Shown one piece after another: positions 1 to 64,000 of a stretch of DNA of 64,000 bases. Each line of letters begins with the position of its first letter. Positions within the stretch are counted from its first letter, which is position 1. The translations under genes were made by a program, and so were the position numbers. Source of the DNA: Terriglobia bacterium. GTDB taxonomy: Bacteria > Acidobacteriota > Terriglobia > Bryobacterales > Bryobacteraceae. A model generated the notes under the pieces. That model was not told where the DNA came from, did no database searches, and saw nothing but the letters and a program-made list of their open reading frames with translations. Location: contig JAIQFN010000008.1 of assembly GCA_020073265.1 (NCBI GenBank), forward strand, positions 1 to 64,000, read 5' to 3'.

Positions 1-63
1 CTCGCTCATCTTATCGACGACAACCGCTCGCCGAACCCGCGCATACAACTCCACTGTGTACAC
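1..63 (-). CDS. istA: IstA-like IS21 transposase, N-terminal 21 codons
   Basis: The minus strand from 63 to the window edge is open and reads V-Y-T-V-E-L-Y-A-R-V-R-R-A-V from a GTG codon. This closely resembles the start of IstA transposases of the IS21 family (remembered consensus beginning xYTVELYAxVRRAV). A purine-rich GGAGAG lies just before the GTG. IstA is the DDE transposase that works with the IstB ATPase. Only the extreme N-terminus, ahead of the helix-turn-helix, is present, so intactness cannot be judged. Confidence 0.6.
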   Translation of the reverse strand, partial: MYTVELYARVRRAVVVDKMSE

Positions 64-182
64 CTCTCCGGTGTTCCACAAAACACTTCTCTATGGGAAT
101 GTTCGATGGAACCAGTCTCCGGCGGCCTGGTTTTGCTCCGCCAGCAACGCCGCTCACGCGGCGTTTACTGGTCTATTTTGCA
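1..182 (-). mobile_element. end of an IS21-family insertion sequence (partial)
   Basis: The minus strand of 1-63 encodes the N-terminus of an IstA-like transposase. Upstream of it the minus strand reads TGCAAAATAGACCAGTAAAC from position 182. The TG start and short GACCAG/CCAGG motifs repeated over about 90 bp match the terminal structure of IS21-family elements. The gene at 199-549 ends only 17 bp outside this proposed terminus. The rest of the element (istA, istB, other end) lies left of the window, so the exact end and the target duplication cannot be checked here. Confidence 0.55.
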
Positions 183-198
183 TCCGGCGCGTATAGTA

Positions 199-549
199 TT
201 ATTTCTGAGACGGCGGCGGAAACTTCTGCTTCACGACCCAGACGATGATGGACTCCAACTGCACCTTCGACAGGTCGGCCTTGCCATCCTTCGCCTGAAT
301 CTCAAGCGCGCCGAGTTCGACGCCCAGCCGCACCATGCCCTCTGACAACGGCTTGCCGGCAGGCTTGACCGCGAACCAGTTGCGGATGTCGGTCGCCAGT
401 TGCGGATTCTTCGCGCGCAGGTCCGTGGTCATCTTGTCGATGAAGTCCCCGACGTAGACGGCCTGCTCTTTGTCAGGCTTGGCGTTGAAGTCTTTCAGGT
501 TCATCGCCTGCGCTGTCATGATGACGAAAAAAGCGAGGAAAAGCCTCAT
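199..549 (-). CDS. small secreted hypothetical protein
   Basis: This is a 116-residue protein. I chose the ATG at 549 because the product then begins with a short positively charged hydrophobic stretch (MRLFLAFFVIMTAQA), a plausible signal peptide with an AxA-like end. The frame is open further upstream, but that extension is Arg/Pro-rich and overlaps the neighbouring gene, so it is probably not translated. The mature part is mixed charged and helical, with no motif I recognise. It is separated from the upstream gene (827-1696) by a strongly palindromic spacer. The function is unknown, and it lies in the accessory element next to an insertion sequence. Confidence 0.5.
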   Translation of the reverse strand: MRLFLAFFVIMTAQAMNLKDFNAKPDKEQAVYVGDFIDKMTTDLRAKNPQLATDIRNWFAVKPAGKPLSEGMVRLGVELGALEIQAKDGKADLSKVQLESIIVWVVKQKFPPPSQK

Positions 550-675
550 GCCTGAGTATAACCCGAATTGAATGAATCTGTTGCGGTGATCTTCAAAGTT
601 TCTGTCAGCCACGTTCATAACCGTTTGCCGCCCAACGAGGCGGCCCTGTCCTTCCTTTATATAGCGTTTTAAAAC

Positions 676-810
676 CTCCATTTTCCTCTTGAACAGGACA
701 AGGGGTTGCTTCAGATCGGGCCGAAGCCTGTCAAGGGCGCAGGTTTTGCGCTCGTGAAACCCTTGACTGCAAGGACCGATCTGGCAGCTTTGCGTTGGAG
801 GAAAATGGAG
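676..810. repeat. nested inverted repeats (possible structured RNA or cruciform)
   Basis: Three perfect inverted repeats are nested around one centre. CTCCATTTTCCTC at 676-688 pairs with 798-810. CAGATCGG at 712-719 pairs with 776-783. GTCAAGGG at 730-737 pairs with 760-767. The loop is 738-759. The structure fills most of the gap between the stop of the coiled-coil gene (827) and the start of the secreted gene (549), both on the minus strand. I see no clear T-run that would make it a simple terminator. Confidence 0.6.
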
Positions 811-826
811 CGGGTTGCGAAACGGT

Positions 827-1696
827 TTAAATCTTGGGCGCGATCTGGCCTGACGGCCGGGGCGCATTTTGCGTTTGGGGATTTTCCGTCTCGGTATTCT
901 TGCGATCAGCGACGGTCTGCCCGTCCGCCGCTTTTGTGAAGGCCGGGACGGTCGAGATGGTGTATTCATCGCCGAACGCAGCCATGTAGTCGGCGGAGCC
1001 ATAATCGACAGGGGCTTGTTGCGCGCGGGCCTCGACCCTCCCTGCGAACTCCTTCTCGTCGGCGGACAACCGGTCACTGGCGGCATTCAGATCCTGCCCT
1101 CCCCGCTCCGCCTGGCCCCGGTCGTCGAGCACCTTCTGCTTCAGCCGCTTCAATTCTTCGTACCGGTCATCGATCTCATTTTTCTGCCGCCACGTCGAGG
1201 CATCCGGCGTGGTGCTGTGAAGGGCGGCAGCTTCGTCGCGGTCCGTACCCGACAGCACCGTGCCCTGCTCGTCGCGGTACTGGTCGCCGTCCACATAGAC
1301 GCGGAGGCCGTCATGTAACTTGAGAGCGTTGTCCTCGATCTCCTTGCGGCGTTTCTCGACGACGCGCTGCTGCTGATCGATCTGCGCCAGCAGGCGGTCG
1401 GAGCGCTCGCGGTATTCCTGCATTTCCTGTTCGGCCAGCAGGGTACGGCGGCGACCCTCTTCCTCGCGCCGGCGTTTCTCCTTCGGGTCCAAACCGGGGA
1501 AGATCATCAGATGGCGGCTGGAATCACCCGACAGTTCAAGCGCCAGTTCGTCGGTGTCCTGCTGGTGGATCAGGGCGGCCCGGCGCCCGAAGAACTCGCT
1601 CAGCCATCCCGGCGGAATTGCCCCGCTCGGCAGAGCCAGCAGCTCGCCGTCCGGTATCGCGTCGAGATCGTCTTCCTCTTCCGTCGGCGTGGACAT
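827..1696 (-). CDS. hypothetical acidic coiled-coil protein
   Basis: This 289-residue protein has no signal peptide or membrane segment. Residues 1-70 are acidic and hydrophobic mixed. About 70-130 is a long Glu/Arg/Gln-rich coiled coil (heptad-like runs around KEKRRREEEGRRR and RVVEKRRKEIED). About 130-160 contains a short Gly/Asp/Tyr-rich motif (VDGDQYRDEQG), then a second helical stretch rich in Lys, Glu and Asp, and a polar tail. The ATG at 1696 is preceded by GGGGAA about 5 bp upstream, which supports this start. I do not recognise the family. A structural or DNA-associated cargo protein of the element is possible but unproven. Confidence 0.6.
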   Translation of the reverse strand: MSTPTEEEDDLDAIPDGELLALPSGAIPPGWLSEFFGRRAALIHQQDTDELALELSGDSSRHLMIFPGLDPKEKRRREEEGRRRTLLAEQEMQEYRERSDRLLAQIDQQQRVVEKRRKEIEDNALKLHDGLRVYVDGDQYRDEQGTVLSGTDRDEAAALHSTTPDASTWRQKNEIDDRYEELKRLKQKVLDDRGQAERGGQDLNAASDRLSADEKEFAGRVEARAQQAPVDYGSADYMAAFGDEYTISTVPAFTKAADGQTVADRKNTETENPQTQNAPRPSGQIAPKI

Positions 1697-1933
1697 GACA
1701 ATTCCCCATCCTCGTTTTCAGACTACACGCTTAGGTTTAAGATTCTGTAAATACACAACCGGGGTTTGAGTTCTTTCCAGAATGTGGCTGCCCTTTGGGC
1801 CAGAATTGAGGCTACAGGGGCCTGTGATGACCGGCTGTGGCAAAAGACGCCCCTCCCTCAGAGCGCTTCGTGCGCTCATCCTTTTTAAATTGGCAGGGAT
1901 TTTAAGCGACGGTGACTACCAGCGATTCTGCGA
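1697..1933. other. non-coding gap with one small hairpin
   Basis: No convincing gene lies between the coiled-coil gene and the end of the AbiEii toxin gene. One hairpin, GAGCGC/GCGCTC at 1861-1877 with a 5-nt loop, is followed on the plus strand by TTTTT at 1882-1886. It resembles a plus-strand terminator, but no plus-strand gene precedes it. The rest should contain the promoter of the 1696 gene, for which I see no strong consensus. Confidence 0.3.
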
Positions 1934-2893
1934 TCACAGAAGGTCGCGAAGTTCCTGAAGCCGGGCTTGAATCTCGGCCCATGACGGATAAGGGCCGTAG
2001 CAGAGCATCCGGCACTGTGCCTCGTATTCCACGCCGATGGCAGTGGAGAGTTTGTCCGGCGGAAACAGCGCGTCGCTGCGGGCAAAACTCATTCCCTCGG
2101 GATGAAAATAGCTTCGCGAAAAATGGGTGCGGCTGATGTGGTCGTAATCCGTCTTGATGGCCGCGTACTCGGGGGAATTCAGCATGGCGGTCACCTCATG
2201 CTGTGCCGCGAGCTGAAACAGGTCGTAGTAGTGCCGGGCGTAGGTGCCGAGCGGCTGGCCGTCGCGCTTGAGCAGTTCAACCTTGCTATGAATGGCGAAC
2301 AGTTTCTCGACGAACGTCCGCCTGAAGTGGAGCAGGCGCATCGGAAACGATCCTTCGTCCTCCGCGCCCAGGGTAACGCCGCTCTCCTGCAGGAACTGGC
2401 CGAGGTACGAGCGCAGCTCAACGGTGACAGTCGGTTCCCGGCCACTGGCGCTGCCCGCCTCCACCAGCACGCGGTTGGCAACCTCGCCAGGTCCGCCGAA
2501 AAGCTGCGTGTAGGAGAAACGGTCATTGCGCCCGAATCCGCCGATGGTCTGACTCTCGCCGGGGATGAATGTCAGCGCCGGGTGCGCGCCGACAGCATTG
2601 CGGAGTGTCTTCAGCTCACGGTCGATGGCTCTGTTGGCCAGGACGGGCCTGAAGGCCTGGGGATCAAGGAAAACGTCGATGTCTTCCGAAAACCGCTGGA
2701 TCAGGTTCCAGCCTTTGGCCAGGCTCGTGCCGCCCTTGAAGATGACTTTTTCGCGGGCGCTGGCAACGATCCGCAGGGCCTCGGTGACGTAGTAGTCCTT
2801 CTCGATAATGGCGGGACGCAATCCGCGCGCGCGAAAATGCTCCGCCGCCCGCAGGATCGACTGCTCGAAATCCCGATGTTCAAACAGCTTCAC
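1934..2893 (-). CDS. abiEii: AbiEii/AbiGii-type nucleotidyltransferase toxin
   Basis: This is the toxin of a type IV AbiE-like toxin-antitoxin system. AbiEii-family proteins are nucleotidyltransferase-fold toxins acting in the cytoplasm, several of them linked to phage abortive infection. The motifs are in order: EKDYYVTEAL at about 31-40, GGTSLAK at 54-60 and SEDID at 69-73, the last two being the conserved nucleotidyltransferase signature; later comes a conserved KLxA-like helix. I chose the GTG at 2893 because AAGGAGGG lies 9 bp upstream and the antitoxin stop codon (2895-2897) is directly before it, giving translational coupling. The frame is open further upstream but that would overlap the antitoxin. 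The 319-residue length fits the family. Confidence 0.88.
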   Translation of the reverse strand: MKLFEHRDFEQSILRAAEHFRARGLRPAIIEKDYYVTEALRIVASAREKVIFKGGTSLAKGWNLIQRFSEDIDVFLDPQAFRPVLANRAIDRELKTLRNAVGAHPALTFIPGESQTIGGFGRNDRFSYTQLFGGPGEVANRVLVEAGSASGREPTVTVELRSYLGQFLQESGVTLGAEDEGSFPMRLLHFRRTFVEKLFAIHSKVELLKRDGQPLGTYARHYYDLFQLAAQHEVTAMLNSPEYAAIKTDYDHISRTHFSRSYFHPEGMSFARSDALFPPDKLSTAIGVEYEAQCRMLCYGPYPSWAEIQARLQELRDLL

Positions 2894-2894
2894 G

Positions 2895-3638
2895 TCAGCG
2901 TCCCTCCTTCGCCTGCCAATCGCGGGCATGCGGCAGTCCTGACAGCCGACCAAAGTCAAAGCGGGAGAACGGATTCAGGGAGGCGCGCAGGCGCGCAAGC
3001 GCGGCTGGTTTTTTGCCTATCTCCTCACCTATCGCGCCGATCAGCGCGCGCACGCGCGGCGGCTCCGAGTCAGCGATCTTGAGCAGGCGCTCGAACCGGC
3101 CCTTTTCCGAAATGAGCGCCAGAGTTCTGCGGACGGTTTCCCGCGGCGATAGTTCGCTCGTTTTGCCTCCGCGCCTCAGGAAATCGAGTAGCGCGGCATC
3201 GGCATCCGAAAGACCGGCCCATGCTTCCGGCCGCCTGGCGTGGACGACGGTGTCAGCACCGATGAGCTTGCGGGGCAGACTGAGGGCGCTGGTGGCAACC
3301 TCGCCCCTCCGCGCCGTCTGCGTCGTGAAGCCCAGAAGACTGGCGGCGGCGATCCCGGAGGGAAAGACCTGCTTGCGGCGGGAGGCGAGTTCCTGGATGG
3401 CGGCCGGGTTCGGCAGGCTCTTGCCGAACGTCGTTTGCCGGGAGCGGTAATAGACGCCCTTGCTCAGGCGTTCGAGTATGCCTTGGCGCGTCAGGCGCGA
3501 AAGGGCTTGCGCCACCGCCGTGAAGGGCAGGTCCCGGAAGTCTTCAAGCCGCCACAGCTTTTCGCCGCCGCGTTCGATGCGCTGGCGGACCTGGTGCATG
3601 ATCCGGCGTGATCCAGCGGATGTGGTGCTCGTTCCCAT
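2895..3638 (-). CDS. abiEi: AbiEi-type antitoxin (DUF6088-like)
   Basis: This is the likely antitoxin and autorepressor partner of the downstream AbiEii toxin. The N-terminal region has the winged-helix pattern of DUF6088/AbiEi proteins: a helix, then VAQALSRLTRQGILERLSKG and VYYRS, which is the DNA-binding wing. The C-terminal domain is helical and Arg-rich. Two starts are possible: the ATG at 3638, which sits at the predicted transcription start and would be leaderless, or the ATG at 3599, which fits the usual family N-terminus better. A perfect palindrome overlaps its promoter (see 3646-3698), as expected for autoregulation. The gene ends 1 bp before the toxin GTG. Confidence 0.85.
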   Translation of the reverse strand: MGTSTTSAGSRRIMHQVRQRIERGGEKLWRLEDFRDLPFTAVAQALSRLTRQGILERLSKGVYYRSRQTTFGKSLPNPAAIQELASRRKQVFPSGIAAASLLGFTTQTARRGEVATSALSLPRKLIGADTVVHARRPEAWAGLSDADAALLDFLRRGGKTSELSPRETVRRTLALISEKGRFERLLKIADSEPPRVRALIGAIGEEIGKKPAALARLRASLNPFSRFDFGRLSGLPHARDWQAKEGR

Positions 3639-3645
3639 GTTGCCC

Positions 3646-3698
3646 AGTATCGATCCTGAAGCCGGTTATCGTCAAGTTTTTTTGCTATAAAACTTGAC
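3646..3698 (-). promoter_or_regulatory. abiE promoter with palindromic operator
   Basis: A perfect 10-bp inverted repeat, GTCAAGTTTT at 3671-3680 and AAAACTTGAC at 3689-3698, has an 8-bp spacer. Read on the minus strand, the proximal arm supplies the -35 (TTGACG, 3675-3670). GATACT at 3651-3646 fits a -10 at 18-bp spacing. The predicted transcript would start at about 3639, almost on the first antitoxin ATG. AbiEi antitoxins are known to repress by binding inverted repeats in their own promoter, so this is the best candidate operator. Confidence 0.65.
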
Positions 3699-3780
3699 AT
3701 GTTAGCCCCTCACCGGACCACGGACATAGAGGCTCAGGCTGTTCTCGCCATTGGCCGAAGGGGGGCTCCCGTAGCTCACG

Positions 3781-3926
3781 AGGATGGTTCCATCCTAGGC
3801 CGCCGGGGCGGGAGCAGGTGTCCCGCTTTTTTCCCGGCGCTAGGGAGATAGAAGAACGGTGCAGCTTGTTTGCCCTACGCGGGATGGTGCCATCCCCTAC
3901 GCCGAAGCGGGATCATGGTGACCCGC
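3781..3926 (+). repeat. two 46-bp double-hairpin units, 100 bp apart
   Basis: Unit 1 (3781-3826) and unit 2 (3881-3926) have the same plan. Each starts with a 7-bp hairpin with a 2-nt loop (GGATGG-NN-CCATCC core), then a 10-11 nt linker containing GCCG, then a second hairpin GCGGG/CCCGC with GGTG in its loop. The offset between units is exactly 100 bp. The stems are kept while linker and loop bases differ. No gene is visible between them. Confidence 0.55.
3808..3832 (+). terminator. rho-independent terminator-like hairpin
   Basis: Stem GCGGGA (3808-3813) pairs with TCCCGC (3821-3826), with a 7-nt loop, and is followed directly by six T residues (3827-3832). It is oriented for plus-strand transcription, but no plus-strand protein gene lies upstream. 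It could end a short RNA starting near 3700, or simply be part of the repeat unit. Confidence 0.4.
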
Positions 3927-3963
3927 AGGCTTTTCGGCTTCGAAGCCAGGGACTTGATGATGA

Positions 3964-4050
3964 TGGTAGCGGGCGAGGGACTTGAACCCCCATGACCTTG
4001 CGGTCGGACGATTTTGAGCCGTCTGCGTCTGCCAGTTCCGCCAGCCCGCC
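3964..4050 (-). tRNA. tRNA-Leu (anticodon CAA)
   Basis: Read on the minus strand the gene folds as a class II tRNA of 87 nt including CCA. The acceptor is GGCGGGC/GCCCGCT, followed by A73 and an encoded CCA (3966-3964). The anticodon stem is GACGG/TCGTC with loop CTCAAAA, so the anticodon is CAA. A variable arm follows, and the T arm carries GTTCAAG. All stems pair, so the gene appears functional. It lies inside the proposed element, 60 bp from the integrase, and may replace the host tRNA-Leu(CAA) split at 5420. Confidence 0.93.
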
Positions 4051-4110
4051 ACAGCGCAGTTCTGCGCTTCTTCACTTTAACATTATGAAGCTCTCATCGC
4101 TCACGCGTCC

Positions 4111-5295
4111 CTACTCCTCTTGTTCGGTAGGCGGCTCGTTCTTCTTCTTAGTTTTTGGCCGCCGTATGTTGATCGCGGCGGCATCGAGGCTGTTCTTGAG
4201 GTGGGAGGCGTAGTATTTCTCGATCATCTCGACGCTGGTGCGGCAGTTCTTCGCGATCTGATAAATGTCCGCACCTTCCATGAGACGGAGGCAGATGTAG
4301 GTGTGCCGCAGGCTGTAGGCCGTGCGGGGTTGTCCTTCACGGTCTTTCTTGAGTCCTTCTTCGTCCAGGATGGTGTTGAAGAGTTGCCGGTGCGTCTTCG
4401 GAAAAATCGAATCGGTCGGCTGCGGCTTGTTCCTCTCGGCCAGCCTCTGAAAAGGCTTTACGGCCCCGGTGGTGCTCTTGCAATAGCCGACGCCGCGTTT
4501 GCCGCGGACCTCGATCTCAAGGATGGTTTCATGGCTGCCCTCATCCTCGACGATCTTCACATCGCGATATTCAAGCTGGTTCGCCTCGTCCGGCCGCAGG
4601 CCGGTGTTCGCCATGAACAGGACGTAGTCGTGAAGCTGTTCAGATTCCCATTTGTAGCGGGGATTTTTCGGAGTGCGCGCCCGTCGCCGGGTGGCTTCAT
4701 AGAGCTTCTTGTATTCCTCCGGGGAAAACCACGCACGGTGAGAGATCTTCCCCGACGCCCGGTAGGGTTCGGACAGATCCGGAAGCCGGTCCAGCCATCG
4801 GTGGCGCACGGCGGCTTTGAGCGTCTGCCGGAGAACAACGATTTCCTGATGCATGGTGCTACGGGCTGGCGGCTTTCCGTGTTCCTTCACCGCTTCCTCG
4901 TGGCGATGAATGCGGTACTCCTGTACCTGGCCGGGCGTGATCTCGGAAAGTCCCATGTCGCCGAAGAAGGGCACCAGATGAACCCGGAGGCGCGCGCTGT
5001 GGCCTTGAACGTACTCGGCATTGCGTTGGCCCTCGGTGATGATCTGGTATTCGCGCTCGAATTGCACGGCGGCTTCGCGGAAGGTTTTTTCGCTGGTTAT
5101 TTCGCCGTTTCGGACCTTGCCGCGCAACCCCAGAAACCAGTCTTCGGCGAAGTCCTTGGCCTTGGCGAGGCCGTCCTCCTTCGTCGAGACGCGCCGGTTC
5201 TTGCCGGCGAGGTAGGTCGAACACTGCCACAGGCTGCTGTTGTCGCGGCGGTAAACGTGGACTTTGCCGCCGAGGATCGTGTGTTTCTCTGGCAT
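4111..5295 (-). CDS. int: tyrosine recombinase / integrase
   Basis: This site-specific recombinase of the phage integrase family probably integrates and excises the element at tRNA-Leu. From the ATG at 5295 it has 394 residues. An N-terminal Arg-binding-like region comes first, a SAM-like core-binding domain spans about 70-180, and a catalytic domain about 185-370. Visible catalytic residues are R234 in TGLRPDE, R330-H331 in SLRHTY, and the tyrosine nucleophile at 361/362 in KYYASHL. The usual first His of the HxxR box is Tyr here. An upstream TTG at 5322 is possible. The C-terminal tail is Lys-rich. The gene reads away from the split tRNA fragment. Confidence 0.92.
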   Translation of the reverse strand: MPEKHTILGGKVHVYRRDNSSLWQCSTYLAGKNRRVSTKEDGLAKAKDFAEDWFLGLRGKVRNGEITSEKTFREAAVQFEREYQIITEGQRNAEYVQGHSARLRVHLVPFFGDMGLSEITPGQVQEYRIHRHEEAVKEHGKPPARSTMHQEIVVLRQTLKAAVRHRWLDRLPDLSEPYRASGKISHRAWFSPEEYKKLYEATRRRARTPKNPRYKWESEQLHDYVLFMANTGLRPDEANQLEYRDVKIVEDEGSHETILEIEVRGKRGVGYCKSTTGAVKPFQRLAERNKPQPTDSIFPKTHRQLFNTILDEEGLKKDREGQPRTAYSLRHTYICLRLMEGADIYQIAKNCRTSVEMIEKYYASHLKNSLDAAAINIRRPKTKKKNEPPTEQEE

Positions 5296-5341
5296 AGCGG
5301 TCGGGCCTCGAAAAAGGGCCAAACTGTGTAAGGCTTGTGTA

Positions 5342-5381
5342 AGTATACCAGAGGTGCCAACTGTTCAGCTATCAAGCTGAA
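5342..5381 (-). promoter_or_regulatory. integrase upstream region: -10 box and palindrome
   Basis: On the minus strand TATACT (5347-5342) could be the integrase -10. A 7-bp perfect inverted repeat, TTCAGCT/AGCTGAA with a 4-bp spacer (5364-5381), lies about 20 bp further upstream. It could be an excisionase or repressor site, or a recombinase arm site. I see no good -35. Confidence 0.35.
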
Positions 5382-5416
5382 AAAAAGCGGCTTAGTACGA
5401 CACAAAAGTTTATACG

Positions 5417-5460
5417 GATGATTTTGAGTCCCGTGCGTCTGCCAGTTCCGCCACTCCAGC
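5417..5460 (-). pseudogene. split tRNA-Leu(CAA) 5' half; attachment site
   Basis: From 5460 leftwards the minus strand reads as the first half of a tRNA-Leu: acceptor 5' strand GCTGGAG, Leu-type D arm, anticodon 5' stem CGGGA and loop CTCAAAA. It then breaks off at about 5420, and no 3' half or matching CTCCAGC follows. The D-arm stretch is identical over 20 bp to the intact tRNA-Leu at 3964-4050. Around the break both copies share CTCAAAATCNTCCG, so the recombination core is probably in the anticodon loop. This is the attachment-site junction of the integrative element. Confidence 0.75.
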
Positions 5461-5487
5461 GATCGGTGAGGCCCCGTGACGATTTCG

Positions 5488-5493
5488 AGTATA
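5488..5493 (-). promoter_or_regulatory. -10 box of the split tRNA-Leu gene
   Basis: TATACT on the minus strand lies 28 bp before the first base of the split tRNA (5460), a spacing expected for a tRNA leader. It suggests the tRNA fragment is a real former gene with its own promoter, which may now read into the element towards the integrase. Confidence 0.45.
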
Positions 5494-5588
5494 CCAGCCT
5501 CGCGCTGATCCGCGCATGCGTCCGCTAACCGCTTCCTCGCGCCCGCCGCCCTCGCTGTGCTAGGCTTCTTTCTGGAGGAATTCTTCTG

Positions 5589-5933
5589 GTGAAAACACTT
5601 TTTGTGGTTCTTGGTTTGTCAGCTCTCGCTTCCATGACCGCCTTCGCAGGCGAATGGACAGGCTATCTCTCCGACGAAAAGTGCGCGGTCAGCGGCTCGA
5701 AGGCCAAGACGGCCGCCGAATGGATCCAGCCCAAAGCCTTCGAAGGCTGCGTCAAGAAATGCGTCCAAGCCGGCGAAACCGTCGTGTTCGTCACCGAGGA
5801 TAACAAGATCGTCAAGATCGACGCGGCTTCCATGAGCAAGATCATGCCCGCCATCGGCCACAAGGTGAAGATCAGCGGCAAAATCGACGGCGACAAGCTC
5901 ACAGTCGACTCCATCAGCACGCTGCCGATGTAG
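5589..5933 (+). CDS. small secreted OB-fold-like hypothetical protein
   Basis: This 114-residue protein has an N-terminal signal peptide (MKTLFVVLGLSALASMTAFA). The start is GTG at 5589 with GGAGGA about 10 bp upstream. The mature part begins GEWTGYLSDEKC and has three Cys (SDEKC, EGCVKKC). It ends in alternating beta strands (KIVKIDAAS, HKVKISGKIDGDKLTVDSI), like the short periplasmic OB-fold-like proteins common in Acidobacteria. The function is unknown. It is the first gene outside the integrated element. Confidence 0.75.
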   Translation: MKTLFVVLGLSALASMTAFAGEWTGYLSDEKCAVSGSKAKTAAEWIQPKAFEGCVKKCVQAGETVVFVTEDNKIVKIDAASMSKIMPAIGHKVKISGKIDGDKLTVDSISTLPM

Positions 5934-5953
5934 TCGCGGGCGAGGCCGCTCGC

Positions 5954-6718
5954 TCAGCTCAACTCGCGCACGATCTCGCAGGCGCGCTCATACAGCATTC
6001 CCGTCTCGTTGCTGCAGCCCAGGAACCGCATGCCGCGCTCGCGCCAGAACTTGGCCTGCGGAATCGAGCGCGTCTGCGTCCCCGGCGCCACGCCATGCGC
6101 CACGCAACTGTCGCGGATCTTTTCCATCGCCTCTATCATCGTCGGATGCTGAAACTCGCCGCCCACGCCCAGCGACACCGACAGATCCGCCGGCCCCACC
6201 ATCACCGCGTCGATCCCCTTGACCGACAGCAGCTCGTCGCGAGCCTCCACCGCGCGCCGCGTCTCGATCTGCAGCACCACCATGGTCTGCGCGTTCTTGT
6301 GCTCGATGATCTCGGGAATGGACACCTTCTCGTGATCCACCTGCAGCCCCGTTAGCCCGAATCCGCGCACGCCCAGCGGCGGAAATTTCGTCCAGCTCAC
6401 CGCCTTTTCGAGCAGCTCCGGCGATTCCACGCGCGGAAAGACGATCCCGCCCGCGCCCGCGTCCAGCACCCGCGTCACTAAGGAATATTGCAGCTCCGCC
6501 GGGCGCACCAGCGGGCAGAAACCGGTCAGCGCCGAGATCCGGCAGATATCCTGCACGGTCTCGAGATCGAATCCGCCGTGCTCGGTGTCGACGAACGCCC
6601 AGTGAAACCCGGCGTCGCCCAGGATGCGCACCACGTCCTGCGATCGCAGCTGGCCGAATCCGGTTCCCAGTTGCACCTTGCCCTCGGCCAGGGCTTTTTT
6701 TACGGTATTGATTTTCAT
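5954..6718 (-). CDS. HpcH/HpaI-family aldolase
   Basis: This 254-residue class II pyruvate-dependent aldolase-type enzyme belongs to the family that cleaves 4-hydroxy-2-oxoacids to pyruvate and an aldehyde in the cytoplasm, using a divalent metal. Family marks include DTEHGG near residue 45, LVRPAE, GAGGIVFPRV, GVRGFG, QIET and VGPADLS, which supply the metal ligands and phosphate/carboxylate contacts. The length is typical. It starts 7 bp after the bshC stop, so the two are probably co-transcribed. The true substrate cannot be told from sequence. I see no metabolic link to bacillithiol. Confidence 0.85.
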   Translation of the reverse strand: MKINTVKKALAEGKVQLGTGFGQLRSQDVVRILGDAGFHWAFVDTEHGGFDLETVQDICRISALTGFCPLVRPAELQYSLVTRVLDAGAGGIVFPRVESPELLEKAVSWTKFPPLGVRGFGLTGLQVDHEKVSIPEIIEHKNAQTMVVLQIETRRAVEARDELLSVKGIDAVMVGPADLSVSLGVGGEFQHPTMIEAMEKIRDSCVAHGVAPGTQTRSIPQAKFWRERGMRFLGCSNETGMLYERACEIVRELS

Positions 6719-6725
6719 GAAAAGA

Positions 6726-8303
6726 TCAGACCACCAGCACTTTGTGGTCGGGACAATCCAGCGTGACGTGCTCGTACAGCGTGTCCATCAGCCCCAGGCC
6801 ATGCTGCGCGACAAACGGCAGAATGGAATACAAGCGCTCTTGCAGGTGCCTGTGCGGGAAGATCAGGCCCGACATGTAGCCCGCCTCCGTGCTGGCTCGT
6901 TCGTCGCGCCTGAGCGTCTCGCGCGCGGTCTTGTGCCCGATCTTCGCAAGCTGGTACAGCATCTTCGACCGGCTCTTGTCGGCGGCCGCGGCCAGCGTCG
7001 CGTCGAACGATACCAGGTCGTCCCGCAAGCGATCCAGCGATTCCACCGTGGCTTGCTGGATCTCCTCGAACTCGCGCAACAGCGCCGGTGGCACCAGCTT
7101 CTCGGCGATCACCTCGCGCACGCCGTCTTCGCCGCGGAAGAAGCTGGGAATCGTCAGCCCGTAGCGCTCCATCAACTTCGCCGCGCGCGCATCCAGCAGC
7201 GTGAACGAGCTGCGCGCCAGCATCACCGGCATTCGTCCCAGCAGATGTTCGTACAACACCTGCGACTGCGCCACGTAGGCCAGCTCGGCCGGACCACCGA
7301 CATATGCCACCGTCGGCAGCACGTAATCCTGAACCACCGGCCGCAGCAGCGCGTTGGGCGACAGATGCTCCGCCAGGTCGATCAGTTGCGATACCGAATA
7401 GCGGCGGTCCTTCGAAACATAATCGCCGTTCTGACGCCGCAAGGTGATCCGGCGATCGCCGTCCAGCAAGAAAGCGAGCGACGTCTTCTGCTCCAGGTGG
7501 ACCTGCGCGTGATAGCCGGCCGCCTCCAGTTCCCGGTTGCGCTCCAGCAGCCGGCCTTTCAGACTGTCGCCATCGCCCAACGCCCGGCGCAACACCGGCG
7601 CAGCCATGTCGCGCACGGCTTGATCCAGCGGATCGACGAACAGCAGGCCGCTCTTCGCGAGCAATCTCTGAAGCAGCGCCTGAAACGCCGCGCCAAACGT
7701 CGCGCCAGGACGATACGCCTCCCGCACAATCTCCGCGACTTCGGCGCCGTAGGGGAACCCGGCCAGCGTCGCCTCCAGTTGATCCACGGGCGGCGTCGCA
7801 ATGGGAATCGCCCCCACCGGACGCTCGGCCGCGGCGGCGTCGCCGACGCTCAACGTGACCGGCCGACAGTCCGGCCCGAAGACGAAGCAGTGGTTCACCT
7901 CGGCGAAGTCGTGGTCCTCGCTCGCCAGCCAGAAAATCGGAACCGCCGGAATGCCCTGCTCGGTCAAGTGCGCCGCCAGCCGCGCCGCCGACAAGGCCTT
8001 ATATATGGTGTACGAGGGGCCGGTGAACAAACCTACCTGCTGGCCGGTGACCACGGCCACGGTCCCAGGCCTCGCTAGCAGTTCGAGCGACGCGCTATCG
8101 CCGTTTCTCGCGCGCAGCGCCGCCACCAGCGCCGCCCGCCGTTCATCCGGAAACTCGATCTCCTTGGCCGCCGCCGCATAGGACAGCGGATCCTGGGGCG
8201 CGTGCCGGTAAAACGGAGCCACTCGATCGAAATGGTATTGAAAATCGGAGAACAGCCGGGAGGTGTGCGGGATGTCGGTGTGGCTTAGACAGGCCGTCTC
8301 CAT
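6726..8303 (-). CDS. bshC: putative cysteine ligase BshC (bacillithiol biosynthesis)
   Basis: BshC is proposed to add cysteine to GlcN-malate in the last step of bacillithiol synthesis. The 525-residue length is right for the family. Recognisable blocks are VTGQQVGLFTGPSYTIYK near residue 85, IFWLASEDHDFAEVNH near 120 (the HIGH-like Rossmann part), a long coiled-coil middle, and LVVQDYVLPTVAYVGGPAELAYVAQ in the second half. I chose ATG 8303 because homologues start close to this point; an upstream ATG at 8375 would run into the 46-bp repeat. Its presence implies a bacillithiol-using organism. It is divergent from cyaY. Confidence 0.92.
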   Translation of the reverse strand: METACLSHTDIPHTSRLFSDFQYHFDRVAPFYRHAPQDPLSYAAAAKEIEFPDERRAALVAALRARNGDSASLELLARPGTVAVVTGQQVGLFTGPSYTIYKALSAARLAAHLTEQGIPAVPIFWLASEDHDFAEVNHCFVFGPDCRPVTLSVGDAAAAERPVGAIPIATPPVDQLEATLAGFPYGAEVAEIVREAYRPGATFGAAFQALLQRLLAKSGLLFVDPLDQAVRDMAAPVLRRALGDGDSLKGRLLERNRELEAAGYHAQVHLEQKTSLAFLLDGDRRITLRRQNGDYVSKDRRYSVSQLIDLAEHLSPNALLRPVVQDYVLPTVAYVGGPAELAYVAQSQVLYEHLLGRMPVMLARSSFTLLDARAAKLMERYGLTIPSFFRGEDGVREVIAEKLVPPALLREFEEIQQATVESLDRLRDDLVSFDATLAAAADKSRSKMLYQLAKIGHKTARETLRRDERASTEAGYMSGLIFPHRHLQERLYSILPFVAQHGLGLMDTLYEHVTLDCPDHKVLVV

Positions 8304-8366
8304 TAGAGTGTCACCGTCCAAGATTACCAGATGACGCCGCCCGGCCCAAAGTCGCGAGATTCTTGC

Positions 8367-8412
8367 GTGGCGCACGCACTCGGGCGTGCCGCGTTCACGC
8401 TGGTGTGAACGC
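8367..8412 (+). repeat. 46-bp double stem-loop repeat, copy 1
   Basis: The unit has two stem-loops: a GCACGC hairpin, then GCGTTCACG/TGTGAACGC. It lies between the divergent bshC and cyaY genes, 46 bp before the cyaY ATG. Other copies are at 10940, 20159 and 49716, all in the same orientation. Confidence 0.8.
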
Positions 8413-8457
8413 CTCCCCCAGCCTTTTCAGCTAAAATCAAGGCGTAGGCCATACTCG

Positions 8458-8784
8458 ATGGACGAACAAGTGTTCAAAAAGCGAGCCGACGAGACCCTCC
8501 AGGCGCTCTACAAGCGGCTGGCGGCGGCCTCCGACGAAGCCGAATTCGAGGTCGATTTCAACTCCGGCGCCCTGGCCATCGAGTTCGAGGACCCTCCCGC
8601 CAAGTTCGTCATCAGCCCCAACTCCCCGGTCAGCCAGATCTGGGTCTCGGCCCATTCCAAGAGCTACAAGCTGGATTGGGATGACGTGGAAAGCACCTTC
8701 GCGCTGGAGAGCACCGGCCAAACCCTCACCGAGCTGATCCAGGACGCCATCACGAAGCAGCTAGGAGAAGAAGTCTCGCTCTAA
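8458..8784 (+). CDS. cyaY: frataxin-like iron donor protein CyaY
   Basis: This 108-residue protein has the frataxin/CyaY alpha-beta pattern. An acidic first helix (EQVFKKRADETLQALYKRL) is followed by strands with EFEVDFNSGALAIEFEDPPAKFVISPNSP, then QIWVSAHSKSYKLDWD and a C-terminal helix. Such proteins bind iron and help iron-sulfur cluster assembly or haem metallation. The ATG at 8458 is used because it aligns with the family start. The stop directly abuts the hemW ATG, so cyaY-hemW-ltaE look like one operon, with the iron protein next to a haem-chaperone gene. Confidence 0.85.
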   Translation: MDEQVFKKRADETLQALYKRLAAASDEAEFEVDFNSGALAIEFEDPPAKFVISPNSPVSQIWVSAHSKSYKLDWDDVESTFALESTGQTLTELIQDAITKQLGEEVSL

Positions 8785-9882
8785 ATGCCGGGCGTCTACA
8801 TTTCTTATCCTTTTTGCGCGCAGAAGTGTACCTATTGCAACTTCGCCTCCGGAGTTTCCACCGCCGGGCTGGAGCGCCAATACGTGGACGCTCTGGCGCG
8901 CGAGATCGCCGGACACACTTGGCCGTGGCGCCCCGAAACGGTCTACCTGGGTGGCGGAACGCCCAGCCGCATGGACGCGCGCGATCTGGATCGCATCCTG
9001 ACCACGATCCCCGGCCGGCCGTGGCGCGAAGCCACCATCGAAGCTGCACCCGGCGGCATCACGCCCGAGCTGGCGCTCGAGTGGACCCGCGCCGGCATCA
9101 ATCGCGTCAGCCTGGGCGTCCAGTCTTTCGTCGAGCGCGAGCTCAAGCGAACCGGCCGCAAGCACACCGCCGGCGTCGTCGCGAACGAGATCGAAACGCT
9201 GCGCGAGTGCGGCCTCCAAAACATCAACGTCGATCTCATCGCCGGCCTTCCCGGCCAGACCCGCGATTCCTGGCGCGAATCGCTCGCCTGTATTGAAAAA
9301 CTCGCGCCCCCGCACGTCTCGGTCTACATGCTCGAAATCGACGAAGACAGCCGCCTCGGAAGTGAGGTGCTCCTCAATGGAAAACGCTATGGCGCACCCG
9401 AGATCCCCGGCGACGAGCTGATCGCGGAGCTGTATGAAACCGCCGTCTGCGAGCTCGACCGCCTGGGCATCCGCCGCTACGAGATTTCGAACTTCGCCCG
9501 CCCCGGCTTCGAATCGCTGCACAATCTGAAGTACTGGCGGCTGGAGCCATACCTCGGTTTCGGCGCCGACGCGCATTCCTTCGACGGCGCCGAGCGCAGC
9601 CAGAACGTCGAAAGCGCTCAGGAATACGTGGATCGCATCCGCCGGAACGAATCCCCGCAAGCGAGCTCCACACCCGCCAATCCCGCCGAGGAGCGCTTTT
9701 TCGTGGGCCTGCGACTTACCGAAGGCATCCGCCCGCGTCCCGATGAGTGGCGCGAATTCAACGCGCCCATCCAGCGATTCCTCTCCGAGGGCCTGCTCAC
9801 CCAAGAAGGCGGCCAGCTGCGTCTCACCAATCGCGGCATGCTTTTTTCCAACGAAGTTTTCGCCGAATTTCTAACCTTATGA
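8785..9882 (+). CDS. hemW: radical SAM haem chaperone HemW-like
   Basis: This 365-residue protein of the oxygen-independent coproporphyrinogen oxidase-like (HemW) group carries the radical SAM cluster motif [10 protein letters not shown] at residues 11-20. Further marks are YLGGGTPS, a diagnostic [11 protein letters not shown] block and [12 protein letters not shown]. The C-terminal HemN-type domain includes [12 protein letters not shown] and [11 protein letters not shown]. HemW binds haem and delivers it to respiratory enzymes. Family members are often misannotated as HemN, whose extra N-terminal Cys is absent here. It is placed between cyaY and ltaE with zero and 4-bp-overlap spacing. Confidence 0.88.
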
Positions 9883-10910
9883 TCGACCTCCGCAGCGACA
9901 CCGTCACTCGCCCCACTCCCGCCATGCGCCGCGCCATGTCCGAAGCCGAAGTGGGCGACGACGTCTACGGCGAAGACCCCACCGTCAACCGCCTGGAACA
10001 GCGCGCCGCCGAAATCATGGGCAAAGAAGCCGGCCTGTTCGTCCCCACCGGCACCATGGGCAACACCGTCGGCGTCAAGGTCCACACCCAGCACGGCCAG
10101 GAGATCATCTGCGAAGCGCGCTCGCACTTGCTGGATTGGGAACTCTCCATGACGGCCTGGTTCTCCGGATGCCTGGTGCGCCCGATCCTGGCCGAAAACG
10201 GCATCCTGCGCTGGGACGCCGTCAGCGCGGCCATCCGCCCGGGCGGCGCGCACTCGGCGCCCACCAGCCTGCTCGAAATCGAGAACACGCACAACATGGC
10301 CGGCGGCACGGTCTATCCCATGGATGTGCTCCAGGACGTCTGCGGCCACGCTCACGACGCAGGCCTCCGGGTCCACCTGGACGGCGCGCGCATCTTTAAC
10401 GCCGCCTGCCATCTCAACAAGCCGGTCCGCGAACTGGCCGCACCCGCCGACACCGTGATGTTCTGCCTTTCGAAAGGCCTCGGCGCACCCGCCGGTTCCA
10501 TGCTGGTGGGAACCGAAGAAGCCATCGAGCGCGGACGCCTCTACCGCAAACGCCTGGGCGGCGGAATGCGCCAGGTCGGCGTGCTGGCGGCCGCCGGATC
10601 GATCGCGCTCGAAGAGATGCCGCACCGTCTGGGCGAAGACCACTCCAACGCCCGCTTTCTCGCCACCGAACTCGCCAAGCTGCCAGGCATTCAACTCGAT
10701 CCCGCGCGCGTCCAGACCAACATCATCGTCTTCGACATCACTGGCACCGGCCTCGCGACCGCCGAAATCAGCGCGCGCCTGAAGGACCGCGGCGTGCTCA
10801 TGAATTCGGCCAACCCGCGCCAGATGCGCGCCGTCACGCACTACGACGTCACCCGCGACGACTGCGCCACCGCCGCCGCAGCCCTGTCGGAAGTAGTTTC
10901 TCGAACCTAA
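9879..10910 (+). CDS. ltaE: low-specificity L-threonine aldolase
   Basis: This PLP-dependent fold type I aldolase cleaves L-threonine or allo-threonine to glycine and acetaldehyde. It has 343 residues. Marks are the N-terminal [13 protein letters not shown], the [13 protein letters not shown] block, [20 protein letters not shown] (the Asp that holds the PLP ring nitrogen), and [12 protein letters not shown] with the PLP lysine. The start ATG overlaps the hemW stop (ATGA), indicating translational coupling. Linking glycine production to the preceding haem-related genes is speculative. Confidence 0.93.
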
Positions 10911-10939
10911 CCCGCCGCAGTACACTTCGTCTAAGGAAC

Positions 10940-10985
10940 GTGGCGCACGCACTCGCGCGTGCCGCGTTCACACTCCTGTGAACGC
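10940..10985 (+). repeat. 46-bp double stem-loop repeat, copy 2
   Basis: The second hairpin is GCGTTCACA/TGTGAACGC with a CTCC loop. The unit ends 15 bp before the ATG of the broken permease gene and would lie in its 5' leader, just upstream of the AGGAAGGA ribosome-binding site. Confidence 0.85.
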
Positions 10986-10999
10986 CAGGAAGGAACCGA

Positions 11000-12841
11000 A
11001 TGCCCTCGATCCTCCGAACCTACCGCAGCCTACTGAAGCGCCCGGCGTTCTTTTTCGCCGTTATCTTCACCCTGACCCTCGGCATCGGCGCCAACAGCGC
11101 CATCTTCTCGGTGATCGACGCCGTCCTTCTTAAGCCCCTTCCCTACCCCAACGGCGACCGCCTGATGGCGCTGTTCGAAAGCAGCCCGCGCAAGAAGGTG
11201 CCCCGCGGCGAGGTGGCTCCGGTTCGCGTCGAAGAGTGGAACCGCATGAACCATAGCTTCACCGCGATCGCCGGCGCCTACACCGAAAACGTCGCCGAAA
11301 CCTCCGGCGATCTGCCCGAGATGCTGGTCTGCGCGCGCGTCAGCCCTCGATTTTTCTCCGTGCTCGAAACGCCCCCGCTCGCCGGCCGCACGTTCAATCC
11401 GGAAGAGGATCTCATGAACGGACCCAACGCCGCGGTCCTCAGCGAATCCCTGTGGCGACGCCGCTTCGGCTCCGATTCAGGGGTGCTCGGCAAACAGTTG
11501 ACCGTCGGCCGTTCCGGATACCCGATCGTCGGAGTAATGCCCGACTCGGTCCGCTTCCCCACCGGCAACGTCGATCCTGTTCGGCGTCATCCCCGCATTG
11601 CGCGCCACCCGCCGCGAGGTGTCGGGCGTCCTGGCGCAAGGATCGCGCACGCAGATCGGCGGCCGCCACGGCATCGAACGATTGCTGGTGAGCGCTCAAA
11701 TCGCCCTCGCCATCGTCCTGCTGGTCGGCTCGGGCCTCTTGATCCGCAGCCTCTCGCGCCTGGGACAAGTCTCGCTCGGTTTCCACCCCGAACACGTGCT
11801 AGCCTTCCACGTCAGCGCGAGCTGGGGCGAAAAGAACGACATGGGGCAGGTGGCGCAGCGCCTGTACCGCACACTGGAAACCACGCGCTCCATTCCCGGC
11901 GTCCAAGCTACCGCTCTCGCCATCGGCGCTCCCGGCGAGGCCGACGATTACCAGGTCCAGTTACACATCGCCGGCCGCGACACCGCGTCGGAAGGCGAGA
12001 AGCTGTTCGCCGACAGCGAGTCGGTCTCTGCGGATTATTTTCGAGTGTTGGGCATGCCGTTGCTCTCCGGCCACACCTGCCAGATCAGCTTCGACTCCAA
12101 AGCGCCGCAGTACGTCCTGGTCAGCGATTCCTTCGCCCAGAAATTCTTCCCAATCAGACACCGCTCGGCGAACATCTCACCGCAGGCGACTCCGGCTCCA
12201 CTCCCATGGAGATCGTCGGCGTAGTGAGCGATGTCCGCAAGCACGGCTACTCCAAGGACCCCCAACCGGTCATCTATTGGTGCGGCCTGCCCGGCTACTA
12301 CCCCGGTCCCACGTTTCTTGCAAGCGCCACAGGCGACCCCATGCGCCTGGCCGAATCGGTCCGCCAGAAAATCCGCGCCATCGAGCCGAACCGCGCGGTG
12401 TTCGGAGTCACGCGCCTGAGCGACTATCTCGAATCGTCGCTGACGCCGCGGCGCTTCCAGGTGCTGCTGCTTACCTCGTTCGCCGTCACCGCGCTGCTGC
12501 TGGCCGCCATAGGCTTGTACGGCGTAACCAGCTTCCTGGTTTCGCAGCGGACTCGCGAAATCGGACTGCGCGTCGCGCTCGGCGCTCAACCCGTCCAGAT
12601 TTTCGCGCAGGTCTTTCGTCAGGGAGCCTGGATGACCGGCCTCGGAATTCTGGCAGGACTCCTGGCCGCCGCCGCTCTATCGAAGTGGATCGCGAGCCTG
12701 CTGTTTGGCGTGCCGCCGGTGGACCCGGTGACGTTCGCGGCGGTTCCCGCGTTGCTGGCCGCTATTGCCGCGCTGGCGATCTGGTCGCCCGCCCACCGCG
12801 CCACGCGTGTCGACCCAATCGAAGCTTTGCGGCAGGAGTAA
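11000..12841 (+). pseudogene. ADOP-type FtsX-like permease, internally deleted and frameshifted
   Basis: The N-terminus (TM helix plus LGIGANSAIFSVIDAVLLKPLPYP) and C-terminus (TREIGLRVALGAQP, then RVDPIEALRQE) are classic for the large MacB/FtsX permeases abundant in Acidobacteria, usually about 800 residues. After PDSVRFPTGNVD near 11573 the sequence jumps to LFGVIPALRATRREV in another frame, so roughly 200 residues holding the first permease helices are missing. Near 12155 the frame shifts back (FAQKFF, then TPLGEHLTAG). The formally open 613-residue frame therefore runs through about 190 nonsense residues. It is a relic unless an assembly error is responsible. A good ribosome-binding site precedes the ATG. 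Confidence 0.8.
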
Positions 12842-12844
12842 CCC

Positions 12845-13357
12845 CTACCGCGCCCCAGGCGGCGCCAACTTGGCGGGATTCACCGGCTGCGTATAGTCAT
12901 CCACCATCCGCCGCCGGCAGCTCTCGCACTGCGCCAGATGATCCCTCACGCCGATCACTTGCGGCAGCGTCAGCCCATGACCCGCCAGATACATGCGCAG
13001 ATGATCGTCCTCAACATGCTCGCGGTCCTCGACCCGCGAATAGAAGACTTCCTGAATCAAAACTCCCGCGTGATAAGTGTCACCCGACCGCTTGCAGTGA
13101 CGAACCTGGCCAAAGATCACCACTTGCTTGGGCAGGAAAATCTCGATCTGCGATCCCTTGGTGACGGGTATCGCCAACTGGAGACGCATCCCCGACCGCG
13201 ACACGTCCACCACCGTGGCCGGCACTCGCGACCCATCCCCGGGCAGAATGCGAACCTCCGCCGGATCATCGCAAGGATAGCGCGCTTCCCGCCGTTTCTC
13301 GTCCGGGCTGGTATCCGTCACTGACTCAGCGAACGCGTCTTTCGTTTCGAGCGCCAT
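12845..13357 (-). CDS. PilZ-domain protein with C-terminal Cys/His cluster
   Basis: This is a 170-residue cytoplasmic protein. Residues 20-115 look like a PilZ domain: RRxARYPC resembles the RxxxR switch, VVDVSRSGMRLQL matches the DxSxxG motif, and the strands include VIFGQVRHCKR and YHAGVLIQE. PilZ domains usually bind cyclic di-GMP. The C-terminal part has HLAQCESCRRRM, an HxxxCxxC arrangement as in zinc-binding anti-sigma factors. This fusion suggests a redox- or zinc-dependent partner switch, but no sigma factor is nearby. Convergent with the broken permease. Confidence 0.75.
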   Translation of the reverse strand: MALETKDAFAESVTDTSPDEKRREARYPCDDPAEVRILPGDGSRVPATVVDVSRSGMRLQLAIPVTKGSQIEIFLPKQVVIFGQVRHCKRSGDTYHAGVLIQEVFYSRVEDREHVEDDHLRMYLAGHGLTLPQVIGVRDHLAQCESCRRRMVDDYTQPVNPAKLAPPGAR

Positions 13358-13499
13358 TATGCCGTCATCCTTGAGCTTTTGCCTGGAAGCTCATGTCAAC
13401 GTTCGTCTCTAGGTGTGCGCAACTTTAGTACTCTCAAGACACTGCGGACGCCCGGAAAATCCCTTAGTTCCAGTCAGGTTTTAACAATCTGTCACAATA

Positions 13500-13835
13500 G
13501 GAATCCGTGCGCCGCCGCAAGCCGCCCACAAAGAGCTGCCTCGGGCGACGTCTGGCTGAAGCGCGAGTTCCGCCTGGGCCGCACCGGTGCGCTAGCCAGC
13601 AACGTGATTCCATCCACCGCCACCGCATCGCTCGATATCCGCTGGTCAAAGGCGTCGATCACCGCGTGGAAACCACGCGCGGCTCAGGCTACAACGCCTC
13701 GCGTACTTCCAGGGACCTTCCCATCTCGCGCGAGGTGATCAAGCTGCCCACCGAAGGCGGCATCGAGGACATCCTGCATGTGCCAACCATCACTGGGACG
13801 GCATAGAACTGCTAGCCGCCCTCCTAGCGATGTAG
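13500..13835 (+). pseudogene. decayed M20-family peptidase C-terminal fragment
   Basis: Pieces of an M20 metallopeptidase are readable in three frames. Frame one has ALASNVIPSTATASLDIR (dimerisation domain). The next frame continues LVKGVDHRVE, then DLPISREVIKLPTEGGIEDILHVPTI. The last frame has NHHWDGIELLAALLAM followed by the stop at 13833-13835. In intact relatives these blocks follow each other in the same order with more sequence between them. Multiple small deletions and frameshifts, and the lack of the catalytic N-terminal domain, show it is dead. It fills most of the gap between the PilZ and mtaB genes. Confidence 0.7.
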
Positions 13836-13859
13836 CTGTCCTGCTAGACCTCGCTGCGC

Positions 13860-13899
13860 GTGGGGCAGCCGATCCTGGCTGCAGCCGGCTTCAGCCGGC
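13860..13899 (+). repeat. ~40-bp GTGGGGCAG repeat, copy 1
   Basis: The unit reads GTGGGGCAGCCGATCCTGGC, then GCAGCCGGCTTCAGCCGGC. Two internal palindromes are visible: CAGCC..GGCTG and GCCGGCTTCAGCCGGC. The family occurs at least seven times in the window, almost always directly beside a gene end. Confidence 0.8.
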
Positions 13900-13904
13900 A
13901 GAAC

Positions 13905-15197
13905 CTACAAAACATTCAACACCCCAACTTCCCTCACGCCACTCCCCGTCACCGACCCAATCCTAACCTCCACCATCCGATTCGCCTCGCGCCGCCCCGC
14001 CAGCTCCACCTTAATAAAATTCCCCGACAACCCACCTTCCGACAAAGTCACCACCGACAACATCCTCCCCACCATCCGCCGTCGAAACTCCAGATTCTTC
14101 CGCGCCCCCAGCTCTCGCAAAATCCGGTTGCGCTCCTTGCGCACCACCATCGGAACCTGATCCGAACTCTCAGCCGCCGGCGTCCCAGGCCGCTCCGAAT
14201 AAGTGAACACATGCAGATAAGTAAAAGGCAAGCTCTCGATAAACGCCCGGCTCTCCTCGAACTCCGCCTCGGTCTCTCCCGGAAACCCCACCATCACGTC
14301 CGCCCCGATGGCTGCGTCCGGCATCCCGGCGCGCGCCTTCCGGATTCGATCCTCGTAGTGCCTGGGCCGGTACTTGCGATGCATCCGCCGCAGCACTCCA
14401 TCCGAACCCGACTGCAGCGGCGCGTGCACGTGCGGGGCGATTCGCGGCGAGCCGGCCACCAGCTCCAGTAAATCGTCACTCCAATCCATCGGCTCCACCG
14501 AACTCAACCGCAGCCGCTCGATCTCGGTTTCCTCCAGCAGCCGCCGCACCAGATCCGCCAGCCGCATCGCGCCACAGGCCTCGCGGCCCCAGCGCCCCAG
14601 GTTGATCCCGCTCAACACCACCTCCCGGTAACGCTTCGCCAGCGCGCGCACCTGCTCGATCACCTGCTCCGCCGGCGCGCTCCGGCTGCGCCCTCGCACG
14701 AACGGAATAATGCAGAAGGAACACCGGTTGTTGCAGCCGTCCTGGATCTTCAGATTCGGCCGCGTGCGATCCCCGGCCGCATCCTCCACCGGCGACGCCA
14801 GAAATTCCTGCTGCGCGAAAATGTCGCCCACCCGAATTTGGCCGTGGTACGGCGCTTCCGCTTCACTAATAATGTCCGGGATTCGCGTCTTATGCGAATT
14901 CCCTACCACCCAGTAGACGCCCGGTAATACCGCGAGCTCCTCCGGCGCCCGCTGCGCATAGCATCCGGTCACCAGAATCCGCGCCGCTGGATTCTCGCGA
15001 TGCACCCGATGCACCGCCTTGCGCACATCCTCATCCGCAAAGGCCGTGACGGTGCAGCTGTTTAGCACCACCAGTTCGGCCTCTTGCGCACTCGCGGCCG
15101 CGCTCAGGCCCCGCGCCTCCAGCGACGCTTCCAACGCAGCGCCGTCAGACTGCGAGGCCCTACACCCAAAATTGTGCACGTGATAGGTCTGCACCAA
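13905..15197 (-). CDS. mtaB: tRNA t6A37 methylthiotransferase MtaB-like
   Basis: This radical SAM methylthiotransferase adds a methylthio group to t6A at position 37 of tRNAs reading ANN codons. It has 430 residues. The N-terminal UPF0004 domain has Cys at 12 (FGCRASQ), 48 (NSCTV) and 79 (GCYAQ) for one [4Fe-4S] cluster. The radical SAM motif CNNRCSFC is at 155-162. HVHAPLQSGSDGVLRRMHRKY and VMVGFPGETEAEF are family blocks, and a C-terminal TRAM-like domain follows. The GCRxxQxD form and length favour MtaB over MiaB or RimO. It is divergent from fliM. Confidence 0.9.
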   Translation of the reverse strand: MVQTYHVHNFGCRASQSDGAALEASLEARGLSAAASAQEAELVVLNSCTVTAFADEDVRKAVHRVHRENPAARILVTGCYAQRAPEELAVLPGVYWVVGNSHKTRIPDIISEAEAPYHGQIRVGDIFAQQEFLASPVEDAAGDRTRPNLKIQDGCNNRCSFCIIPFVRGRSRSAPAEQVIEQVRALAKRYREVVLSGINLGRWGREACGAMRLADLVRRLLEETEIERLRLSSVEPMDWSDDLLELVAGSPRIAPHVHAPLQSGSDGVLRRMHRKYRPRHYEDRIRKARAGMPDAAIGADVMVGFPGETEAEFEESRAFIESLPFTYLHVFTYSERPGTPAAESSDQVPMVVRKERNRILRELGARKNLEFRRRMVGRMLSVVTLSEGGLSGNFIKVELAGRREANRMVEVRIGSVTGSGVREVGVLNVL

Positions 15198-15268
15198 TCC
15201 GATTCTACCAATCGAATCCTTTCCCCCAAGGTAAAGCCCTTCCCTCCCCCTCCCGATTATGCTCTTAG

Positions 15269-16222
15269 ATGGACCGCGTTCTCTCCCAAGAAGAAATCGA
15301 CGACGTATTTCGGAATCTTCGCGACGATGCCGACGATGATCCGGCCAAGCACGCCCTACCCTACGACTTCCGCCGCCCGGACCGCATCGCCAAGGACCAA
15401 CTGCGCGCCATCCACCTGTTGCACGAAAACTTCGCCCGCAGCCTGGCGTCCAGCCTCTCGGCTTATCTGCGAGCTTATGTCGCCGTCAACCTGGTTTCGG
15501 TCGAACAGCTCTCCTTCATGGAATTCTCACAGTGCCTGCCTTCGCCCACCTGCCTGGCCTCGCTCGAGATGAAGCCCTTCGAAAGCAACGCCGTGCTGGA
15601 GATCAACCCCGGCCTGGTTTTTCCGATCATCGAAATGCTGCTGGGGGGCAACGCGCGCACTCCTCTGAAAATCAGCCGTGAGATCACTGAGATCGAGCAA
15701 AGCGTCATGGATGGAATCTTCCGGATTACGCTCCAAGACCTGAAAACCTCCTGGCACGCGGTCACGCCGCTCGAGTTCGCCATCGCGTCGCACGAAACCG
15801 AGCCGCAATTGCTTCACATTCTGTCTCCCAACGAAGCCGTGGTGGCGGTCAGCATCGAAGTCCGCATCGGCGAAAACAGCGGGATGATGAACATCGGCAT
15901 CCCCTCCATCGTCATCAAGATGCTACGCAATAAGTTCGACCAGCAATGGTCGCTGCGCAAGAGCAAATCCACCGAGCAGGACCAGGATCGCGTCCTCCGC
16001 CTGATCCGGCCGGCGCACGTGCACGTGGACGGCCGCCTGGCGGGCCCGACCGTCCGGGTCGCCGATGTGATGGATCTCCAGGAGGACGACGTCCTCACGT
16101 TCGATTACCCCGTCGGCCGGTTCGTCGATCTGAGCATCAACGGGAAGCTGAAATACCGCGGACACATCGTCACTACCGGCGGCAAGCGCGCCTTCCAGAT
16201 CGAAGAACCCTACAAAGTCTAG
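15269..16222 (+). CDS. fliM: flagellar motor switch protein FliM
   Basis: FliM forms the C-ring of the flagellar motor and binds CheY-P. The 317-residue protein starts with the CheY-binding motif LSQEEIDDVF. The middle CheC-like domain contains LEINPGLVFPIIEMLLGGNA and NIGIPSIVIKML. The C-terminal SpoA/FliN domain includes VADVMDLQEDDVLTFDYPV and GHIVTTGGKRAFQI. It looks intact. No other flagellar gene is adjacent: mtaB is divergent and a DinB protein follows, so it sits apart from any flagellar operon in this window. Confidence 0.93.
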   Translation: MDRVLSQEEIDDVFRNLRDDADDDPAKHALPYDFRRPDRIAKDQLRAIHLLHENFARSLASSLSAYLRAYVAVNLVSVEQLSFMEFSQCLPSPTCLASLEMKPFESNAVLEINPGLVFPIIEMLLGGNARTPLKISREITEIEQSVMDGIFRITLQDLKTSWHAVTPLEFAIASHETEPQLLHILSPNEAVVAVSIEVRIGENSGMMNIGIPSIVIKMLRNKFDQQWSLRKSKSTEQDQDRVLRLIRPAHVHVDGRLAGPTVRVADVMDLQEDDVLTFDYPVGRFVDLSINGKLKYRGHIVTTGGKRAFQIEEPYKV

Positions 16223-16261
16223 TGGGGCAGCCAATCCTGGCTGCCGCCGGCTTCAGCCGGC
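16222..16261 (+). repeat. ~40-bp GTGGGGCAG repeat, copy 2
   Basis: It starts on the last base of the fliM stop codon and reads GTGGGGCAGCCAATCCTGGC then CCGGCTTCAGCCGGC. Its hairpins may double as a fliM terminator. Confidence 0.8.
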
Positions 16262-16344
16262 GCAATTCTACGCCAGCGGCACAGTACGGCCCACATCCAA
16301 CCAGTACACTCCCCGCGCCACCCCGCATGTTAAGTTTGTAAAAT

Positions 16345-16830
16345 ATGAATCCCTACGCGCCCAACCTAGGCCAACATGACCCCCTCAAAGTAATCGCCGC
16401 CACCCCTCAGCAGCTCGAATCCCTCATGCAAACCATAGGCCTGATCCGCGCCGAGCACCCGCCCGCTCCCGGAAAATGGTCGGCGCGCGAAATCCTCTGC
16501 CACTTGGCCGATACCGAAACCACCTTCGCCTTCCGGCTCCGCCAGACGCTGGCCGAAGATCACCACGTCATCCAGCCGTTCGATCAGGAAAAGTGGGCCG
16601 CGCAGTACCGCGCTTACGATGTCGCCGGCGCGCTGGCCGTCTTCGCGGCCGTCCGCAAATGGAACCTGGCTCTCATTCGCTCCGTCGGCCCCGGCGCGCT
16701 TTCGAAGCCTCTCACCCATCCCGAGCGCGGCGACATGACCTTTCAGGTCCTGATCGAAACCATGGCCGGCCACGACCTGAATCATATTCGGCAAATCGAA
16801 GCCATCGCCGGCCGATCCGCCCAGGCCTGA
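16345..16830 (+). CDS. DinB-family four-helix protein
   Basis: This is a 161-residue DinB-like protein. The family uses three His to bind a metal in a four-helix bundle, and several members are thiol-dependent (for example bacillithiol) transferases. Candidate ligands are H52-like in LCHLADTE and the pair in GHDLNHIRQIE near the C-terminus. The KWSAREILCHLAD block is typical. Because the window encodes BshC, a bacillithiol-dependent role is plausible, but the substrate is unknown. It is preceded by a ~40-bp repeat and followed by an A-tract region. Confidence 0.8.
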   Translation: MNPYAPNLGQHDPLKVIAATPQQLESLMQTIGLIRAEHPPAPGKWSAREILCHLADTETTFAFRLRQTLAEDHHVIQPFDQEKWAAQYRAYDVAGALAVFAAVRKWNLALIRSVGPGALSKPLTHPERGDMTFQVLIETMAGHDLNHIRQIEAIAGRSAQA

Positions 16831-16936
16831 CCCGATCCGCCCGGTCACACCAAAGCCGCTCCAGCAGAATCATCTAGTTGACCCGCAAAACCGGGCCGCC
16901 CTCTTGCGCCCCCGCGTTACACTCAATAGAGCAACA

Positions 16937-17068
16937 ATGGCGGCCCTTCCACCAGCGCGAGAAACTTTCTTCAAATTTGCCCAAAACGGCCGCCCCGCGC
17001 GAAAAAACAATCGCCGCGCGAGAAAAAAACACCTCGTTTTGCGTCTCACGGGATTCCCTGGCGCATGA
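16937..17068 (+). CDS. 43-residue highly basic peptide, coupled to the export cassette
   Basis: A short frame runs from ATG 16937 to a TGA at 17066-17068 that overlaps the ATG of the membrane-fusion gene (ATGA). The peptide is rich in Arg and Lys in its middle (about residues 18-34) and ends LTGFPGA. The overlap is what one expects of a translated, coupled leader ORF. Against it, the codons coincide with a repetitive A-tract stretch, there is no clear ribosome-binding site, and no double-glycine leader is present. It could be chance or a translational leader. Confidence 0.3.
   Translation: MAALPPARETFFKFAQNGRPARKNNRRARKKHLVLRLTGFPGA
16996..17030 (+). repeat. paired CGCGCGA-A-tract motif
   Basis: Two consecutive units, CGCGCGAAAAAACAATCGC and CGCGCGAGAAAAAAAC, lie about 35 bp before the membrane-fusion gene. 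A close relative lies at 53677-53709 upstream of a methyltransferase. Spaced A-tracts bend DNA, so a promoter-upstream or nucleoid-protein site is possible. Confidence 0.45.
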
Positions 17069-17502
17069 GCACCCCTTTCGCCCGAACCCTGCGTGCGCTG
17101 GATGCCGACGACTTCCGCGTCTCCAACGCCGTTGTGCTCCTGGTCCTGGCGCTGCTCGCCGCCTGGACCTGGTGGCTGTTCGCCGGGCGCGTTCCGCAGT
17201 ATGAGTCCACCAGCACCGTGCGCGTCGAGCCGAACCGCTTCGTCGCCACCTTCCCGCCGCGCGTGCTCGACCAAGTGCGCCCCGGCCAGCCCGCCACCCT
17301 CACACTCGACGGAGCCGCGCTGCCCGCCCGCGTCGCGGCCATCGGACTGGACGCCTCCAGCGGCCAGGTTCAAATCATCCTGCTCGCCGCCACCGAATCC
17401 TCCGTCCAGGCCGCCGCCAAATCCGCCCAGGCTTCGGTCGAAATTGAACGTGTCTCGCCCGCCACGCTGGTGCTGCGCGCCATCGGTCGCGCCCGGCGAT
17501 GA
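17065..17502 (+). CDS. minimal HlyD-like membrane-fusion protein
   Basis: This 145-residue protein has a cytoplasmic N-terminus, one TM helix at about 22-40 (VVLLVLALLAAWTWWLFAG), then a beta-rich domain (ESTSTVRVEPNRFVATFPPRVLDQVRPGQPATLTLDG). The latter resembles the beta-barrel part of HlyD-type adaptor proteins. The lipoyl domain and coiled-coil hairpin of full-length members (over 300 residues) are absent. It overlaps the next gene by 4 bp (ATGA), so it very likely works with the C39 ABC exporter. It may be a reduced or decayed adaptor. Confidence 0.6.
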   Translation: MSTPFARTLRALDADDFRVSNAVVLLVLALLAAWTWWLFAGRVPQYESTSTVRVEPNRFVATFPPRVLDQVRPGQPATLTLDGAALPARVAAIGLDASSGQVQIILLAATESSVQAAAKSAQASVEIERVSPATLVLRAIGRARR

Positions 17503-20108
17503 AGACCAGCGCCCGCCTCATCGTCCCCGAGGTCGTGCAGACCTCCAACATGGACTGCGGACCCGCCGCGCTCAAGTGCCTGCTGGAGGGCTTCGGAATC
17601 CACGTCCACTACGGCCGCCTGCGCGAAGCCTGCCAGACCGACGTCGACGGAACCTCCATCGACACCATGGAAACCGTCGCCAACCAGCTCGGACTCCAAG
17701 CCGAACAGATCATGCTGCCGGCTGATCACGTGCTGATCGACGAGGCGCGCGCGCTTCCCGCCATCGCCGTCGTGGTGCTGCCCAACGGCATCGTGCACTT
17801 CGTCGTGGTGTGGCGCCGGCACGGCTCGTTCGTGCAGATCATGGACCCCGCCACCGGCCGCCGCTGGACTCGCAGCGCGCGTTTCCTCTCGGAGCTGCTG
17901 GTGCACACGATGGCCGTGCCCGCCTCCGATTGGCGCAAGTACGCCGCCTCGGACGATTTCCTGCGCCCGCTGCGCCGCCGCATGGATTTGCTCGGCATCA
18001 CCGGGCACACTCGCGACCTGCGCGCCTCCGCGGCCGCGAATCCGGACTGGCGGCCCATCGCCGCTCTCGACGCCGGCGTCCGCACGCTCGACTCGCTGGT
18101 CAACTCGGGCGCCATCCAAGCCGGCGCCCAGGCCGCCCGAGTGCTCGACAGCTTTCTCGAAAAACCGGAGTCCATACCGGAGCACTACTGGTCCGTGCGT
18201 CCCGGCCCCGCTGAGGACCAGCTTCTGTTGCGCGGAGCCGTGCTGGTTCGCGCGCTGGGAACATCGAAAGCCGGTCAGACTGCTCCCACCTCGCCTGAGC
18301 TGATCGCCGCGCTCCAACAACCTCCGCTCCGGCCCGGCCGCGAGCTGCTGCGCTTGCTGTTCGCCGACGGCGCGTTCACGCCCGCCGCGATCCTGACCGC
18401 TCTCGCCGTCGCCAGCGGAGCCGTCATCCTGGAAGTAATCCTGTTTCGATCTCTGCTGGACCTCGGCCGTTCGCTCTCGCTCGCCAGCCAACGCCTCGGC
18501 GCCATCGCTGCGGTGGTGGTCTTCTCGCTGGTGCTGCTGCTGCTCGAAGTCCCCGTTACCAGCAGCCTGCTGCGCCTCGGACGCCGGCTCGAGCTTCGCC
18601 TGCGCCTCGCCTTCCTGCGAAAACTCCCGCGCCTCGGCGACCGCTATTTCCAAAGCCGCCTCAAGTCCGACATGGCCGAGCGCAGCCACAGCATCCATCT
18701 CATTCGCCGCCTCCCGGAACTCGCCGGCCAGCTACTGCGTTACAGCTTCGAACTCGTTTTCACCACCGCCGGCATCATCTGGCTCGACCCGGCCGCCGCC
18801 TCCCTCGCGATTCTGGCCGCGTTGACCGCCGTCGCCATCCCGCTCCTCTCCGAGCCCTGGCTCATGGAACGCGACCTGCGCTTCCGCACGCACTCCGGCG
18901 CGCTCACGCATTTTTATCTGGACGCGCTGCTCGGCTTGGTCGCGATCCACACCCACGGCGCGCAACCGGCCCTGCGTCGCGAGCACGAGAGCCTGCTCAC
19001 CGAATGGGCCCGAGCCGGGCTCAACCTGCAGCGCGCCGTGATCTCGCTTGAAACCGTGCAATTCCTGGCGGGCTTTGGCCTCGCCATCTGGCTGCTCGCT
19101 TCTCATCTCGGCCGCAGCGGCGAATCCGGCGCCATCCTGCTGCTGGTCTATTGGGCATTGAACCTGCCCGCGCTGGGCCAGGAAATCGCGCTCATCGCAT
19201 GGCAGTATCCTTCCTATCGCAACGTCACGCTGCGCTTGCTCGAACCGCTGGGCGCAATCGAGCAGACGCCGGCGCGTCCGGATGTCGCTTTCCAGCCTCA
19301 CGCCTCCGCCGCTTCTGTCGCGTTTGAAAACGTCAGCGTGACCGTCGCCGGCCACACCGTGCTCGAAGATATCGCGCTCTCCGTTAAGGCGGGCGATCAC
19401 ATCGCGATCGTGGGCCCTTCGGGCGCCGGAAAATCCAGCCTGGTCGGTCTGCTGCTGGGTTGGCATCGCCCCGCGGCCGGACGCGTGCTGGTGGACGGCG
19501 TCGAACTGGACACCGAAGCGGTGGAGCGACTGCGCCCTCACATCGCCTGGGTCGACCCGGCGGTTCAGCTTTGGAATCGTCCGCTCAAAGAAAATCTCGA
19601 GTACGGTCTCCCAGCCGAGCCGAGAATGCCGCTCGATCAGGCCATCGACGCCGCCGAGCTACGCCGCGTTCTGGATCGGCTTCCGGAAGGACCCGCCACA
19701 CCGCTCGGCGAAGGCGGCGGCCTGGTCTCGGGCGGCGAAGGCCAGCGCGTGCGATTCGGACGCGCGCTGCTGCGGCCCGGCGTCCGCCTGGTGATCCTCG
19801 ACGAGCCGTTCCGCGGCCTCGACTTGAACCAGCGCCGCGCGTTGCTCGAACGCGCCCGCCAACTCTGGCGCGACGCCACGCTGCTTTCCATTTCCCACGA
19901 CATCGCCGACACGCTGGCCTTCGAGCGCGTCATCGTCTTAGAAGCCGGCCGCATCGCCGAACAAGGCCATCCGCGCGAGCTGGCCGAGAACCGCGGTTCC
20001 CGGCTTTACGCGATGCTCCAAGCCGAACAGCAAGTCCGCGAAGGCTTGTGGTCGAGCGGCGACTGGCGCCGCGTACTCCTTCAAGACGGAGTTCTGATCG
20101 AGCAATGA
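17499..20108 (+). CDS. C39-peptidase-containing ABC exporter
   Basis: This inner-membrane exporter (869 residues) should cleave a leader peptide and transport the core. The N-terminal C39 peptidase carries Q14 and C20 (SNMDCGPAAL), H100 (GIVHFVVV) and D116 (IMDPATG), so the catalytic set is complete. Residues of about 130-290 form a soluble linker. The TM domain spans about 290-560. The ATPase domain has Walker A GPSGAGKS near 638, signature VSGGEGQR near 743, Walker B LVILDEP, and SISHD. It overlaps both neighbours. The layout recalls NHLM-type bacteriocin exporters, but no precursor with a double-Gly leader is visible nearby. Confidence 0.85.
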   Translation: MKTSARLIVPEVVQTSNMDCGPAALKCLLEGFGIHVHYGRLREACQTDVDGTSIDTMETVANQLGLQAEQIMLPADHVLIDEARALPAIAVVVLPNGIVHFVVVWRRHGSFVQIMDPATGRRWTRSARFLSELLVHTMAVPASDWRKYAASDDFLRPLRRRMDLLGITGHTRDLRASAAANPDWRPIAALDAGVRTLDSLVNSGAIQAGAQAARVLDSFLEKPESIPEHYWSVRPGPAEDQLLLRGAVLVRALGTSKAGQTAPTSPELIAALQQPPLRPGRELLRLLFADGAFTPAAILTALAVASGAVILEVILFRSLLDLGRSLSLASQRLGAIAAVVVFSLVLLLLEVPVTSSLLRLGRRLELRLRLAFLRKLPRLGDRYFQSRLKSDMAERSHSIHLIRRLPELAGQLLRYSFELVFTTAGIIWLDPAAASLAILAALTAVAIPLLSEPWLMERDLRFRTHSGALTHFYLDALLGLVAIHTHGAQPALRREHESLLTEWARAGLNLQRAVISLETVQFLAGFGLAIWLLASHLGRSGESGAILLLVYWALNLPALGQEIALIAWQYPSYRNVTLRLLEPLGAIEQTPARPDVAFQPHASAASVAFENVSVTVAGHTVLEDIALSVKAGDHIAIVGPSGAGKSSLVGLLLGWHRPAAGRVLVDGVELDTEAVERLRPHIAWVDPAVQLWNRPLKENLEYGLPAEPRMPLDQAIDAAELRRVLDRLPEGPATPLGEGGGLVSGGEGQRVRFGRALLRPGVRLVILDEPFRGLDLNQRRALLERARQLWRDATLLSISHDIADTLAFERVIVLEAGRIAEQGHPRELAENRGSRLYAMLQAEQQVREGLWSSGDWRRVLLQDGVLIEQ

Positions 20109-22186
20109 ACGAACTCCTCTGGCCCGCACCGCGCCTGCACGAAGCCCTGCACGCCCTGGTGGCGCACGCGCTCGTGCGTGCCGCGTCCCCACTCCTGGGG
20201 ACGCCAGAAGAAGCAACCCACGATGCCGAAGCCCTGAACACATGGTTGTCCGCAGCCGCCCAAACCTTGGGCGTCGAGTCCGAGCCGATCGAAACGACCT
20301 ACTCCGACTTCGAGCGCGACGTCTCTCGTCTGGGCCCCGCCTTGATCCGCATCGGCACAGGTTTCCTCGCTCTCCTTCCCGGCAGTCGACTCCGCGCACT
20401 CGCTCCCGATCTCCGCCCGCACGCAGTATCGACCGCCGAACTCCGCGCCGCCCTCTGCGGCCTCATCGAAGCGCACGTCCTCCCCGAAGTCGACCAGCTC
20501 CTCACGCGCGCCGGCATCGGACCGTCGGATCAACCCCGCGCGCGCGCCGCTCTCCTCCGCGAACGCCTCAGCGCCGCACGCATCCGCGGCATCTGGCTTT
20601 TGCGTCTCCCGCCGTCGACGAATTTCTGGCAGCAGCTTCGCCACGCCCGCGTGCCGCGCCGGCTGTACGCCCTGGCCGGCGCGCACGCGATCCAATATGG
20701 TCTCTGGATCCTGACCTGGTGGGTGGTCGGAACCAACGTGCTCAACCGGACCACCGATCGCTCCTGGCTCTACATCTGGGCGCTGCTGCTGCTCACGCTG
20801 GTTCCATTTCGCGTGCTGGTTACCTGGCTGCAAGGCTCCATCGCGATTGGCGCCGGCGCGCGGCTCAAGCAGCGCCTGTTCTTCGGCGCAATGCGGTTGG
20901 AACCGGATAGCATTCGCCACCAAGGCGCCGGACAATTGCTCGGACGCGTGCTCGAATCCGAAGCGGTCGAGGCGCTGGCGTTGAGCGGCGGATTCCTCGC
21001 CTTCGTGGCTCTCATCGAACTCGTAATTTCGATCTTCGTGCTGGCCGCGGGCGCGGGCGGCGCATTGCAATCGAGCCTGCTGGTTGCCTGGCTGTTCGTA
21101 TCCGCGATCACTGCGTGGCGATACTACCGGCGCAATTGCAATTGGACCGACGTGCGCCTGGCCATGACACACGATCTGGTCGAGAGCATGGTGGGACATC
21201 GCACGCGCCTCGCGCAGCTTCCGCCCGATCGCTGGCACCAGGGCGAAGACGAAGCGCTCGAATCCTATCTCAAGTCGTCGAAAACCATGGACGACTCCAC
21301 CACCGCGCTCCTCGCCGCCGTGCCGCGCGGTTGGCTGGTGCTCGGCCTGCTTGGCATCGCTCCGGCGTTCATCAACGGAACGCAATCCACTGCGAGCATC
21401 GCCATCGCCGTCGGCGGAATGCTGCTGGCCTATCGTGCCCTGAAACGCTGCGCGTCGGGAGCGTGGCAGCTCTCCGGCGCCGCCGTCGCATGGCAGCGCA
21501 CCTCGGTACTGTTTCGCGCCGCGACGCGAACCGAGTTGATCGGATCTTTGAACGCGGCAGCCTCCACCAAGTCCGAAGGCGCACTCGAAGCGCGCGACCT
21601 GGTCTTTCGATACAGCCGGAAAACGCCGCCGGTTTTGCGCGGCTGCAGCCTCCGTATTTCGCGCGGCGACCGATTGGTGCTGGAAGGCGAATCGGGCGGC
21701 GGAAAATCCACGCTGGTTTCCCTGCTGGTGGGCCTCAGAGAACCGGACTCAGGCCAGCTCCGCTTCGACAGCCTGGACCGCAAGACGCTGGGCGCCGAGG
21801 CCTGGCGCAAACGCATCGCCGCCGCGCCGCAGTTCCACGAGAATCACGTGCTGGCCGAAACGTTCGCCTTCAACCTGCTCATGGGAAGGCGAACCACGCC
21901 CTCGCCGCTCGATCTTCCGCAGGCCGAGGAGATCTGCCGCGAACTCGGCCTCGGCGATCTGGTGGAGCGCATGCCGGCCGGCGTGCTGCAGATGGTCGGC
22001 GAGACCGGCTGGCAGTTATCGCACGGCGAGCGCAGCCGCCTGTACATCGCGCGCGCGCTGCTGCAGGACGCCGATCTGGTGGTGCTGGACGAAAGCTTCG
22101 CCGCGCTCGATCCCATCAATCTGCAACGCGCGCTGGAGTGCGTCGCGAAACGCGCGCGCTCGCTGCTGGTGATCTCGCACCGGTGA
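20105..22186 (+). CDS. second ABC exporter subunit, ends at the H-loop
   Basis: This 693-residue half-transporter is coupled to the preceding gene (ATGA). The N-terminal 190 residues are soluble and helical. TM helices lie at about 195-430. The ATPase domain has Walker A GESGGGKS near 527, signature LSHGERSR near 637, Walker B VVLDES, and H-loop VISHR. The last is also the last residue: the usual 20-40 residues after the H-loop are missing. Residues 19-34 are encoded by a 46-bp palindromic repeat (20159-20204). The gene matches the third component of NHLM-like export sets (ABC without peptidase). Confidence 0.8.
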   Translation: MNELLWPAPRLHEALHALVAHALVRAASPLLGTPEEATHDAEALNTWLSAAAQTLGVESEPIETTYSDFERDVSRLGPALIRIGTGFLALLPGSRLRALAPDLRPHAVSTAELRAALCGLIEAHVLPEVDQLLTRAGIGPSDQPRARAALLRERLSAARIRGIWLLRLPPSTNFWQQLRHARVPRRLYALAGAHAIQYGLWILTWWVVGTNVLNRTTDRSWLYIWALLLLTLVPFRVLVTWLQGSIAIGAGARLKQRLFFGAMRLEPDSIRHQGAGQLLGRVLESEAVEALALSGGFLAFVALIELVISIFVLAAGAGGALQSSLLVAWLFVSAITAWRYYRRNCNWTDVRLAMTHDLVESMVGHRTRLAQLPPDRWHQGEDEALESYLKSSKTMDDSTTALLAAVPRGWLVLGLLGIAPAFINGTQSTASIAIAVGGMLLAYRALKRCASGAWQLSGAAVAWQRTSVLFRAATRTELIGSLNAAASTKSEGALEARDLVFRYSRKTPPVLRGCSLRISRGDRLVLEGESGGGKSTLVSLLVGLREPDSGQLRFDSLDRKTLGAEAWRKRIAAAPQFHENHVLAETFAFNLLMGRRTTPSPLDLPQAEEICRELGLGDLVERMPAGVLQMVGETGWQLSHGERSRLYIARALLQDADLVVLDESFAALDPINLQRALECVAKRARSLLVISHR
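20159..20204 (+). repeat. 46-bp double stem-loop repeat, copy 3 (inside a gene)
   Basis: It lies in the reading frame of the second ABC gene from codon 19. Compared with the other copies its second stem has changed from GCGTTCACA/TGTGAACGC to GCGTCCCCA/TGGGGACGC. Both arms changed together, so pairing is preserved, and the in-frame TGA that the other copies would give is removed. Confidence 0.8.
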
Positions 22187-22188
22187 GA

Positions 22189-24783
22189 CTACTTCAGCCC
22201 GCCCACCAGGAACAGCGTGACGATGTCGCGCTGGAACGAGTAGGCATACGAAGCGCCGTCCGGGGTCAGCGCAACATCGATCATCCGCACGCCCACCGGA
22301 TCGGCCGGCTGGAGTTCTTTCCAAGTCTCCTGGCGACCGCTCGCGACATCCAGGCGGCTGATCTTCAGCGAATACGGCTTCTCCAATTTCCGCAGGAACA
22401 GGAATCGGCCGTCGCCGCTCCAGCGGATCACCGCTTCGTCCGGCTCGATGTTTGCGATCACCTTGGCTTCGCCGCCCGCGATGGGAAGCAGGCTGAGTTT
22501 GCCGCCGGTCACGATCGCGGTGTACTTCTGGTCGGGCGAAACGCCTCGCGCGGTCACTCCTTCCGCGGTCAGGGGCACGGGCGGTCCTCCGCGCGCATCC
22601 TGGACGAAGCTTCGGGATGGCCGATTCGTTTCGTTGCCGGTGAACAGAATGCGCTGGCCATCCGGAAACCATTCGGCGCGCACATAGTTCATCCCGTCGC
22701 GGCCGAGCGATCGCGCCTCGCCCGCACCGGTCGGCAGAAGTGTCAGCTTGGTGGTGGGGCCGTCGCTGACGATGCAGCTCACCCATTTGCCGTCCGGCGA
22801 CAGCGCCGGCACCATGCCGTCCCCCAGCCGAATCGCCGGCGATCCGTCGGTTTTCCGCAGATATATCGCCGCGTTGCGTTGATGCACGTACGACGACTCG
22901 ACGAACAGGATGGTCTTGCCGTCCGCGGAGATGTCATAGACGTGGGAGTAATCGAACCACGAAAGATCGCGTTCCTGCTTCGCATCCGGAGTCAGAGCGG
23001 AGATGCCCATGCGCGTGTCTTCCGTGGTTGCCAGCACGCGGCCATCGTGCGAGGTATCATCGAGCGCCATCAGGGCCGGCGTTTCCACCACCATGCGCTC
23101 CTTGTTTTGCAGATTGACGGCGTGCAGTCCCAGGCGCGCGCCGTCCTTGCCGCCGGCGCCGAACCAAACCTCGTCACCTTTGGGCGACCACGCCAGGTGA
23201 AGCGATCCCCTCCATCCTCGGGAGAGCATTCGTTTCTTGCCGTGCAGGTCCAGCACGTTCACCGCAAAATCGCCAATGGCGTCGTCGTACTCGAAGAACG
23301 CCAGCAGATCTCCCTTGGGCGAAACGCGCAGGTCGTATGGCGGGCGGCCTTCCTTTGCGTACAGCACGGTGCCGATCGGATACTCGATTCGAGTGCGGCG
23401 GCCGACGGTATGGGACACCGCCAGGCTGGCTCCGTCCGGCGACCAGTCGGCATCGTTCACGTTCTCGAGCACCTCGCGCGGCGCTCCGCCGGAGAGCGGC
23501 ACGCGGGCCAGGGTTCCCGCGCTGGCCAGCGATTCGCCGATCAGGATGGCCATCTCGCCCGTCGAGCTGATGGAGAGGATGCGGCCCTCCGGAAGACCCA
23601 GCGAGCGCGAGTCGCGGCTGCCGGAGCGCATGGAGAAAATTGTCATGGGCTCGTCGCCCCACTGCGCGCTGAACAGCACGGTCTGGCCGTCGGGCGAGAA
23701 GCGCGCCGCGGCCACGTCGCCGCGCCGGTAGGTGAGCCGCTCGAAGCTGGACTGTGGCTTGCGCAGTGTCCGCCATCCGAGAAACGCTCCGGCGCCGAGC
23801 GCAGCCACGATCAGCAAGGACCAGACCGCGAGCCGCACACCGAAGCGAGCCTTGTTCGCGCCGGCCTGCTCCTTCTTCTCCGATTCGAAGTCTTCCAGAA
23901 CATCTTCGAGCGCCACCTTCACGTCCGCCATGTTCTGCCAGCGGCGCTGCGGATCTTTCCGCAGGCAGCGCGCGATGATGCGTTCCAGCTCGCGCGGAAC
24001 GTTGTCCTCACCGGGCCGGAACGGCGCGGGCTCTTTGTGCAGAACCGAGGCCAGCGTCGAGAGTTTCGAGGCGCCGTGGAAGGCGCGGCGGCCGGTGACC
24101 ATTTCGTACAGCACCGCGCCGAAGGAAAAGATGTCGGTCCGCGCGTCCACCTTCTGACCTTCGGCCTGCTCGGGCGACATGTACGCCACGGTGCCGATGA
24201 TGGTGCCGGCTTCGGTCTCGGGCGCGACTTTCATGTGCACGCTTTCGGTGGCCGCGAAGGCGTCCGGCTCGTCGGGTTCGTTCAGCTTGGCGAGTCCGAA
24301 GTCCAAAATCTTGACTTCGCCCTGCTCGTCGACCATGACGTTGCCCGGCTTCAGGTCGCGATGGATGATGCCGGCCTGGTGCGCCGCCGCCAGGCCATCG
24401 GCGATCTGGATGGCGTAGCGCAGCGCCTCCTGCAAGCGGATGCCCTTGCGGCCGATGAGGCGGTCCAGCGTTTTGCCGGCCACGTACTGCATGGCGATGA
24501 AGTCCACCGCCTGGCCTTCCACCTCGCTGGTATCGATGTCGTAAATGGTGATGATGTTGCGATGGCTCAGCGCGGAGGCGGACTTGGCTTCCTGAGCGAA
24601 GCGCGCGCGCCGGCCTTCGTCGCCGACGGCGGCGGAAGGCAGAACTTTGATGGCAACCGGACGGTCGAGGTGGGTATCGAGCGCACGATAGACAACGCCC
24701 ATCCCTCCCGCGCCCAGCTTGGCCTCAACTCGATAATGCCGGAGAGTCGCGCCGATCATCGAAATGGGAGCCCGCGCGACCAT
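22189..24783 (-). CDS. Ser/Thr protein kinase with beta-propeller sensor
   Basis: This is a membrane-bound Hanks-type kinase of 864 residues. The kinase domain is about 10-285: GAGGMGVVYRA (P-loop), VAIKVLP (catalytic Lys), IIHRDLKPGN, KILDFGLAK, GTVAYMSPEQ. One TM helix lies near 318-338 (LAVWSLLIVAALGAGAFLGW). The periplasmic part is made of PD40/WD40-like repeats (FSPDGQTVLFSA, LSPDGKWVS, WSGDGRFLFL). This architecture is very common in Acidobacteria. An alternative ATG lies 24 bp inside (24759). It is convergent with the ABC gene and divergent from the PQQ protein gene. The ligand is unknown. Confidence 0.9.
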   Translation of the reverse strand: MVARAPISMIGATLRHYRVEAKLGAGGMGVVYRALDTHLDRPVAIKVLPSAAVGDEGRRARFAQEAKSASALSHRNIITIYDIDTSEVEGQAVDFIAMQYVAGKTLDRLIGRKGIRLQEALRYAIQIADGLAAAHQAGIIHRDLKPGNVMVDEQGEVKILDFGLAKLNEPDEPDAFAATESVHMKVAPETEAGTIIGTVAYMSPEQAEGQKVDARTDIFSFGAVLYEMVTGRRAFHGASKLSTLASVLHKEPAPFRPGEDNVPRELERIIARCLRKDPQRRWQNMADVKVALEDVLEDFESEKKEQAGANKARFGVRLAVWSLLIVAALGAGAFLGWRTLRKPQSSFERLTYRRGDVAAARFSPDGQTVLFSAQWGDEPMTIFSMRSGSRDSRSLGLPEGRILSISSTGEMAILIGESLASAGTLARVPLSGGAPREVLENVNDADWSPDGASLAVSHTVGRRTRIEYPIGTVLYAKEGRPPYDLRVSPKGDLLAFFEYDDAIGDFAVNVLDLHGKKRMLSRGWRGSLHLAWSPKGDEVWFGAGGKDGARLGLHAVNLQNKERMVVETPALMALDDTSHDGRVLATTEDTRMGISALTPDAKQERDLSWFDYSHVYDISADGKTILFVESSYVHQRNAAIYLRKTDGSPAIRLGDGMVPALSPDGKWVSCIVSDGPTTKLTLLPTGAGEARSLGRDGMNYVRAEWFPDGQRILFTGNETNRPSRSFVQDARGGPPVPLTAEGVTARGVSPDQKYTAIVTGGKLSLLPIAGGEAKVIANIEPDEAVIRWSGDGRFLFLRKLEKPYSLKISRLDVASGRQETWKELQPADPVGVRMIDVALTPDGASYAYSFQRDIVTLFLVGGLK

Positions 24784-24830
24784 CTTAGCACTGCGGGCGG
24801 GCCGGTCGCATCAAACATTTCGGCGCGGCT

Positions 24831-24858
24831 TTGTAGCGGAGGGGCCGTGTAATATACT
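24831..24858 (+). promoter_or_regulatory. promoter for a probably leaderless transcript
   Basis: TTGTAG (24831-24836), 16 bp, then TATACT (24853-24858). The ATG of the downstream gene is at 24865, only 6 bp after the -10. A transcript started at the normal distance would begin at the ATG itself, and there is no Shine-Dalgarno sequence. Confidence 0.5.
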
Positions 24859-24864
24859 TCTGGC

Positions 24865-26703
24865 ATGACTCGCGCCCTCGTTCTTCTTTGTGTGCCGCTA
24901 GCGATTCCCAGCGCATGGGCCCAGGGCGCGCGCGGGATCGCGCTGTTCGAGGAACACTGCGCCCAATGCCACAACGCGCCGGGCGCCGGGAGCCGCGCGC
25001 CGAATCGCGACGCGCTGAGGCAGCGGACACCTGAAGCGATTCTGGACGCGTTGACCACGGGATCCATGGCGCCGAACGCGCAGGCGCTCAGCCTCGAGCA
25101 GAAGCGCACGCTGGCGGAGTACCTGGCGGGCCGCACGCTCGGCTCGGCAGCTTCGGGCGATGCGTCCGCGATGCCGAATCATTGCACCAGCGCGCCGCTG
25201 GGCGATCCGCTGAAAGGCCCGCTGTGGAACGGCTGGGGCGTGGATGCGGGCAACTCGCGCTTCCAGCCCGCCTCGGCCGCCGGTCTCGATCCCGAGCAGG
25301 TTCCCAAACTGAAGCTTAAGTGGGCCTTTGGATTTCCGAACGCGACGTCCATGTACGGCCAGCCGACCATCGCCGGAGGGCGCGTCTATGGCGGCGCGGA
25401 CACTGGTTTTGTTTACGCGCTGAATGCGGCGACGGGCTGTGTCTATTGGTCGTTTCAGGCGCAGGCCGGCGTGCGGACCGCGATCAGCATCGGTCCGGTG
25501 AAAGGCGGACGCTACGCGGCGTACTTCGGCGACGTGAAAGCGAACGTGTATGCAGTTGACGCGCAGAACGGCTCGCTGCTGTGGACCAAACGCGCCGACA
25601 CGCATCCACTAGCGCGCGTCACCGGAGCTCCGGCGCTTCACGACGGGCGATTGTACGTGCCCGTGGCGTCGCTCGAGGAACTCGCGGGCGGAAATCCGAC
25701 CTATGAATGCTGCACGTTCCGCGGCAGTCTGATCGCATACGACGCGAGCACCGGCCAGGAGATCTGGAAAAGCTACACCATTTCTCAAGAACCGAAAGCG
25801 ATTCGGAAAACTTCGCGCGGCACGCAGCTCTGGGGCCCCGCGGGCGCGGCGGTGTGGTCCACGCCGGCTATCGATTTGAAGCGCGGCTTGCTGTACGTCG
25901 CAACCGGCGACGCCTACACCGCGCCGGCCGCCGCGACGTCGGACGCAGTCATGGCATTCGACATGAAAACGGGAAAGGTGGCGTGGTGGAAGCAGCTCAC
26001 CTCCAACGACGCTTTCATCGCTTCGGCCAACTGCGGGACCAACGCCCGGAACCGGTCTGAAACGTGTCCCGATGAGCAGGGTCCGGATTTCGATTTCGGC
26101 AATTCGCCGATTCTGCGCACGCTGCCGGACGGGCGCGACATCATCGTGCTGGGGCAGAAATCGGGCATCGGGTGGGCGCTGGATGCATCCAAGCAAGGCG
26201 CCATCGTGTGGCAGCATCGCGTTGGAAAAGGCAGCGCGCTGGGTGGAATGGAGTGGGGCTCGGCGACCGACGGGCGCCTGGTGTACTTCCCGAACGCGGA
26301 TGCCAGCTACGGCCCGGAGCAAGCCGGAGGACTCGCGGCGGTCATGATTCAAAATGGCGAGCGCGTTTGGTTCACTCGGCCTCCGCCGGTGAAGTGCGCA
26401 AGCGAGCGCGATCCCAATTGCATCCAGGCCCAGTCGGCGGCGGTCACGGTGATTCCCGGCGTGGTGTTTTCGGCGGCGAGCAACGGAATCATGCGCGCGT
26501 ACGCCGCCAGCGATGGCCGCATCATATGGGAGTACAACACGTCGCGCGACTTCACGACGGTGAACGGCGTGGCAGCGAGCGGCGGCGCGATCAGCGGTCC
26601 AGGGCCGACGGTGGCGGGCGGGATGGTTTTCATCACGTCAGGCTACACGGCTCTTGGCGGAGGCAAAGCAGGCAACGTGCTGCTGGCGTTCGGCGTCGAG
26701 TGA
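24865..26703 (+). CDS. cytochrome c / PQQ-propeller protein (polyvinyl-alcohol-dehydrogenase-like)
   Basis: This is a periplasmic oxidoreductase candidate of 612 residues. A signal peptide (about 1-19, ending AWA) is followed by a small cytochrome c domain with CAQCH at about 32-36. A second region (about 100-612) is a PQQ-type beta-propeller with repeats such as GGRVYGGADTGFVYALNAATG and KRGLLYVATGD. The order haem-then-propeller matches polyvinyl alcohol dehydrogenases rather than classical quinoprotein alcohol dehydrogenases, where haem is C-terminal. Extra Cys pairs (ECC, NCGT..ETC) may form disulfides. The real substrate is unknown. It is convergent with a serine hydrolase gene. Confidence 0.82.
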   Translation: MTRALVLLCVPLAIPSAWAQGARGIALFEEHCAQCHNAPGAGSRAPNRDALRQRTPEAILDALTTGSMAPNAQALSLEQKRTLAEYLAGRTLGSAASGDASAMPNHCTSAPLGDPLKGPLWNGWGVDAGNSRFQPASAAGLDPEQVPKLKLKWAFGFPNATSMYGQPTIAGGRVYGGADTGFVYALNAATGCVYWSFQAQAGVRTAISIGPVKGGRYAAYFGDVKANVYAVDAQNGSLLWTKRADTHPLARVTGAPALHDGRLYVPVASLEELAGGNPTYECCTFRGSLIAYDASTGQEIWKSYTISQEPKAIRKTSRGTQLWGPAGAAVWSTPAIDLKRGLLYVATGDAYTAPAAATSDAVMAFDMKTGKVAWWKQLTSNDAFIASANCGTNARNRSETCPDEQGPDFDFGNSPILRTLPDGRDIIVLGQKSGIGWALDASKQGAIVWQHRVGKGSALGGMEWGSATDGRLVYFPNADASYGPEQAGGLAAVMIQNGERVWFTRPPPVKCASERDPNCIQAQSAAVTVIPGVVFSAASNGIMRAYAASDGRIIWEYNTSRDFTTVNGVAASGGAISGPGPTVAGGMVFITSGYTALGGGKAGNVLLAFGVE

Positions 26704-26709
26704 TCCGGT

Positions 26710-28680
26710 TTAGCGGACCGGCACGAGTCCGGTGACCAGCGACGACACGCCGTTGACGGTGAGGCCGACCACGTAGTCGCCGGGCGGCATTTTCGGGATC
26801 ACAACATTCGTTTGGAAGAGGCCTGCGGCGACTAATCCACTGAACGAAACATTGGCCGTCTGTGTTCCGACCTTCACCACGGTGTTGCTGACGTTGGTGA
26901 CCTGGTTGATGATGACGCCATCGGGCGAACCGGCGAATCCGATTCCGTAAACTTGAATGGTTTCGCCGACACTCGCTGCCCGCAACCCGGGGACTAGCGC
27001 CGGATCCGCAACCACGGTTCCATCGACGTGTTGTGCGGCTACAAATGATTTTCCTCCCACAGAATAGCGGATGAATTCAGGGGAACTGGCGCGAATCTCA
27101 ATGGCCTCGGGCTGGCTGGCGACGCCATCCACAATGACTTTCAGTGTGGCGGTTCCGGTGACGCTCAGATTCGGCAACTGCGCGTTAATCTGCCCTGGAC
27201 TGATGTAATAAATGGACGCTGGTTGGCCGTTGACCTTGATCTCCACGCCGTCCAACTTGCTGGGGAGCTTGCCATCGGCGAAATCAGCATCGCCCCACTG
27301 CCGCGTGGTCTTGGACAGATTCCAACCGAAGACGGTAAACCACGAACCGCCGGTGACGCCGGGTTCGAACGAGGCCCCCTGCACGACGCCTTTCACCGCT
27401 CGGATCTGCGGCGCGGACGCGGTACCATCCGTATATTTGGCTGTCGCGAAGAGATCAGCTCCCGAGATGGGGAGCGGTCCCACAGTCTGCGCGAACGCAT
27501 TCTCGATTACGTCCGAGTCTTTCTCAGTCGTATTGGTGATGAAGGAATAGGACTTTCCGTTGGGTGCCAGAAGCACGTGGGATTCCGTGCCGCGAAGCGC
27601 GCCAGTAAACCCAATGCGCACTCCGGCGCTGACCGTCTGGATCAGCCATCCCAGCCCATACCATGAGGTTGCCGACGGCAATTCATACGACGGCCTCGCG
27701 GTTGTCGCGGTAATAGTTTCGGGCTTGAAGAATGCCTTTGGCACACCGATGCCAAAGATACCGCTGATGAACCTTAGAAGGGCTGGAGCGGTCGCAGTCC
27801 AACCGCCAGAAGGGCCGAGGGCTTCCTCATACCATTGTCCGTACGGTGCAGGCGTGGTGCCGGTGATGTAGGGAAACACGTTCAGCGTGCCGGGGTCGGG
27901 CGTCCCCAATGTATAGACCGCTTCATAGGTAGCGGGGTTATCGGCAAACGCGCGACCCTCCTGCAAAGTGCGGCCCACTCGCATGGACGTGCGAATGCCC
28001 AGTGGCTCCAGGATATTCTGGCGCACGTATTGTTCATATTCGGTTTTCGATACGCGCTCGACGATCAACCCCAGCAGGCCGTATTCGAATCCCGAATAGG
28101 AGGCCTTGGATCCCGGTTCGAAAGAGAGAGGTTGGGTAAAGACCCAGCGCGTAATGTCGGTAATAGTGGCCGGTCCCCGGATCCCCAGGGCTTTGGAGAT
28201 CACAGCGCTGTTCTGCATGGGTTCACCACCCACTGTGCGATCCCATCCGGTGGAATGCTGCAACATCATCCGGATGGTGACTTTGCGCCAACGGCTATCC
28301 GCGGGACCGTTGGGGGGCAGCAGATCGGAGACGTAGTTCAGCACCAGATCGTCCAGGCCCAGCAGGCCGTCTTCCCACAATTTGACCATCGCCATTCCTG
28401 TGATCGTCTTCGAAACGCTGGCGATCCGCATGAGGGTGTTGGGCGTCATGGCGCGTCCGTTGGCCTTGTCGGCGAAGCCATAAGCGCCTGCGCAGGTCAT
28501 ATGTCCATTAGGTGCGACCGCGTAAGAAATCCCGTCCAGGCCCTCGCTCGCAGTGACGCTCTTGATCATGTCCTGCACAACTTGAGGGCAATTGTCGACT
28601 TCAGAAGGTACTTGCGCCACTGCGTTCGCAGCCAGAAGACACGCCGCCGCATAGATCGGCCATTGAAGAGTCTTGTGCAT
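26710..28680 (-). CDS. secreted beta-lactamase-fold hydrolase with TIGR03437-type tail
   Basis: The ATG at 28680 follows GGAGGT by 4 bp and starts a signal peptide (MHKTLQWPIYAAACLLAANAVA). Residues of about 30-420 form a class C beta-lactamase/esterase domain with the SVSK nucleophile motif, a YSGFEYG tyrosine motif and late GALRGTE. Residues of about 430-656 form the Ig-like module seen at the C-terminus of many Solibacter secreted proteins (GASFEPGVTGGSWFTVFGWNLS, then YISPGQINAQLP, then IQVYGIGFA). The protein probably acts at the cell surface as a peptidase or esterase. TATACT at 28744-28739 is a possible -10. Confidence 0.85.
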   Translation of the reverse strand: MHKTLQWPIYAAACLLAANAVAQVPSEVDNCPQVVQDMIKSVTASEGLDGISYAVAPNGHMTCAGAYGFADKANGRAMTPNTLMRIASVSKTITGMAMVKLWEDGLLGLDDLVLNYVSDLLPPNGPADSRWRKVTIRMMLQHSTGWDRTVGGEPMQNSAVISKALGIRGPATITDITRWVFTQPLSFEPGSKASYSGFEYGLLGLIVERVSKTEYEQYVRQNILEPLGIRTSMRVGRTLQEGRAFADNPATYEAVYTLGTPDPGTLNVFPYITGTTPAPYGQWYEEALGPSGGWTATAPALLRFISGIFGIGVPKAFFKPETITATTARPSYELPSATSWYGLGWLIQTVSAGVRIGFTGALRGTESHVLLAPNGKSYSFITNTTEKDSDVIENAFAQTVGPLPISGADLFATAKYTDGTASAPQIRAVKGVVQGASFEPGVTGGSWFTVFGWNLSKTTRQWGDADFADGKLPSKLDGVEIKVNGQPASIYYISPGQINAQLPNLSVTGTATLKVIVDGVASQPEAIEIRASSPEFIRYSVGGKSFVAAQHVDGTVVADPALVPGLRAASVGETIQVYGIGFAGSPDGVIINQVTNVSNTVVKVGTQTANVSFSGLVAAGLFQTNVVIPKMPPGDYVVGLTVNGVSSLVTGLVPVR

Positions 28681-28903
28681 GTTACCTCCGACGAAAACCC
28701 AGACCCGAGCTTCGATACTGGACTGGCGGGTTCTGTACAGTATACACCGCGGCGCAACGCTAGCAGAAACGTCGGCGGCGTTCGATTTTGAAGATCTCGG
28801 GCGACGATGCCGCAGGGCTGTTACAAAACTTGACAGTCTGAAAATCCACAAAAGATGAGTTTGCCGTAACGGGCGGATCGCACCGAGCGTCTGGGCATGC
28901 GAG

Positions 28904-29737
28904 ATGCATGAAAAGTTTCTGCTAGCCGGTATCGCTGGGACCGTGTGTGTGGTCGCGCTCTTTGCCGCTGACTCCTGGAAGAACAAGGACTACACGCAGT
29001 GGACCGATGACGAAGTTAACAAGCTGCTCACCGACTCGCCGTGGGCCAAGGAGATTAGAGTCACTCCGGGGCAGTCCGGCATGGGCCAGAGGGGCGGAGG
29101 AGGTGGGATGGGCCGTCGCGGAGGGATCGGCTTTCCGGGCGGTGGTGGTGGCGGCTACCCGCGCGGTGGCGGTGGCTATCCGGGCGGTGGCGGCTATCCT
29201 AGCGGCGGAGGACCTCAAGGTGGCGGCCGGATGGAGGCGATGAACGTAACGCTGCGATGGGAGAGCGCGTTGCCAGTCCAGCAGGCGCTGCTCCGTCAGG
29301 GCGCGGGCGCCGGCGAATCCAAAAGCAAGCCGGGAGCCAGCGAGGACGAATCCAAAGCTGGCGCTGATGCCAACCAGAAATACTACGTGATTGCCGTGTT
29401 CGGATTCAGGATGCCCGGACGGCGAGACCGTCAGTCGGCCAGCAGCGGCGGCAATCCCGATGACGATCAGGATCGCGGCAGCCGGAGCAATGACGATCTG
29501 CGCTCGCAACTTTTGGACGCCGCGCAACTGATCCCGAAGGGCCACCGCGCGATCTATGCCGACGACGTCCAGGTAACGGGGTTCGGCTCAGATGAAGTTC
29601 GGTTTCTTTTCCCGCGCACCGCTCCCATCGTGGCCGGCGACAAAGAAGTGGACTTCATCCTGGAAGTGCACGGAATCAAGCTGGAACACAAATTCCATCT
29701 GAGCGAAATGCAGTATCAAGGCAAGCTGGCGCTGTAG
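28904..29737 (+). CDS. secreted Gly-rich hypothetical protein
   Basis: This 277-residue protein begins with a signal peptide (about 1-22, ending FAADS). DYTQWTDDEVNKLLTDSPWAKEI resembles the opening of a group of acidobacterial secreted proteins of unknown role. Residues of about 55-110 are Gly/Arg/Tyr-rich low complexity. A Ser/Asp-rich insert lies near 175-200, and the final part is beta-rich (VDFILEVHGIKLEHKFHL). TTGACA at 28830-28835 may be a -35, but no good -10 follows. The function is unknown. The low-complexity segment may vary between strains. Confidence 0.65.
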   Translation: MHEKFLLAGIAGTVCVVALFAADSWKNKDYTQWTDDEVNKLLTDSPWAKEIRVTPGQSGMGQRGGGGGMGRRGGIGFPGGGGGGYPRGGGGYPGGGGYPSGGGPQGGGRMEAMNVTLRWESALPVQQALLRQGAGAGESKSKPGASEDESKAGADANQKYYVIAVFGFRMPGRRDRQSASSGGNPDDDQDRGSRSNDDLRSQLLDAAQLIPKGHRAIYADDVQVTGFGSDEVRFLFPRTAPIVAGDKEVDFILEVHGIKLEHKFHLSEMQYQGKLAL

Positions 29738-29756
29738 GCGAGGCCGCGAGGGGAAT

Positions 29757-29834
29757 TGGTACGCCCGGTAAGATTCGAACTTACGACCTTTTGCTCCGGA
29801 GGCAAACGCTCTATCCAGACTGAGCTACGGGCGC
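29757..29834 (-). tRNA. tRNA-Arg (anticodon CCG)
   Basis: Read on the minus strand: acceptor GCGCCCG/CGGGCGT, D arm AGCTCAGTCTGGATAGAGC, anticodon stem TTTGC/GCAAA with loop CTCCGGA (anticodon CCG), T arm with GTTCGAATC, A73 and an encoded CCA. All stems pair. A perfect -10 (TATAAT on the minus strand, 29849-29844) lies 10 bp upstream of the first base. Confidence 0.95.
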
Positions 29835-29865
29835 CCTGAGGTCATTATAGCGTTCGGTTGGGACG

Positions 29866-30453
29866 CTACGGAGTTTTCTTGGCCGACGTGGTGTGGTGCG
29901 TCGAGGTGGTCTTGTGAGCGGGCGCGCTGACCGGCTCCTTGGTCAGGGTCTCGATCATCTGGCGCCAGTAGGCCTCGTTCAACAGCTTTTCGTCGCCGTT
30001 GGGCGGAGTCTGGGAACGGATGTTGCCGTTGCGACCGATCCAGACGATCTGCGGGACCACGTAGCGCTCCATCACCGAATAACCCAGGAAGCCCAGCACA
30101 TTCTCGGGCGTGTCGAAGCCGACCGGGTAGCTGATGTGATGTTCGTTCACGAAATCGCGCACGTAGAGATTGGCCATGCTGTTGAATGCCACGTCGATGG
30201 GCTGAAAACCACGCGATCCGTATTCGCTAGCGAGCCGCGTGAAGACCTCGGAGGCATGCTGGCAGTGCGGGCAGGTGGTAAATACGCCGAGCAACGCCAC
30301 CACTTTGCCGCGGAAGCTGCTGAGCGGCACCTGGGTTCCGTCGACGAAGCGGATTTTGTAGTCGGGGGCCGGCCGGATGACGGGCGGGGCGTCCGCCGCA
30401 AAAGCCATTACCGCCGCCGCGGAAAGGAGGACGGCGCCTCGGATCAATCGCAT
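29866..30453 (-). CDS. secreted thioredoxin-fold (TlpA/peroxiredoxin-like) protein
   Basis: This 195-residue protein has a signal peptide (about 1-20, ending AFAADA) and a thioredoxin fold: VPLSSFRGKVVALLGVFTTCPHCQHA contains the CPHC active site at about 61-64, and the cis-Pro region is RYVVPQIVWIG. It probably reduces or oxidises disulfides outside the cytoplasm. The C-terminal 20 residues are His/Thr/Lys-rich low complexity (HKTTSTHHTTSAKKTP), possibly metal-binding. It lies 54 bp downstream of the secreted protease gene on the same strand. Confidence 0.8.
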   Translation of the reverse strand: MRLIRGAVLLSAAAVMAFAADAPPVIRPAPDYKIRFVDGTQVPLSSFRGKVVALLGVFTTCPHCQHASEVFTRLASEYGSRGFQPIDVAFNSMANLYVRDFVNEHHISYPVGFDTPENVLGFLGYSVMERYVVPQIVWIGRNGNIRSQTPPNGDEKLLNEAYWRQMIETLTKEPVSAPAHKTTSTHHTTSAKKTP

Positions 30454-30507
30454 CGAAAACTCCTTCTATTTATTTTAGCGGAAACCGGAAATGGGCAGAG
30501 GCGGGGG

Positions 30508-31743
30508 CTACAACCCGCTTCGCGACGGGTTTCCGGAATCGCCGGCGAGGCCTTCCAAATGGTTGACCGTGGCGCCTTCGATCCAGACTTGGAAGGAGCC
30601 GGTATCGCCGCGGCCTTCCAGGCGCGTAGAGGTCTGGGATTCGATCTCGAATTTCTTCCACTTCCCGCGCAGCACCCGAAGATACTGGTCGAAATACTTC
30701 GCCGCCGACTCGGGCGTGTCCCAGGTGGAGGCGAAGGACAGCACCGGATGGCCGCCGCGCTTGTGCTCGAACACTTGGTACGAGCTGCCCACCAGGTGCG
30801 ACGCCAGGGCTTCCGTTTCCTTGCCGGCATATTGAGCCAGCAAGATGCGGTAATCCAGTTCGCCCAGGGTGCCTTCCATCAGCGTGCGGAATTCGCGCGC
30901 GGCGGGCACGGGCGGAGGCCGGGGAGTCCGGGGAGCGGAGCGGGCCAGATAGGCATCGGGATGGATAATCTGCTGCGTGCTGACGGGCGGATGCAGGAAC
31001 ACCTCGGAAAACGCCTGGCGGCCCAGCTTCTTGAACAGCGCATTCTGAAAGAGCAGGCCGTCCGAGTAAGGGAACACCAGCGATTCGCGGATGTAGGGCG
31101 GCGATTGGAACAATACCGGAAATTGCTCGGGCGTGTTTTCGACGGCGTGGGCCATCAGGTCGAGTATGGCGTCGGGAACCTCGGCGGGCGCGCCGGATTT
31201 CCTGGCGATGTAGGCGGTCATGAGCCAGGACGCCTGTCCTTCCATGACGGCCTGGCGGGCGGTAGCGGCATCGTCGCTGCGCAGGTTGGAGGAGACGTAC
31301 TTGGCCAGGGGGAAGTGCTGATCGGCGAGGGCGTGCGCCAGCTCGTGGACCAGGGCCAGCTCCTGGTCGGCTCCCGGGCCGCCGTTGTCGTCCAGGACGA
31401 ACAGCTTTTTCTTGTTGTAGTCGTAGAAGGCGGCGGCCTGCTCGGTGAGCAGGTCCAGCGTGTTCTTGCGCAGGTCGAAATCCTGCGGAACCAATCCCAG
31501 CAGCTTGAGCGTGAGCTCTTCGCCGCGCAGGTCGGCGGGCTTGACGGTTTCCTTGACCTTGTCCTCGATGTAGCGGCGGAGCTGATCTTTATTGATCAGC
31601 GCGTAGGGCACCGGGCGAGTGAAGCGCAGGCCGGTGATTTCCGCGAGTCCCTTTTCCATGACGCCGATTTGGGAGAACAGCGCCACCGGGTCGGTGGCGG
31701 TCGCCAGGGTCGCGAACAAGAAGCCTGCCAGGAGTCGTTTCAT
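30508..31743 (-). CDS. secreted HExxH metallopeptidase-like protein
   Basis: This 411-residue protein has a signal peptide (MKRLLAGFLFATLATA). The zinc motif HELAHALADQH appears at about 134-144, and a downstream Glu-rich helix (AVMEGQASWLM) may supply the third ligand, as in gluzincins. The rest (about 200-411) is mixed alpha-beta with no family I can name. A role as an extracytoplasmic peptidase is inferred only from the motif. It is divergent from the 43-residue basic gene at 31761, with only 17 bp between the start codons. Confidence 0.7.
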   Translation of the reverse strand: MKRLLAGFLFATLATATDPVALFSQIGVMEKGLAEITGLRFTRPVPYALINKDQLRRYIEDKVKETVKPADLRGEELTLKLLGLVPQDFDLRKNTLDLLTEQAAAFYDYNKKKLFVLDDNGGPGADQELALVHELAHALADQHFPLAKYVSSNLRSDDAATARQAVMEGQASWLMTAYIARKSGAPAEVPDAILDLMAHAVENTPEQFPVLFQSPPYIRESLVFPYSDGLLFQNALFKKLGRQAFSEVFLHPPVSTQQIIHPDAYLARSAPRTPRPPPVPAAREFRTLMEGTLGELDYRILLAQYAGKETEALASHLVGSSYQVFEHKRGGHPVLSFASTWDTPESAAKYFDQYLRVLRGKWKKFEIESQTSTRLEGRGDTGSFQVWIEGATVNHLEGLAGDSGNPSRSGL

Positions 31744-31760
31744 GCAACAATAGAACTTTC

Positions 31761-31892
31761 ATGGTAAACGAAAAAACATATTCAGCCGAGTATCACGGCA
31801 GCGGGACCTTCATCATCAGCAAGCCGAAGCGCAAGGGTGGCAAGCTTCGACAGTCGAGGTTGAAGAAGCCGCGCCGTGGTGCGCGGAAGTAA
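31761..31892 (+). CDS. 43-residue basic protein
   Basis: A complete small frame runs from ATG to TAA. The N-terminal half is polar/beta-like (YSAEYHGSGTFIIS). The C-terminal half is extremely basic (about 17 Lys/Arg in 25 residues, KPKRKGGKLRQ and KKPRRGARK), as in small nucleic-acid-binding proteins. A ~40-bp repeat begins 2 bp after its stop. No strong ribosome-binding site is visible. Coding is supported by a sensible split between an ordered and a basic half, but I recognise no family. Confidence 0.45.
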   Translation: MVNEKTYSAEYHGSGTFIISKPKRKGGKLRQSRLKKPRRGARK

Positions 31893-31893
31893 C

Positions 31894-31933
31894 GCCGCCT
31901 AAAGGCGGCTGCAGGCTGGATAGCCTGCCCCAC
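31894..31933 (-). repeat. ~40-bp GTGGGGCAG repeat, copy 3
   Basis: An inverted copy between two gene ends (31892 and 31935). Minus strand: GTGGGGCAGGCTATCCAGCC, then GCCGCCTTTAGGCGGC. The terminal stem has diverged from GCCGGC but remains self-complementary. Confidence 0.7.
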
Positions 31934-31934
31934 G

Positions 31935-33743
31935 TCAGAAAATAAAGCTGAGGCCGCCGCGAAGGGCGCGCGGGGTTTGGATCAGGAGCACGCGCTGATC
32001 GACGTGCGAAGTGGGCAGGTAACCCTGGGCCAAGCCGTTGCGGAGTTCGGCGGTGGCTTCCAGGCGGCCCGGCACACCCGGCAGTGACGGGATGGGCTGG
32101 CGCAGGCGCACGTTCAAACCGGCCTCGGGCATGCCGCTCTGCGTCAAATAGAAATGATCCGGCATGAGGACGCTGTAGTCGGTCCACTGATAGCTGCCTG
32201 AGATCTGGGTGCCTGTCACCGGAAGCGTTGCGGAAGCGCGCGCCGAGGCCCAGAAGCGCTGCGTGGTCTGAAGCCGGGAGCGCAGGTCGTCGGCGGCCGC
32301 GAGCCCGGTTTCGCGATCGGCCAGGGCTAAGGCTCCCCCGCGTCCGAAAGACGATCCGATTTCCACTCTGTCACCGAACGAGTGCTTGACGGAAGCGGCG
32401 AAGCCGGTGCGCTGATAACTGCCCGCGTCCAGGACGCTGCTCTTCGAGGAGATATCGGGCAACACGTCGCCGATGGCGAAAGCGTCATCGGAAGCCACTA
32501 CTGTCATGGCGGCGTTGCTCACGGTCTCGCGATACGCGCTCAGGCTGACCGTGGTTGCGCGCAGCTTTTTCTGGTAGCCCACTTCGAGATTCTGGGAGCG
32601 CTGCACCTGGAGACGCCCATCCAGCAGCGAAAGGGGAGGAAGCAGCGACAAGGCGGCCAGGTCTTCCGCCAGCGCCGCAGCGTCGCCGCGCACATGGTTG
32701 CTGTTGTGACTCTCCACCACCAGCTCGGCCGGAGGTGCGCCGGAGCTGAACGCCACCAGCACGTCGCCCATGCTTCCCAGGCTGTAGGTGAGGCGGGCGA
32801 ACTTGCTCAGGGTATTCAGGTGGTCGAGAAAATTCACCGAATCCATGGCCGCGCCGTAGTCCAGGCGCAGGTTATCGTCCAGCGCCAGGCTGTCATGCAC
32901 CGACAGCGACATGGTGCGCAGGGCCGGGGATCCGTCCGGCTGTCCGCTCAAGGTGGCCAGGCTGGCGCGGGCGGGCAGGTAGATCTGCTGCATGGTGAGC
33001 GACACTTCCGGGCTGAAGCCTTCGCGATGGTAGCTGGTGCGGAACCCGGCGCCGGGCGTTCCGGCGTGGTTGCTGTAGTCGACATTGCCGCTGACCTGGA
33101 GCTGGTTGCGGCCGAAGACGGAAGTCGCGAGCGCGAACGCGGTTCCCAGATCGGCCCGGGAATAAGTGCCACCCAGGGAACCGGGATCGCCGGCCGAAAC
33201 ATTCACCAGTCCGCGGGTATCGGAGAAGATGCTGCCGGGCACCGAGTCGCGCCGGTTCGGATCGGAGGCGCTGAAGTCGGGGAGCATGCGCAGAACGGGG
33301 CGAGTGGGAGCGGATCCTTTGAGGGTCCAGCGCCAGTCGTCGCTCATGAGCGCGCCCTGGCCGGGAGCGGCGTACACCAGCTCGATGGAACTCAGGACGC
33401 TGGCCAAGTCGACATACAGCAGGCTCTGCATGCCGGGCTGAACGGTGATGCTGCGCTTGACGGCCGGCATGAAGCTGGCCAGCGAAACGCGGATGGAGTA
33501 CAGATCGGGCGAGAGCGAAGCAAAGCCAAACACGCCGCGCTCGTTGGTGAGGGCCTGCTGGATCATCCGCTCAGAGCGATTGAACAGCATCACCGTGGCG
33601 CCCATCTGGGGCACGCCGCTGGAATTGCGGACATAGCCGGCGATGCTGCCGGACAGCTTGGTGGGGGTGACGGGAAAGGCGGCGGGCGCTGACAGCATCA
33701 GCACCGCAGTCAGGCTAGCAGCGAGTTTAGCGCTACCCGTCAT
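31935..33743 (-). CDS. outer-membrane barrel-like protein with carboxypeptidase-regulatory domain
   Basis: This 602-residue protein has a signal peptide (about 1-25). Residues 30-115 form a carboxypeptidase-regulatory-like Ig fold (SIAGYVRNSSGVPQMGATVMLFN then GVFGFASLSPDLYSIRVS). The remainder is long and rich in amphipathic beta strands, ending in Phe (GLSFIF), the usual outer-membrane C-terminal signature. TonB-dependent transporters of Acidobacteria share this plan, but the plug domain and TonB box are not evident and the protein is short for that group (usually over 1000 residues). It could be a reduced relative or a separate barrel family. Confidence 0.65.
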   Translation of the reverse strand: MTGSAKLAASLTAVLMLSAPAAFPVTPTKLSGSIAGYVRNSSGVPQMGATVMLFNRSERMIQQALTNERGVFGFASLSPDLYSIRVSLASFMPAVKRSITVQPGMQSLLYVDLASVLSSIELVYAAPGQGALMSDDWRWTLKGSAPTRPVLRMLPDFSASDPNRRDSVPGSIFSDTRGLVNVSAGDPGSLGGTYSRADLGTAFALATSVFGRNQLQVSGNVDYSNHAGTPGAGFRTSYHREGFSPEVSLTMQQIYLPARASLATLSGQPDGSPALRTMSLSVHDSLALDDNLRLDYGAAMDSVNFLDHLNTLSKFARLTYSLGSMGDVLVAFSSGAPPAELVVESHNSNHVRGDAAALAEDLAALSLLPPLSLLDGRLQVQRSQNLEVGYQKKLRATTVSLSAYRETVSNAAMTVVASDDAFAIGDVLPDISSKSSVLDAGSYQRTGFAASVKHSFGDRVEIGSSFGRGGALALADRETGLAAADDLRSRLQTTQRFWASARASATLPVTGTQISGSYQWTDYSVLMPDHFYLTQSGMPEAGLNVRLRQPIPSLPGVPGRLEATAELRNGLAQGYLPTSHVDQRVLLIQTPRALRGGLSFIF

Positions 33744-33796
33744 GATCCTCAGCGGTCAACCCGGACGAGCCTCAGGGCTTCGTCCTAATCTCACCT

Positions 33797-35485
33797 TTAC
33801 TTTACCGTAAAGTTGGCGGTAGGGGTTAACTCCTGGTTCCGGTTCTTGTCCACCGCCTTGATCTTCAACGTATACTGGCCGGGATCCAGCGATCTCAGGT
33901 CCAGCAATTGCTCCACCGTCACGCGCTGCGCCGTGGCGCCCGGCACGGAAGTGACTTCCTGGACATAGTCGAGCACCGGCTTGTCGACTCCATTCTTAGT
34001 GATTTGATACTGAATGGTTCCGTTGGGTTTGTTGGTCTTTTCGTCCGGAGCGAAATTGTAGAACTGGGTATAAATGCCCAGCTTCTCATTGCGATTGAAG
34101 GTATCGTTCAGGCGCGGCCGGACCTTGGTGTCGCCGATGACAAACGGGCCGCTTCCGATGCTGTTGGTGGGGACTTTCTCCACCAGGTCGGCCAGAATGA
34201 GGCTGCTGGACCCTAGCTTCTCCTCATCGAAATGCGGGACGTTGAGGGCCATCGGGTAGGTGGTCATGTTTCCACCGGTGATGTCCTTGCACACCACGTT
34301 GAGCCGGTACATTCCGGGAGCGAGCGGGATGGCCTTCTGATAGATCCGGGAAGAGTCGAGCGCTTTCTGCAAAAGGTCGCTGGGGAGTTCCACGGTCACC
34401 GGATCTTCAAAGGTATTGATCATCCGGCCGGCGATGGAAGTGACGCGGCCGAAGATATTCACGGTGGCTTTGGCGATGTTGTCCTTCTGCTGGAACTGCA
34501 GGTCATGCAGCTGGAACTGGATGGTGACGGTGGTCAGGACGGTGGCATCGGTGATCTTGATGTAGTCCGCCTGTACCTTGAAGGGCAACGTGTTGTAACG
34601 GATGCTGGAACTGACAGCCGCTTCCAGATCCTTGTATTTCACGGCCGGCGGCTTTTGGAGCTTGGCAAACTGCTCCAGCCGTTCGAACTCGTTCATGCTG
34701 TTGGGCAGCGGCTGGTCGCCGACGCCGAGGTGCGTGCCGTCGGTGCGGTTGAATCGATCGGTCTTACTGGCCAGTCCCATTTGTTCCATCATGGTGAGAC
34801 CGGCGTTGGGGACATACAGCAGGGCGTCCTTCTCCGACGGGTCCATGCTCATGTGGTATTCGCCGCTCATGGTGGTGTCGACGAACTCGATGTTGACGTC
34901 GTTGCCGATGCCATCGATGTAGCGGTAGCGCCATTTCTCGAAAGGATAGGTGGAGGTGGTTCCGCCGCCCTCTTCATAGGGCCGCTCGTAGGTGCCGCCG
35001 GCGGGGTGGGATTCGATCTCGTCGGGCGGGCCGAACGTAATATAGATGCGGCCGCGGTCAGTCTTCCATCCGGGAATGCCGGAAGCGAAGTGGTCGTTGG
35101 CGTAGGCGATGCGGCGGTAGTGCTCTTCCTTGAACTCGTTCTCTTCGGTATCGGGGGTGGGATCGCGGCGCAGCCAGAACTGCTCGATGAACTGCTGGCG
35201 CTCGTCGTCGGTGCTGAGACGTTTAAACGCGGTGCGCTCCTCGTCGGTGATGATGTAGCCGACGTCCTCGTTGAGCCATTTCCTGTAGGGAGTTTCCAGC
35301 TCTTTGCGCAGCTTGTCTTCCTGTTTTTTGCGCTGCTTGTCGGTCATCGGTTTGGCGACCGTGTCGCGCTGGGAGGATGCGGCTGCCTCTTTGGACTTAC
35401 TGGATTGGGGCGCGGCGTTGATGGCGATGCCCATCAGGCTGAGGGTCGCGACCGAAACGCAGGTTGTCACGAGCTTTGTTTTCAT
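33797..35485 (-). CDS. secreted GWxTD-domain protein
   Basis: From the ATG at 35485 (GGGGGG 8 bp upstream) the protein has 562 residues and a signal peptide (about 1-25). A Lys/Glu-rich coiled stretch (DKQRKKQEDKLRKEL) leads into the GWxTD-type domain at about 65-190: WLNEDVGYIITDEERTAF, LWRRDPTP-like FWLRRDPTPDTEENEF, and GRIYITFGPPDEIE. The second half is built of beta-sandwich modules, ending in a TLKIKAVDKNRNQELTP strand. GWxTD proteins are extracytoplasmic and widespread in Acidobacteria; their role is unknown. Confidence 0.85.
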   Translation of the reverse strand: MKTKLVTTCVSVATLSLMGIAINAAPQSSKSKEAAASSQRDTVAKPMTDKQRKKQEDKLRKELETPYRKWLNEDVGYIITDEERTAFKRLSTDDERQQFIEQFWLRRDPTPDTEENEFKEEHYRRIAYANDHFASGIPGWKTDRGRIYITFGPPDEIESHPAGGTYERPYEEGGGTTSTYPFEKWRYRYIDGIGNDVNIEFVDTTMSGEYHMSMDPSEKDALLYVPNAGLTMMEQMGLASKTDRFNRTDGTHLGVGDQPLPNSMNEFERLEQFAKLQKPPAVKYKDLEAAVSSSIRYNTLPFKVQADYIKITDATVLTTVTIQFQLHDLQFQQKDNIAKATVNIFGRVTSIAGRMINTFEDPVTVELPSDLLQKALDSSRIYQKAIPLAPGMYRLNVVCKDITGGNMTTYPMALNVPHFDEEKLGSSSLILADLVEKVPTNSIGSGPFVIGDTKVRPRLNDTFNRNEKLGIYTQFYNFAPDEKTNKPNGTIQYQITKNGVDKPVLDYVQEVTSVPGATAQRVTVEQLLDLRSLDPGQYTLKIKAVDKNRNQELTPTANFTVK

Positions 35486-35669
35486 ACAATTCACCCCCCT
35501 ACCATGACTCTGGTACAGCTATCATTCTAGGCCCTTAGCGAGAATCGGTCAAGGACCTCCTGGCCACCACTCCCAGGAGGGACGCGGCGGGGGAATGGGC
35601 GGTTTCAGGGGGCGGGAGCCTCAGGCGCCCACCCCGGCACTGGGCGGGTGAAGACGGCGCCTAAGTGCG

Positions 35670-36470
35670 ATGCTTGACTTGATGAGCGGAACAGCTTTGA
35701 TAACGGGCGCGTCGAGCGGGATTGGAGCGGCATTCGCGGAGGCGTTGGCGGCGCGCGGCCTGGATCTGGTGCTGGTGGCGCGGCGCAAGGAGTTGCTGGA
35801 GCGGCTGGCGCGAGGGCTCGAGCAGTCGCGCGGGATCGCGACCGAGGTGCTGGAGGCGGACCTGACATTGAACCAGGATCTGGCTCTAGTGGAGCAGCGC
35901 ATCGCCGCGGCGGCAAACCTGGAACTGCTGGTGAACAACGCCGGGTTTGGAACGCGCGGGAAGTTTTTCAACGTGGACGCGCGCAGCCAGGATCAGATGC
36001 ACCGGCTGCACGTGCTGGCCACCATGCGGTTGACGCATGCGGCGCTGGAGGGGATGGTGCAGCGCGGCCGGGGCGGCGTGATCAACGTGTCGTCGGTGGC
36101 GGCGTTCTGGCAATCGCCGGGCAGCGTCAGTTATTGCGCCACCAAGTGCTGGATGAACAGTTTCACCGAAGGCCTGGCGCTGGAGCTGGCAGGCAGCCGG
36201 TCGCCGGTGTCGGTACAGGCGCTGTGTCCGGGCTACACGCGGTCGGAATTTCACGACACCGCGGGGATGAAGCGCGAAGCGATTCCGTCGAGCTGGTGGA
36301 TGACGGCCGAGGACGTGGTCGCGGCATCATTGCGAGGGCTGGAGCGCGGCGACACTTTTGTGATTCCCGGCTGGCGCTACCAGGCGGCGGTGTTCTTGCT
36401 GAAGCACGCTCCGCGGGTCTTGCTGCGGCGGATCGCGGTTCACCAGATGCGGCGAATGGGGCGGGATTGA
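35670..36470 (+). CDS. short-chain dehydrogenase/reductase
   Basis: This is a classical SDR of 266 residues, an NAD(P)-dependent oxidoreductase. TGASSGIG is at about 12-19, and the Arg after the second strand (LVARR) favours NADPH. NNAG is at about 90, the catalytic Ser lies in INVSSVA, and the YCATK Tyr/Lys pair at about 152-156. PGYTRSEF follows, with a C-terminal amphipathic helix. The substrate is unknown. A start at the internal ATG four codons later is equally possible. It precedes a small barrel protein gene on the same strand. Confidence 0.85.
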   Translation: MLDLMSGTALITGASSGIGAAFAEALAARGLDLVLVARRKELLERLARGLEQSRGIATEVLEADLTLNQDLALVEQRIAAAANLELLVNNAGFGTRGKFFNVDARSQDQMHRLHVLATMRLTHAALEGMVQRGRGGVINVSSVAAFWQSPGSVSYCATKCWMNSFTEGLALELAGSRSPVSVQALCPGYTRSEFHDTAGMKREAIPSSWWMTAEDVVAASLRGLERGDTFVIPGWRYQAAVFLLKHAPRVLLRRIAVHQMRRMGRD

Positions 36471-36539
36471 TGGCCGGCGGCGACTCGAGGACGATTCCAA
36501 ATCTGTGATACTGTCGGGGCGTTGAACACGGAGGCGCCC

Positions 36540-36815
36540 ATGACTTACATGCTGTGCCGCAATCGCGTTGCGGACTTCTCGCAGTGGAAGGCGGTGTTCG
36601 CTTCTCATCGAGCAGCGCACCAACGTGCGGGCCTTCGGCTCGTCAATATCTGGCGCGGAGTCGAGGAACCCAACAACATCTTCTTCCTGTTCGAAGTTGC
36701 CAGCCTGGACAAGGCCCGGGAATTCATCGGTAATCCAGAGGCCGCCAAAGCCGCGGCAGCTTCCGGCGTGATCGACGGCGAGTACCATTTCATCGGAGAC
36801 GCCGGGGGTTACTGA
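36540..36815 (+). CDS. small dimeric alpha-beta barrel protein
   Basis: This 91-residue protein starts at the ATG that follows GGAGG by 5 bp. The pattern RVADFSQWKAVFASH, then GLRLVNIWRGVEEPNNIFFLFEVASLDKAREFI, then EYHFIG is that of ferredoxin-like dimeric barrels (antibiotic biosynthesis monooxygenase / EthD-like). Such proteins bind small aromatic or haem-like ligands, but no catalytic residue can be named. It lies downstream of the SDR and convergent with the flavin monooxygenase. Confidence 0.7.
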   Translation: MTYMLCRNRVADFSQWKAVFASHRAAHQRAGLRLVNIWRGVEEPNNIFFLFEVASLDKAREFIGNPEAAKAAAASGVIDGEYHFIGDAGGY

Positions 36816-36824
36816 CCTTCTGAC

Positions 36825-38471
36825 TCAGGAAGCCACCGCGCAGGAGTGCAGCGCGAAACCTTCGTAGCCGTTGGCGGCAATCTCATCGCACTTTTGCCGG
36901 TAGACGCCCAGCCCGCCGATGTAAGGCATGAAGACGCGCGGTTTGCCGGGAATGTTGGCGCCCACATACCAGGAGTTGGCCAAAGGAAACAGCGTGGTGT
37001 TGGCAACCTCGTTGACGTGCGCCACCCAGGCGTTTTCCGCGTCCACGGTTGCTTCGATGCTGGCGACGTCGTGTTGGCGCAAGTAGGCCAGGCAATCGGC
37101 GATCCAGTCAACGTGTTGTTCGATCGCCATGACCATGTTGGCGAGCACGGAGGGGCTGCCGGGACCGGTGATGGTGAATAGGTTGGGGAAGCCGGTGATC
37201 ATGAGACCCAGGTAAGTGCGCGGCCCTTCGGACCACTTCTGCTTCAGCGCGACGCCGGCCCGGCCGCGAATGTCGATGTTGGACAGAGCGCCCGTCATGG
37301 CGTCGAAGCCGGTGGCGAACACGATGCTGTCGAGCGTGTACTCTGCTTCGGAGGTTCGCAATCCGGTGGGAGTGATCTCCTGGATGGGCGTGGTCCGGGC
37401 ATCGATGAGCGTGACGTTGTCGCGGTTGAACGTCGCGTAGTAGCCGGTGTCCACGCAGAGCCGCTTGGTGGCGATTGGGTAATCTCTCGGTAGGAGTTTT
37501 TCGGCAACGGAAGGATCGCGGACGATCCCGCGTATTTTGGTGCGCACGAACTCAGCCGCGGTGTCGTTGGCTTCCTTGTTGACGATGATGTCGGCGAACG
37601 TGCCGAGCATGGCGAAGCCGCCCCGCCGCCAGCGTTCCTCGTAGGCGCTTTGCCGCTCCTCCGGCGGCGCCTCCAGGGCAGGTTTTTCATTTTGGTCGAG
37701 GAGCAAACCGAAAGCCGCAGTCCGGGCCCGCTGGCGATACTCGGCGCGGTGCATCTTCCAATCCCGGGTCACTTCGGGCGCGAGCGGACCATTGTGCGCG
37801 GGCACGCTGAAATTGGGAGTCCGCTGGAACACGAAAACATGCGAGGCCTGCCTGGCGATGTTCGGGACGGACTGGATGGCGGATGATCCGGTGCCGATGA
37901 CGCCGACCCTTTGACCGCTGAAGTCGACTCCTTCGTGGGGCCAGTGACCGGTGTGATAGGTCTTGCCCTGGAAGGTATCGCGACCCTTGAAATCGGGGAT
38001 CTTCGCGGCAGACAGGCAGCCGGTGGCCATGATGCAGAACTGCGCCGACACACGCTCGCCCCGGTCGGTCTGGACGGTCCAGCGGCTGGCGGTTTCGTCG
38101 AAGATCGCGCACGTCACGCGGGTTTCGAACCGGATGTCGCGTTTGAGGTCGAAGCGCTCGGCGACGTGATTGAGATAGCGCAGGATCTCCGGCTGGGAGG
38201 CGTAGCGTTCGGTCCACTGCCATTCCCGTTCGAGTTCTTCGGAGAATGAGTAGGAGTACTCCAGGCTTTCGACGTCGCAGCGCGCGCCCGGGTAGCGGTT
38301 CCAGAACCAGGTGCCGCCGACGCCGCTGCCGGCTTCGTAAATGCGCGCTGAGAGGCCGAGACCGCGCAGGCGGTGCAGCATGTAGAGGCCTGAGAAGCCT
38401 GCGCCGACGATCACTGCATCCAAAGCGCTGCTCGGTTCAACGCCGCGCGGTTTCGAAGGTGATTCTGACAT
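36825..38471 (-). CDS. flavin-dependent monooxygenase (Baeyer-Villiger type)
   Basis: This 548-residue FAD/NADPH monooxygenase has an FAD Rossmann motif (VIVGAGFSGLYMLHRL, about 19-34) and a second, NADPH-binding motif (VGVIGTGSSAIQ, about 185-196). Between them sits the Baeyer-Villiger fingerprint FQGKTYHTGHWP at about 166-177. It converts ketones to esters or lactones in this family. Length and order match cyclohexanone/phenylacetone monooxygenase-type enzymes. Its real substrate is unknown. Neighbouring SDR and small barrel genes could belong to the same oxidation route, but they are on the opposite strand. Confidence 0.9.
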   Translation of the reverse strand: MSESPSKPRGVEPSSALDAVIVGAGFSGLYMLHRLRGLGLSARIYEAGSGVGGTWFWNRYPGARCDVESLEYSYSFSEELEREWQWTERYASQPEILRYLNHVAERFDLKRDIRFETRVTCAIFDETASRWTVQTDRGERVSAQFCIMATGCLSAAKIPDFKGRDTFQGKTYHTGHWPHEGVDFSGQRVGVIGTGSSAIQSVPNIARQASHVFVFQRTPNFSVPAHNGPLAPEVTRDWKMHRAEYRQRARTAAFGLLLDQNEKPALEAPPEERQSAYEERWRRGGFAMLGTFADIIVNKEANDTAAEFVRTKIRGIVRDPSVAEKLLPRDYPIATKRLCVDTGYYATFNRDNVTLIDARTTPIQEITPTGLRTSEAEYTLDSIVFATGFDAMTGALSNIDIRGRAGVALKQKWSEGPRTYLGLMITGFPNLFTITGPGSPSVLANMVMAIEQHVDWIADCLAYLRQHDVASIEATVDAENAWVAHVNEVANTTLFPLANSWYVGANIPGKPRVFMPYIGGLGVYRQKCDEIAANGYEGFALHSCAVAS

Positions 38472-38524
38472 ATATGCGGCCTCCTTGGCGTCTGCTTCGA
38501 CGTATGATACCGCAGGTCGATGCT

Positions 38525-38565
38525 GCCGGCTAAAGCCCGGCTGCGGGCTGGAACGTCCGCCCCAC
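38525..38565 (-). repeat. ~40-bp GTGGGGCAG repeat, copy 4
   Basis: An inverted copy lying directly downstream (2 bp) of the M28 peptidase stop codon. Minus strand: GTGGGGCGGACGTTCCAGCC, then GCAGCCGGGCTTTAGCCGGC. Confidence 0.7.
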
Positions 38566-38566
38566 G

Positions 38567-39949
38567 TCAGTAGGTTTCGATTTCGGTCTTGGTGCGCGGG
38601 CCGGGCACGTAGGGCGAAACCAGGCTCTCGTTGCCGTCGCGGTCGATGGCCTTGACGCCGAAGATGACATCGTCCACCGAGACGTTCTTGAAGGTGTACT
38701 CAGTCACGTTGCCGACGAAGATCTCGCGTTCCCAATTCGGCGACGTGGTCCTGCGCATCACCACCACGTAGCCCAGCAAGTCCGGCTCGGGATTCTCGTT
38801 TTTCCAACGCAGCGCGGCGTCGTAGCGCGATTTGCCGCGTCCGATCATGGGCGTGAGCTGGCCCTTGCGCGGACCGCGCGCGATCGGTTCGTTGGTCACC
38901 GGAGCTTTGGGAGCGAGCGCCAGGCTGGCGAGGGCGGCGGCGTTGGCTTGCGCGGCCCGGGTGGTGTAAGGCACCGAAGCGTTGGCGAAGGTGTCGGTCT
39001 CGGTGTGCTGGTTAGCGTAAGTCTCGTTGGGCGTCGTGAAGCGGATGGCGGCGTAGCCCTCCTGATTGAAGGAAGTGTGGTCGCCGCCGCGGCCCAGCCG
39101 GTCGGAACGGAAGATCAGGTCGATCTTGAGCGACGGAAGGTAGCGCTCGCTGGCCTCCTGGACGTAGCGCGCCAGTTGACGCGAAGTCGAATCGTTGGGG
39201 TCTTCGGAAAACACCCACAGGGTTCCATTGTCGATGCGCCCGTTGCCGGAAACCTCGGTGCCGATGATGTCGTTGTTCAGCACACCGTCGATGATTTGAT
39301 TCTCCTGGTGCGCCTTGCGCGCATACAGGCTGCTGCCGATGAGGCCTTCTTCTTCGCCGGTGAAGGCCACGAACACGATGGTCTTCTCGAACTCATACTG
39401 GCTCATCACGCGCGCCAGCTCCATTACGGCCGCCGTTCCGCTGCCGTCGTCGCTGACGCCCGGAGCAGTGGGGGCGCGGTTCGCAAGATCGGCATAGGCG
39501 TCGGTGGCCGGCACGTCGCCGCCGATCGCAGGCTGCGGCATGGCGCGCAGCAGCACCGCCATCGAATCGTAGTGCGCGCTGATGATGAATTGCCGTTCCG
39601 GATTCAACTTGCCCGGCAGCACCGCCACCACGTTGTGGACATCCACGTCGCGCGCAATGCGGCCCTTTTTCTTCACCTTGTAGCTGTCGTAGCGAACCTG
39701 GAGACGCGGGCTGTAACTGGAAAACTGATCGAAGATCCAGCGGCGGGCCGCGCCGATGCCGCGGGTAGGGCTGTCGTCTTCCGAAAACAGGTCGCGCGTC
39801 TGGAAGCTCTCCAGCTTCTTCATGATTTCGCCGACGCGTTCCTCGGAGACCGAATCGACGATCTTCTTTATCGTGGGATTTACCGACTTCATCTGCGCCG
39901 GGGCGCACGTGGCCAGCAACGCGGCCAGCATCGGGATTTTCAGTTTCAT
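38567..39949 (-). CDS. secreted M28-family zinc aminopeptidase
   Basis: This 460-residue protein has a signal peptide (about 1-18, ending CAPAQ). The M28 catalytic core includes ISAHYDS (first ligand His), GVSDDGSGTAAVMELARV (bridging Asp), FTGEEEGLIGS (catalytic Glu pair), and RGGDHTSFNQEGYAAIRFT with a late His. A C-terminal fibronectin-III-like module (about 370-455) follows (EPDLLGYVVVMRRT). It cleaves N-terminal residues from peptides outside the cytoplasm. Its ATG overlaps the stop of the upstream MBL gene, so the two are coupled. Confidence 0.88.
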   Translation of the reverse strand: MKLKIPMLAALLATCAPAQMKSVNPTIKKIVDSVSEERVGEIMKKLESFQTRDLFSEDDSPTRGIGAARRWIFDQFSSYSPRLQVRYDSYKVKKKGRIARDVDVHNVVAVLPGKLNPERQFIISAHYDSMAVLLRAMPQPAIGGDVPATDAYADLANRAPTAPGVSDDGSGTAAVMELARVMSQYEFEKTIVFVAFTGEEEGLIGSSLYARKAHQENQIIDGVLNNDIIGTEVSGNGRIDNGTLWVFSEDPNDSTSRQLARYVQEASERYLPSLKIDLIFRSDRLGRGGDHTSFNQEGYAAIRFTTPNETYANQHTETDTFANASVPYTTRAAQANAAALASLALAPKAPVTNEPIARGPRKGQLTPMIGRGKSRYDAALRWKNENPEPDLLGYVVVMRRTTSPNWEREIFVGNVTEYTFKNVSVDDVIFGVKAIDRDGNESLVSPYVPGPRTKTEIETY

Positions 39950-41010
39950 TTTGTGCTCTTGTAGATGCGCTGGAACTTGTTCCGGGAGTTGAACACCGTA
40001 AAGGAGCCGTTGGATTCCGCAGTCAGCTTCAGGTAGCTTCCCTGGCAGTGCTCATCGACGTTGGCGATGAAGCTGTCGGGAACGTTGTGCTCCTGCCCGC
40101 CTTCCATGGCGTAGTGGAGCTGCCACAAATCTTCGAGGCCGGGCGAATTCTTGACAATCTGCCAGGCGTCGGGACTGCCGCCCTTGCGCGCGCCGTTGTT
40201 CATGATGGCCACGCGCGGATGGACGGCATGCACCAGGGCCGGCGATCCGGATTGATTCAGCCCGTGGTGCGAAGTCAGGTAAACATCCACGGTTCCGATC
40301 GGGTTGGCGGGGCACATCAGCTCCAGCTCCTTGTTCCAGGTCAGGTCGCCGAGGTCCAGGAAGCGGAAATTGTCGTAAGTGATCAAAACGCCGAGCGAGC
40401 GCCCGTTTTCCGTCGGGTCGTCGTCGCGCTTGGGCGTGGACGCGCAGAACGGATTGGGTTGTCCTGCGCCGGCCAGAGGCGACGCAATGTGCTCGCCGGC
40501 CGCGGCCAGCGCCTGGACGGTCAGATCCTTGATGGGGACGGTGTCGCCCGGCTTCAAGACGCGATGTTCGGCGCGCTGTAGCGTCTTGACGTAATCGGCG
40601 TAATCTTCCTTGACCACGCGCGAATCCTCCATGTTGGGTCCGTGGTCCAGGAAGGTGCCGATCTTCATGCGGTCGGCGAGCTGTGGAACATCGCCGACAT
40701 GATCGCGATGGTAGTGCGTGATCAGGACGTAGTCGAGCTGCTTAACACCGGCGGCCTTGGCGGCCTGCACGATTCGCTCGGCGTCGCGTCCGTCGAATCC
40801 GCGCCAGCCGGTGTCGATCAACAGAGACTGGCCGGAGGGGCTGACGATCAGCGTGGACTGCCCGCCTTCCACGTCGATGAAGAAGATCTGCAGCGGCTTG
40901 GCATCCAGCAGGGCCGGGCCAAACGCCGCCAGTGTTAGAAAAGCGAACGGCCAATACGAGCGGCAAGCTTGGCGCAGCAACCGGGAAAGCATTTTTTCGA
41001 ATCCTATCAC
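39946..41010 (-). CDS. secreted ComEC-like MBL-fold hydrolase
   Basis: This 354-residue protein has an N-terminal hydrophobic export signal (about 17-36). The metallo-beta-lactamase motif THYHRDHVGD is at about 98-107, with FFIDVEGGQSTLI as first strand and DLGDLTWNKE and LTSHHGLNQSGS as later metal ligands, the pattern seen in the hydrolase domain of ComEC/Rec2 and stand-alone relatives. It probably cleaves a phosphoester (nucleic acid or nucleotide) in the periplasm. It overlaps the M28 gene by 4 bp, suggesting a joint scavenging operon. It is divergent from the 41073 gene. Confidence 0.8.
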   Translation of the reverse strand: MIGFEKMLSRLLRQACRSYWPFAFLTLAAFGPALLDAKPLQIFFIDVEGGQSTLIVSPSGQSLLIDTGWRGFDGRDAERIVQAAKAAGVKQLDYVLITHYHRDHVGDVPQLADRMKIGTFLDHGPNMEDSRVVKEDYADYVKTLQRAEHRVLKPGDTVPIKDLTVQALAAAGEHIASPLAGAGQPNPFCASTPKRDDDPTENGRSLGVLITYDNFRFLDLGDLTWNKELELMCPANPIGTVDVYLTSHHGLNQSGSPALVHAVHPRVAIMNNGARKGGSPDAWQIVKNSPGLEDLWQLHYAMEGGQEHNVPDSFIANVDEHCQGSYLKLTAESNGSFTVFNSRNKFQRIYKSTK

Positions 41011-41072
41011 AACCTGGTAATATTGCCGGAACAGACCCTTAGAGCGTAACGTAAATAGAGATAGAAGCTATT

Positions 41073-41534
41073 ATGCCTTACTGTTGCCAATGCGGGCAGA
41101 AGGTCGGCGACCGGGACGTGTTCTGCGGCACTTGCGGAACGCGCCAGCCCCAGTGTTCGCCGGTGTCCGACTACCTGCATGGTATCAGCCCGCGCACGGC
41201 GTCGCTGCTGTGCTACATCCCGATTATCGGCTGGATCGTGGCCATCGTGGTGCTGGCGTCGGCGCGTTTTCGCGGGGACACGCGGGTGCGGTTCAACGCC
41301 TTCCAGGGGCTGTACCTTTTCGTCGCCTGGCTGATTGTGGACTGGGTGCTCAGCCCGCTGTTCAGCTTCCCGCATCTATGGGGGCCGTCGTTCTACCGGA
41401 TCTTCCCGGCGCTGATGAAGGCCGCCATTTTCGGCGCGTGGATTTTCATGATCGTCAAGACCGCGCAGGACGAGCTGTACAAGCTGCCGATCCTGGGCGA
41501 GCTGGCGGAAAAATCGGTCTCAGAGCAAAGATAG
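41073..41534 (+). CDS. zinc-ribbon DUF4870-like membrane protein
   Basis: This 153-residue protein begins with a CxxC-12-CxxC zinc ribbon (CCQCGQ at 4-9, CGTCG at 18-22). Two or three TM helices follow: TASLLCYIPIIGWIVAIVVLAS, LYLFVAWLIVDWVLSPLF and LMKAAIFGAWIFMIVKT, with RFNAFQGLYLF typical of DUF4870. The role is unknown; the ribbon may bind a partner or nucleic acid at the inner face of the membrane. Its stop lies inside the first of three clustered repeats. Confidence 0.8.
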   Translation: MPYCCQCGQKVGDRDVFCGTCGTRQPQCSPVSDYLHGISPRTASLLCYIPIIGWIVAIVVLASARFRGDTRVRFNAFQGLYLFVAWLIVDWVLSPLFSFPHLWGPSFYRIFPALMKAAIFGAWIFMIVKTAQDELYKLPILGELAEKSVSEQR

Positions 41535-41687
41535 CCGGCTGCGGCCAGGATTGGCCCCCCACCTCGAGTCACTCTGCCACCAACTCGCCGGCTCAAGCCG
41601 GCTGCGGCCAGGATTGGCCGCCCCACTTAAGAGTGTGATGTTGGCCTTGTGGGGTAGCCTTTCAGGCTGCAGCCGGCTTCAGCCGGG
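41533..41687. repeat. cluster of three ~40-bp repeats, copies 5-7
   Basis: Copy 5 (41533-41562, minus orientation, lacking its outer part), copy 6 (41587-41626, minus) and copy 7 (41649-41687, plus) fill the gap between two convergent genes. Copies 6 and 7 face each other and can form one large palindrome. Copy 7 is GTGGGGTAGCC.., a slightly diverged version. Confidence 0.8.
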
Positions 41688-41689
41688 CC

Positions 41690-43090
41690 TCAGCGCGTTC
41701 CCGTGGCCGCTTGTTGTAGCGTCCCCGGCATGTCGGCCAGCACGTACGCCATCACCGCCATGGCCGCGATGTTGGCGCGCAGGTCTTCCAGCTTGACTTT
41801 GTCGACCGTATCGGCGCGCGTGTGGTGCCACTCGAAGTAGTGCGTGGCCAGGGTGCGAACCGCCAGGCCGGGCACGCCTTCGCGCATCAGCGGCGCAATG
41901 TCGGCTCCGCCGCCGCCGGGCTGGATGGAGCCGGCGTCGATGCGATCGAGCAGCTTGCCGATTTCGCGCACACGGTTGAGCGCGGCCAGCGAGTCGCCGG
42001 GCGTGCTGACGCCGAAGCCCGCGGGTTTTTCGGCCCCGCCATCCATTTCGATGGCCGCCACGTGATTCCTGACCATAGTGCCCACCCATTCGCGATAAGC
42101 CACGCCGCCGGCGCCGCCGTTCTCTTCGTTGGTCCAGAACACGACGCGCAGCGTGCGGCGGGGATGCAGGCCGAGCTGATGGATCAGGTGAGCCGCTTCC
42201 AGCGCCGTGATGATGCCGGTGCCGTCGTCCTGCGCGCCCGCGCCCACGTCCCAGGAATCGATGTGGCCGCCGATCACCACCACCTCGTCCGGCTTCTCGC
42301 GTCCGGGAATTTCACCCACCACGTTGGCCGACTCGGCATCCGGCAGCGTGCGGGCTTCCATTTCCAGGTGAACGCTCACGGGGTTCCCGGCATCCTGGAG
42401 TCGCTGGATGAGCAGCGCGTCTTCGATGGTGACCGCGGCGGCCGGTATCTTAGGCACGCCGTCCGAGTATTCCAGCGCGCCGGTATGCGGCGTTTGCTGG
42501 CTGACTGGCGTAACCGAGCGGACCAGCGCAGCCACCGCTCCCAGCCGCGCCGCGCGCGAAGGACCCGACATCCGATACACCACCGTCCGGCCGTAGCCTT
42601 CGTAAGGCACATTGAAGAGCACGATTTTTCCTTCGATGCCGGCGCGGCCTTTCTTCTCCAGCTCCTCGAAACTCGAAACCGTTACGACGTCGGCGGTGAT
42701 GCCTTTCTTGGGCGTGGCCACGCTACCGCCCAGGCCGAGAATGTTCAGCGGCTTTGCGACCGGCGTCACCAGCGCGGCGCTTTCGTTGCCTCGCACCCAG
42801 TGCGGCACCTTCACCCGCGGGGTGAAGACGTTGACCAGCCCGTCCGCTTTCATTTGGGCGGCGGCCCAAGCGATGGCCTTGTCGAGCGACGGCGATCCGC
42901 TGAGCCGGTTGCCGATGCGATCGCACAGGTAGGCCAGCTTCTCCATCCCGCCCTGATCCACCAGCGCGGCGTCGATCAGCTTGGTGGCGGCGTCATTATA
43001 TTGTTCAGTCAGATCACCGGCCGGCTGAGCAGCCAGGCCGAGCGCGACGAGAGCGCCGCCGATTCCCACCAGGCTTCTTCGAAGCATCAC
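41690..43090 (-). CDS. secreted M28-family peptidase with PA-like insert
   Basis: This 466-residue protein has a signal peptide (about 1-21). A protease-associated-type insert lies at about 95-215 (GKIVLFNVPYEG, then ARLGAVAALVRSV). The catalytic core includes VVVIGGHIDSWD (His/Asp ligand), GAQDDGTGIITALEAAH, FWTNEENGGAGGVAY (Glu pair), GGGGADIAPL and FEWHHTRADTVD (last His). It resembles carboxypeptidase Q-type M28 enzymes. It is convergent with the DUF4870 gene and separated from it by repeats. It was probably exported to degrade dipeptides. Confidence 0.88.
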   Translation of the reverse strand: MMLRRSLVGIGGALVALGLAAQPAGDLTEQYNDAATKLIDAALVDQGGMEKLAYLCDRIGNRLSGSPSLDKAIAWAAAQMKADGLVNVFTPRVKVPHWVRGNESAALVTPVAKPLNILGLGGSVATPKKGITADVVTVSSFEELEKKGRAGIEGKIVLFNVPYEGYGRTVVYRMSGPSRAARLGAVAALVRSVTPVSQQTPHTGALEYSDGVPKIPAAAVTIEDALLIQRLQDAGNPVSVHLEMEARTLPDAESANVVGEIPGREKPDEVVVIGGHIDSWDVGAGAQDDGTGIITALEAAHLIHQLGLHPRRTLRVVFWTNEENGGAGGVAYREWVGTMVRNHVAAIEMDGGAEKPAGFGVSTPGDSLAALNRVREIGKLLDRIDAGSIQPGGGGADIAPLMREGVPGLAVRTLATHYFEWHHTRADTVDKVKLEDLRANIAAMAVMAYVLADMPGTLQQAATGTR

Positions 43091-43196
43091 CCGTACAGGA
43101 TAACAGCCGAGGCCGCGGGAAAGCGTTGACGGAGGCGGGCTGGACCGTAACGGTACTCGAGTAAGGGCTGCCGCCGTTGCTCCGGCGCCCGTTGCG

Positions 43197-43427
43197 TCAC
43201 TGCGGCTGAAATTCCAGCGACTTGAAGCCGTGCTGCCGCATGACCTCGCGCGCCTGTTCGAGCGCTTCCGGCAACACGTAGAAAAACGCTCCGACGCGCT
43301 GATGCCGGAAGATGACGCCGCCGCTGTAGGTGTCGGTCTCCACCGCGTAATCGACGCCCCACTCGGTGAGGACGCCCTCCAGCCGCAAAGCGTCCTTGAG
43401 CCGTTTGGCGATGTAGATCAGGTCCAT
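43197..43427 (-). CDS. small DUF2007-like hypothetical protein
   Basis: From the ATG at 43427, which has GAGGA 7 bp upstream, the product is 76 residues. The frame is open to an ATG at 43493, so 98 residues is possible. The pattern IYIAKRLKDALRLEGVLTEWGVDYAVE and GVIFRHQRVGAFFYVLPEALEQAREVM is like DUF2007-type small signalling proteins (alpha-beta, ferredoxin-like). The function is unknown. Confidence 0.65.
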   Translation of the reverse strand: MDLIYIAKRLKDALRLEGVLTEWGVDYAVETDTYSGGVIFRHQRVGAFFYVLPEALEQAREVMRQHGFKSLEFQPQ

Positions 43428-43586
43428 TTCGCGGTCCTCGAAAAAGTCGGCTTCGCGGCGCATTACGCTTTCAATCTTATCGCGGCCGCCCATTTCGCTT
43501 CGGAGCCTCGCAGCCCGCGTTTTTTCCCATCAATTGGCAGACCTTGCTAACCTCGGCTAGAATAGGTGTACCCGGATCAGAATCCC

Positions 43587-43844
43587 ATGCCGACCCGCAA
43601 CGTCAATCTGACTAACGAGCTGAACCGGTTCGTGTTGAAGAAAGTTGCGAGCGGGCGCTACGAGAACGCCAGTGAGGTTGTGCGTGCAGCGCTGCGGACA
43701 CTAGAGCGTGAGGAGCAGCAACATGAAGCCAGGCTGGCCGCGCTCCGCTCTGCCATCGATGAAGGTGATGCCAGCGGTCTTGCGGCCGGCGATGTATTCG
43801 GGCGCGTTCGAAAGAGACTGGAGCTTCGGCGAATTCGACGCTAG
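43587..43844 (+). CDS. parD: ParD-family antitoxin
   Basis: This 85-residue antitoxin of a ParDE type II system has an N-terminal ribbon-helix-helix (RNVNLTNELNRFVLKKVASGRYENASEVVRAALRTLE) that binds operator DNA. The tail (about 50-85) wraps and neutralises ParE. The ATG at 43587 is the natural family start (MPTRNVNL). The toxin gene begins 3 bp after its stop. The pair probably autoregulates from the short region upstream of 43587, where I see no clear palindrome. Confidence 0.9.
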   Translation: MPTRNVNLTNELNRFVLKKVASGRYENASEVVRAALRTLEREEQQHEARLAALRSAIDEGDASGLAAGDVFGRVRKRLELRRIRR

Positions 43845-43847
43845 ACC

Positions 43848-44162
43848 GTGGCCGTTTTCCGTTTCTCGCGACTAGCGGAGCGTGACTTACTGGGCATTGC
43901 CGAGTATACCCTCCGCACTTGGGGCGCAGGCCAAGCTGTCATTTATCTTGATGAGCTGGAGGCGTGTTGCCGGAGCCTCGCGGACCATCCAGCGCTGGAT
44001 AGAGCCTGTGACGATATCAGGCCGGGCTTGCGCCGCATCGAGCATGGCCGGCACGTCGTGTTCTACCGGGAGAAAGCCGGCGGAATTCTCATTTCCCGCA
44101 TCTTGCATCTGCGTATGCTACCCGATCTTAACCGAATCGACGACCGCGAGGATGAATCATAA
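43848..44162 (+). CDS. parE: ParE-family toxin
   Basis: This 104-residue RelE/ParE-fold toxin starts at GTG 43848. Family marks are FRFSRLAERDLLGIAEYTLRTWG, HPALDRACDDIRPGLRRIEHGRHVVFYR and ILISRILHLRMLP. ParE toxins generally poison DNA gyrase; some relatives act on ribosomes. The motif set looks intact. The pair lies in the chromosome, close to DNA-metabolism genes dprA and topA, with no sign of a surrounding mobile element. Confidence 0.9.
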   Translation: MAVFRFSRLAERDLLGIAEYTLRTWGAGQAVIYLDELEACCRSLADHPALDRACDDIRPGLRRIEHGRHVVFYREKAGGILISRILHLRMLPDLNRIDDREDES

Positions 44163-44207
44163 ACCTGGTAACCACCTTCAGCGCGGAGGCTAACACGTTC
44201 ACCCGAA

Positions 44208-44687
44208 TCAGGCTCGTGCCGACGCGATGCGGCGGCCCAACCGGCGCAGCACCGGCGTAAGCGCGAAATAGATGGCCGCGGCCAGGAGCGGACTCACCAC
44301 CAACCAAATCGCCATGGCACCGAGGCTCGCGATCCACAACATTTTGATCAGGCTCCAGGGAGCGGACTTGAGCATTCCGAACACGTCCGTCAACGACAGG
44401 GCGATGGGCGCACGGCCGGCAACCCGGCTGCCGGCTTGAAGAAAGGGCAGGAACAGAATCAGTTGCACCGGGTAGATGAAGTAGTTCACCAGTTGGATAG
44501 CGGGCAAATTCAGCCGCAACACAACCGCCGCCGCCGCACAAAGAAGCGTCGTCGACCCCAACACCGGAAAGATTCCGAGGACGGCGCCCAGCGCAATGCT
44601 GAGAGCGATCTTCTCCGGCGTGATGCCCTGCCGGAGCAGGTCAACGATCGGCTGAACGATCTTCCGATAGGGCCACGTGCTTTTCAA
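44208..44687 (-). CDS. DUF2062 membrane protein
   Basis: The likely start is TTG at 44687, with AGAGGAAG about 5 bp upstream; no in-frame ATG lies near. The 159-residue product has LRQGITPEKIALSIALGAVLGIFPVLGSTTLLC, the hallmark of DUF2062, followed by LNLPAIQLVNYFIYPVQLILFLPFLQAG and a C-terminal TM pair ending in an Arg-rich tail. These small inner-membrane proteins have no settled function. It is divergent from dprA, separated by about 120 bp. Confidence 0.8.
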   Translation of the reverse strand: MKSTWPYRKIVQPIVDLLRQGITPEKIALSIALGAVLGIFPVLGSTTLLCAAAAVVLRLNLPAIQLVNYFIYPVQLILFLPFLQAGSRVAGRAPIALSLTDVFGMLKSAPWSLIKMLWIASLGAMAIWLVVSPLLAAAIYFALTPVLRRLGRRIASARA

Positions 44688-44807
44688 TGAGCTTCCTCTT
44701 CTAACATAGCGTTCGGATCCCCGGCCCGGCCCAACAAGCGGGACCCCGCACACGCCGATGGCTCCGTCCGAGAACTTCCCCGCCCTCCTGCCACCAATCT
44801 CCATAAG

Positions 44808-45968
44808 ATGGTGGCCCCCGCCCTCACCAAAGAAGACGAACTGCATTGGCTCGCCCTGCGCTTGATTCCCGGCCTGGGCGCGCGGAACGCCGGCCGGCTG
44901 GTGGCACAGTTTCGAACGCCTCAGGCCATCTTTCGCGCTTCCCGCCACGACCTTGAAGCCGCCGGTCTGGCCGGCAGCCTGGCCCAAACCATCGCCAGCG
45001 GCTGCACTTTCGAGGACGCCGTCGATCAGCAGCAGAAGATGCTCGAAACCGGAACCGCCCTGGTCCCGATCTCCGGCCCCGACTACCCGCCGCGGCTCAA
45101 AGAAATCTACGATCCGCCGCTGGTGCTCTTCGCGCGCGGCCGCCTGCAGTTGCTTCAGTCGGTGATGCTCGGCGTGGTGGGAACCCGGCGCGCGACGTCC
45201 TACGGAATCGCGGCCTGCGAGCGACTGGCCACGGATCTCGCGCAAGCCGGCCTAACCATCGTCAGCGGCATGGCGCGCGGTATCGACACGGCGGCGCATC
45301 GCAGCGCGCTCGCAGTCGCGGGCGACACCATCGCGGTTTTCGGCTGCGGCGTCGACTTGGTCTACCCGGCCGAGAATCGCAAGCTGGCCACCGAGATCGC
45401 AGAAAAAGGCCTGCTGCTCAGCGAGTATCCGATGTCCGGACCCGCCTACCCGCAGAATTTTCCCACCCGCAACCGCATCATCAGCGGCATGAGCGTGGGC
45501 GTCCTGGTAGTGGAAGGCGCGCAGTACAGCGGCTCGTCGATCACGGCGAAAATGGCGCTGGAGCAGCAGCGCGAGGTTTTCGCCATCCCCGGTAACATCA
45601 CCTCGAAAATGAGCTGGGGACCCAACCTGCTGATCAAGCAGGGCGCCAAGCTGGTCCAGGAGTGGAACGACGTAGTGGTGGAACTGCCGGCCGAAGTGCG
45701 GCGTGCGCTGGTCGCCAAGGCGCAGGCGCGTTCAGCAGGCATGTCGCTGGAAACAAAAGACGATCAGCTCGCGCTCCCAGGCGAAGCCGGACCCGCGCAC
45801 CGGGCCCTGCTGGCCCACCTGAAGCCCGATCTGGCCACCCACATCGACGAACTGCACGAAACTTTTGATACCCTGACATCATCTGAGATAATTGCCGCAC
45901 TGTTTGACCTCGAGTTGCTTGGCCTCGTAAAACAACTCCCCGGCAAGAACTTTGTTAAAGTGTGGTAG
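44808..45968 (+). CDS. dprA: DNA processing protein DprA
   Basis: DprA binds incoming single-stranded DNA and loads RecA during natural transformation. It has 386 residues. An N-terminal SAM-like domain (LIPGLGARNAGRLVAQF) is followed by the Rossmann-like core with VGTRRATSYG, VSGMARGIDTAAHRSAL, GCGVDLVYPAENRKL, SEYPMSGPAYPQNFPTRNRIISGM and GSSITAKMALEQQREVFAIPGNI. The C-terminal winged-helix module has LTSSEIIAALFDLELLGLVKQLPG. It is complete. dprA next to topA is a common bacterial arrangement. It implies competence potential. Confidence 0.95.
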   Translation: MVAPALTKEDELHWLALRLIPGLGARNAGRLVAQFRTPQAIFRASRHDLEAAGLAGSLAQTIASGCTFEDAVDQQQKMLETGTALVPISGPDYPPRLKEIYDPPLVLFARGRLQLLQSVMLGVVGTRRATSYGIAACERLATDLAQAGLTIVSGMARGIDTAAHRSALAVAGDTIAVFGCGVDLVYPAENRKLATEIAEKGLLLSEYPMSGPAYPQNFPTRNRIISGMSVGVLVVEGAQYSGSSITAKMALEQQREVFAIPGNITSKMSWGPNLLIKQGAKLVQEWNDVVVELPAEVRRALVAKAQARSAGMSLETKDDQLALPGEAGPAHRALLAHLKPDLATHIDELHETFDTLTSSEIIAALFDLELLGLVKQLPGKNFVKVW

Positions 45969-46031
45969 ATTCTAAACCGATAGTCTCTGACTGAATATCA
46001 TTTGTAAGCATTCGTACGGACTTCATACGTC

Positions 46032-48458
46032 ATGGCAAAGTCTCTAGTGATCGTGGAGTCGCCCACCAAGGCGAAAACGATCGGAAAATATCTCGGCAAG
46101 CAGTACGTCGTCAAAGCGTCGCTTGGGCACGTCAAGGATCTTCCGAAAAAAGATCTGGCCGTGGATGTCGACAAGAACTTCGAACCGCGCTACGAAGTGA
46201 TCGAAGGCAAGAAGAAGCTGATCGCGGAGCTGAAGCAGGCGGCCAAGGGCATGGAGTCCGTGTATCTGGCGGCTGACCCGGATCGCGAGGGCGAGGCCAT
46301 CTGCTATCACCTGCAAGAAGAGCTGGATGGATCCAAGAAAGGGCCCAAGATCTACCGCGTGATGTTCAACGAGATCACTGCGGGCGCGGTCAAGAAGGCC
46401 TTCGAGAAGCCCGGCTCGGTGAACCTGCACCTGGTGGACGCGCAGCAGGCGCGCCGCATCCTGGATCGCCTGGTCGGCTACAAAATTTCGCCGCTGCTGT
46501 GGGACAAGGTGCGCCGGGGACTTTCGGCCGGCCGCGTCCAGACCGTGGCGCTGCGCCTCATCGTCGAGCGCGAGCGCGAAATTCGCGCCTTCCTGAAACG
46601 CGAGTACTGGACCATCGACGTCCAGCTCAACGCCAAGAAGCCGCCCGTGCTGGTGGCGCGCTTCACCAAGAAAGACGATCAGGCCATCGAGGTCGGCGAT
46701 GAAGCCACCGCCAAGTCGCTGGTCGATCAGCTGGACGGCTCCCGGTACCTGGTCCACTCCGTCAGCACGCGCGAAAAAAAGCGCAACCCGGTTCCCCCGT
46801 TCATCACCTCCACGCTGCAGCAGGAATCCTCGCGCAAGCTGCGCTTCAGCGTGAAGCGCACCATGATGCTCGCGCAGCGCTTGTACGAAGGCGTGGATCT
46901 CGGCGCGGAAGGCTCGGTCGGCCTTATCACCTACATGCGAACGGATTCGACGCGCGTGTCGGCCGACGCCCTCGAGGAAGTCCGCGGCCTCATCCGCGAT
47001 CGCTTCGGTGCGCCGTTCTGCCCGGAATCGCCCAACGTCTACAAGAGCAAGAAGGAAGCGCAGGACGCCCACGAAGCCGTGCGTCCCTCCTCGCCGCGCC
47101 GCACCCCCGAAGACGTCGCGCCGTTCCTGCAAGAAGACGAGCTGAAACTCTACCGCTTGATCTGGATGCGCTTCGTCGCGTCGCAGATGATGCCGGCGGT
47201 GTTCGATCAGACCACCATCGACGTCGCCGCCCAAGGCAAGGATGGCGCAACCTACATGTTCCGCGCCACCGGCAGCGTGCCCAAGTTCAAGGGCTTCCTG
47301 GAAGTCTACGAAGAAGGCAAGGACCAGAAGGACGAGGACGACGAAGAGTTGAAGCATCGCCTCCCGCTGGTGCAGCAGGGCGAAGAGCTGAAGTTCAAGT
47401 CCATCCTGCCCGAGCAGCACTTCACCGAGCCGCCCCCGCGCTTCAACGAAGCCACGCTGGTCAAGGAACTGGAAGCCGACGGCGTCGGCCGGCCTTCCAC
47501 CTACGCCTCCATTCTGTCCACCATCCAGGAGCGCGAATACGTCAAGAAAGAAGGCGGGAAATTCATTCCCACCGAGCTCGGCATGGTGGTGACCGACCTG
47601 CTGCTCGAGAACTTCCAGAATCTCTTCGACGTCAAATACACCGCTCGCATGGAAGAAGAGCTGGACGAAATCGAAGACGGCAAAATGGACTGGCGCGAGG
47701 CCATGGCCGAGTTCTACGACCGCTTCCAGAAAGACCTGGAGCACGCCGAGCGGCACATGACCGACATCAAGCGCATGGAGAAGCCCACCGACCTGGTGTG
47801 CGACAAGTGCGGCAAGCCCATGGTCATCAAGTGGGGCCGCCACGGCAGCTTCATCGCCTGCACCGGCTACCCGGAGTGCACCAACACGCGCGAGCTCACC
47901 GTGGATCTTCCGGATGTCGACAAGATCGACCTCACCGAGCAGGACGCCGAGGAGTACTGCGAAAATTGCGGCCGTCCCATGGTGCTCAAGAAGGGCCGCT
48001 TCGGCCAGTTTTACGCCTGTTCCGGTTATCCGGATTGCAAGACCACCAAGCAGATCGGCGGCGAACAGAAAAAGAGCGACGTGCCGCTCGATGAGAAATG
48101 CCCGCAGTGCTCCAGCAACCTGGTGTTGAAGCACGGGCGCTTCGGCGAATTCACCGCCTGCAGCAACTACCCGAAGTGCAAGTTCGTCAAGCAGAAAACC
48201 ATTGGAGTTGCTTGCCCGGATTGCTCCGAGGGCCAGGTGATCGAGCGCCGCTCCAAGCGCGGCAAAACCTTCTACGGCTGCAACCGGTATCCCGACTGCA
48301 AGTTCGTGGCATGGGGCAAGCCGATGGCGGAAAAATGCCCCGAGTGCGGCTCCAGCTACCTGGTCGAAAAATGGCTGAAAGCCGGCCCGGTTGCGCAGTG
48401 CCCCAACGCCGAGTGCAAATACAAAAAGCCGCTGGCTCCGGTCGAGGCCACCGCGTAG
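46032..48458 (+). CDS. topA: DNA topoisomerase I
   Basis: This type IA topoisomerase relaxes negative supercoils. The protein has 808 residues. The N-terminal Toprim domain starts KSLVIVESPTKAKTIGKYLG and contains AADPDREGEAICYHL. The catalytic Tyr is residue 301 in GLITYMRTDSTRVS. VKELEADGVGRPSTYASIL follows in the core. At least four C-terminal zinc ribbons (CDKCGKPM..CTGYPEC; CENCGRPM..CSGYPDC; CPQCSSNL..CSNYPKC; CPDCSEGQ..CNRYPDC) plus a last CPECGSSYL complete a full-length enzyme. It follows dprA. Confidence 0.97.
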   Translation: MAKSLVIVESPTKAKTIGKYLGKQYVVKASLGHVKDLPKKDLAVDVDKNFEPRYEVIEGKKKLIAELKQAAKGMESVYLAADPDREGEAICYHLQEELDGSKKGPKIYRVMFNEITAGAVKKAFEKPGSVNLHLVDAQQARRILDRLVGYKISPLLWDKVRRGLSAGRVQTVALRLIVEREREIRAFLKREYWTIDVQLNAKKPPVLVARFTKKDDQAIEVGDEATAKSLVDQLDGSRYLVHSVSTREKKRNPVPPFITSTLQQESSRKLRFSVKRTMMLAQRLYEGVDLGAEGSVGLITYMRTDSTRVSADALEEVRGLIRDRFGAPFCPESPNVYKSKKEAQDAHEAVRPSSPRRTPEDVAPFLQEDELKLYRLIWMRFVASQMMPAVFDQTTIDVAAQGKDGATYMFRATGSVPKFKGFLEVYEEGKDQKDEDDEELKHRLPLVQQGEELKFKSILPEQHFTEPPPRFNEATLVKELEADGVGRPSTYASILSTIQEREYVKKEGGKFIPTELGMVVTDLLLENFQNLFDVKYTARMEEELDEIEDGKMDWREAMAEFYDRFQKDLEHAERHMTDIKRMEKPTDLVCDKCGKPMVIKWGRHGSFIACTGYPECTNTRELTVDLPDVDKIDLTEQDAEEYCENCGRPMVLKKGRFGQFYACSGYPDCKTTKQIGGEQKKSDVPLDEKCPQCSSNLVLKHGRFGEFTACSNYPKCKFVKQKTIGVACPDCSEGQVIERRSKRGKTFYGCNRYPDCKFVAWGKPMAEKCPECGSSYLVEKWLKAGPVAQCPNAECKYKKPLAPVEATA

Positions 48459-48479
48459 CTAGAATAACAGTAGAAGTTC

Positions 48480-48767
48480 ATGAACAACGAGCAGATACAG
48501 GCTGCCATGAAGGAGCTCCAGGACGCCATGGTCGTTATGGCTCACATGGAAACGCGGCAAACCGAAAGACTCTTGCGTCAGGAGCGGGAGATCGAGGAAC
48601 TCTCCCAGTCGCGAGTGCGCGTCGAGCAGACAGTGCGCCGTCTCGACGAGGAAGCGGCCGGATTCCGCCGCCGCACCGAACAGAACCTCGCCGAAATCAC
48701 GGACAAGCTCAACGGTTTGATCGGCTATGTCGCGGGCCAGCGCCCCGGCGCCCGCCCCCCGCAATAG
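48480..48767 (+). CDS. small coiled-coil protein
   Basis: This 95-residue protein is almost entirely helical with heptads (MKELQDAMVVMAHMETRQTERLLRQEREIEEL, then RVEQTVRRLDEEAAGFRRRTEQNLAEITDKL) and ends in a Pro/Arg tail. It starts 21 bp after topA, so it is probably co-transcribed. I recognise no family. A structural accessory of topoisomerase or of the cell envelope would be guesswork. Confidence 0.6.
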   Translation: MNNEQIQAAMKELQDAMVVMAHMETRQTERLLRQEREIEELSQSRVRVEQTVRRLDEEAAGFRRRTEQNLAEITDKLNGLIGYVAGQRPGARPPQ

Positions 48768-48855
48768 GCGCATCGGCGCAAATCACCGGCGACGCCGAAG
48801 CAACTCGCGTGTCCGCCAGCCCGCTTGACCGCCCCCTAGGATCCGCCTTGCGCGC

Positions 48856-49698
48856 TCAATCGTAGTAGTCCGGACTCTTCTTGAGCTTGTTGAAATTGGC
48901 GAGGTCGTGCTCGATCCAGAGCTGCGCGCCGGTCTTCTTGATGAACGCCTCCATTTTCTCCCGGCTCGCCAGCGATTGGTCTCTGCTGAACTCGAAGCTC
49001 GGAGTCTTGCTGGTCCCGCGCTCTTCCTGGTAGTGATAAAGATCGCCGGCCAGCAGCACTGGTCCGGTGCGCGCCAGCTTCACAAGCAGCACCTGGTGCC
49101 CAGGCGTGTGGCCATAGGCTGCCTTGATCACCACCGTGCCGTCGCCGAACACATCGTAGTCCTCGCCGATCAGGATCTGAGTCTTGGCGTCCTTCAGCGC
49201 AACATAGCGAGCCTGCTGCGCGATGGGCGGCGCTTTCTCCGCGAACATCGCGTCGCGCTCCGGCCGCTGCACCAGCCAGGTAGCCCCGGCAAAGTCGTTG
49301 GCGTTGGCGGTGTGATCGGAATGATAGTGCGACAGTCCGAAGTAGGTCACATCCTTCGGCGCGTAGCCGGCCGCCGCCAACTGCGACCTCAGCGTCTTGA
49401 CGGCGGTGTACAATCCCTGCGTCACGGAACTGCCATCGCTCTTCAGCGCGCTGTCCGGACTCGCGCCGGTGTCCCACAGCAGCGTACCTTTCGGATGCAC
49501 GATCAAGTACGACGCCACCACCATGTCGGCCGTCGCGACCTCTTCCTTCTTGAGCTGGAACAGTTGCGGATCGATGCCTCGAATGACGCCGTTGTCGAAC
49601 ACGTACAATCGCACCGGCCCGGACTGCGGCGCGCGGCTTTGACCAAGCAAGGCCGGCACAGCGCCCAGCATGACGACTAAGAACTTGCGAATGGACAT
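48856..49698 (-). CDS. secreted lactonase-like MBL-fold hydrolase
   Basis: The start is uncertain (49728, 49707 or 49698). From 49698 the 280-residue product has a signal peptide (MSIRKFLVVMLGAVPALLGQ). The MBL motif is LSHYHSDHTAN (HxHxDH) near residue 125. Further metal ligands are GHTPGHQ, LAGDLYHY (Asp) and a late His in WIEHDL. The layout matches the AttM/AiiB-type N-acyl homoserine lactonase group. Whether it quenches quorum signals cannot be told from sequence. Export is atypical for characterised lactonases. Confidence 0.8.
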   Translation of the reverse strand: MSIRKFLVVMLGAVPALLGQSRAPQSGPVRLYVFDNGVIRGIDPQLFQLKKEEVATADMVVASYLIVHPKGTLLWDTGASPDSALKSDGSSVTQGLYTAVKTLRSQLAAAGYAPKDVTYFGLSHYHSDHTANANDFAGATWLVQRPERDAMFAEKAPPIAQQARYVALKDAKTQILIGEDYDVFGDGTVVIKAAYGHTPGHQVLLVKLARTGPVLLAGDLYHYQEERGTSKTPSFEFSRDQSLASREKMEAFIKKTGAQLWIEHDLANFNKLKKSPDYYD

Positions 49699-49715
49699 GG
49701 CCACAAGCATATCGC

Positions 49716-49761
49716 GTGGCGCACGCACTCGTGCGTGCCGCGTTCACACTCGTGTGAACGC
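49716..49761 (+). repeat. 46-bp double stem-loop repeat, copy 4
   Basis: This is the most regular copy. Hairpin 1 is GCACGCA/TGCGTGC and hairpin 2 is GCGTTCACA/TGTGAACGC, both with a CTCG loop. It lies between the lactonase-like gene and the end of the DUF4281 gene, 5 bp from the latter's stop. Confidence 0.85.
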
Positions 49762-49766
49762 TTGAG

Positions 49767-50195
49767 TCAGTCCAACACCACCGACCGCGCCTTCGCGATC
49801 CGCAACAAAAAATACAACAACAACCCCACCGGCCCAAAGAAAAACGTAAGCGCCAGGCAAGGTATCACCATCCAGTGCGCAATGCCGCGATTCCGCGCGT
49901 CGCGCACCTCCCAGCTCCCGATAAACAAATCGAACGCCAGATAATGCACCCACCCCGCCAGCAGCAGCCACGGATTTGAAAAGAGCTGCGCCACGCCCGC
50001 CAGCGATCCAAACCCGCCTTGCGATTTGCCAAAGTTCGCCGCAATCAGCCCGGCATACAGCACCGCCAGCAACAGCGGCAGGATCGCCCCAGTCACCAGC
50101 GGCGCCGCCCACCGCCGCGGCCCGAACACAGCCAGCACCAACCAACCCAGCAACGCCGCCGTGTTGGCCATCGAAAAGACTTGTTCCGCGCTCAT
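49767..50195 (-). CDS. DUF4281 (ABA4-like) membrane protein
   Basis: This 142-residue protein has four TM helices: about 8-25, 33-52, 70-95 and 110-135. The core GWVHYLAFDLFIGSWEVRDARNRGIAHWMVIPCLALTFFFGPVGLLLYFLLR is the DUF4281/ABA4-like signature. In plants ABA4 affects neoxanthin synthesis; the role in bacteria is unknown. It is divergent from the TIGR03435-type gene. Confidence 0.85.
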   Translation of the reverse strand: MSAEQVFSMANTAALLGWLVLAVFGPRRWAAPLVTGAILPLLLAVLYAGLIAANFGKSQGGFGSLAGVAQLFSNPWLLLAGWVHYLAFDLFIGSWEVRDARNRGIAHWMVIPCLALTFFFGPVGLLLYFLLRIAKARSVVLD

Positions 50196-50276
50196 GAATC
50201 TCCCCCGTTTCCAAGCTCAACATGATAAATTGGCCACAGCACGACGATCATAGCTCAGCCGCGAAACGGAGCTGTC

Positions 50277-50825
50277 ATGTTGAAGAGAAAATCGCGCGCA
50301 TGTCTCCGGTTCCTCCTCACCGCTACGCTCGTAATCGGAATCCGCGCCCAGGATCGTTCCTCGCTGCCCGCATTCGAAGTTGCCGCCATCAAACCGCACA
50401 ACCCGGCCGACCCGGGCGGCGGATTCGGCTTTCAGCATGGACGACTCACGATCTCGAATACCTGGCTGAAAATCCTCGTCATGACCGTGTACGCCCTGGT
50501 CGCCGCAAAGAACGGGCCCAAACTCCAGAGGTCCGCTCCGGACGCACAATACTCCATGCGCATGGGACCTGAAGGAATGTCCGCTACGAAAATGTCGATT
50601 CACACGTTGGCCGACACGCTCGCGGGCTACGTCAGTCGCAGCGTGATCGACAAGACCGGACTCCAGGGCGACTTCGATTTCAAATTCGATTGGTCGCCCC
50701 AGGATCCCAACAGCCCGTCGATCTTCACCGCTTTACAGGAACAGCTAGGCCTCAAGCTCGAGTCTGAGAAAGGCCCAGTCGAATTCCTGGTCATCGACCA
50801 CGCCGAGAAGCCCTCGGAAAACTGA
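50277..50825 (+). CDS. TIGR03435-type secreted protein, internally shortened
   Basis: This 182-residue protein has a signal peptide (about 1-24). The start FEVAAIKPHNPADPGGGFGFQHGRLTISNTWLKILV and the end SVIDKTGLQGDFDFKFDWSP, LGLKLESEKGPVEFLVIDHAEKPSEN are characteristic of the TIGR03435 family, abundant in Solibacter-type genomes. In typical members about 70 residues with a YDIxAKA...LLxxRFKLxxHxExKExPVYAL block lie between; here ILVMT runs straight into VYALVAAKNGPKL in frame. The family function is unknown. This copy is probably a deletion derivative. Confidence 0.8.
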   Translation: MLKRKSRACLRFLLTATLVIGIRAQDRSSLPAFEVAAIKPHNPADPGGGFGFQHGRLTISNTWLKILVMTVYALVAAKNGPKLQRSAPDAQYSMRMGPEGMSATKMSIHTLADTLAGYVSRSVIDKTGLQGDFDFKFDWSPQDPNSPSIFTALQEQLGLKLESEKGPVEFLVIDHAEKPSEN

Positions 50826-50837
50826 TCGAGCGGCCAG

Positions 50838-52070
50838 TCAATTCGCCCGCAGAAACTCGATCAGCAGCCTGCTCACTTCCTCGGGCTGCTCCTGCTGCAC
50901 CCAGTGCCCCGCCCCGTCGATCAGATGCACGCCCGACATGCGCGTACACGCTACGGTCTGCATCCTCTCGAAAGCGCCCGGGCTCTGATAGACTCCCCAA
51001 TCGCTCTGGCCCGCGATGAAGGTCGACGGCACGTCGATCGTGCGGCCGGAAAACGTCTCGAGCTCGGCGTTGTACTTGCCACCGCGGCAGCGATACCACT
51101 GCAGTCCACCTTGGAATCCGGTCCGCGCGTATTCGGAGCTGTACACATCGAGCTCCTCCTCGCGCAGCCACTGGCACGAGGCGATTTCCGCCGCGGTCGG
51201 CATCTCCGCCGCCACGGTCTCCGCCATCCCCTTGTCCCGATCCATGATGTAATAGCGCGGAATCTTGGCCAGCTCCTCAGCCGTGAACGACTTCAACCGG
51301 AACGGCCGGTTCTGCTTCCAGTCCGCGCTCTTGACGTGATAGTAAGCGCGCAGAAAAGCGTGCAGGCCCTGCGGGCAATCCCGCATGTTGCCGTTCGCCT
51401 CGCGCGTCCCGTAGTAGGACTGGTAGTGTTTCCGCGGTGGCTTCAGCGCCGCCAGCTCAGCGTTGATATCGGACGCGGCCGCGGCCGGCTTTTGCGTCGC
51501 ATCCGCAGTGTCGAACGCGAGCGCCGGCGGACCCGCGAACGGAGCGCTCATCAACGCCACCGACCGGAACACGTCCGGCCGGATCAGCGCGCAGTAAGCG
51601 GCCACCGGCGATCCGAAGTCGTGTCCTACCACGCCCGCCACCGAACGATAGCCGAGAGCCGAAACCAGCCCCAGCGCATCCCGCACCAGGTTGGGAAGGC
51701 GAAACGAATCCAGGTCGCCGTCGTAAGCGTCGTCCCAGCCCGTCGTGCGCCCGTACCCACGCTGATCGGGCGCCACCACGTGAAACCCCGCCGATGCCAG
51801 CGGCAGCATCACCTTCCGCCAGCTATACGCCAGCTCCGGGTAGCCGTGCAGCAGCAGCACGCAGGGCCGGCCCTTGGTTTCGAAGCCGGCCTCCAGCACG
51901 TGCATCGCGAGCCCGTTGATGTTCGCCACCGTGCGCGAGCGGATCGCGGACGGGAGCGTCGAATTGCCGAACGCTGGAAGCTTACTCACGTCGGTCTTCA
52001 CCACCGCCCCGCTCGCCAGCCCGCCGGAGGCCGCCAGAAACAAGCGCCGCGTCACGTCGAAATTCTGCAT
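50838..52070 (-). CDS. exported alpha/beta hydrolase (epoxide-hydrolase-like)
   Basis: This 410-residue protein has a Tat-type N-terminus (TRRLFLAASGGLASG). The alpha/beta hydrolase fold has oxyanion HGYPE at about 76-80 and the nucleophile elbow VVGHDFGS at about 147-154 with Asp, as in epoxide hydrolases and dehalogenases rather than Ser esterases. The acid and base are probably in GQSDWGVYQ and GAGHWVQQEQPEEV. A 100-residue cap insert (about 185-290) is longer than usual. It is convergent with the TIGR03435-type gene (12 bp). Confidence 0.82.
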   Translation of the reverse strand: MQNFDVTRRLFLAASGGLASGAVVKTDVSKLPAFGNSTLPSAIRSRTVANINGLAMHVLEAGFETKGRPCVLLLHGYPELAYSWRKVMLPLASAGFHVVAPDQRGYGRTTGWDDAYDGDLDSFRLPNLVRDALGLVSALGYRSVAGVVGHDFGSPVAAYCALIRPDVFRSVALMSAPFAGPPALAFDTADATQKPAAAASDINAELAALKPPRKHYQSYYGTREANGNMRDCPQGLHAFLRAYYHVKSADWKQNRPFRLKSFTAEELAKIPRYYIMDRDKGMAETVAAEMPTAAEIASCQWLREEELDVYSSEYARTGFQGGLQWYRCRGGKYNAELETFSGRTIDVPSTFIAGQSDWGVYQSPGAFERMQTVACTRMSGVHLIDGAGHWVQQEQPEEVSRLLIEFLRAN

Positions 52071-52195
52071 CGTCGCAAACCAGCCTACCAGCTTGCTGAA
52101 AAACCCGCAGCCGGATCCACTCGCTCACAGTCAACCGAGCTGCGTTTCCGAGCCGCGCGCGTCAGCTAGCGGTCTTACGGGTCTTGAGCAAGCTC

Positions 52196-53386
52196 CTAGC
52201 GCACGATCGGCTTGTCCAGGCTATCCCAACCGTAGGCTCGCGCAACCCGGTCGCGGATCTCTTGAATCACACTTCCGCCGTTGTCGCCGTTGGTCATGAT
52301 CACCACGCCGTAGCCTTTCGCCCGATGCGCGAGCAGATCGCAACGGAATCCCCAGTTGCCGCCGCTATGCGTGAAATACCAACCCTCGCCATCCTTTTCG
52401 ATCGTGAAGCCGACGGCAAACGGCCCAACCCCGACCGGCGTCACCATCTCCTGCACCATGCTCTGCGAAAGCACGCGGCTCGATCGCCCGCCCAGCTCCA
52501 GTTGCACTTCGATCGCAAACTTCGCCAGATCCGTAGGAGTCGTCCACAACCCCGCCGCCGCGAGTTCCGGATACACGTGCCACTTGGCGTCCATGGCTTT
52601 GCCCGCGCCGTTGTGAGCCCGCGCGGCCTGCTTGTCGCGCGCGGGCGGCAGCGGCTGCTCGAAAGTGCTGTTCGACATGCCGATCGGATCCAGCACCCAC
52701 TCCCGCAGGATTTGCGCGAAGGGCTCTCCAACCACATCGGTCAATGCCAGTTGTTCGATCTCCACCGCGCCGCCCGAGTACTGGTAACCGGTGAGCGGCG
52801 CGCGCACCAGCCGCACCGCCCCGACATTCGACGGCGGCTGTCCGTCCAGGATCTGCGGCAACGTGGGAACCGGCGCGGATGGAGGATAGCCCGGAAAACC
52901 GAAGCCGTCGCCGGTTCCGGAAGTATGGCTCATCAGCGTGCGCGGCGTCACCGGGCGATCTTTGGTAAATTCGCCCACCGGCAGTCTCCAGGATTTCAAA
53001 ATCGTGTTGATGTCCTGATCCAGCCGGAACTTCCCGTCCTGAACGGCTTTCAGCGACGCCATGGCAGCCAGCGTCTTGCTGATGGACGCCGCCTGAAACA
53101 TGGTTTCTCTGGTGACCGGCGCACCCGTCTGGACGTCGGCGACGCCCCAAGCCTTGGCCCAATGAATCTGGAAATCCTTGATCGCCGCCACGCTCACGCC
53201 CGGCACATGATAGCGAGCCATCACCTGCGCCAGCGTGAACCCGTCCAGCCCCTGCCGGTTCGGCGCCTGCGGCTCTTCGATAGCTTTGATAACCTGCGCG
53301 GCATCCTGCCCGCGCGCACACACGCACAGAACCACCGCGATCAACAACCGCGCACATCTCATACCCGCCCCCATGATCGACCCCAT
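52196..53386 (-). CDS. secreted beta-lactamase-family serine hydrolase
   Basis: This 396-residue protein has a signal peptide ending near CARGQ. Three closely spaced ATGs (53386, 53374, 53362) are possible starts. The fold marks are [10 protein letters not shown] (SxxK nucleophile), [12 protein letters not shown] (YSG motif), and [10 protein letters not shown] near the end (HSG, the KTG equivalent). It is a class C beta-lactamase-like esterase or D-aminopeptidase acting outside the cytoplasm. Unlike the paralogue at 26710-28680 it lacks the TIGR03437-type tail. True beta-lactam cleavage is unlikely. Confidence 0.88.
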
Positions 53387-53828
53387 CCAGCCTCAATAAG
53401 CCGACCGAAAACTGACCACACCACTCCCATTCATTCAACCAAATCGCGCAACCGGCAAACGCCACCGGGCGTTGGACACTATCCCCCGGCTACATCCGTC
53501 GGCAGACCGCATCATGCGTTCCCCGCCTACTGACAATTCTTTCTCCTTCCCCGCCACCACCTTGCGCAAACACGCATGCAAACCCGCCCCATCCATCGAT
53601 TACTCTAAAACCGAACGACTCCTTCTTACGCCCCCGCCGCCCGCTTGGGTTCGTTTTTGCAAAATTTCATAAACTTCGAAAAACAATCGCCGCCGCGCGC
53701 AAAAAAAAATCTCATCCCGCGCTACCACCACCGGCGGGGAGTGGCGCCTCGAATGCCGGCGCGAAACGGGCCGTGTGTCCCAGTTCCTTATGATAGGTAA
53801 GGAGCCCCGCTCCCTCCATCTCACCGCT
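53387..53828. other. non-coding pyrimidine-rich region with A-tract repeat
   Basis: No convincing gene is visible. The stretch 53400-53640 is C/A-rich on the plus strand. At 53677-53709 the motif CGAAAAACAATCGCCGCCGC followed by nine A residues closely matches 16996-17030. The promoter of the downstream methyltransferase must lie here. The exact start of that gene is unclear, since the frame is open from 53775. Confidence 0.4.
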
Positions 53829-54557
53829 ATGCCCAAAGTCGACTACGGCCTCGACGCGCCCAAGATGGTCCGCCGCCTGGCCTCCCGCGCCGGTCTCATG
53901 ATGGTCATCGCCATCGTGCTCTACTACGCCAACCGCACCACCAACCCCGCCGCTGCGCTTCCGCTCGCAACTTCGCTGTTCTCCATCGGACTCAGCCTCG
54001 GGCTGGTGGCGGGCGTCATGTTCCTGAGCAGCCGCGTCGCCAAGCTCAAAGTTCGCGACCGGATTCTCGAAAGCATCCCCTGGCGCGGCGACGAGAACGT
54101 GCTGGATGTCGGATGCGGCCGCGGCTTGTTTCTCATCGGTGCGGCCAAGCGCCTCAAGAAAGGCAAGGCCACCGGAGTCGATACGTGGCAGGCGGACGAC
54201 CTGTCGGGCAACACCGCCGAAGCCGCGCTCGCCAATGCCAAGACCGAAGGCGTCGCGGACCGGATCAAAATCGAGACCGCGGATGCGCGCAAGCTCCCCT
54301 TCGCCGCCGCCAGCTTCGATGTCGTGCTGTCCAGCCTGGCGCTGCACAACATCAACTCCAGCCAGGAACGCACCAAGGCCTTGACCGAAATCGCCCGCGT
54401 GCTGAAAAGCGGAGGTTATCTGGCCATCTTCGACATCTTCCACACCGGCGCCTACGCCAAAACGCTCGAGCAGCTCTGCTTCGAGGACATCCGGCTCTCG
54501 CCGCTGACTCTGCTGTGGTGCGTGCCGACGCGCAGCCTGACCGCGAGGAAAGCCTGA
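53829..54557 (+). CDS. membrane-anchored class I SAM methyltransferase
   Basis: From ATG 53829 (one of several possible starts; 53775 and 53793 are in frame) the protein has 242 residues. Two N-terminal TM helices (AGLMMVIAIVLYYAN and LFSIGLSLGLVAGVMFL) precede a class I methyltransferase domain: VLDVGCGRGLFLIGAA (SAM motif I), GVDTW, ADARKLPFAAASFDVVLSSLALHNI and LKSGGYLAIFDIFH. The anchor suggests a membrane-associated substrate such as a quinone or lipid, but this is inference. It is followed 34 bp later by a glycoside hydrolase gene. Confidence 0.8.
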   Translation: MPKVDYGLDAPKMVRRLASRAGLMMVIAIVLYYANRTTNPAAALPLATSLFSIGLSLGLVAGVMFLSSRVAKLKVRDRILESIPWRGDENVLDVGCGRGLFLIGAAKRLKKGKATGVDTWQADDLSGNTAEAALANAKTEGVADRIKIETADARKLPFAAASFDVVLSSLALHNINSSQERTKALTEIARVLKSGGYLAIFDIFHTGAYAKTLEQLCFEDIRLSPLTLLWCVPTRSLTARKA

Positions 54558-54591
54558 GCGCACTCCCTCCGTTGTGTTCTTATAAACAAAG

Positions 54592-57201
54592 ATGAACGCC
54601 GAACGCACTCGTATTCGCGAGGCAACCCAAAGAGTCAAACACTGGAAGCGCTGGGGGCCTTACCTCACCGAGCGTGCCTGGGGCAATCCGCGCGAGGACT
54701 ACAGCCCGCACGGCACCGCCTGGGACTCCTTCACGCACGACCACGCGCGCTCCCGCACCTATCGCTGGACTGAAGACGGCATCGGTGGCATTTGCGACAA
54801 CCACCAGCGGCTGTGTTTTGCCTTCGCCTTCTGGAACGGACGCGACCCCATTCTCAAAGAGCGCCTGTTCGGCCTGGGCGGCCCGGAAGGCAACCACGGC
54901 GAGGACGTCAAGGAATACTACTATTACCTCGACTCCACCCCCACGCACTCCTACATGAAGTTCCTGTACAAGTACCCGCAGTCGGAATTTTCGTATTCGC
55001 GTTTGCTGGAGGAGAACCGCCACCGCTCCCGCTCGGCGCCCGAGTACGAGTTGATCGACACCGGGATCTTCAACCAGGACCGCTATTTCGACATTCTCGT
55101 CGAGTACGCGAAACACGACTTCGACGACATCCTGGCGCGCGTGACGGTCATCAATCGCGGACCCGATCCGGCCGCGCTGCACCTGCTGCCCACGCTGTGG
55201 TTTCGCAACACCTGGAGCTGGGGCTACGGAACTCCGCGCCCGGAGCTGGAAAAATTCGACGCCGGCACCATCCTCGCTCACGAACAATCGCTGGGCGAGT
55301 TCAAGCTGTGGCTCGAAGAAGCTCCGGCCCTGCTGTTCACCGAGAACGAAAGCAACCCGCAGCGCCTGTGGGGACTCGGAGACGGGCAGTCCTACAGCAA
55401 GGACGCTTTTCACCGCTACTTGATCTCGGGCGAGAAGAACGCCGTGAATCCGGACGAGACCGGAACCAAGGCCTGTGGCTGGTATCATTTCGAACTCCCG
55501 CCCGGCGAATGCAAAGTGCTGCACTTTCGTCTATACGCTGGCGACGCCCCTTTGCCCGATGTTCACCAGGTGTTCCTGGACCGGCGCGAAGAGGCCGACG
55601 ATTTCTACAGCTTCGCGCCGGCCGGTCTTTCCGACGACGCCCGCATGGTGCAGCGGCAGGCCTTCGCGGGCCTGCTATGGTCAAAGCAGTTCTACCATTA
55701 CGTCGTCGAACAGTGGCTCAAGGGCGATCCGGCCGGGCCTCCTCCTCCGCCCGAGCGCCTGTGGGGCCGCAATCGCAGTTGGATCCACGTCTACAACGAC
55801 GACGTGCTTTCCATGCCCGACAAATGGGAGTACCCGTGGTTCGCCGCCTGGGATCTGGCGTTCCACACGATCCCGTTCGCGCTGGTCGATCCCGATTTCG
55901 CGAAACGTCAGCTCAGCTTGCTGCTGCGCGAGTGGTATCAATCGCCCAACGGACAGTTGCCGGCCTATGAATGGGAGTTCAGCGACGTCAATCCTCCGGT
56001 GCATCCCTGGGCCTGCTGGCGCGTTTTTAAAATCGACCAGAAACTCACCGGCAAACCCGATTTTGAGTTTCTCGAATCCGCGTTTCACAAGCTGCTCATG
56101 AATTTCACCTGGTGGGTCAATCGCAAGGACTCGCAGGGCAACAACATTTTCGAGGGCGGCTTTCTGGGCCTGGACAACATCGGCGTCTTCGATCGCAGCA
56201 AGCCGCTGCCCACCGGAGGTTTCATCGAACAGGCCGACGGCACCGCCTGGATGGCGATGTATTGCCTGGTGATGCTGCGCATCGCCATCGATCTCACGCC
56301 GCACGACCAGTCCTACGAGGACATTGCCAGCAAGTTCTTCGAGCATTTTCTATACATCGCCAGCGCCATGAACCGCCTGGGAGACAACGGCCTGTGGGAC
56401 GAACAGGACGGTTTTTTTTACGACTGGTTGCGTATGCCGGACGGCCGCAAGATTCCGCTGCGCGTGCGCTCGCTGGTCGGATTGATCCCGCTGTTCGCCG
56501 TGATGACCATCGACGCGGCCGCCATCGAGAAGATGCCGGGTTTCCGGCGCCGGATGAACTGGTTCGTCAAGCACCGGCCGGACCTGTGCGGCAACATCGC
56601 CTCTATCACGCGCCACGGCATAGAGGAACGCACGCTGCTTTCCATGGTGCAGCCCAGCCGGGTGCGTCGAGTCCTGCAAGTCATGCTGGATGAGAACGAG
56701 TTCCTGTCGCCCCATGGAATCCGCGGGATCTCGCGCTACCACAAGGACCATCCCTTCGTGCTCCACGTCGACGGACAGGAGTACCGCGTCGACTACGAGC
56801 CCGCTGAATCCAGGACCGGCCTGTTCGGTGGCAATTCCAACTGGCGTGGTCCGGTGTGGTTCCCGGTGAACTACCTCATGATCGAGTCGCTGCAGCGCTT
56901 CCATTACTATTTCGGCGACGAGTTGCTGGTGGAGTTCCCCACCGGCTCGGGAGTTTCGATGAATCTGTCGGAGGCCGCCGCGGCGTTATCGCGCCGCCTG
57001 TCGCATCTTTTTCTGCGCGACAAGAACGGCCGCCGCCCCGCCTTCGGCGCCTCGGAAAAGTTTCAGACCGATCCCCACTTCCGGGATCACATCCTGTTTT
57101 ATGAATATTTTCACGGCGACAACGGCGCCGGCCTGGGCGCCAGCCACCAGACCGGTTGGACGGCCCTGGTGGCCAAGCTCCTGCAACAGAGCGGAGAATA
57201 A
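54592..57201 (+). CDS. GH63-like glucosidase (cytoplasmic)
   Basis: This 869-residue protein has no signal peptide. The (alpha/alpha)6-barrel catalytic part at about 395-830 includes [20 protein letters not shown] (the WDxAF block holding the acid Asp), [30 protein letters not shown] and [19 protein letters not shown]. The N-terminal beta-rich domain includes [19 protein letters not shown]. These blocks fit the GH63/mannosylglycerate-hydrolase-like clan, which releases alpha-glucosyl or glyceryl-glycoside units. It probably recycles an internal oligosaccharide or compatible solute. Substrate cannot be fixed from sequence. Confidence 0.85.
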
Positions 57202-57248
57202 CCTAACCATTCCGATGGCCGTCCGTCCATAACGCGAAGGGGTGTCTC

Positions 57249-58154
57249 ATGAAGAAACTGGTCTTGCTCGTTTGTGGTTCCGCTCTGGTTTTCGCGGCCG
57301 ACAGCCGCTATCACGAGGATTTCCACTACAGCTACCCGCAGACCGCCGGAGGACGGCTCAGCATCGAGAGCTTCAACGGTTCGGTGGAAGTCACCGGCTG
57401 GGATCAAAACACCGTGGATGTTTCCGGCACCAAATACGCCGAGAGCCAGGACCTGCTGCAGGCCATCAAGATTGAAGTTTCGATCGCCAACAACGCCGTC
57501 CATGTAAAGACCGTTCGGCCCGAACCGCACCACGGCGGCATGGGCGCGCGCTACGTCATCCATGTTCCGCGACGGACCGATCTCGAAGCCGTCGCCAGCT
57601 CCAACGGCTCGGTGCGCGTCGAAGACGTGGAGGGCAACGCGCACCTCAGTACCTCGAATGGTTCGGTGCACCTCGCCAAGGTTCACGGCAACGTGGACGC
57701 GCGTACTTCGAACGGCAGCGTGGAAGTAAACGACGTCAACGGCCGGATGTCCTTCAAGACTTCGAATGGAACCGTGCACGCCGACAACGCAACCGGCGGG
57801 TTCGAAGCGCAGACCTCAAACGGGGGCCTGCATGTGCATCTGCGCGAGTCCGAAGCCGGATCTCCCATCCGGCTATCCACCTCGAACGGCGCGGTCGATT
57901 TGCAGTTGGATTCGCCTCGCCAGAACGACGTCGTGGCCAGCACCAGCAACGGTTCGGTGACGGTGCGTCTGCCGGACGGCGCGAACGGCAGTCTGCACGC
58001 CAGCACCAGCTCCCACGGATCGGTGCGCAGCGACTTTCAGATTCTCACGCGCGGGGAGCTGTCGCGACACCGCATCGACGGAACCATCGGAAGCGGCGGC
58101 CCGAAAATCGAGCTGACTACTTCGAACGGGAATATCCGGCTGGTGAAACTCTAG
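57249..58154 (+). CDS. secreted DUF4097 beta-helix-like protein
   Basis: This 301-residue protein has a signal peptide (about 1-17, ending VFAADS). The rest is a repeating single-strand pattern in which TSNGSV-like turns recur about nine times (SFNGSVEV, SSNGSVRV, TSNGSVHL, TSNGSVEV, TSNGTVHA, TSNGGLHV, TSNGAVDL, TSNGSVTV, TSNGNIRL). This is the DUF4097 putative adhesin repeat, building a solenoid. Probably an extracytoplasmic scaffold or adhesin of unknown ligand. It starts 47 bp after the glucosidase gene and is convergent with the lipoprotein gene, which it overlaps by 4 bp. Confidence 0.88.
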   Translation: MKKLVLLVCGSALVFAADSRYHEDFHYSYPQTAGGRLSIESFNGSVEVTGWDQNTVDVSGTKYAESQDLLQAIKIEVSIANNAVHVKTVRPEPHHGGMGARYVIHVPRRTDLEAVASSNGSVRVEDVEGNAHLSTSNGSVHLAKVHGNVDARTSNGSVEVNDVNGRMSFKTSNGTVHADNATGGFEAQTSNGGLHVHLRESEAGSPIRLSTSNGAVDLQLDSPRQNDVVASTSNGSVTVRLPDGANGSLHASTSSHGSVRSDFQILTRGELSRHRIDGTIGSGGPKIELTTSNGNIRLVKL

Positions 58155-59050
58155 CGCTTGAGCCAGAGGTCCAGGAATTTGTCGGCCAATTCCTGCGGGA
58201 TATCGGCCTGGGCCCTGGTGCTGGTCTGTTGCTGCGTCACCTGGATGGCGTCGTAGAGCTTCAGCAGTTCAGGTTGTTTATCGGGCGTGTTCAGTCGGCC
58301 GAGTCCCACGATGCCCTTCACCATATCGTGGACGAACTTCGCGTCGCGCTCAGTGGCGCAATTGACCTCGGCGGTTGCAATCAAGCCGTGACTCAGATCC
58401 ATGCCCAGCGTCGCGGTCTGGACCGATCGCAGAGCTTGGAGCACGGTTGAGAGATTGCTGTTCGGCGGCGCGGCGATGTTCAAGCCTCCCAGGCCTCCGG
58501 TCAGCGCGGCGTAGATCTGGTCGCCGGTCGGCAGCGTGCGCAGCAGATCGCGCAGCGGCACGGGCATCCCGCCGGACGAAGGATGATCGATGATCGGGCG
58601 CAGCTCCGAAGCTGGGCCGGCGACCGCGGTGGAGTCGTTCAGGAAAAAGATGGCGGCCTGTTCGGTGCCGAAGAGCCGGTAGTTCTTGTACGACAAGGGC
58701 GCCGCGCCTTTGCTCTGGAGCCGGGCTTCGAGATCCGCGCGGTTGAACTTGCCGCGCGCCAGCAGCAAACCGTGCTTGCCGTTAGAGCACGAGAGAATCT
58801 GCGACAGGTCCTTGCGCGGATCGAGGCCGGTCTGCCGGGTGAACTCGTCGAGTTGCGGAAGCGGCATCCGGCTGAGCAGCTTTTGATAAACCGGGGTATC
58901 GCGGATCGCCTCCAGATTCGCGCCCACCACGAACACGGTGTCGGAAGGCACCAGTGTTTCGAGCGCGGGATCGATATGCAGCACAGCCTGCTTCCTGGCC
59001 TGGCAGCCCGCCAAGGTCAGAGCCAGCGCGATGGTCACCAGCGTTCGCAT
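58151..59050 (-). CDS. lipoprotein of unknown function
   Basis: This 299-residue protein starts at ATG 59050, overlapping the stop of the upstream permease gene (TGATG). The signal has a lipobox LAGC at about 13-16, so it should be lipid-anchored. The mature part (about 30-290) is alpha-beta with LVPSDTVFVVGANLEAIRDTP near the start and no catalytic motif I recognise. Coupling to an ABC-2 transporter suggests it is an accessory of that system. Confidence 0.7.
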   Translation of the reverse strand: MRTLVTIALALTLAGCQARKQAVLHIDPALETLVPSDTVFVVGANLEAIRDTPVYQKLLSRMPLPQLDEFTRQTGLDPRKDLSQILSCSNGKHGLLLARGKFNRADLEARLQSKGAAPLSYKNYRLFGTEQAAIFFLNDSTAVAGPASELRPIIDHPSSGGMPVPLRDLLRTLPTGDQIYAALTGGLGGLNIAAPPNSNLSTVLQALRSVQTATLGMDLSHGLIATAEVNCATERDAKFVHDMVKGIVGLGRLNTPDKQPELLKLYDAIQVTQQQTSTRAQADIPQELADKFLDLWLKR

Positions 59051-59871
59051 CAGAAATCTCTTTTCGCAAAGATCGCTATCGCCGCGCTCATCACCACCGC
59101 TCCGAACAAGGCGGAACTCCAGATCGGCATGTATCCGTCGAAGGTCCGGCTCTGAATAGCGTCCAGCGTCATCCTGCCGACGTCGTAAACTTTGGGCAGC
59201 GCATAGTAGAGCGTGCGCCAGATCTGGCGCGACCATTCCGACGACAGCAAACGCAGCATGGTGCTGGTCTGAGCGAGGATCGGGCTCATGATCATCAGTG
59301 CCACGCTGATCATGGTGGAGAGCGCCGCGCTCTCGAACAGCACTCCGATCAGCACCACCACGGTCAAAAGCACGGCAAAGATGAAAACCGTGGTCGCGAT
59401 CGAGATCAGGAACGCCGGCGACCAGATGCCGGTCTTCACGCCCAGGATGGTCCACACGCCCAGAACCAGGAACGCGACGTTGGACGAAATCACCAGCACG
59501 TTGCCGGCGAAGCGGCCCAGCAGAATGTGCGTGCGCGAGACGGGTTTGGAAAGCAGCAACTCGATGCGGCCGGGTTCCAGCACGCTGGGGATGAGGCCGG
59601 CCGAGGCGAACACGGCCAGGAACATTCCCCAGGTGTAAAGGAAAGCCGCAATGCCGCCGTAAACGCCGCGTACCAGGCGGTCGACGTCGGTCGGTGCGTT
59701 GGTGCTTCGGCCGAACAGCGAGACCGTGGCCATGGCGCCTTCGACCAGATCGATTTTCAACAGAAACAGGAAGAACAGGATCATCAGCGCGGAAAGGCCG
59801 AACAGGCCCCAGAAGATTTTGCGCGCGAAAGCCTCGCGGAAGGTGTCGCGTATCAGCGCCCAGGTGGTCAT
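59050..59871 (-). CDS. ABC-2 type transporter permease
   Basis: This 273-residue inner-membrane permease has six predicted TM helices, with FWGLFGLSALMILFFLFLL first, then LVRGVYGGIAAFLYTWGMFLAVFASAGLIPSVLEPGRIELLLSKPVSRTHILLGRF, the EPGR..LLSKPVSR motif being typical of ABC-2 subunits. ATG 59871 is chosen as it matches the family start and lies 10 bp after the ATPase stop. It forms a transporter with the upstream ATPase; cargo unknown. Confidence 0.88.
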   Translation of the reverse strand: MTTWALIRDTFREAFARKIFWGLFGLSALMILFFLFLLKIDLVEGAMATVSLFGRSTNAPTDVDRLVRGVYGGIAAFLYTWGMFLAVFASAGLIPSVLEPGRIELLLSKPVSRTHILLGRFAGNVLVISSNVAFLVLGVWTILGVKTGIWSPAFLISIATTVFIFAVLLTVVVLIGVLFESAALSTMISVALMIMSPILAQTSTMLRLLSSEWSRQIWRTLYYALPKVYDVGRMTLDAIQSRTFDGYMPIWSSALFGAVVMSAAIAIFAKRDF

Positions 59872-59881
59872 GTTCGATCCT

Positions 59882-60805
59882 TCATTGCTCCACCGTCCGC
59901 ACAAAAACTTCCTCGAGCGTACTGGTGGTGGGCGCGAGCGCCTCGATTTCGCAGCGCTCGGATCGCAGCAGATCCAGGGCCTCGTTGGCTAGCTCGCGGG
60001 TGGAGAACTGAAAGTCAATGAGCCCGTCCCGTGCCGCCGTTGTGCTGGCCTTGGCGCGCAGTTGCTCGAGCAGATTGTCCGGAGGAGCCGCGGCAGTGAG
60101 CCGGTAACCCTTGCCGGCGGTGAGGTCGCGCATGGTTCCGCTCAGCGCCACTTTGCCCTTGTTCAGGATGGCCGCCTCACGGCACAGCGATTCCACTTCG
60201 GCCAGCAGATGCGAGTTGATGAAGATGGTGACGCCCTGCTCTTCAAAGCGCGTGAGGATCTCGCGGATCTGGCGCCGTCCCACTGGATCGACGCCGTCGG
60301 TGGGCTCGTCCAGGATCAGCATGTTGGGCGAATGGATGAGAGCCTGCGCCAGCCCGACACGCTGCAGCATGCCTTTCGAATACTTGCCGAGACGCACGCC
60401 GCCCCATTGGTCCAGGCCGACGAGTGCGAGCAATTCGGGAATCAGCTTCTTGCGCCGCGCCGATTCCACGCCCGAAAGCGAGGCGTAGAAATCGAGCATG
60501 CCCGCGCCGGTGAAGTAGGTGGGGAAGCGATGATTCTCGGGCAAGTAACCGATGGGCCGCCGCGCTTCCGGTTCGCGGGCGTCGCGTCCGAAGATCATCG
60601 CGCTGCCGGCGGTGGGGTGAACGGCGGAGAGCAGCAGTTTGACGAAGGTGGTCTTCCCTGCTCCGTTGGGTCCCAGCAGGCCGAAGATGGTGCCGCGCGG
60701 AACGCGCAGCGAGATGTCGTCCACGGCGCGAATCTCGCGGCCTTTCCAGCGGGAGCGGTAAACCTTAGTCAGGGCCGCGGTCTCGATCGCATAGTCGGAG
60801 GGCAC
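59882..60805 (-). CDS. ABC transporter ATP-binding protein
   Basis: This 307-residue ATPase of an ABC-2 exporter carries Walker A GPNGAGKTT at about 46-54, signature YSKGMLQRVGLAQAL, Walker B MLILDEPTDGVD, and H-loop INSHLL. The C-terminal 80 residues form the small alpha-beta domain common in drug/antibiotic-type exporters. The first gene of a three-gene operon with the permease (10-bp gap) and the lipoprotein. Confidence 0.93.
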   Translation of the reverse strand: MPSDYAIETAALTKVYRSRWKGREIRAVDDISLRVPRGTIFGLLGPNGAGKTTFVKLLLSAVHPTAGSAMIFGRDAREPEARRPIGYLPENHRFPTYFTGAGMLDFYASLSGVESARRKKLIPELLALVGLDQWGGVRLGKYSKGMLQRVGLAQALIHSPNMLILDEPTDGVDPVGRRQIREILTRFEEQGVTIFINSHLLAEVESLCREAAILNKGKVALSGTMRDLTAGKGYRLTAAAPPDNLLEQLRAKASTTAARDGLIDFQFSTRELANEALDLLRSERCEIEALAPTTSTLEEVFVRTVEQ

Positions 60806-60866
60806 TCATCCATAGGATACGCGGGAACAGGTGGGGTTTGTTCCCGAGGATGACATTGGAGCGAGT

Positions 60867-61250
60867 TTATCCCGGAGCGCCTGGCCTGCAGTGACGCGGA
60901 AACTTGCCAATGACGAGGAAGATCCACGTGCCCAGGAGCACTAGAAACGGGGTAGCGTTGATCAAAAGCCGCGGCAGACCCAAGGAAGGGTCTTGAATCT
61001 CGACGTTGACCAGTTTGTCGTGCATCGCCAGCAGGGCGTCTCTGTAGTCGGAGGGCAGAACGGTCCGCACGGAATTGCCGTCCGTTAAACGGCACCTCGC
61101 CTGAGTGGCGCCGGAGCTGCTAGCGATGACAACAACGCTCGCCACTCGCCCGGCTCGTACCTGCTCCAGGAACCGGGAATAGGTCAATACTGGCAAGGCG
61201 CGGAGACTGCCGGTGGCCATCCACAAAACCGCGGCCAGACAAATCACCAC
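60867..61250 (-). CDS. orphan FtsH-type periplasmic domain protein
   Basis: This product of about 127 residues (GTG start at 61250; an earlier start is possible) has a TM helix at each end and between them a domain matching the FtsH extracellular module: LTYSRFLEQVRAGRVASVVV, then GNSVRTVLPSDYRDALLAMHDKLVNVEIQDP, then LPFLVLLGTWIFLVIGKF-like TM2. The AAA ATPase and protease domains that normally follow are absent; the frame ends soon after TM2. It may be a remnant of an ftsH copy or a dedicated regulator that mimics FtsH. Confidence 0.6.
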   Translation of the reverse strand: MVICLAAVLWMATGSLRALPVLTYSRFLEQVRAGRVASVVVIASSSGATQARCRLTDGNSVRTVLPSDYRDALLAMHDKLVNVEIQDPSLGLPRLLINATPFLVLLGTWIFLVIGKFPRHCRPGAPG

Positions 61251-61334
61251 GAGGCTGCCAATCGCAACCTTCGCCTTCGATAGCCCGGTCGCGCGAAGGC
61301 CGATGTTAGGCTTGGCTTAGGGGCTGCGCCAACC

Positions 61335-61904
61335 ATGGACTACCGTTTCATCGCCATCCCGGACGCGGACGTACCGGCTGCTTCGAATCCGCTGTGGCAG
61401 CACGCGATCGACACGTACGCAAGCGAAACCAACAAGGTGGCGTCCGTGTGGCGCGAGTTCGCGACTGAGCAGCTCGCGTTCCGGCCACACCCGCGTTCGA
61501 GCAGCGCCGGCGAGATCATGCGGCACCAGTTGCTGAGCGAGCGGCGGTTCTTCGGCGAGTTCCTGGGCACGCCGGAACCGGCCGCTGCTCAAGTGCTGCC
61601 GCTGGAGCAGACCCCCGAAGCATGCACGCATCGGCTGGTGGAGTTGGCCCGCGCGCGGCTCGATTTTCTGGCGCGGCAGAGCGACCCATGGTGGTTGCAG
61701 ACGGTTCAATTCTTCGACGTCGAGCGGCAGCGCATCTGGATATTCTGGCGGCGCGTGTTGCACACCGCGCACCACCGGACGCAGCTCACGGTGTACCTGC
61801 GGCTCTTGGAGAAAGCGGTTGTGCCCACCTACGGTCCCACCGCCGACGTCACCTGGGAGGGCGCCGATCCCACGCTGACTGCCGGGGCGGCCGAGCGCAA
61901 GTGA
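61335..61904 (+). CDS. DinB-family four-helix protein
   Basis: This is a 189-residue DinB-like protein. Metal-ligand candidates are H in MRHQLLSERRFFGEF near residue 63 and the late HTAHHRTQLTVYLRLL pair near 145-150. The last is the conserved HxxxHRGQ-like helix of the family. It differs from the DinB protein at 16345-16830 in lacking the KWSxxEIxxHL start. A thiol-dependent role is possible since bacillithiol genes are present. It is divergent from the FtsH-type fragment. Confidence 0.78.
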   Translation: MDYRFIAIPDADVPAASNPLWQHAIDTYASETNKVASVWREFATEQLAFRPHPRSSSAGEIMRHQLLSERRFFGEFLGTPEPAAAQVLPLEQTPEACTHRLVELARARLDFLARQSDPWWLQTVQFFDVERQRIWIFWRRVLHTAHHRTQLTVYLRLLEKAVVPTYGPTADVTWEGADPTLTAGAAERK

Positions 61905-62083
61905 GTTGAGGCCGGCGAGACAATCGGGGCATCGGCTAAGGTGACCGAAGGCAGATTGCGCTGATCCCCCGAACCCTGGACAGGCGGCTCCATGGGTATG
62001 GCCAGATACCGGCCGACTTCGTAGTAACGGGTCGGCGTAGTAGAGATGATGGCGATCCACTCTGATCAGGGCGCTCATCGAGG

Positions 62084-62245
62084 CTAGCGGGCGACCTTGA
62101 GCTTCTGAATCAGCGCGGTGATCGGGAGCGCCACCAGGCTGGCGATCCAGACATAGCATCCTGGGAGCAAGCGGATGACCATGGGCTTGTCGCTGTTCTT
62201 GAACTCGAGCGCCGGCGCGCTGAATCGCAGCGCTAAGATTCTCAT
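62084..62245 (-). CDS. possible 53-residue membrane protein
   Basis: A short frame (ATG 62245, TAG 62084) encodes an N-terminal polar part, one hydrophobic segment (GCYVWIASLVALPITALI) and a basic end (QKLKVAR). It lies in an otherwise empty 376-bp gap between DinB and the M3 peptidase gene. It may be a real small membrane protein or a fragment. No ribosome-binding site stands out. The rest of the gap (61905-62083) holds nothing recognisable. Confidence 0.35.
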   Translation of the reverse strand: MRILALRFSAPALEFKNSDKPMVIRLLPGCYVWIASLVALPITALIQKLKVAR

Positions 62246-62257
62246 ATAGGGATGTCA

Positions 62258-62263
62258 TATAAT
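62258..62263 (+). promoter_or_regulatory. -10 box of the M3 peptidase gene
   Basis: A perfect TATAAT lies 17 bp before the ATG at 62281. The predicted 5' leader is only about 10 nt and contains no Shine-Dalgarno sequence. The -35 is weak. Confidence 0.5.
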
Positions 62264-62280
62264 CAAAAAGACCAGTACGA

Positions 62281-64000
62281 ATGACTTCCTCCCACGACGC
62301 AAATCCTCTCCTTGAACGCAGATTTCAAATACCCTTCGACCAGATTCGCGCCGAACATGTTCAGCCGGCCATCGCTGAGCTGCTGGGCGACACGCGCGGG
62401 CGATTGGATCAACTGATTTCCGACCCGGCGCCGCGCAGCTTCGCCAACACGATGGACGTTCTGGACGGCTTGACTGAGCGTCTGGACTACGCCATCGGGA
62501 TCGTGCGCCATCTGGAGGCGGTCGCCACCACGCCGGAACTGCGGGCGGCCTACAACGCCGCGCAGCCGGACGTGAGCGAGTTTCACTCTTCGCTGCCGTT
62601 GAACGAAGGCTTGTGGCGCGCGGTGCAGTCCTATGGCGAGAGCGAAGAAGCCAAGAGCCTGACCGGATCGCGGAAACGTTTCCTGGAGAAGACCATCGAT
62701 AATTTCCGCCGGCATGGAGCCGAACTGGATGCGGCCGGCAAGAAGCGTATCGCCGAAATCGACGTCGAGCTCACCAAACAGACCATCCGCTTTTCAGAAA
62801 ATGTGCTGGATTCCATCAACGAATTCGAGCTGGTGGTCCGGGATGAGAGCAAGCTGGCCGGTCTGCCGGCGGGCGCTCGGGCCATGGCGCGGGCCAGCGC
62901 GGGTTTCAAGGGTCTGGAAGAGCCGTCCTGGCGGTTCACGCTGCAGGCGCCCAGCTACATCGCGCTGATGACCTACCTGGACGACGCAGCCATCCGGCGC
63001 GAGGTCTACGAAGCTTTCGTGAACCGGGCCGTGGACGAGAAGCACGACAACCGCCCGGTGATGCTTCGCATCCTGGAGTTGCGGCGCGAGAAGGCGAATC
63101 TGCTGGGCTACCGGGATTTCGCAGACCTGGTGCTGGAAGACCGCATGGCGCACACCGGCCATCGCGCCCAGGAGTTTCTGGCGGATCTGAAGCAGAAGAC
63201 CGAGTACCATTTCCGCAAGGAGAACCAGGAGCTGGAGGCTTTCGCGGGAAAGGTGCCGGAACCCTGGGACATCGCCTACTACGCCGAAAAGCAGCGGGCG
63301 GCGCTGTACAACTTCGACGAAGAGGAGTTGCGGCCGTATTTCGAGCTGGATCGCGTGGTGCAGGGCATGTTCGAGATCGTGCGAATGCTGTATGGGATTC
63401 GAGTGCTGGAGAAGCAGGGCGTGCCGGGTTGGGATCCGCAGGTGAAATACTACGAGATCCGCGACGGCGACACGCTGATCGGCGCCTTTTACGCCGACTG
63501 GTATCCGCGCGAGAACAAGCGGGGCGGCGCCTGGATGGACGCCTTCATCACCGGGATCGCGCGCGACGACAGCCTGGAACCGCACGCGGGGCTGATTTGC
63601 GGGAATCTGACTCCTCCGGTGGGCGAACGTCCGTCGCTACTGACGCACCGCGAAGTGCAGACCATCTTTCACGAGTTCGGCCACCTGCTGCACCACTGCC
63701 TGAGCAAAGTGGAGGTGCGCAGCCTGGCGGGCGTGAACGTGGCCTGGGATTTCGTGGAGCTGCCGTCGCAGATCATGGAGAACTGGTGTTGGGAGCGCGA
63801 GGCACTGGACCTGTTCGCGCGGCACTATCAGACCGGTGAGCTGATTCCGCGCGAGCTTTTTGACAAGATGCGCAAGACCCGCACGTTCCGGGCGGCCAAC
63901 ACGCAGATGCGGCAGCTCGGCCTGGGCTTCGTCGACCTGGCTCTGCATCGTGAATATTTGCAGCACAAAGATGGCGATTTAATGCTGTACGCGCGGCGCA
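62281..64000 (+). CDS. M3-family oligopeptidase (runs off the window)
   Basis: The frame is open from ATG 62281 to the window edge (573 codons). It matches oligopeptidase A/dipeptidyl carboxypeptidase. Early marks are [18 protein letters not shown] and [20 protein letters not shown]. The metal site is [12 protein letters not shown] (HExxH, about 463-474), preceded by [10 protein letters not shown] and LICGNLTPP. The third ligand region is [13 protein letters not shown]. It has no signal peptide, so it probably degrades peptides in the cytoplasm. Full family length is about 680, so roughly 100 residues are missing beyond the edge. Confidence 0.92.

Follow-up and report, generated by a model that had tools for sequence, protein, structure and literature searches.

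The ABC exporter locus and its 46-bp element

In the stretch of contig JAIQFN010000008.1 analysed here (64,000 nucleotides from a Terriglobia bacterium; hereafter, the window), two ABC exporter genes overlap on the plus strand of a draft genome (6.41 Mb, 131 contigs). The first (17499–20108, +) encodes Peptidase_C39 and ABC_tran domains, and its stop codon (20106–20108) lies inside the start region of the second (ABC2; 20105–22186, +), which forms an ATGA overlap with it. ABC2 encodes a second exporter subunit with an ABC_tran domain and an N-terminal part for which we use the name “C39-like” tentatively: its best Foldseek match in the PDB is a C39-like domain (E 7e-4), at a TM of 0.30 by query length. 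The closest relatives of this protein in the named collection are MAGs of Bryobacterales or Bryobacteraceae, and against the NHLP export subunit TIGR03797 it scores 116.2 bits, below the curated cut-off of 709.4.

A 46-bp REP-like doublet occupies 20159–20204 (+) and lies in frame over codons 19–34 of ABC2. With the ORF starting at 20105, the repeat begins exactly at codon 19, as the sequence-only reading had stated, and that reading was equally right that the consensus repeat would stop in this frame (GTG TGA); the 20159 copy instead reads V-A-H-A-L-V-R-A-A-S-P-L-L-G-T(+P). In the predicted fold, hairpin 1 (20161–20182, +) has an imperfect stem and adjoins the 5′ GTGG, and hairpin 2 (20183–20204, +), whose arms vary among copies, has a perfect 9-bp stem (GCGTCCCCA/TGGGGACGC). 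Pattern searches place three more copies in the window, two of the TTCAC type (8367–8412 and 10940–10985, both +) and one consensus copy (49716–49761, +), for a total of four. Rfam at gathering threshold has no match within the element, the sole match in the window being a tRNA gene (29760–29834, minus strand).

A dispersed family and its transposase context

The genome (6.4 Mb) holds 95 matches to the 46-bp repeat at ≤3 mismatches and none to a reversed-pattern control, so the repeat is not a product of chance; the 20159 copy lies more than three mismatches from the search pattern and hence outside the 95. A looser core pattern, present in 14 of the 61 genomes searched, matches 177 times in this genome, 288 and 301 times in the genus-mates G001 and G002, and 15, 20, 118, and 258 times in G003, G004, G024, and G034, respectively. 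Against the 177 core matches, our copy-level analyses draw on 107 distinct copies, which include all 20 other CCCC-type places but just part of the remaining copies, chosen among the matches listed by the two pattern searches. One core copy in G001 (G001:C238:3369-3397) lies about 20 bp past the point where the ABC2 orthologue match ends. Searching plasmids yielded nothing further on the element.

Family members share an anatomy of a 5′ GTGG, two hairpins, arrangement in inverted pairs (spaced by a few tens of bases, at several loci), and a position shortly past stop codons. The 5′ tetranucleotide at the hairpin foot is GTGG in the window copy and most listed copies, GTAG in some, and the flanks are without conservation except for a preferred C before the element and a preferred G at positions 3 and 4 downstream. 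Among 105 own-genome copies with 60-nt flanks, a stop triplet ends 0–7 nt upstream of the element in 62, whereas the four 8-nt bins that follow hold 27, 16, 18, and 20 (triplets counted in any frame, not every one of them a gene's stop). The family norm is thus extragenic and near gene 3′ ends, unlike the intragenic copy at 20159.

We examined 30 loci carrying relatives of one transposase. The element type flanks the transposase gene on both sides in three (L176 in G002, L178 in G034, and L184 in G001, the last with a variant element); L180, L183, and L190, all truncated at contig ends, have it on one side; at L177 (G001) the transposase is 97% identical, yet the element is absent on either side. 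The L147 protein scores 76.4 bits against NF047646, under the cut-off of 80. As an observation apart, the REP-type transposase frames of L147 (G002) and L146 (G001) read through the flanking element at their C-terminal end. No cognate transposase was found in the own genome, a 131-contig draft, whose best match is 52% identical and flanked by GTGGGGCAGGC repeats, a different GTGG family. This second GTGG family (GTGGGGCAG...), which lies on both sides of a REP-type transposase at L041 (G000:C86), has copies in the window as well, at 13860–13899 and 16222–16261. Since orphan REPs are compatible with an absent cognate transposase, the filing rests on other features: because of the GTGG foot, two hairpins, dispersal, 3′-end proximity, and transposase flanking, we file the family as REP-type, i.e., as a putative GTRG-footed repetitive palindrome.

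Rickettsia palindromic elements, another class of repeat that resides within genes, were reportedly described earlier than 2013. In the passages of PMC10969869 drawn on here, they are about 150 bp long and lie in frame within genes; the present element resembles them in being palindromic and read in frame in unrelated protein genes (the ABC2 copy and the ImuB and DnaE2 copies described below), and is set apart, by description, in being 46 bp long and linked to REP-type transposases. The REP/TnpA-REP systems are closer in structure, with a 5′ GT[AG]G at the hairpin foot and elements that flank a Y1 transposase gene, as the relevant parts of PMC6006769 describe and as we find in the present family. 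Those parts also describe atypical structures with CnGA feet (class 3) in Solibacter usitatus, from which the present family differs by its GTGG foot and by an own draft genome without a close transposase. Closest in behavior are the REPs of PMC3733652 (2013), which, in the portions used here, can sit entirely inside ORFs (in many cases at N-termini, where the paper cautions against misannotation), include intragenic GTAG-tagged REPs tolerated in linkers or loops, a REP-tagged DnaE2, and, in one species, GTGG feet. Both sets are short GTRG-footed palindromes, mostly near gene 3′ ends, with some inside ORFs at N-termini, linkers, or loops and in DnaE2; on the same portions, the present unit differs in being a fixed 46-bp two-hairpin doublet, in its occurrence in Bryobacterales and in an ABC exporter, and in its stop-free stem subfamily. 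Our searches of open-access literature listed no paper on this element family in Bryobacterales. Intragenic palindromic repeats are a known kind, to which this family and its ABC2 case add a new member.

Reading frame, linker, and stem variants in ABC2 and other genes

We aligned the N-terminus of the window protein with those from 53 of 71 fetched loci, leaving out 18 that were truncated, had no usable start, or gave no adequate match. Upstream of the repeat, W6 (entropy 0.14) and L18 (0.40) are nearly invariant across the 54 sequences, and the relatives sharing conserved residues 6–18 span several phyla. Downstream, conservation returns at several residues from position 47 on; residues 25–46 form a highly variable stretch, within which the window protein retains a fairly conserved Pro at position 34. 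The ABC2 genes of G001, G002, and G003 are without the 46-bp element at this site and keep the ATG, which overlaps the upstream stop as ATGA. The G004 N-terminus contains Ns and its frame is broken, so it speaks neither for nor against. Because W6 and L18 are conserved and the overlap is kept in G001–G003, the comparison supports, at the level of sequence, translation from 20105 and not from past the repeat. A downstream start, or the same residues in relatives without the repeat, would have contradicted the sequence-only reading, and neither was found among the N-termini compared.

The same reading also had the protein gain about 15 residues from the repeat, which the linker lengths do not bear out. 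Between Leu18 and Trp47 the window protein has 30 residues, against a median of 31 for the 54 aligned sequences; the linker is 21 residues long in G001, 23 in G002, and 34 in G003 (i.e., the window differs by +9, +7, and −4). Judged by these alignments, the repeat occupies the linker relative to most relatives instead of lengthening it, and a further indel is required: a clean insertion of 46 bp, a length not divisible by 3, would shift the frame. An AlphaFold2 model built on eight sequences (mean pLDDT 85 overall) predicts a helix at 8–22, a loop at 23–40, and a helix at 41–54, so the repeat would cover the helix end and the loop; mean pLDDT is 70 for residues 21–30 and 69 for residues 31–40.

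The arms of stem 2 come in many types among the 107 own-genome copies, including 61 TCAC/GTGA and 18 CCCC/GGGG, and they covary, with each of nine pairs Watson–Crick in 66–68 of 69 distinct copies. The CCCC/GGGG stem carried by the 20159 copy occurs at 15 exact places in this genome (14 besides 20159) and also in G034, a member of another genus. Two other copies, at L059 and L063, match the 20159 copy at 45 of 46 bases, and the single base that sets it apart is synonymous in the ABC2 frame (GCA to GCG). No stop interrupts the ABC2 frame in 43 of the 107 copies, and four CCCC copies lack a stop in every one of the six frames. The proposal that stem-preserving changes in the 20159 copy had removed a stop therefore fails: CCCC/GGGG is a standing subfamily, and since it is found at other places and L059 and L063 are near-identical, the base changes pre-date the ABC2 site. 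On this comparison of copies, the variant that entered ABC2 was stop-free beforehand, and no in-place change appears to have removed a stop.

Two other in-frame copies lie in one operon of the own genome, in an ImuB-like gene (L068:793-2031, −) and a DnaE2-like gene (L068 about 755-800, −). In ImuB, hairpin 2 is read in the same frame as in ABC2, giving IAQA[MWRTLQRAASPLMRTP]QVNIAIA, and this segment is nine residues shorter in G001, G002, and G004. In DnaE2, the gene next to ImuB, ATGACTGAC is followed by the element, then by 23 nt, then by the conserved YIELH; in G022, ATGACTGAC stands immediately before YIELH, the start is short in G004 as well, and in G002 a different, tandem-looking sequence takes the element's place. 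This element lies one base past the ImuB stop and, because the two genes overlap (stop/start), is DnaE2 coding. Weaker in-frame candidates are L051, L080, L299, and L310; open-frame listings consist mostly of chance frames in GC-rich DNA, and we retained cases only on inspection by eye or comparison with homologues. The L299 candidate in G001 (L299:181-1089, −) is a 303-aa ORF with an element-encoded N-terminus, MNS[VAHALLRAASILVSTL]GVLTAQQ, that looks signal-peptide-like by eye; neither the L299 nor the L051 candidate matched a Pfam family. A codon-usage scan for coding copies recovered neither the window case nor the ImuB case and placed antisense frames high in its ranking, so its 0 of 42 in the genus-mates is uninformative.

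In one genus-mate a different dispersed repeat lies in the ABC2 linker: that of G002 (L010; G002:C19:2020-2059) holds a 7-bp tandem array of ACGAGAA, a search pattern with 94 places in G002 and 84 in G001 (overlapping places counted separately) and none in G000, G003, or G004; perfect 7-bp arrays are rare in the fetched own-genome stretches (1 in about 416 kb). The linkers of G001 and G004 are tandem-looking, and both contain Ns. A palindrome in the G003 linker was considered as a dispersed repeat and dropped, its pattern having matched only itself in five genomes.

Probable repeat translation and its alternatives

The account we favor, and consider very probable, is that a REP doublet of the stop-free subfamily entered the ABC2 linker and is translated and tolerated in an unconstrained loop. 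It builds on the observed family and subfamily, the frame and its conserved flanks, the loop position in the model, and the in-frame copies in ImuB and DnaE2. Within a Bryobacterales group, a family of 46-bp GTGG-footed doublets tied to REP-associated tyrosine transposases has most of its copies outside genes, often directly past stop codons; a transposase may have mobilized the element in the past. A stop-free CCCC/GGGG copy would have entered the early part of the second gene of the ABC exporter operon, at the variable loop between two predicted helices of the C39-like N-terminal domain. The protein would then be made with V-A-H-A-L-V-R-A-A-S-P-L-L-G-T-P, and these residues would be tolerated and neutral, the loop being apparently unconstrained in length or sequence.

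It is unlikely, by comparison, that the element acts as an RNA hairpin tuning translation of ABC2 relative to the first gene: 54 nt past the start, the 20159 copy has a predicted fold of −29.6 kcal/mol (z −3.79; 0 of 200 shuffles equally stable), but G001, G002, and G003 do without it at this site, and other family copies are predicted to fold as well, so that folding is no sign of a role at ABC2. We regard as very improbable a true domestication, in which selection gave the repeat's residues a role in the exporter and favored stem-preserving changes that removed the stop. The open frame, the fit of the residues to helix end and loop, and the retained Pro 34 agree with it; the stop-free stem at 14 other exact places, the one synonymous base separating the copy from L059 and L063, and the position in a highly variable stretch with loop pLDDT of 69–70 speak against it. 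No more credible is a real start farther downstream that leaves 20105–20204 as an untranslated leader and the repeat extragenic as usual, since the conservation of residues 6–18 across several phyla and the ATGA overlap kept in G001–G003 outweigh the position of the upstream stop and the frequent misannotation of REPs near annotated N-termini (noted in the cited portions of PMC3733652).

Probable translation of a stop-free REP doublet is thus where the sequence-only reading, which had described a palindromic repeat domesticated into an ABC transporter frame, comes to stand: the repeat does lie within a real reading frame, and domestication is unproven because the differing base is synonymous, the loop that takes up the residues is variable, and nothing points to a need for them in the protein. 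The 20159 case is clear but ordinary repeat translation, not evidence of a repeat reshaped into protein. A broader possibility, which we put forward tentatively and hold to be rather doubtful, is that in this genus the same inter-helix linkers and overlapping gene starts are entered time and again by unrelated dispersed repeats (REP doublets and 7-bp tandem arrays), with stop-free REP stem subfamilies serving as ready-made coding modules, such that repeat DNA would steadily supply new peptides to N-termini and linkers.

What looks like an adaptive removal of a stop can be a pre-existing repeat variant, a pitfall of working from one sequence alone. ABC2, ImuB, and DnaE2 provide paired filled and unfilled sites across relatives, which makes tolerance of repeat-coded peptides directly testable.
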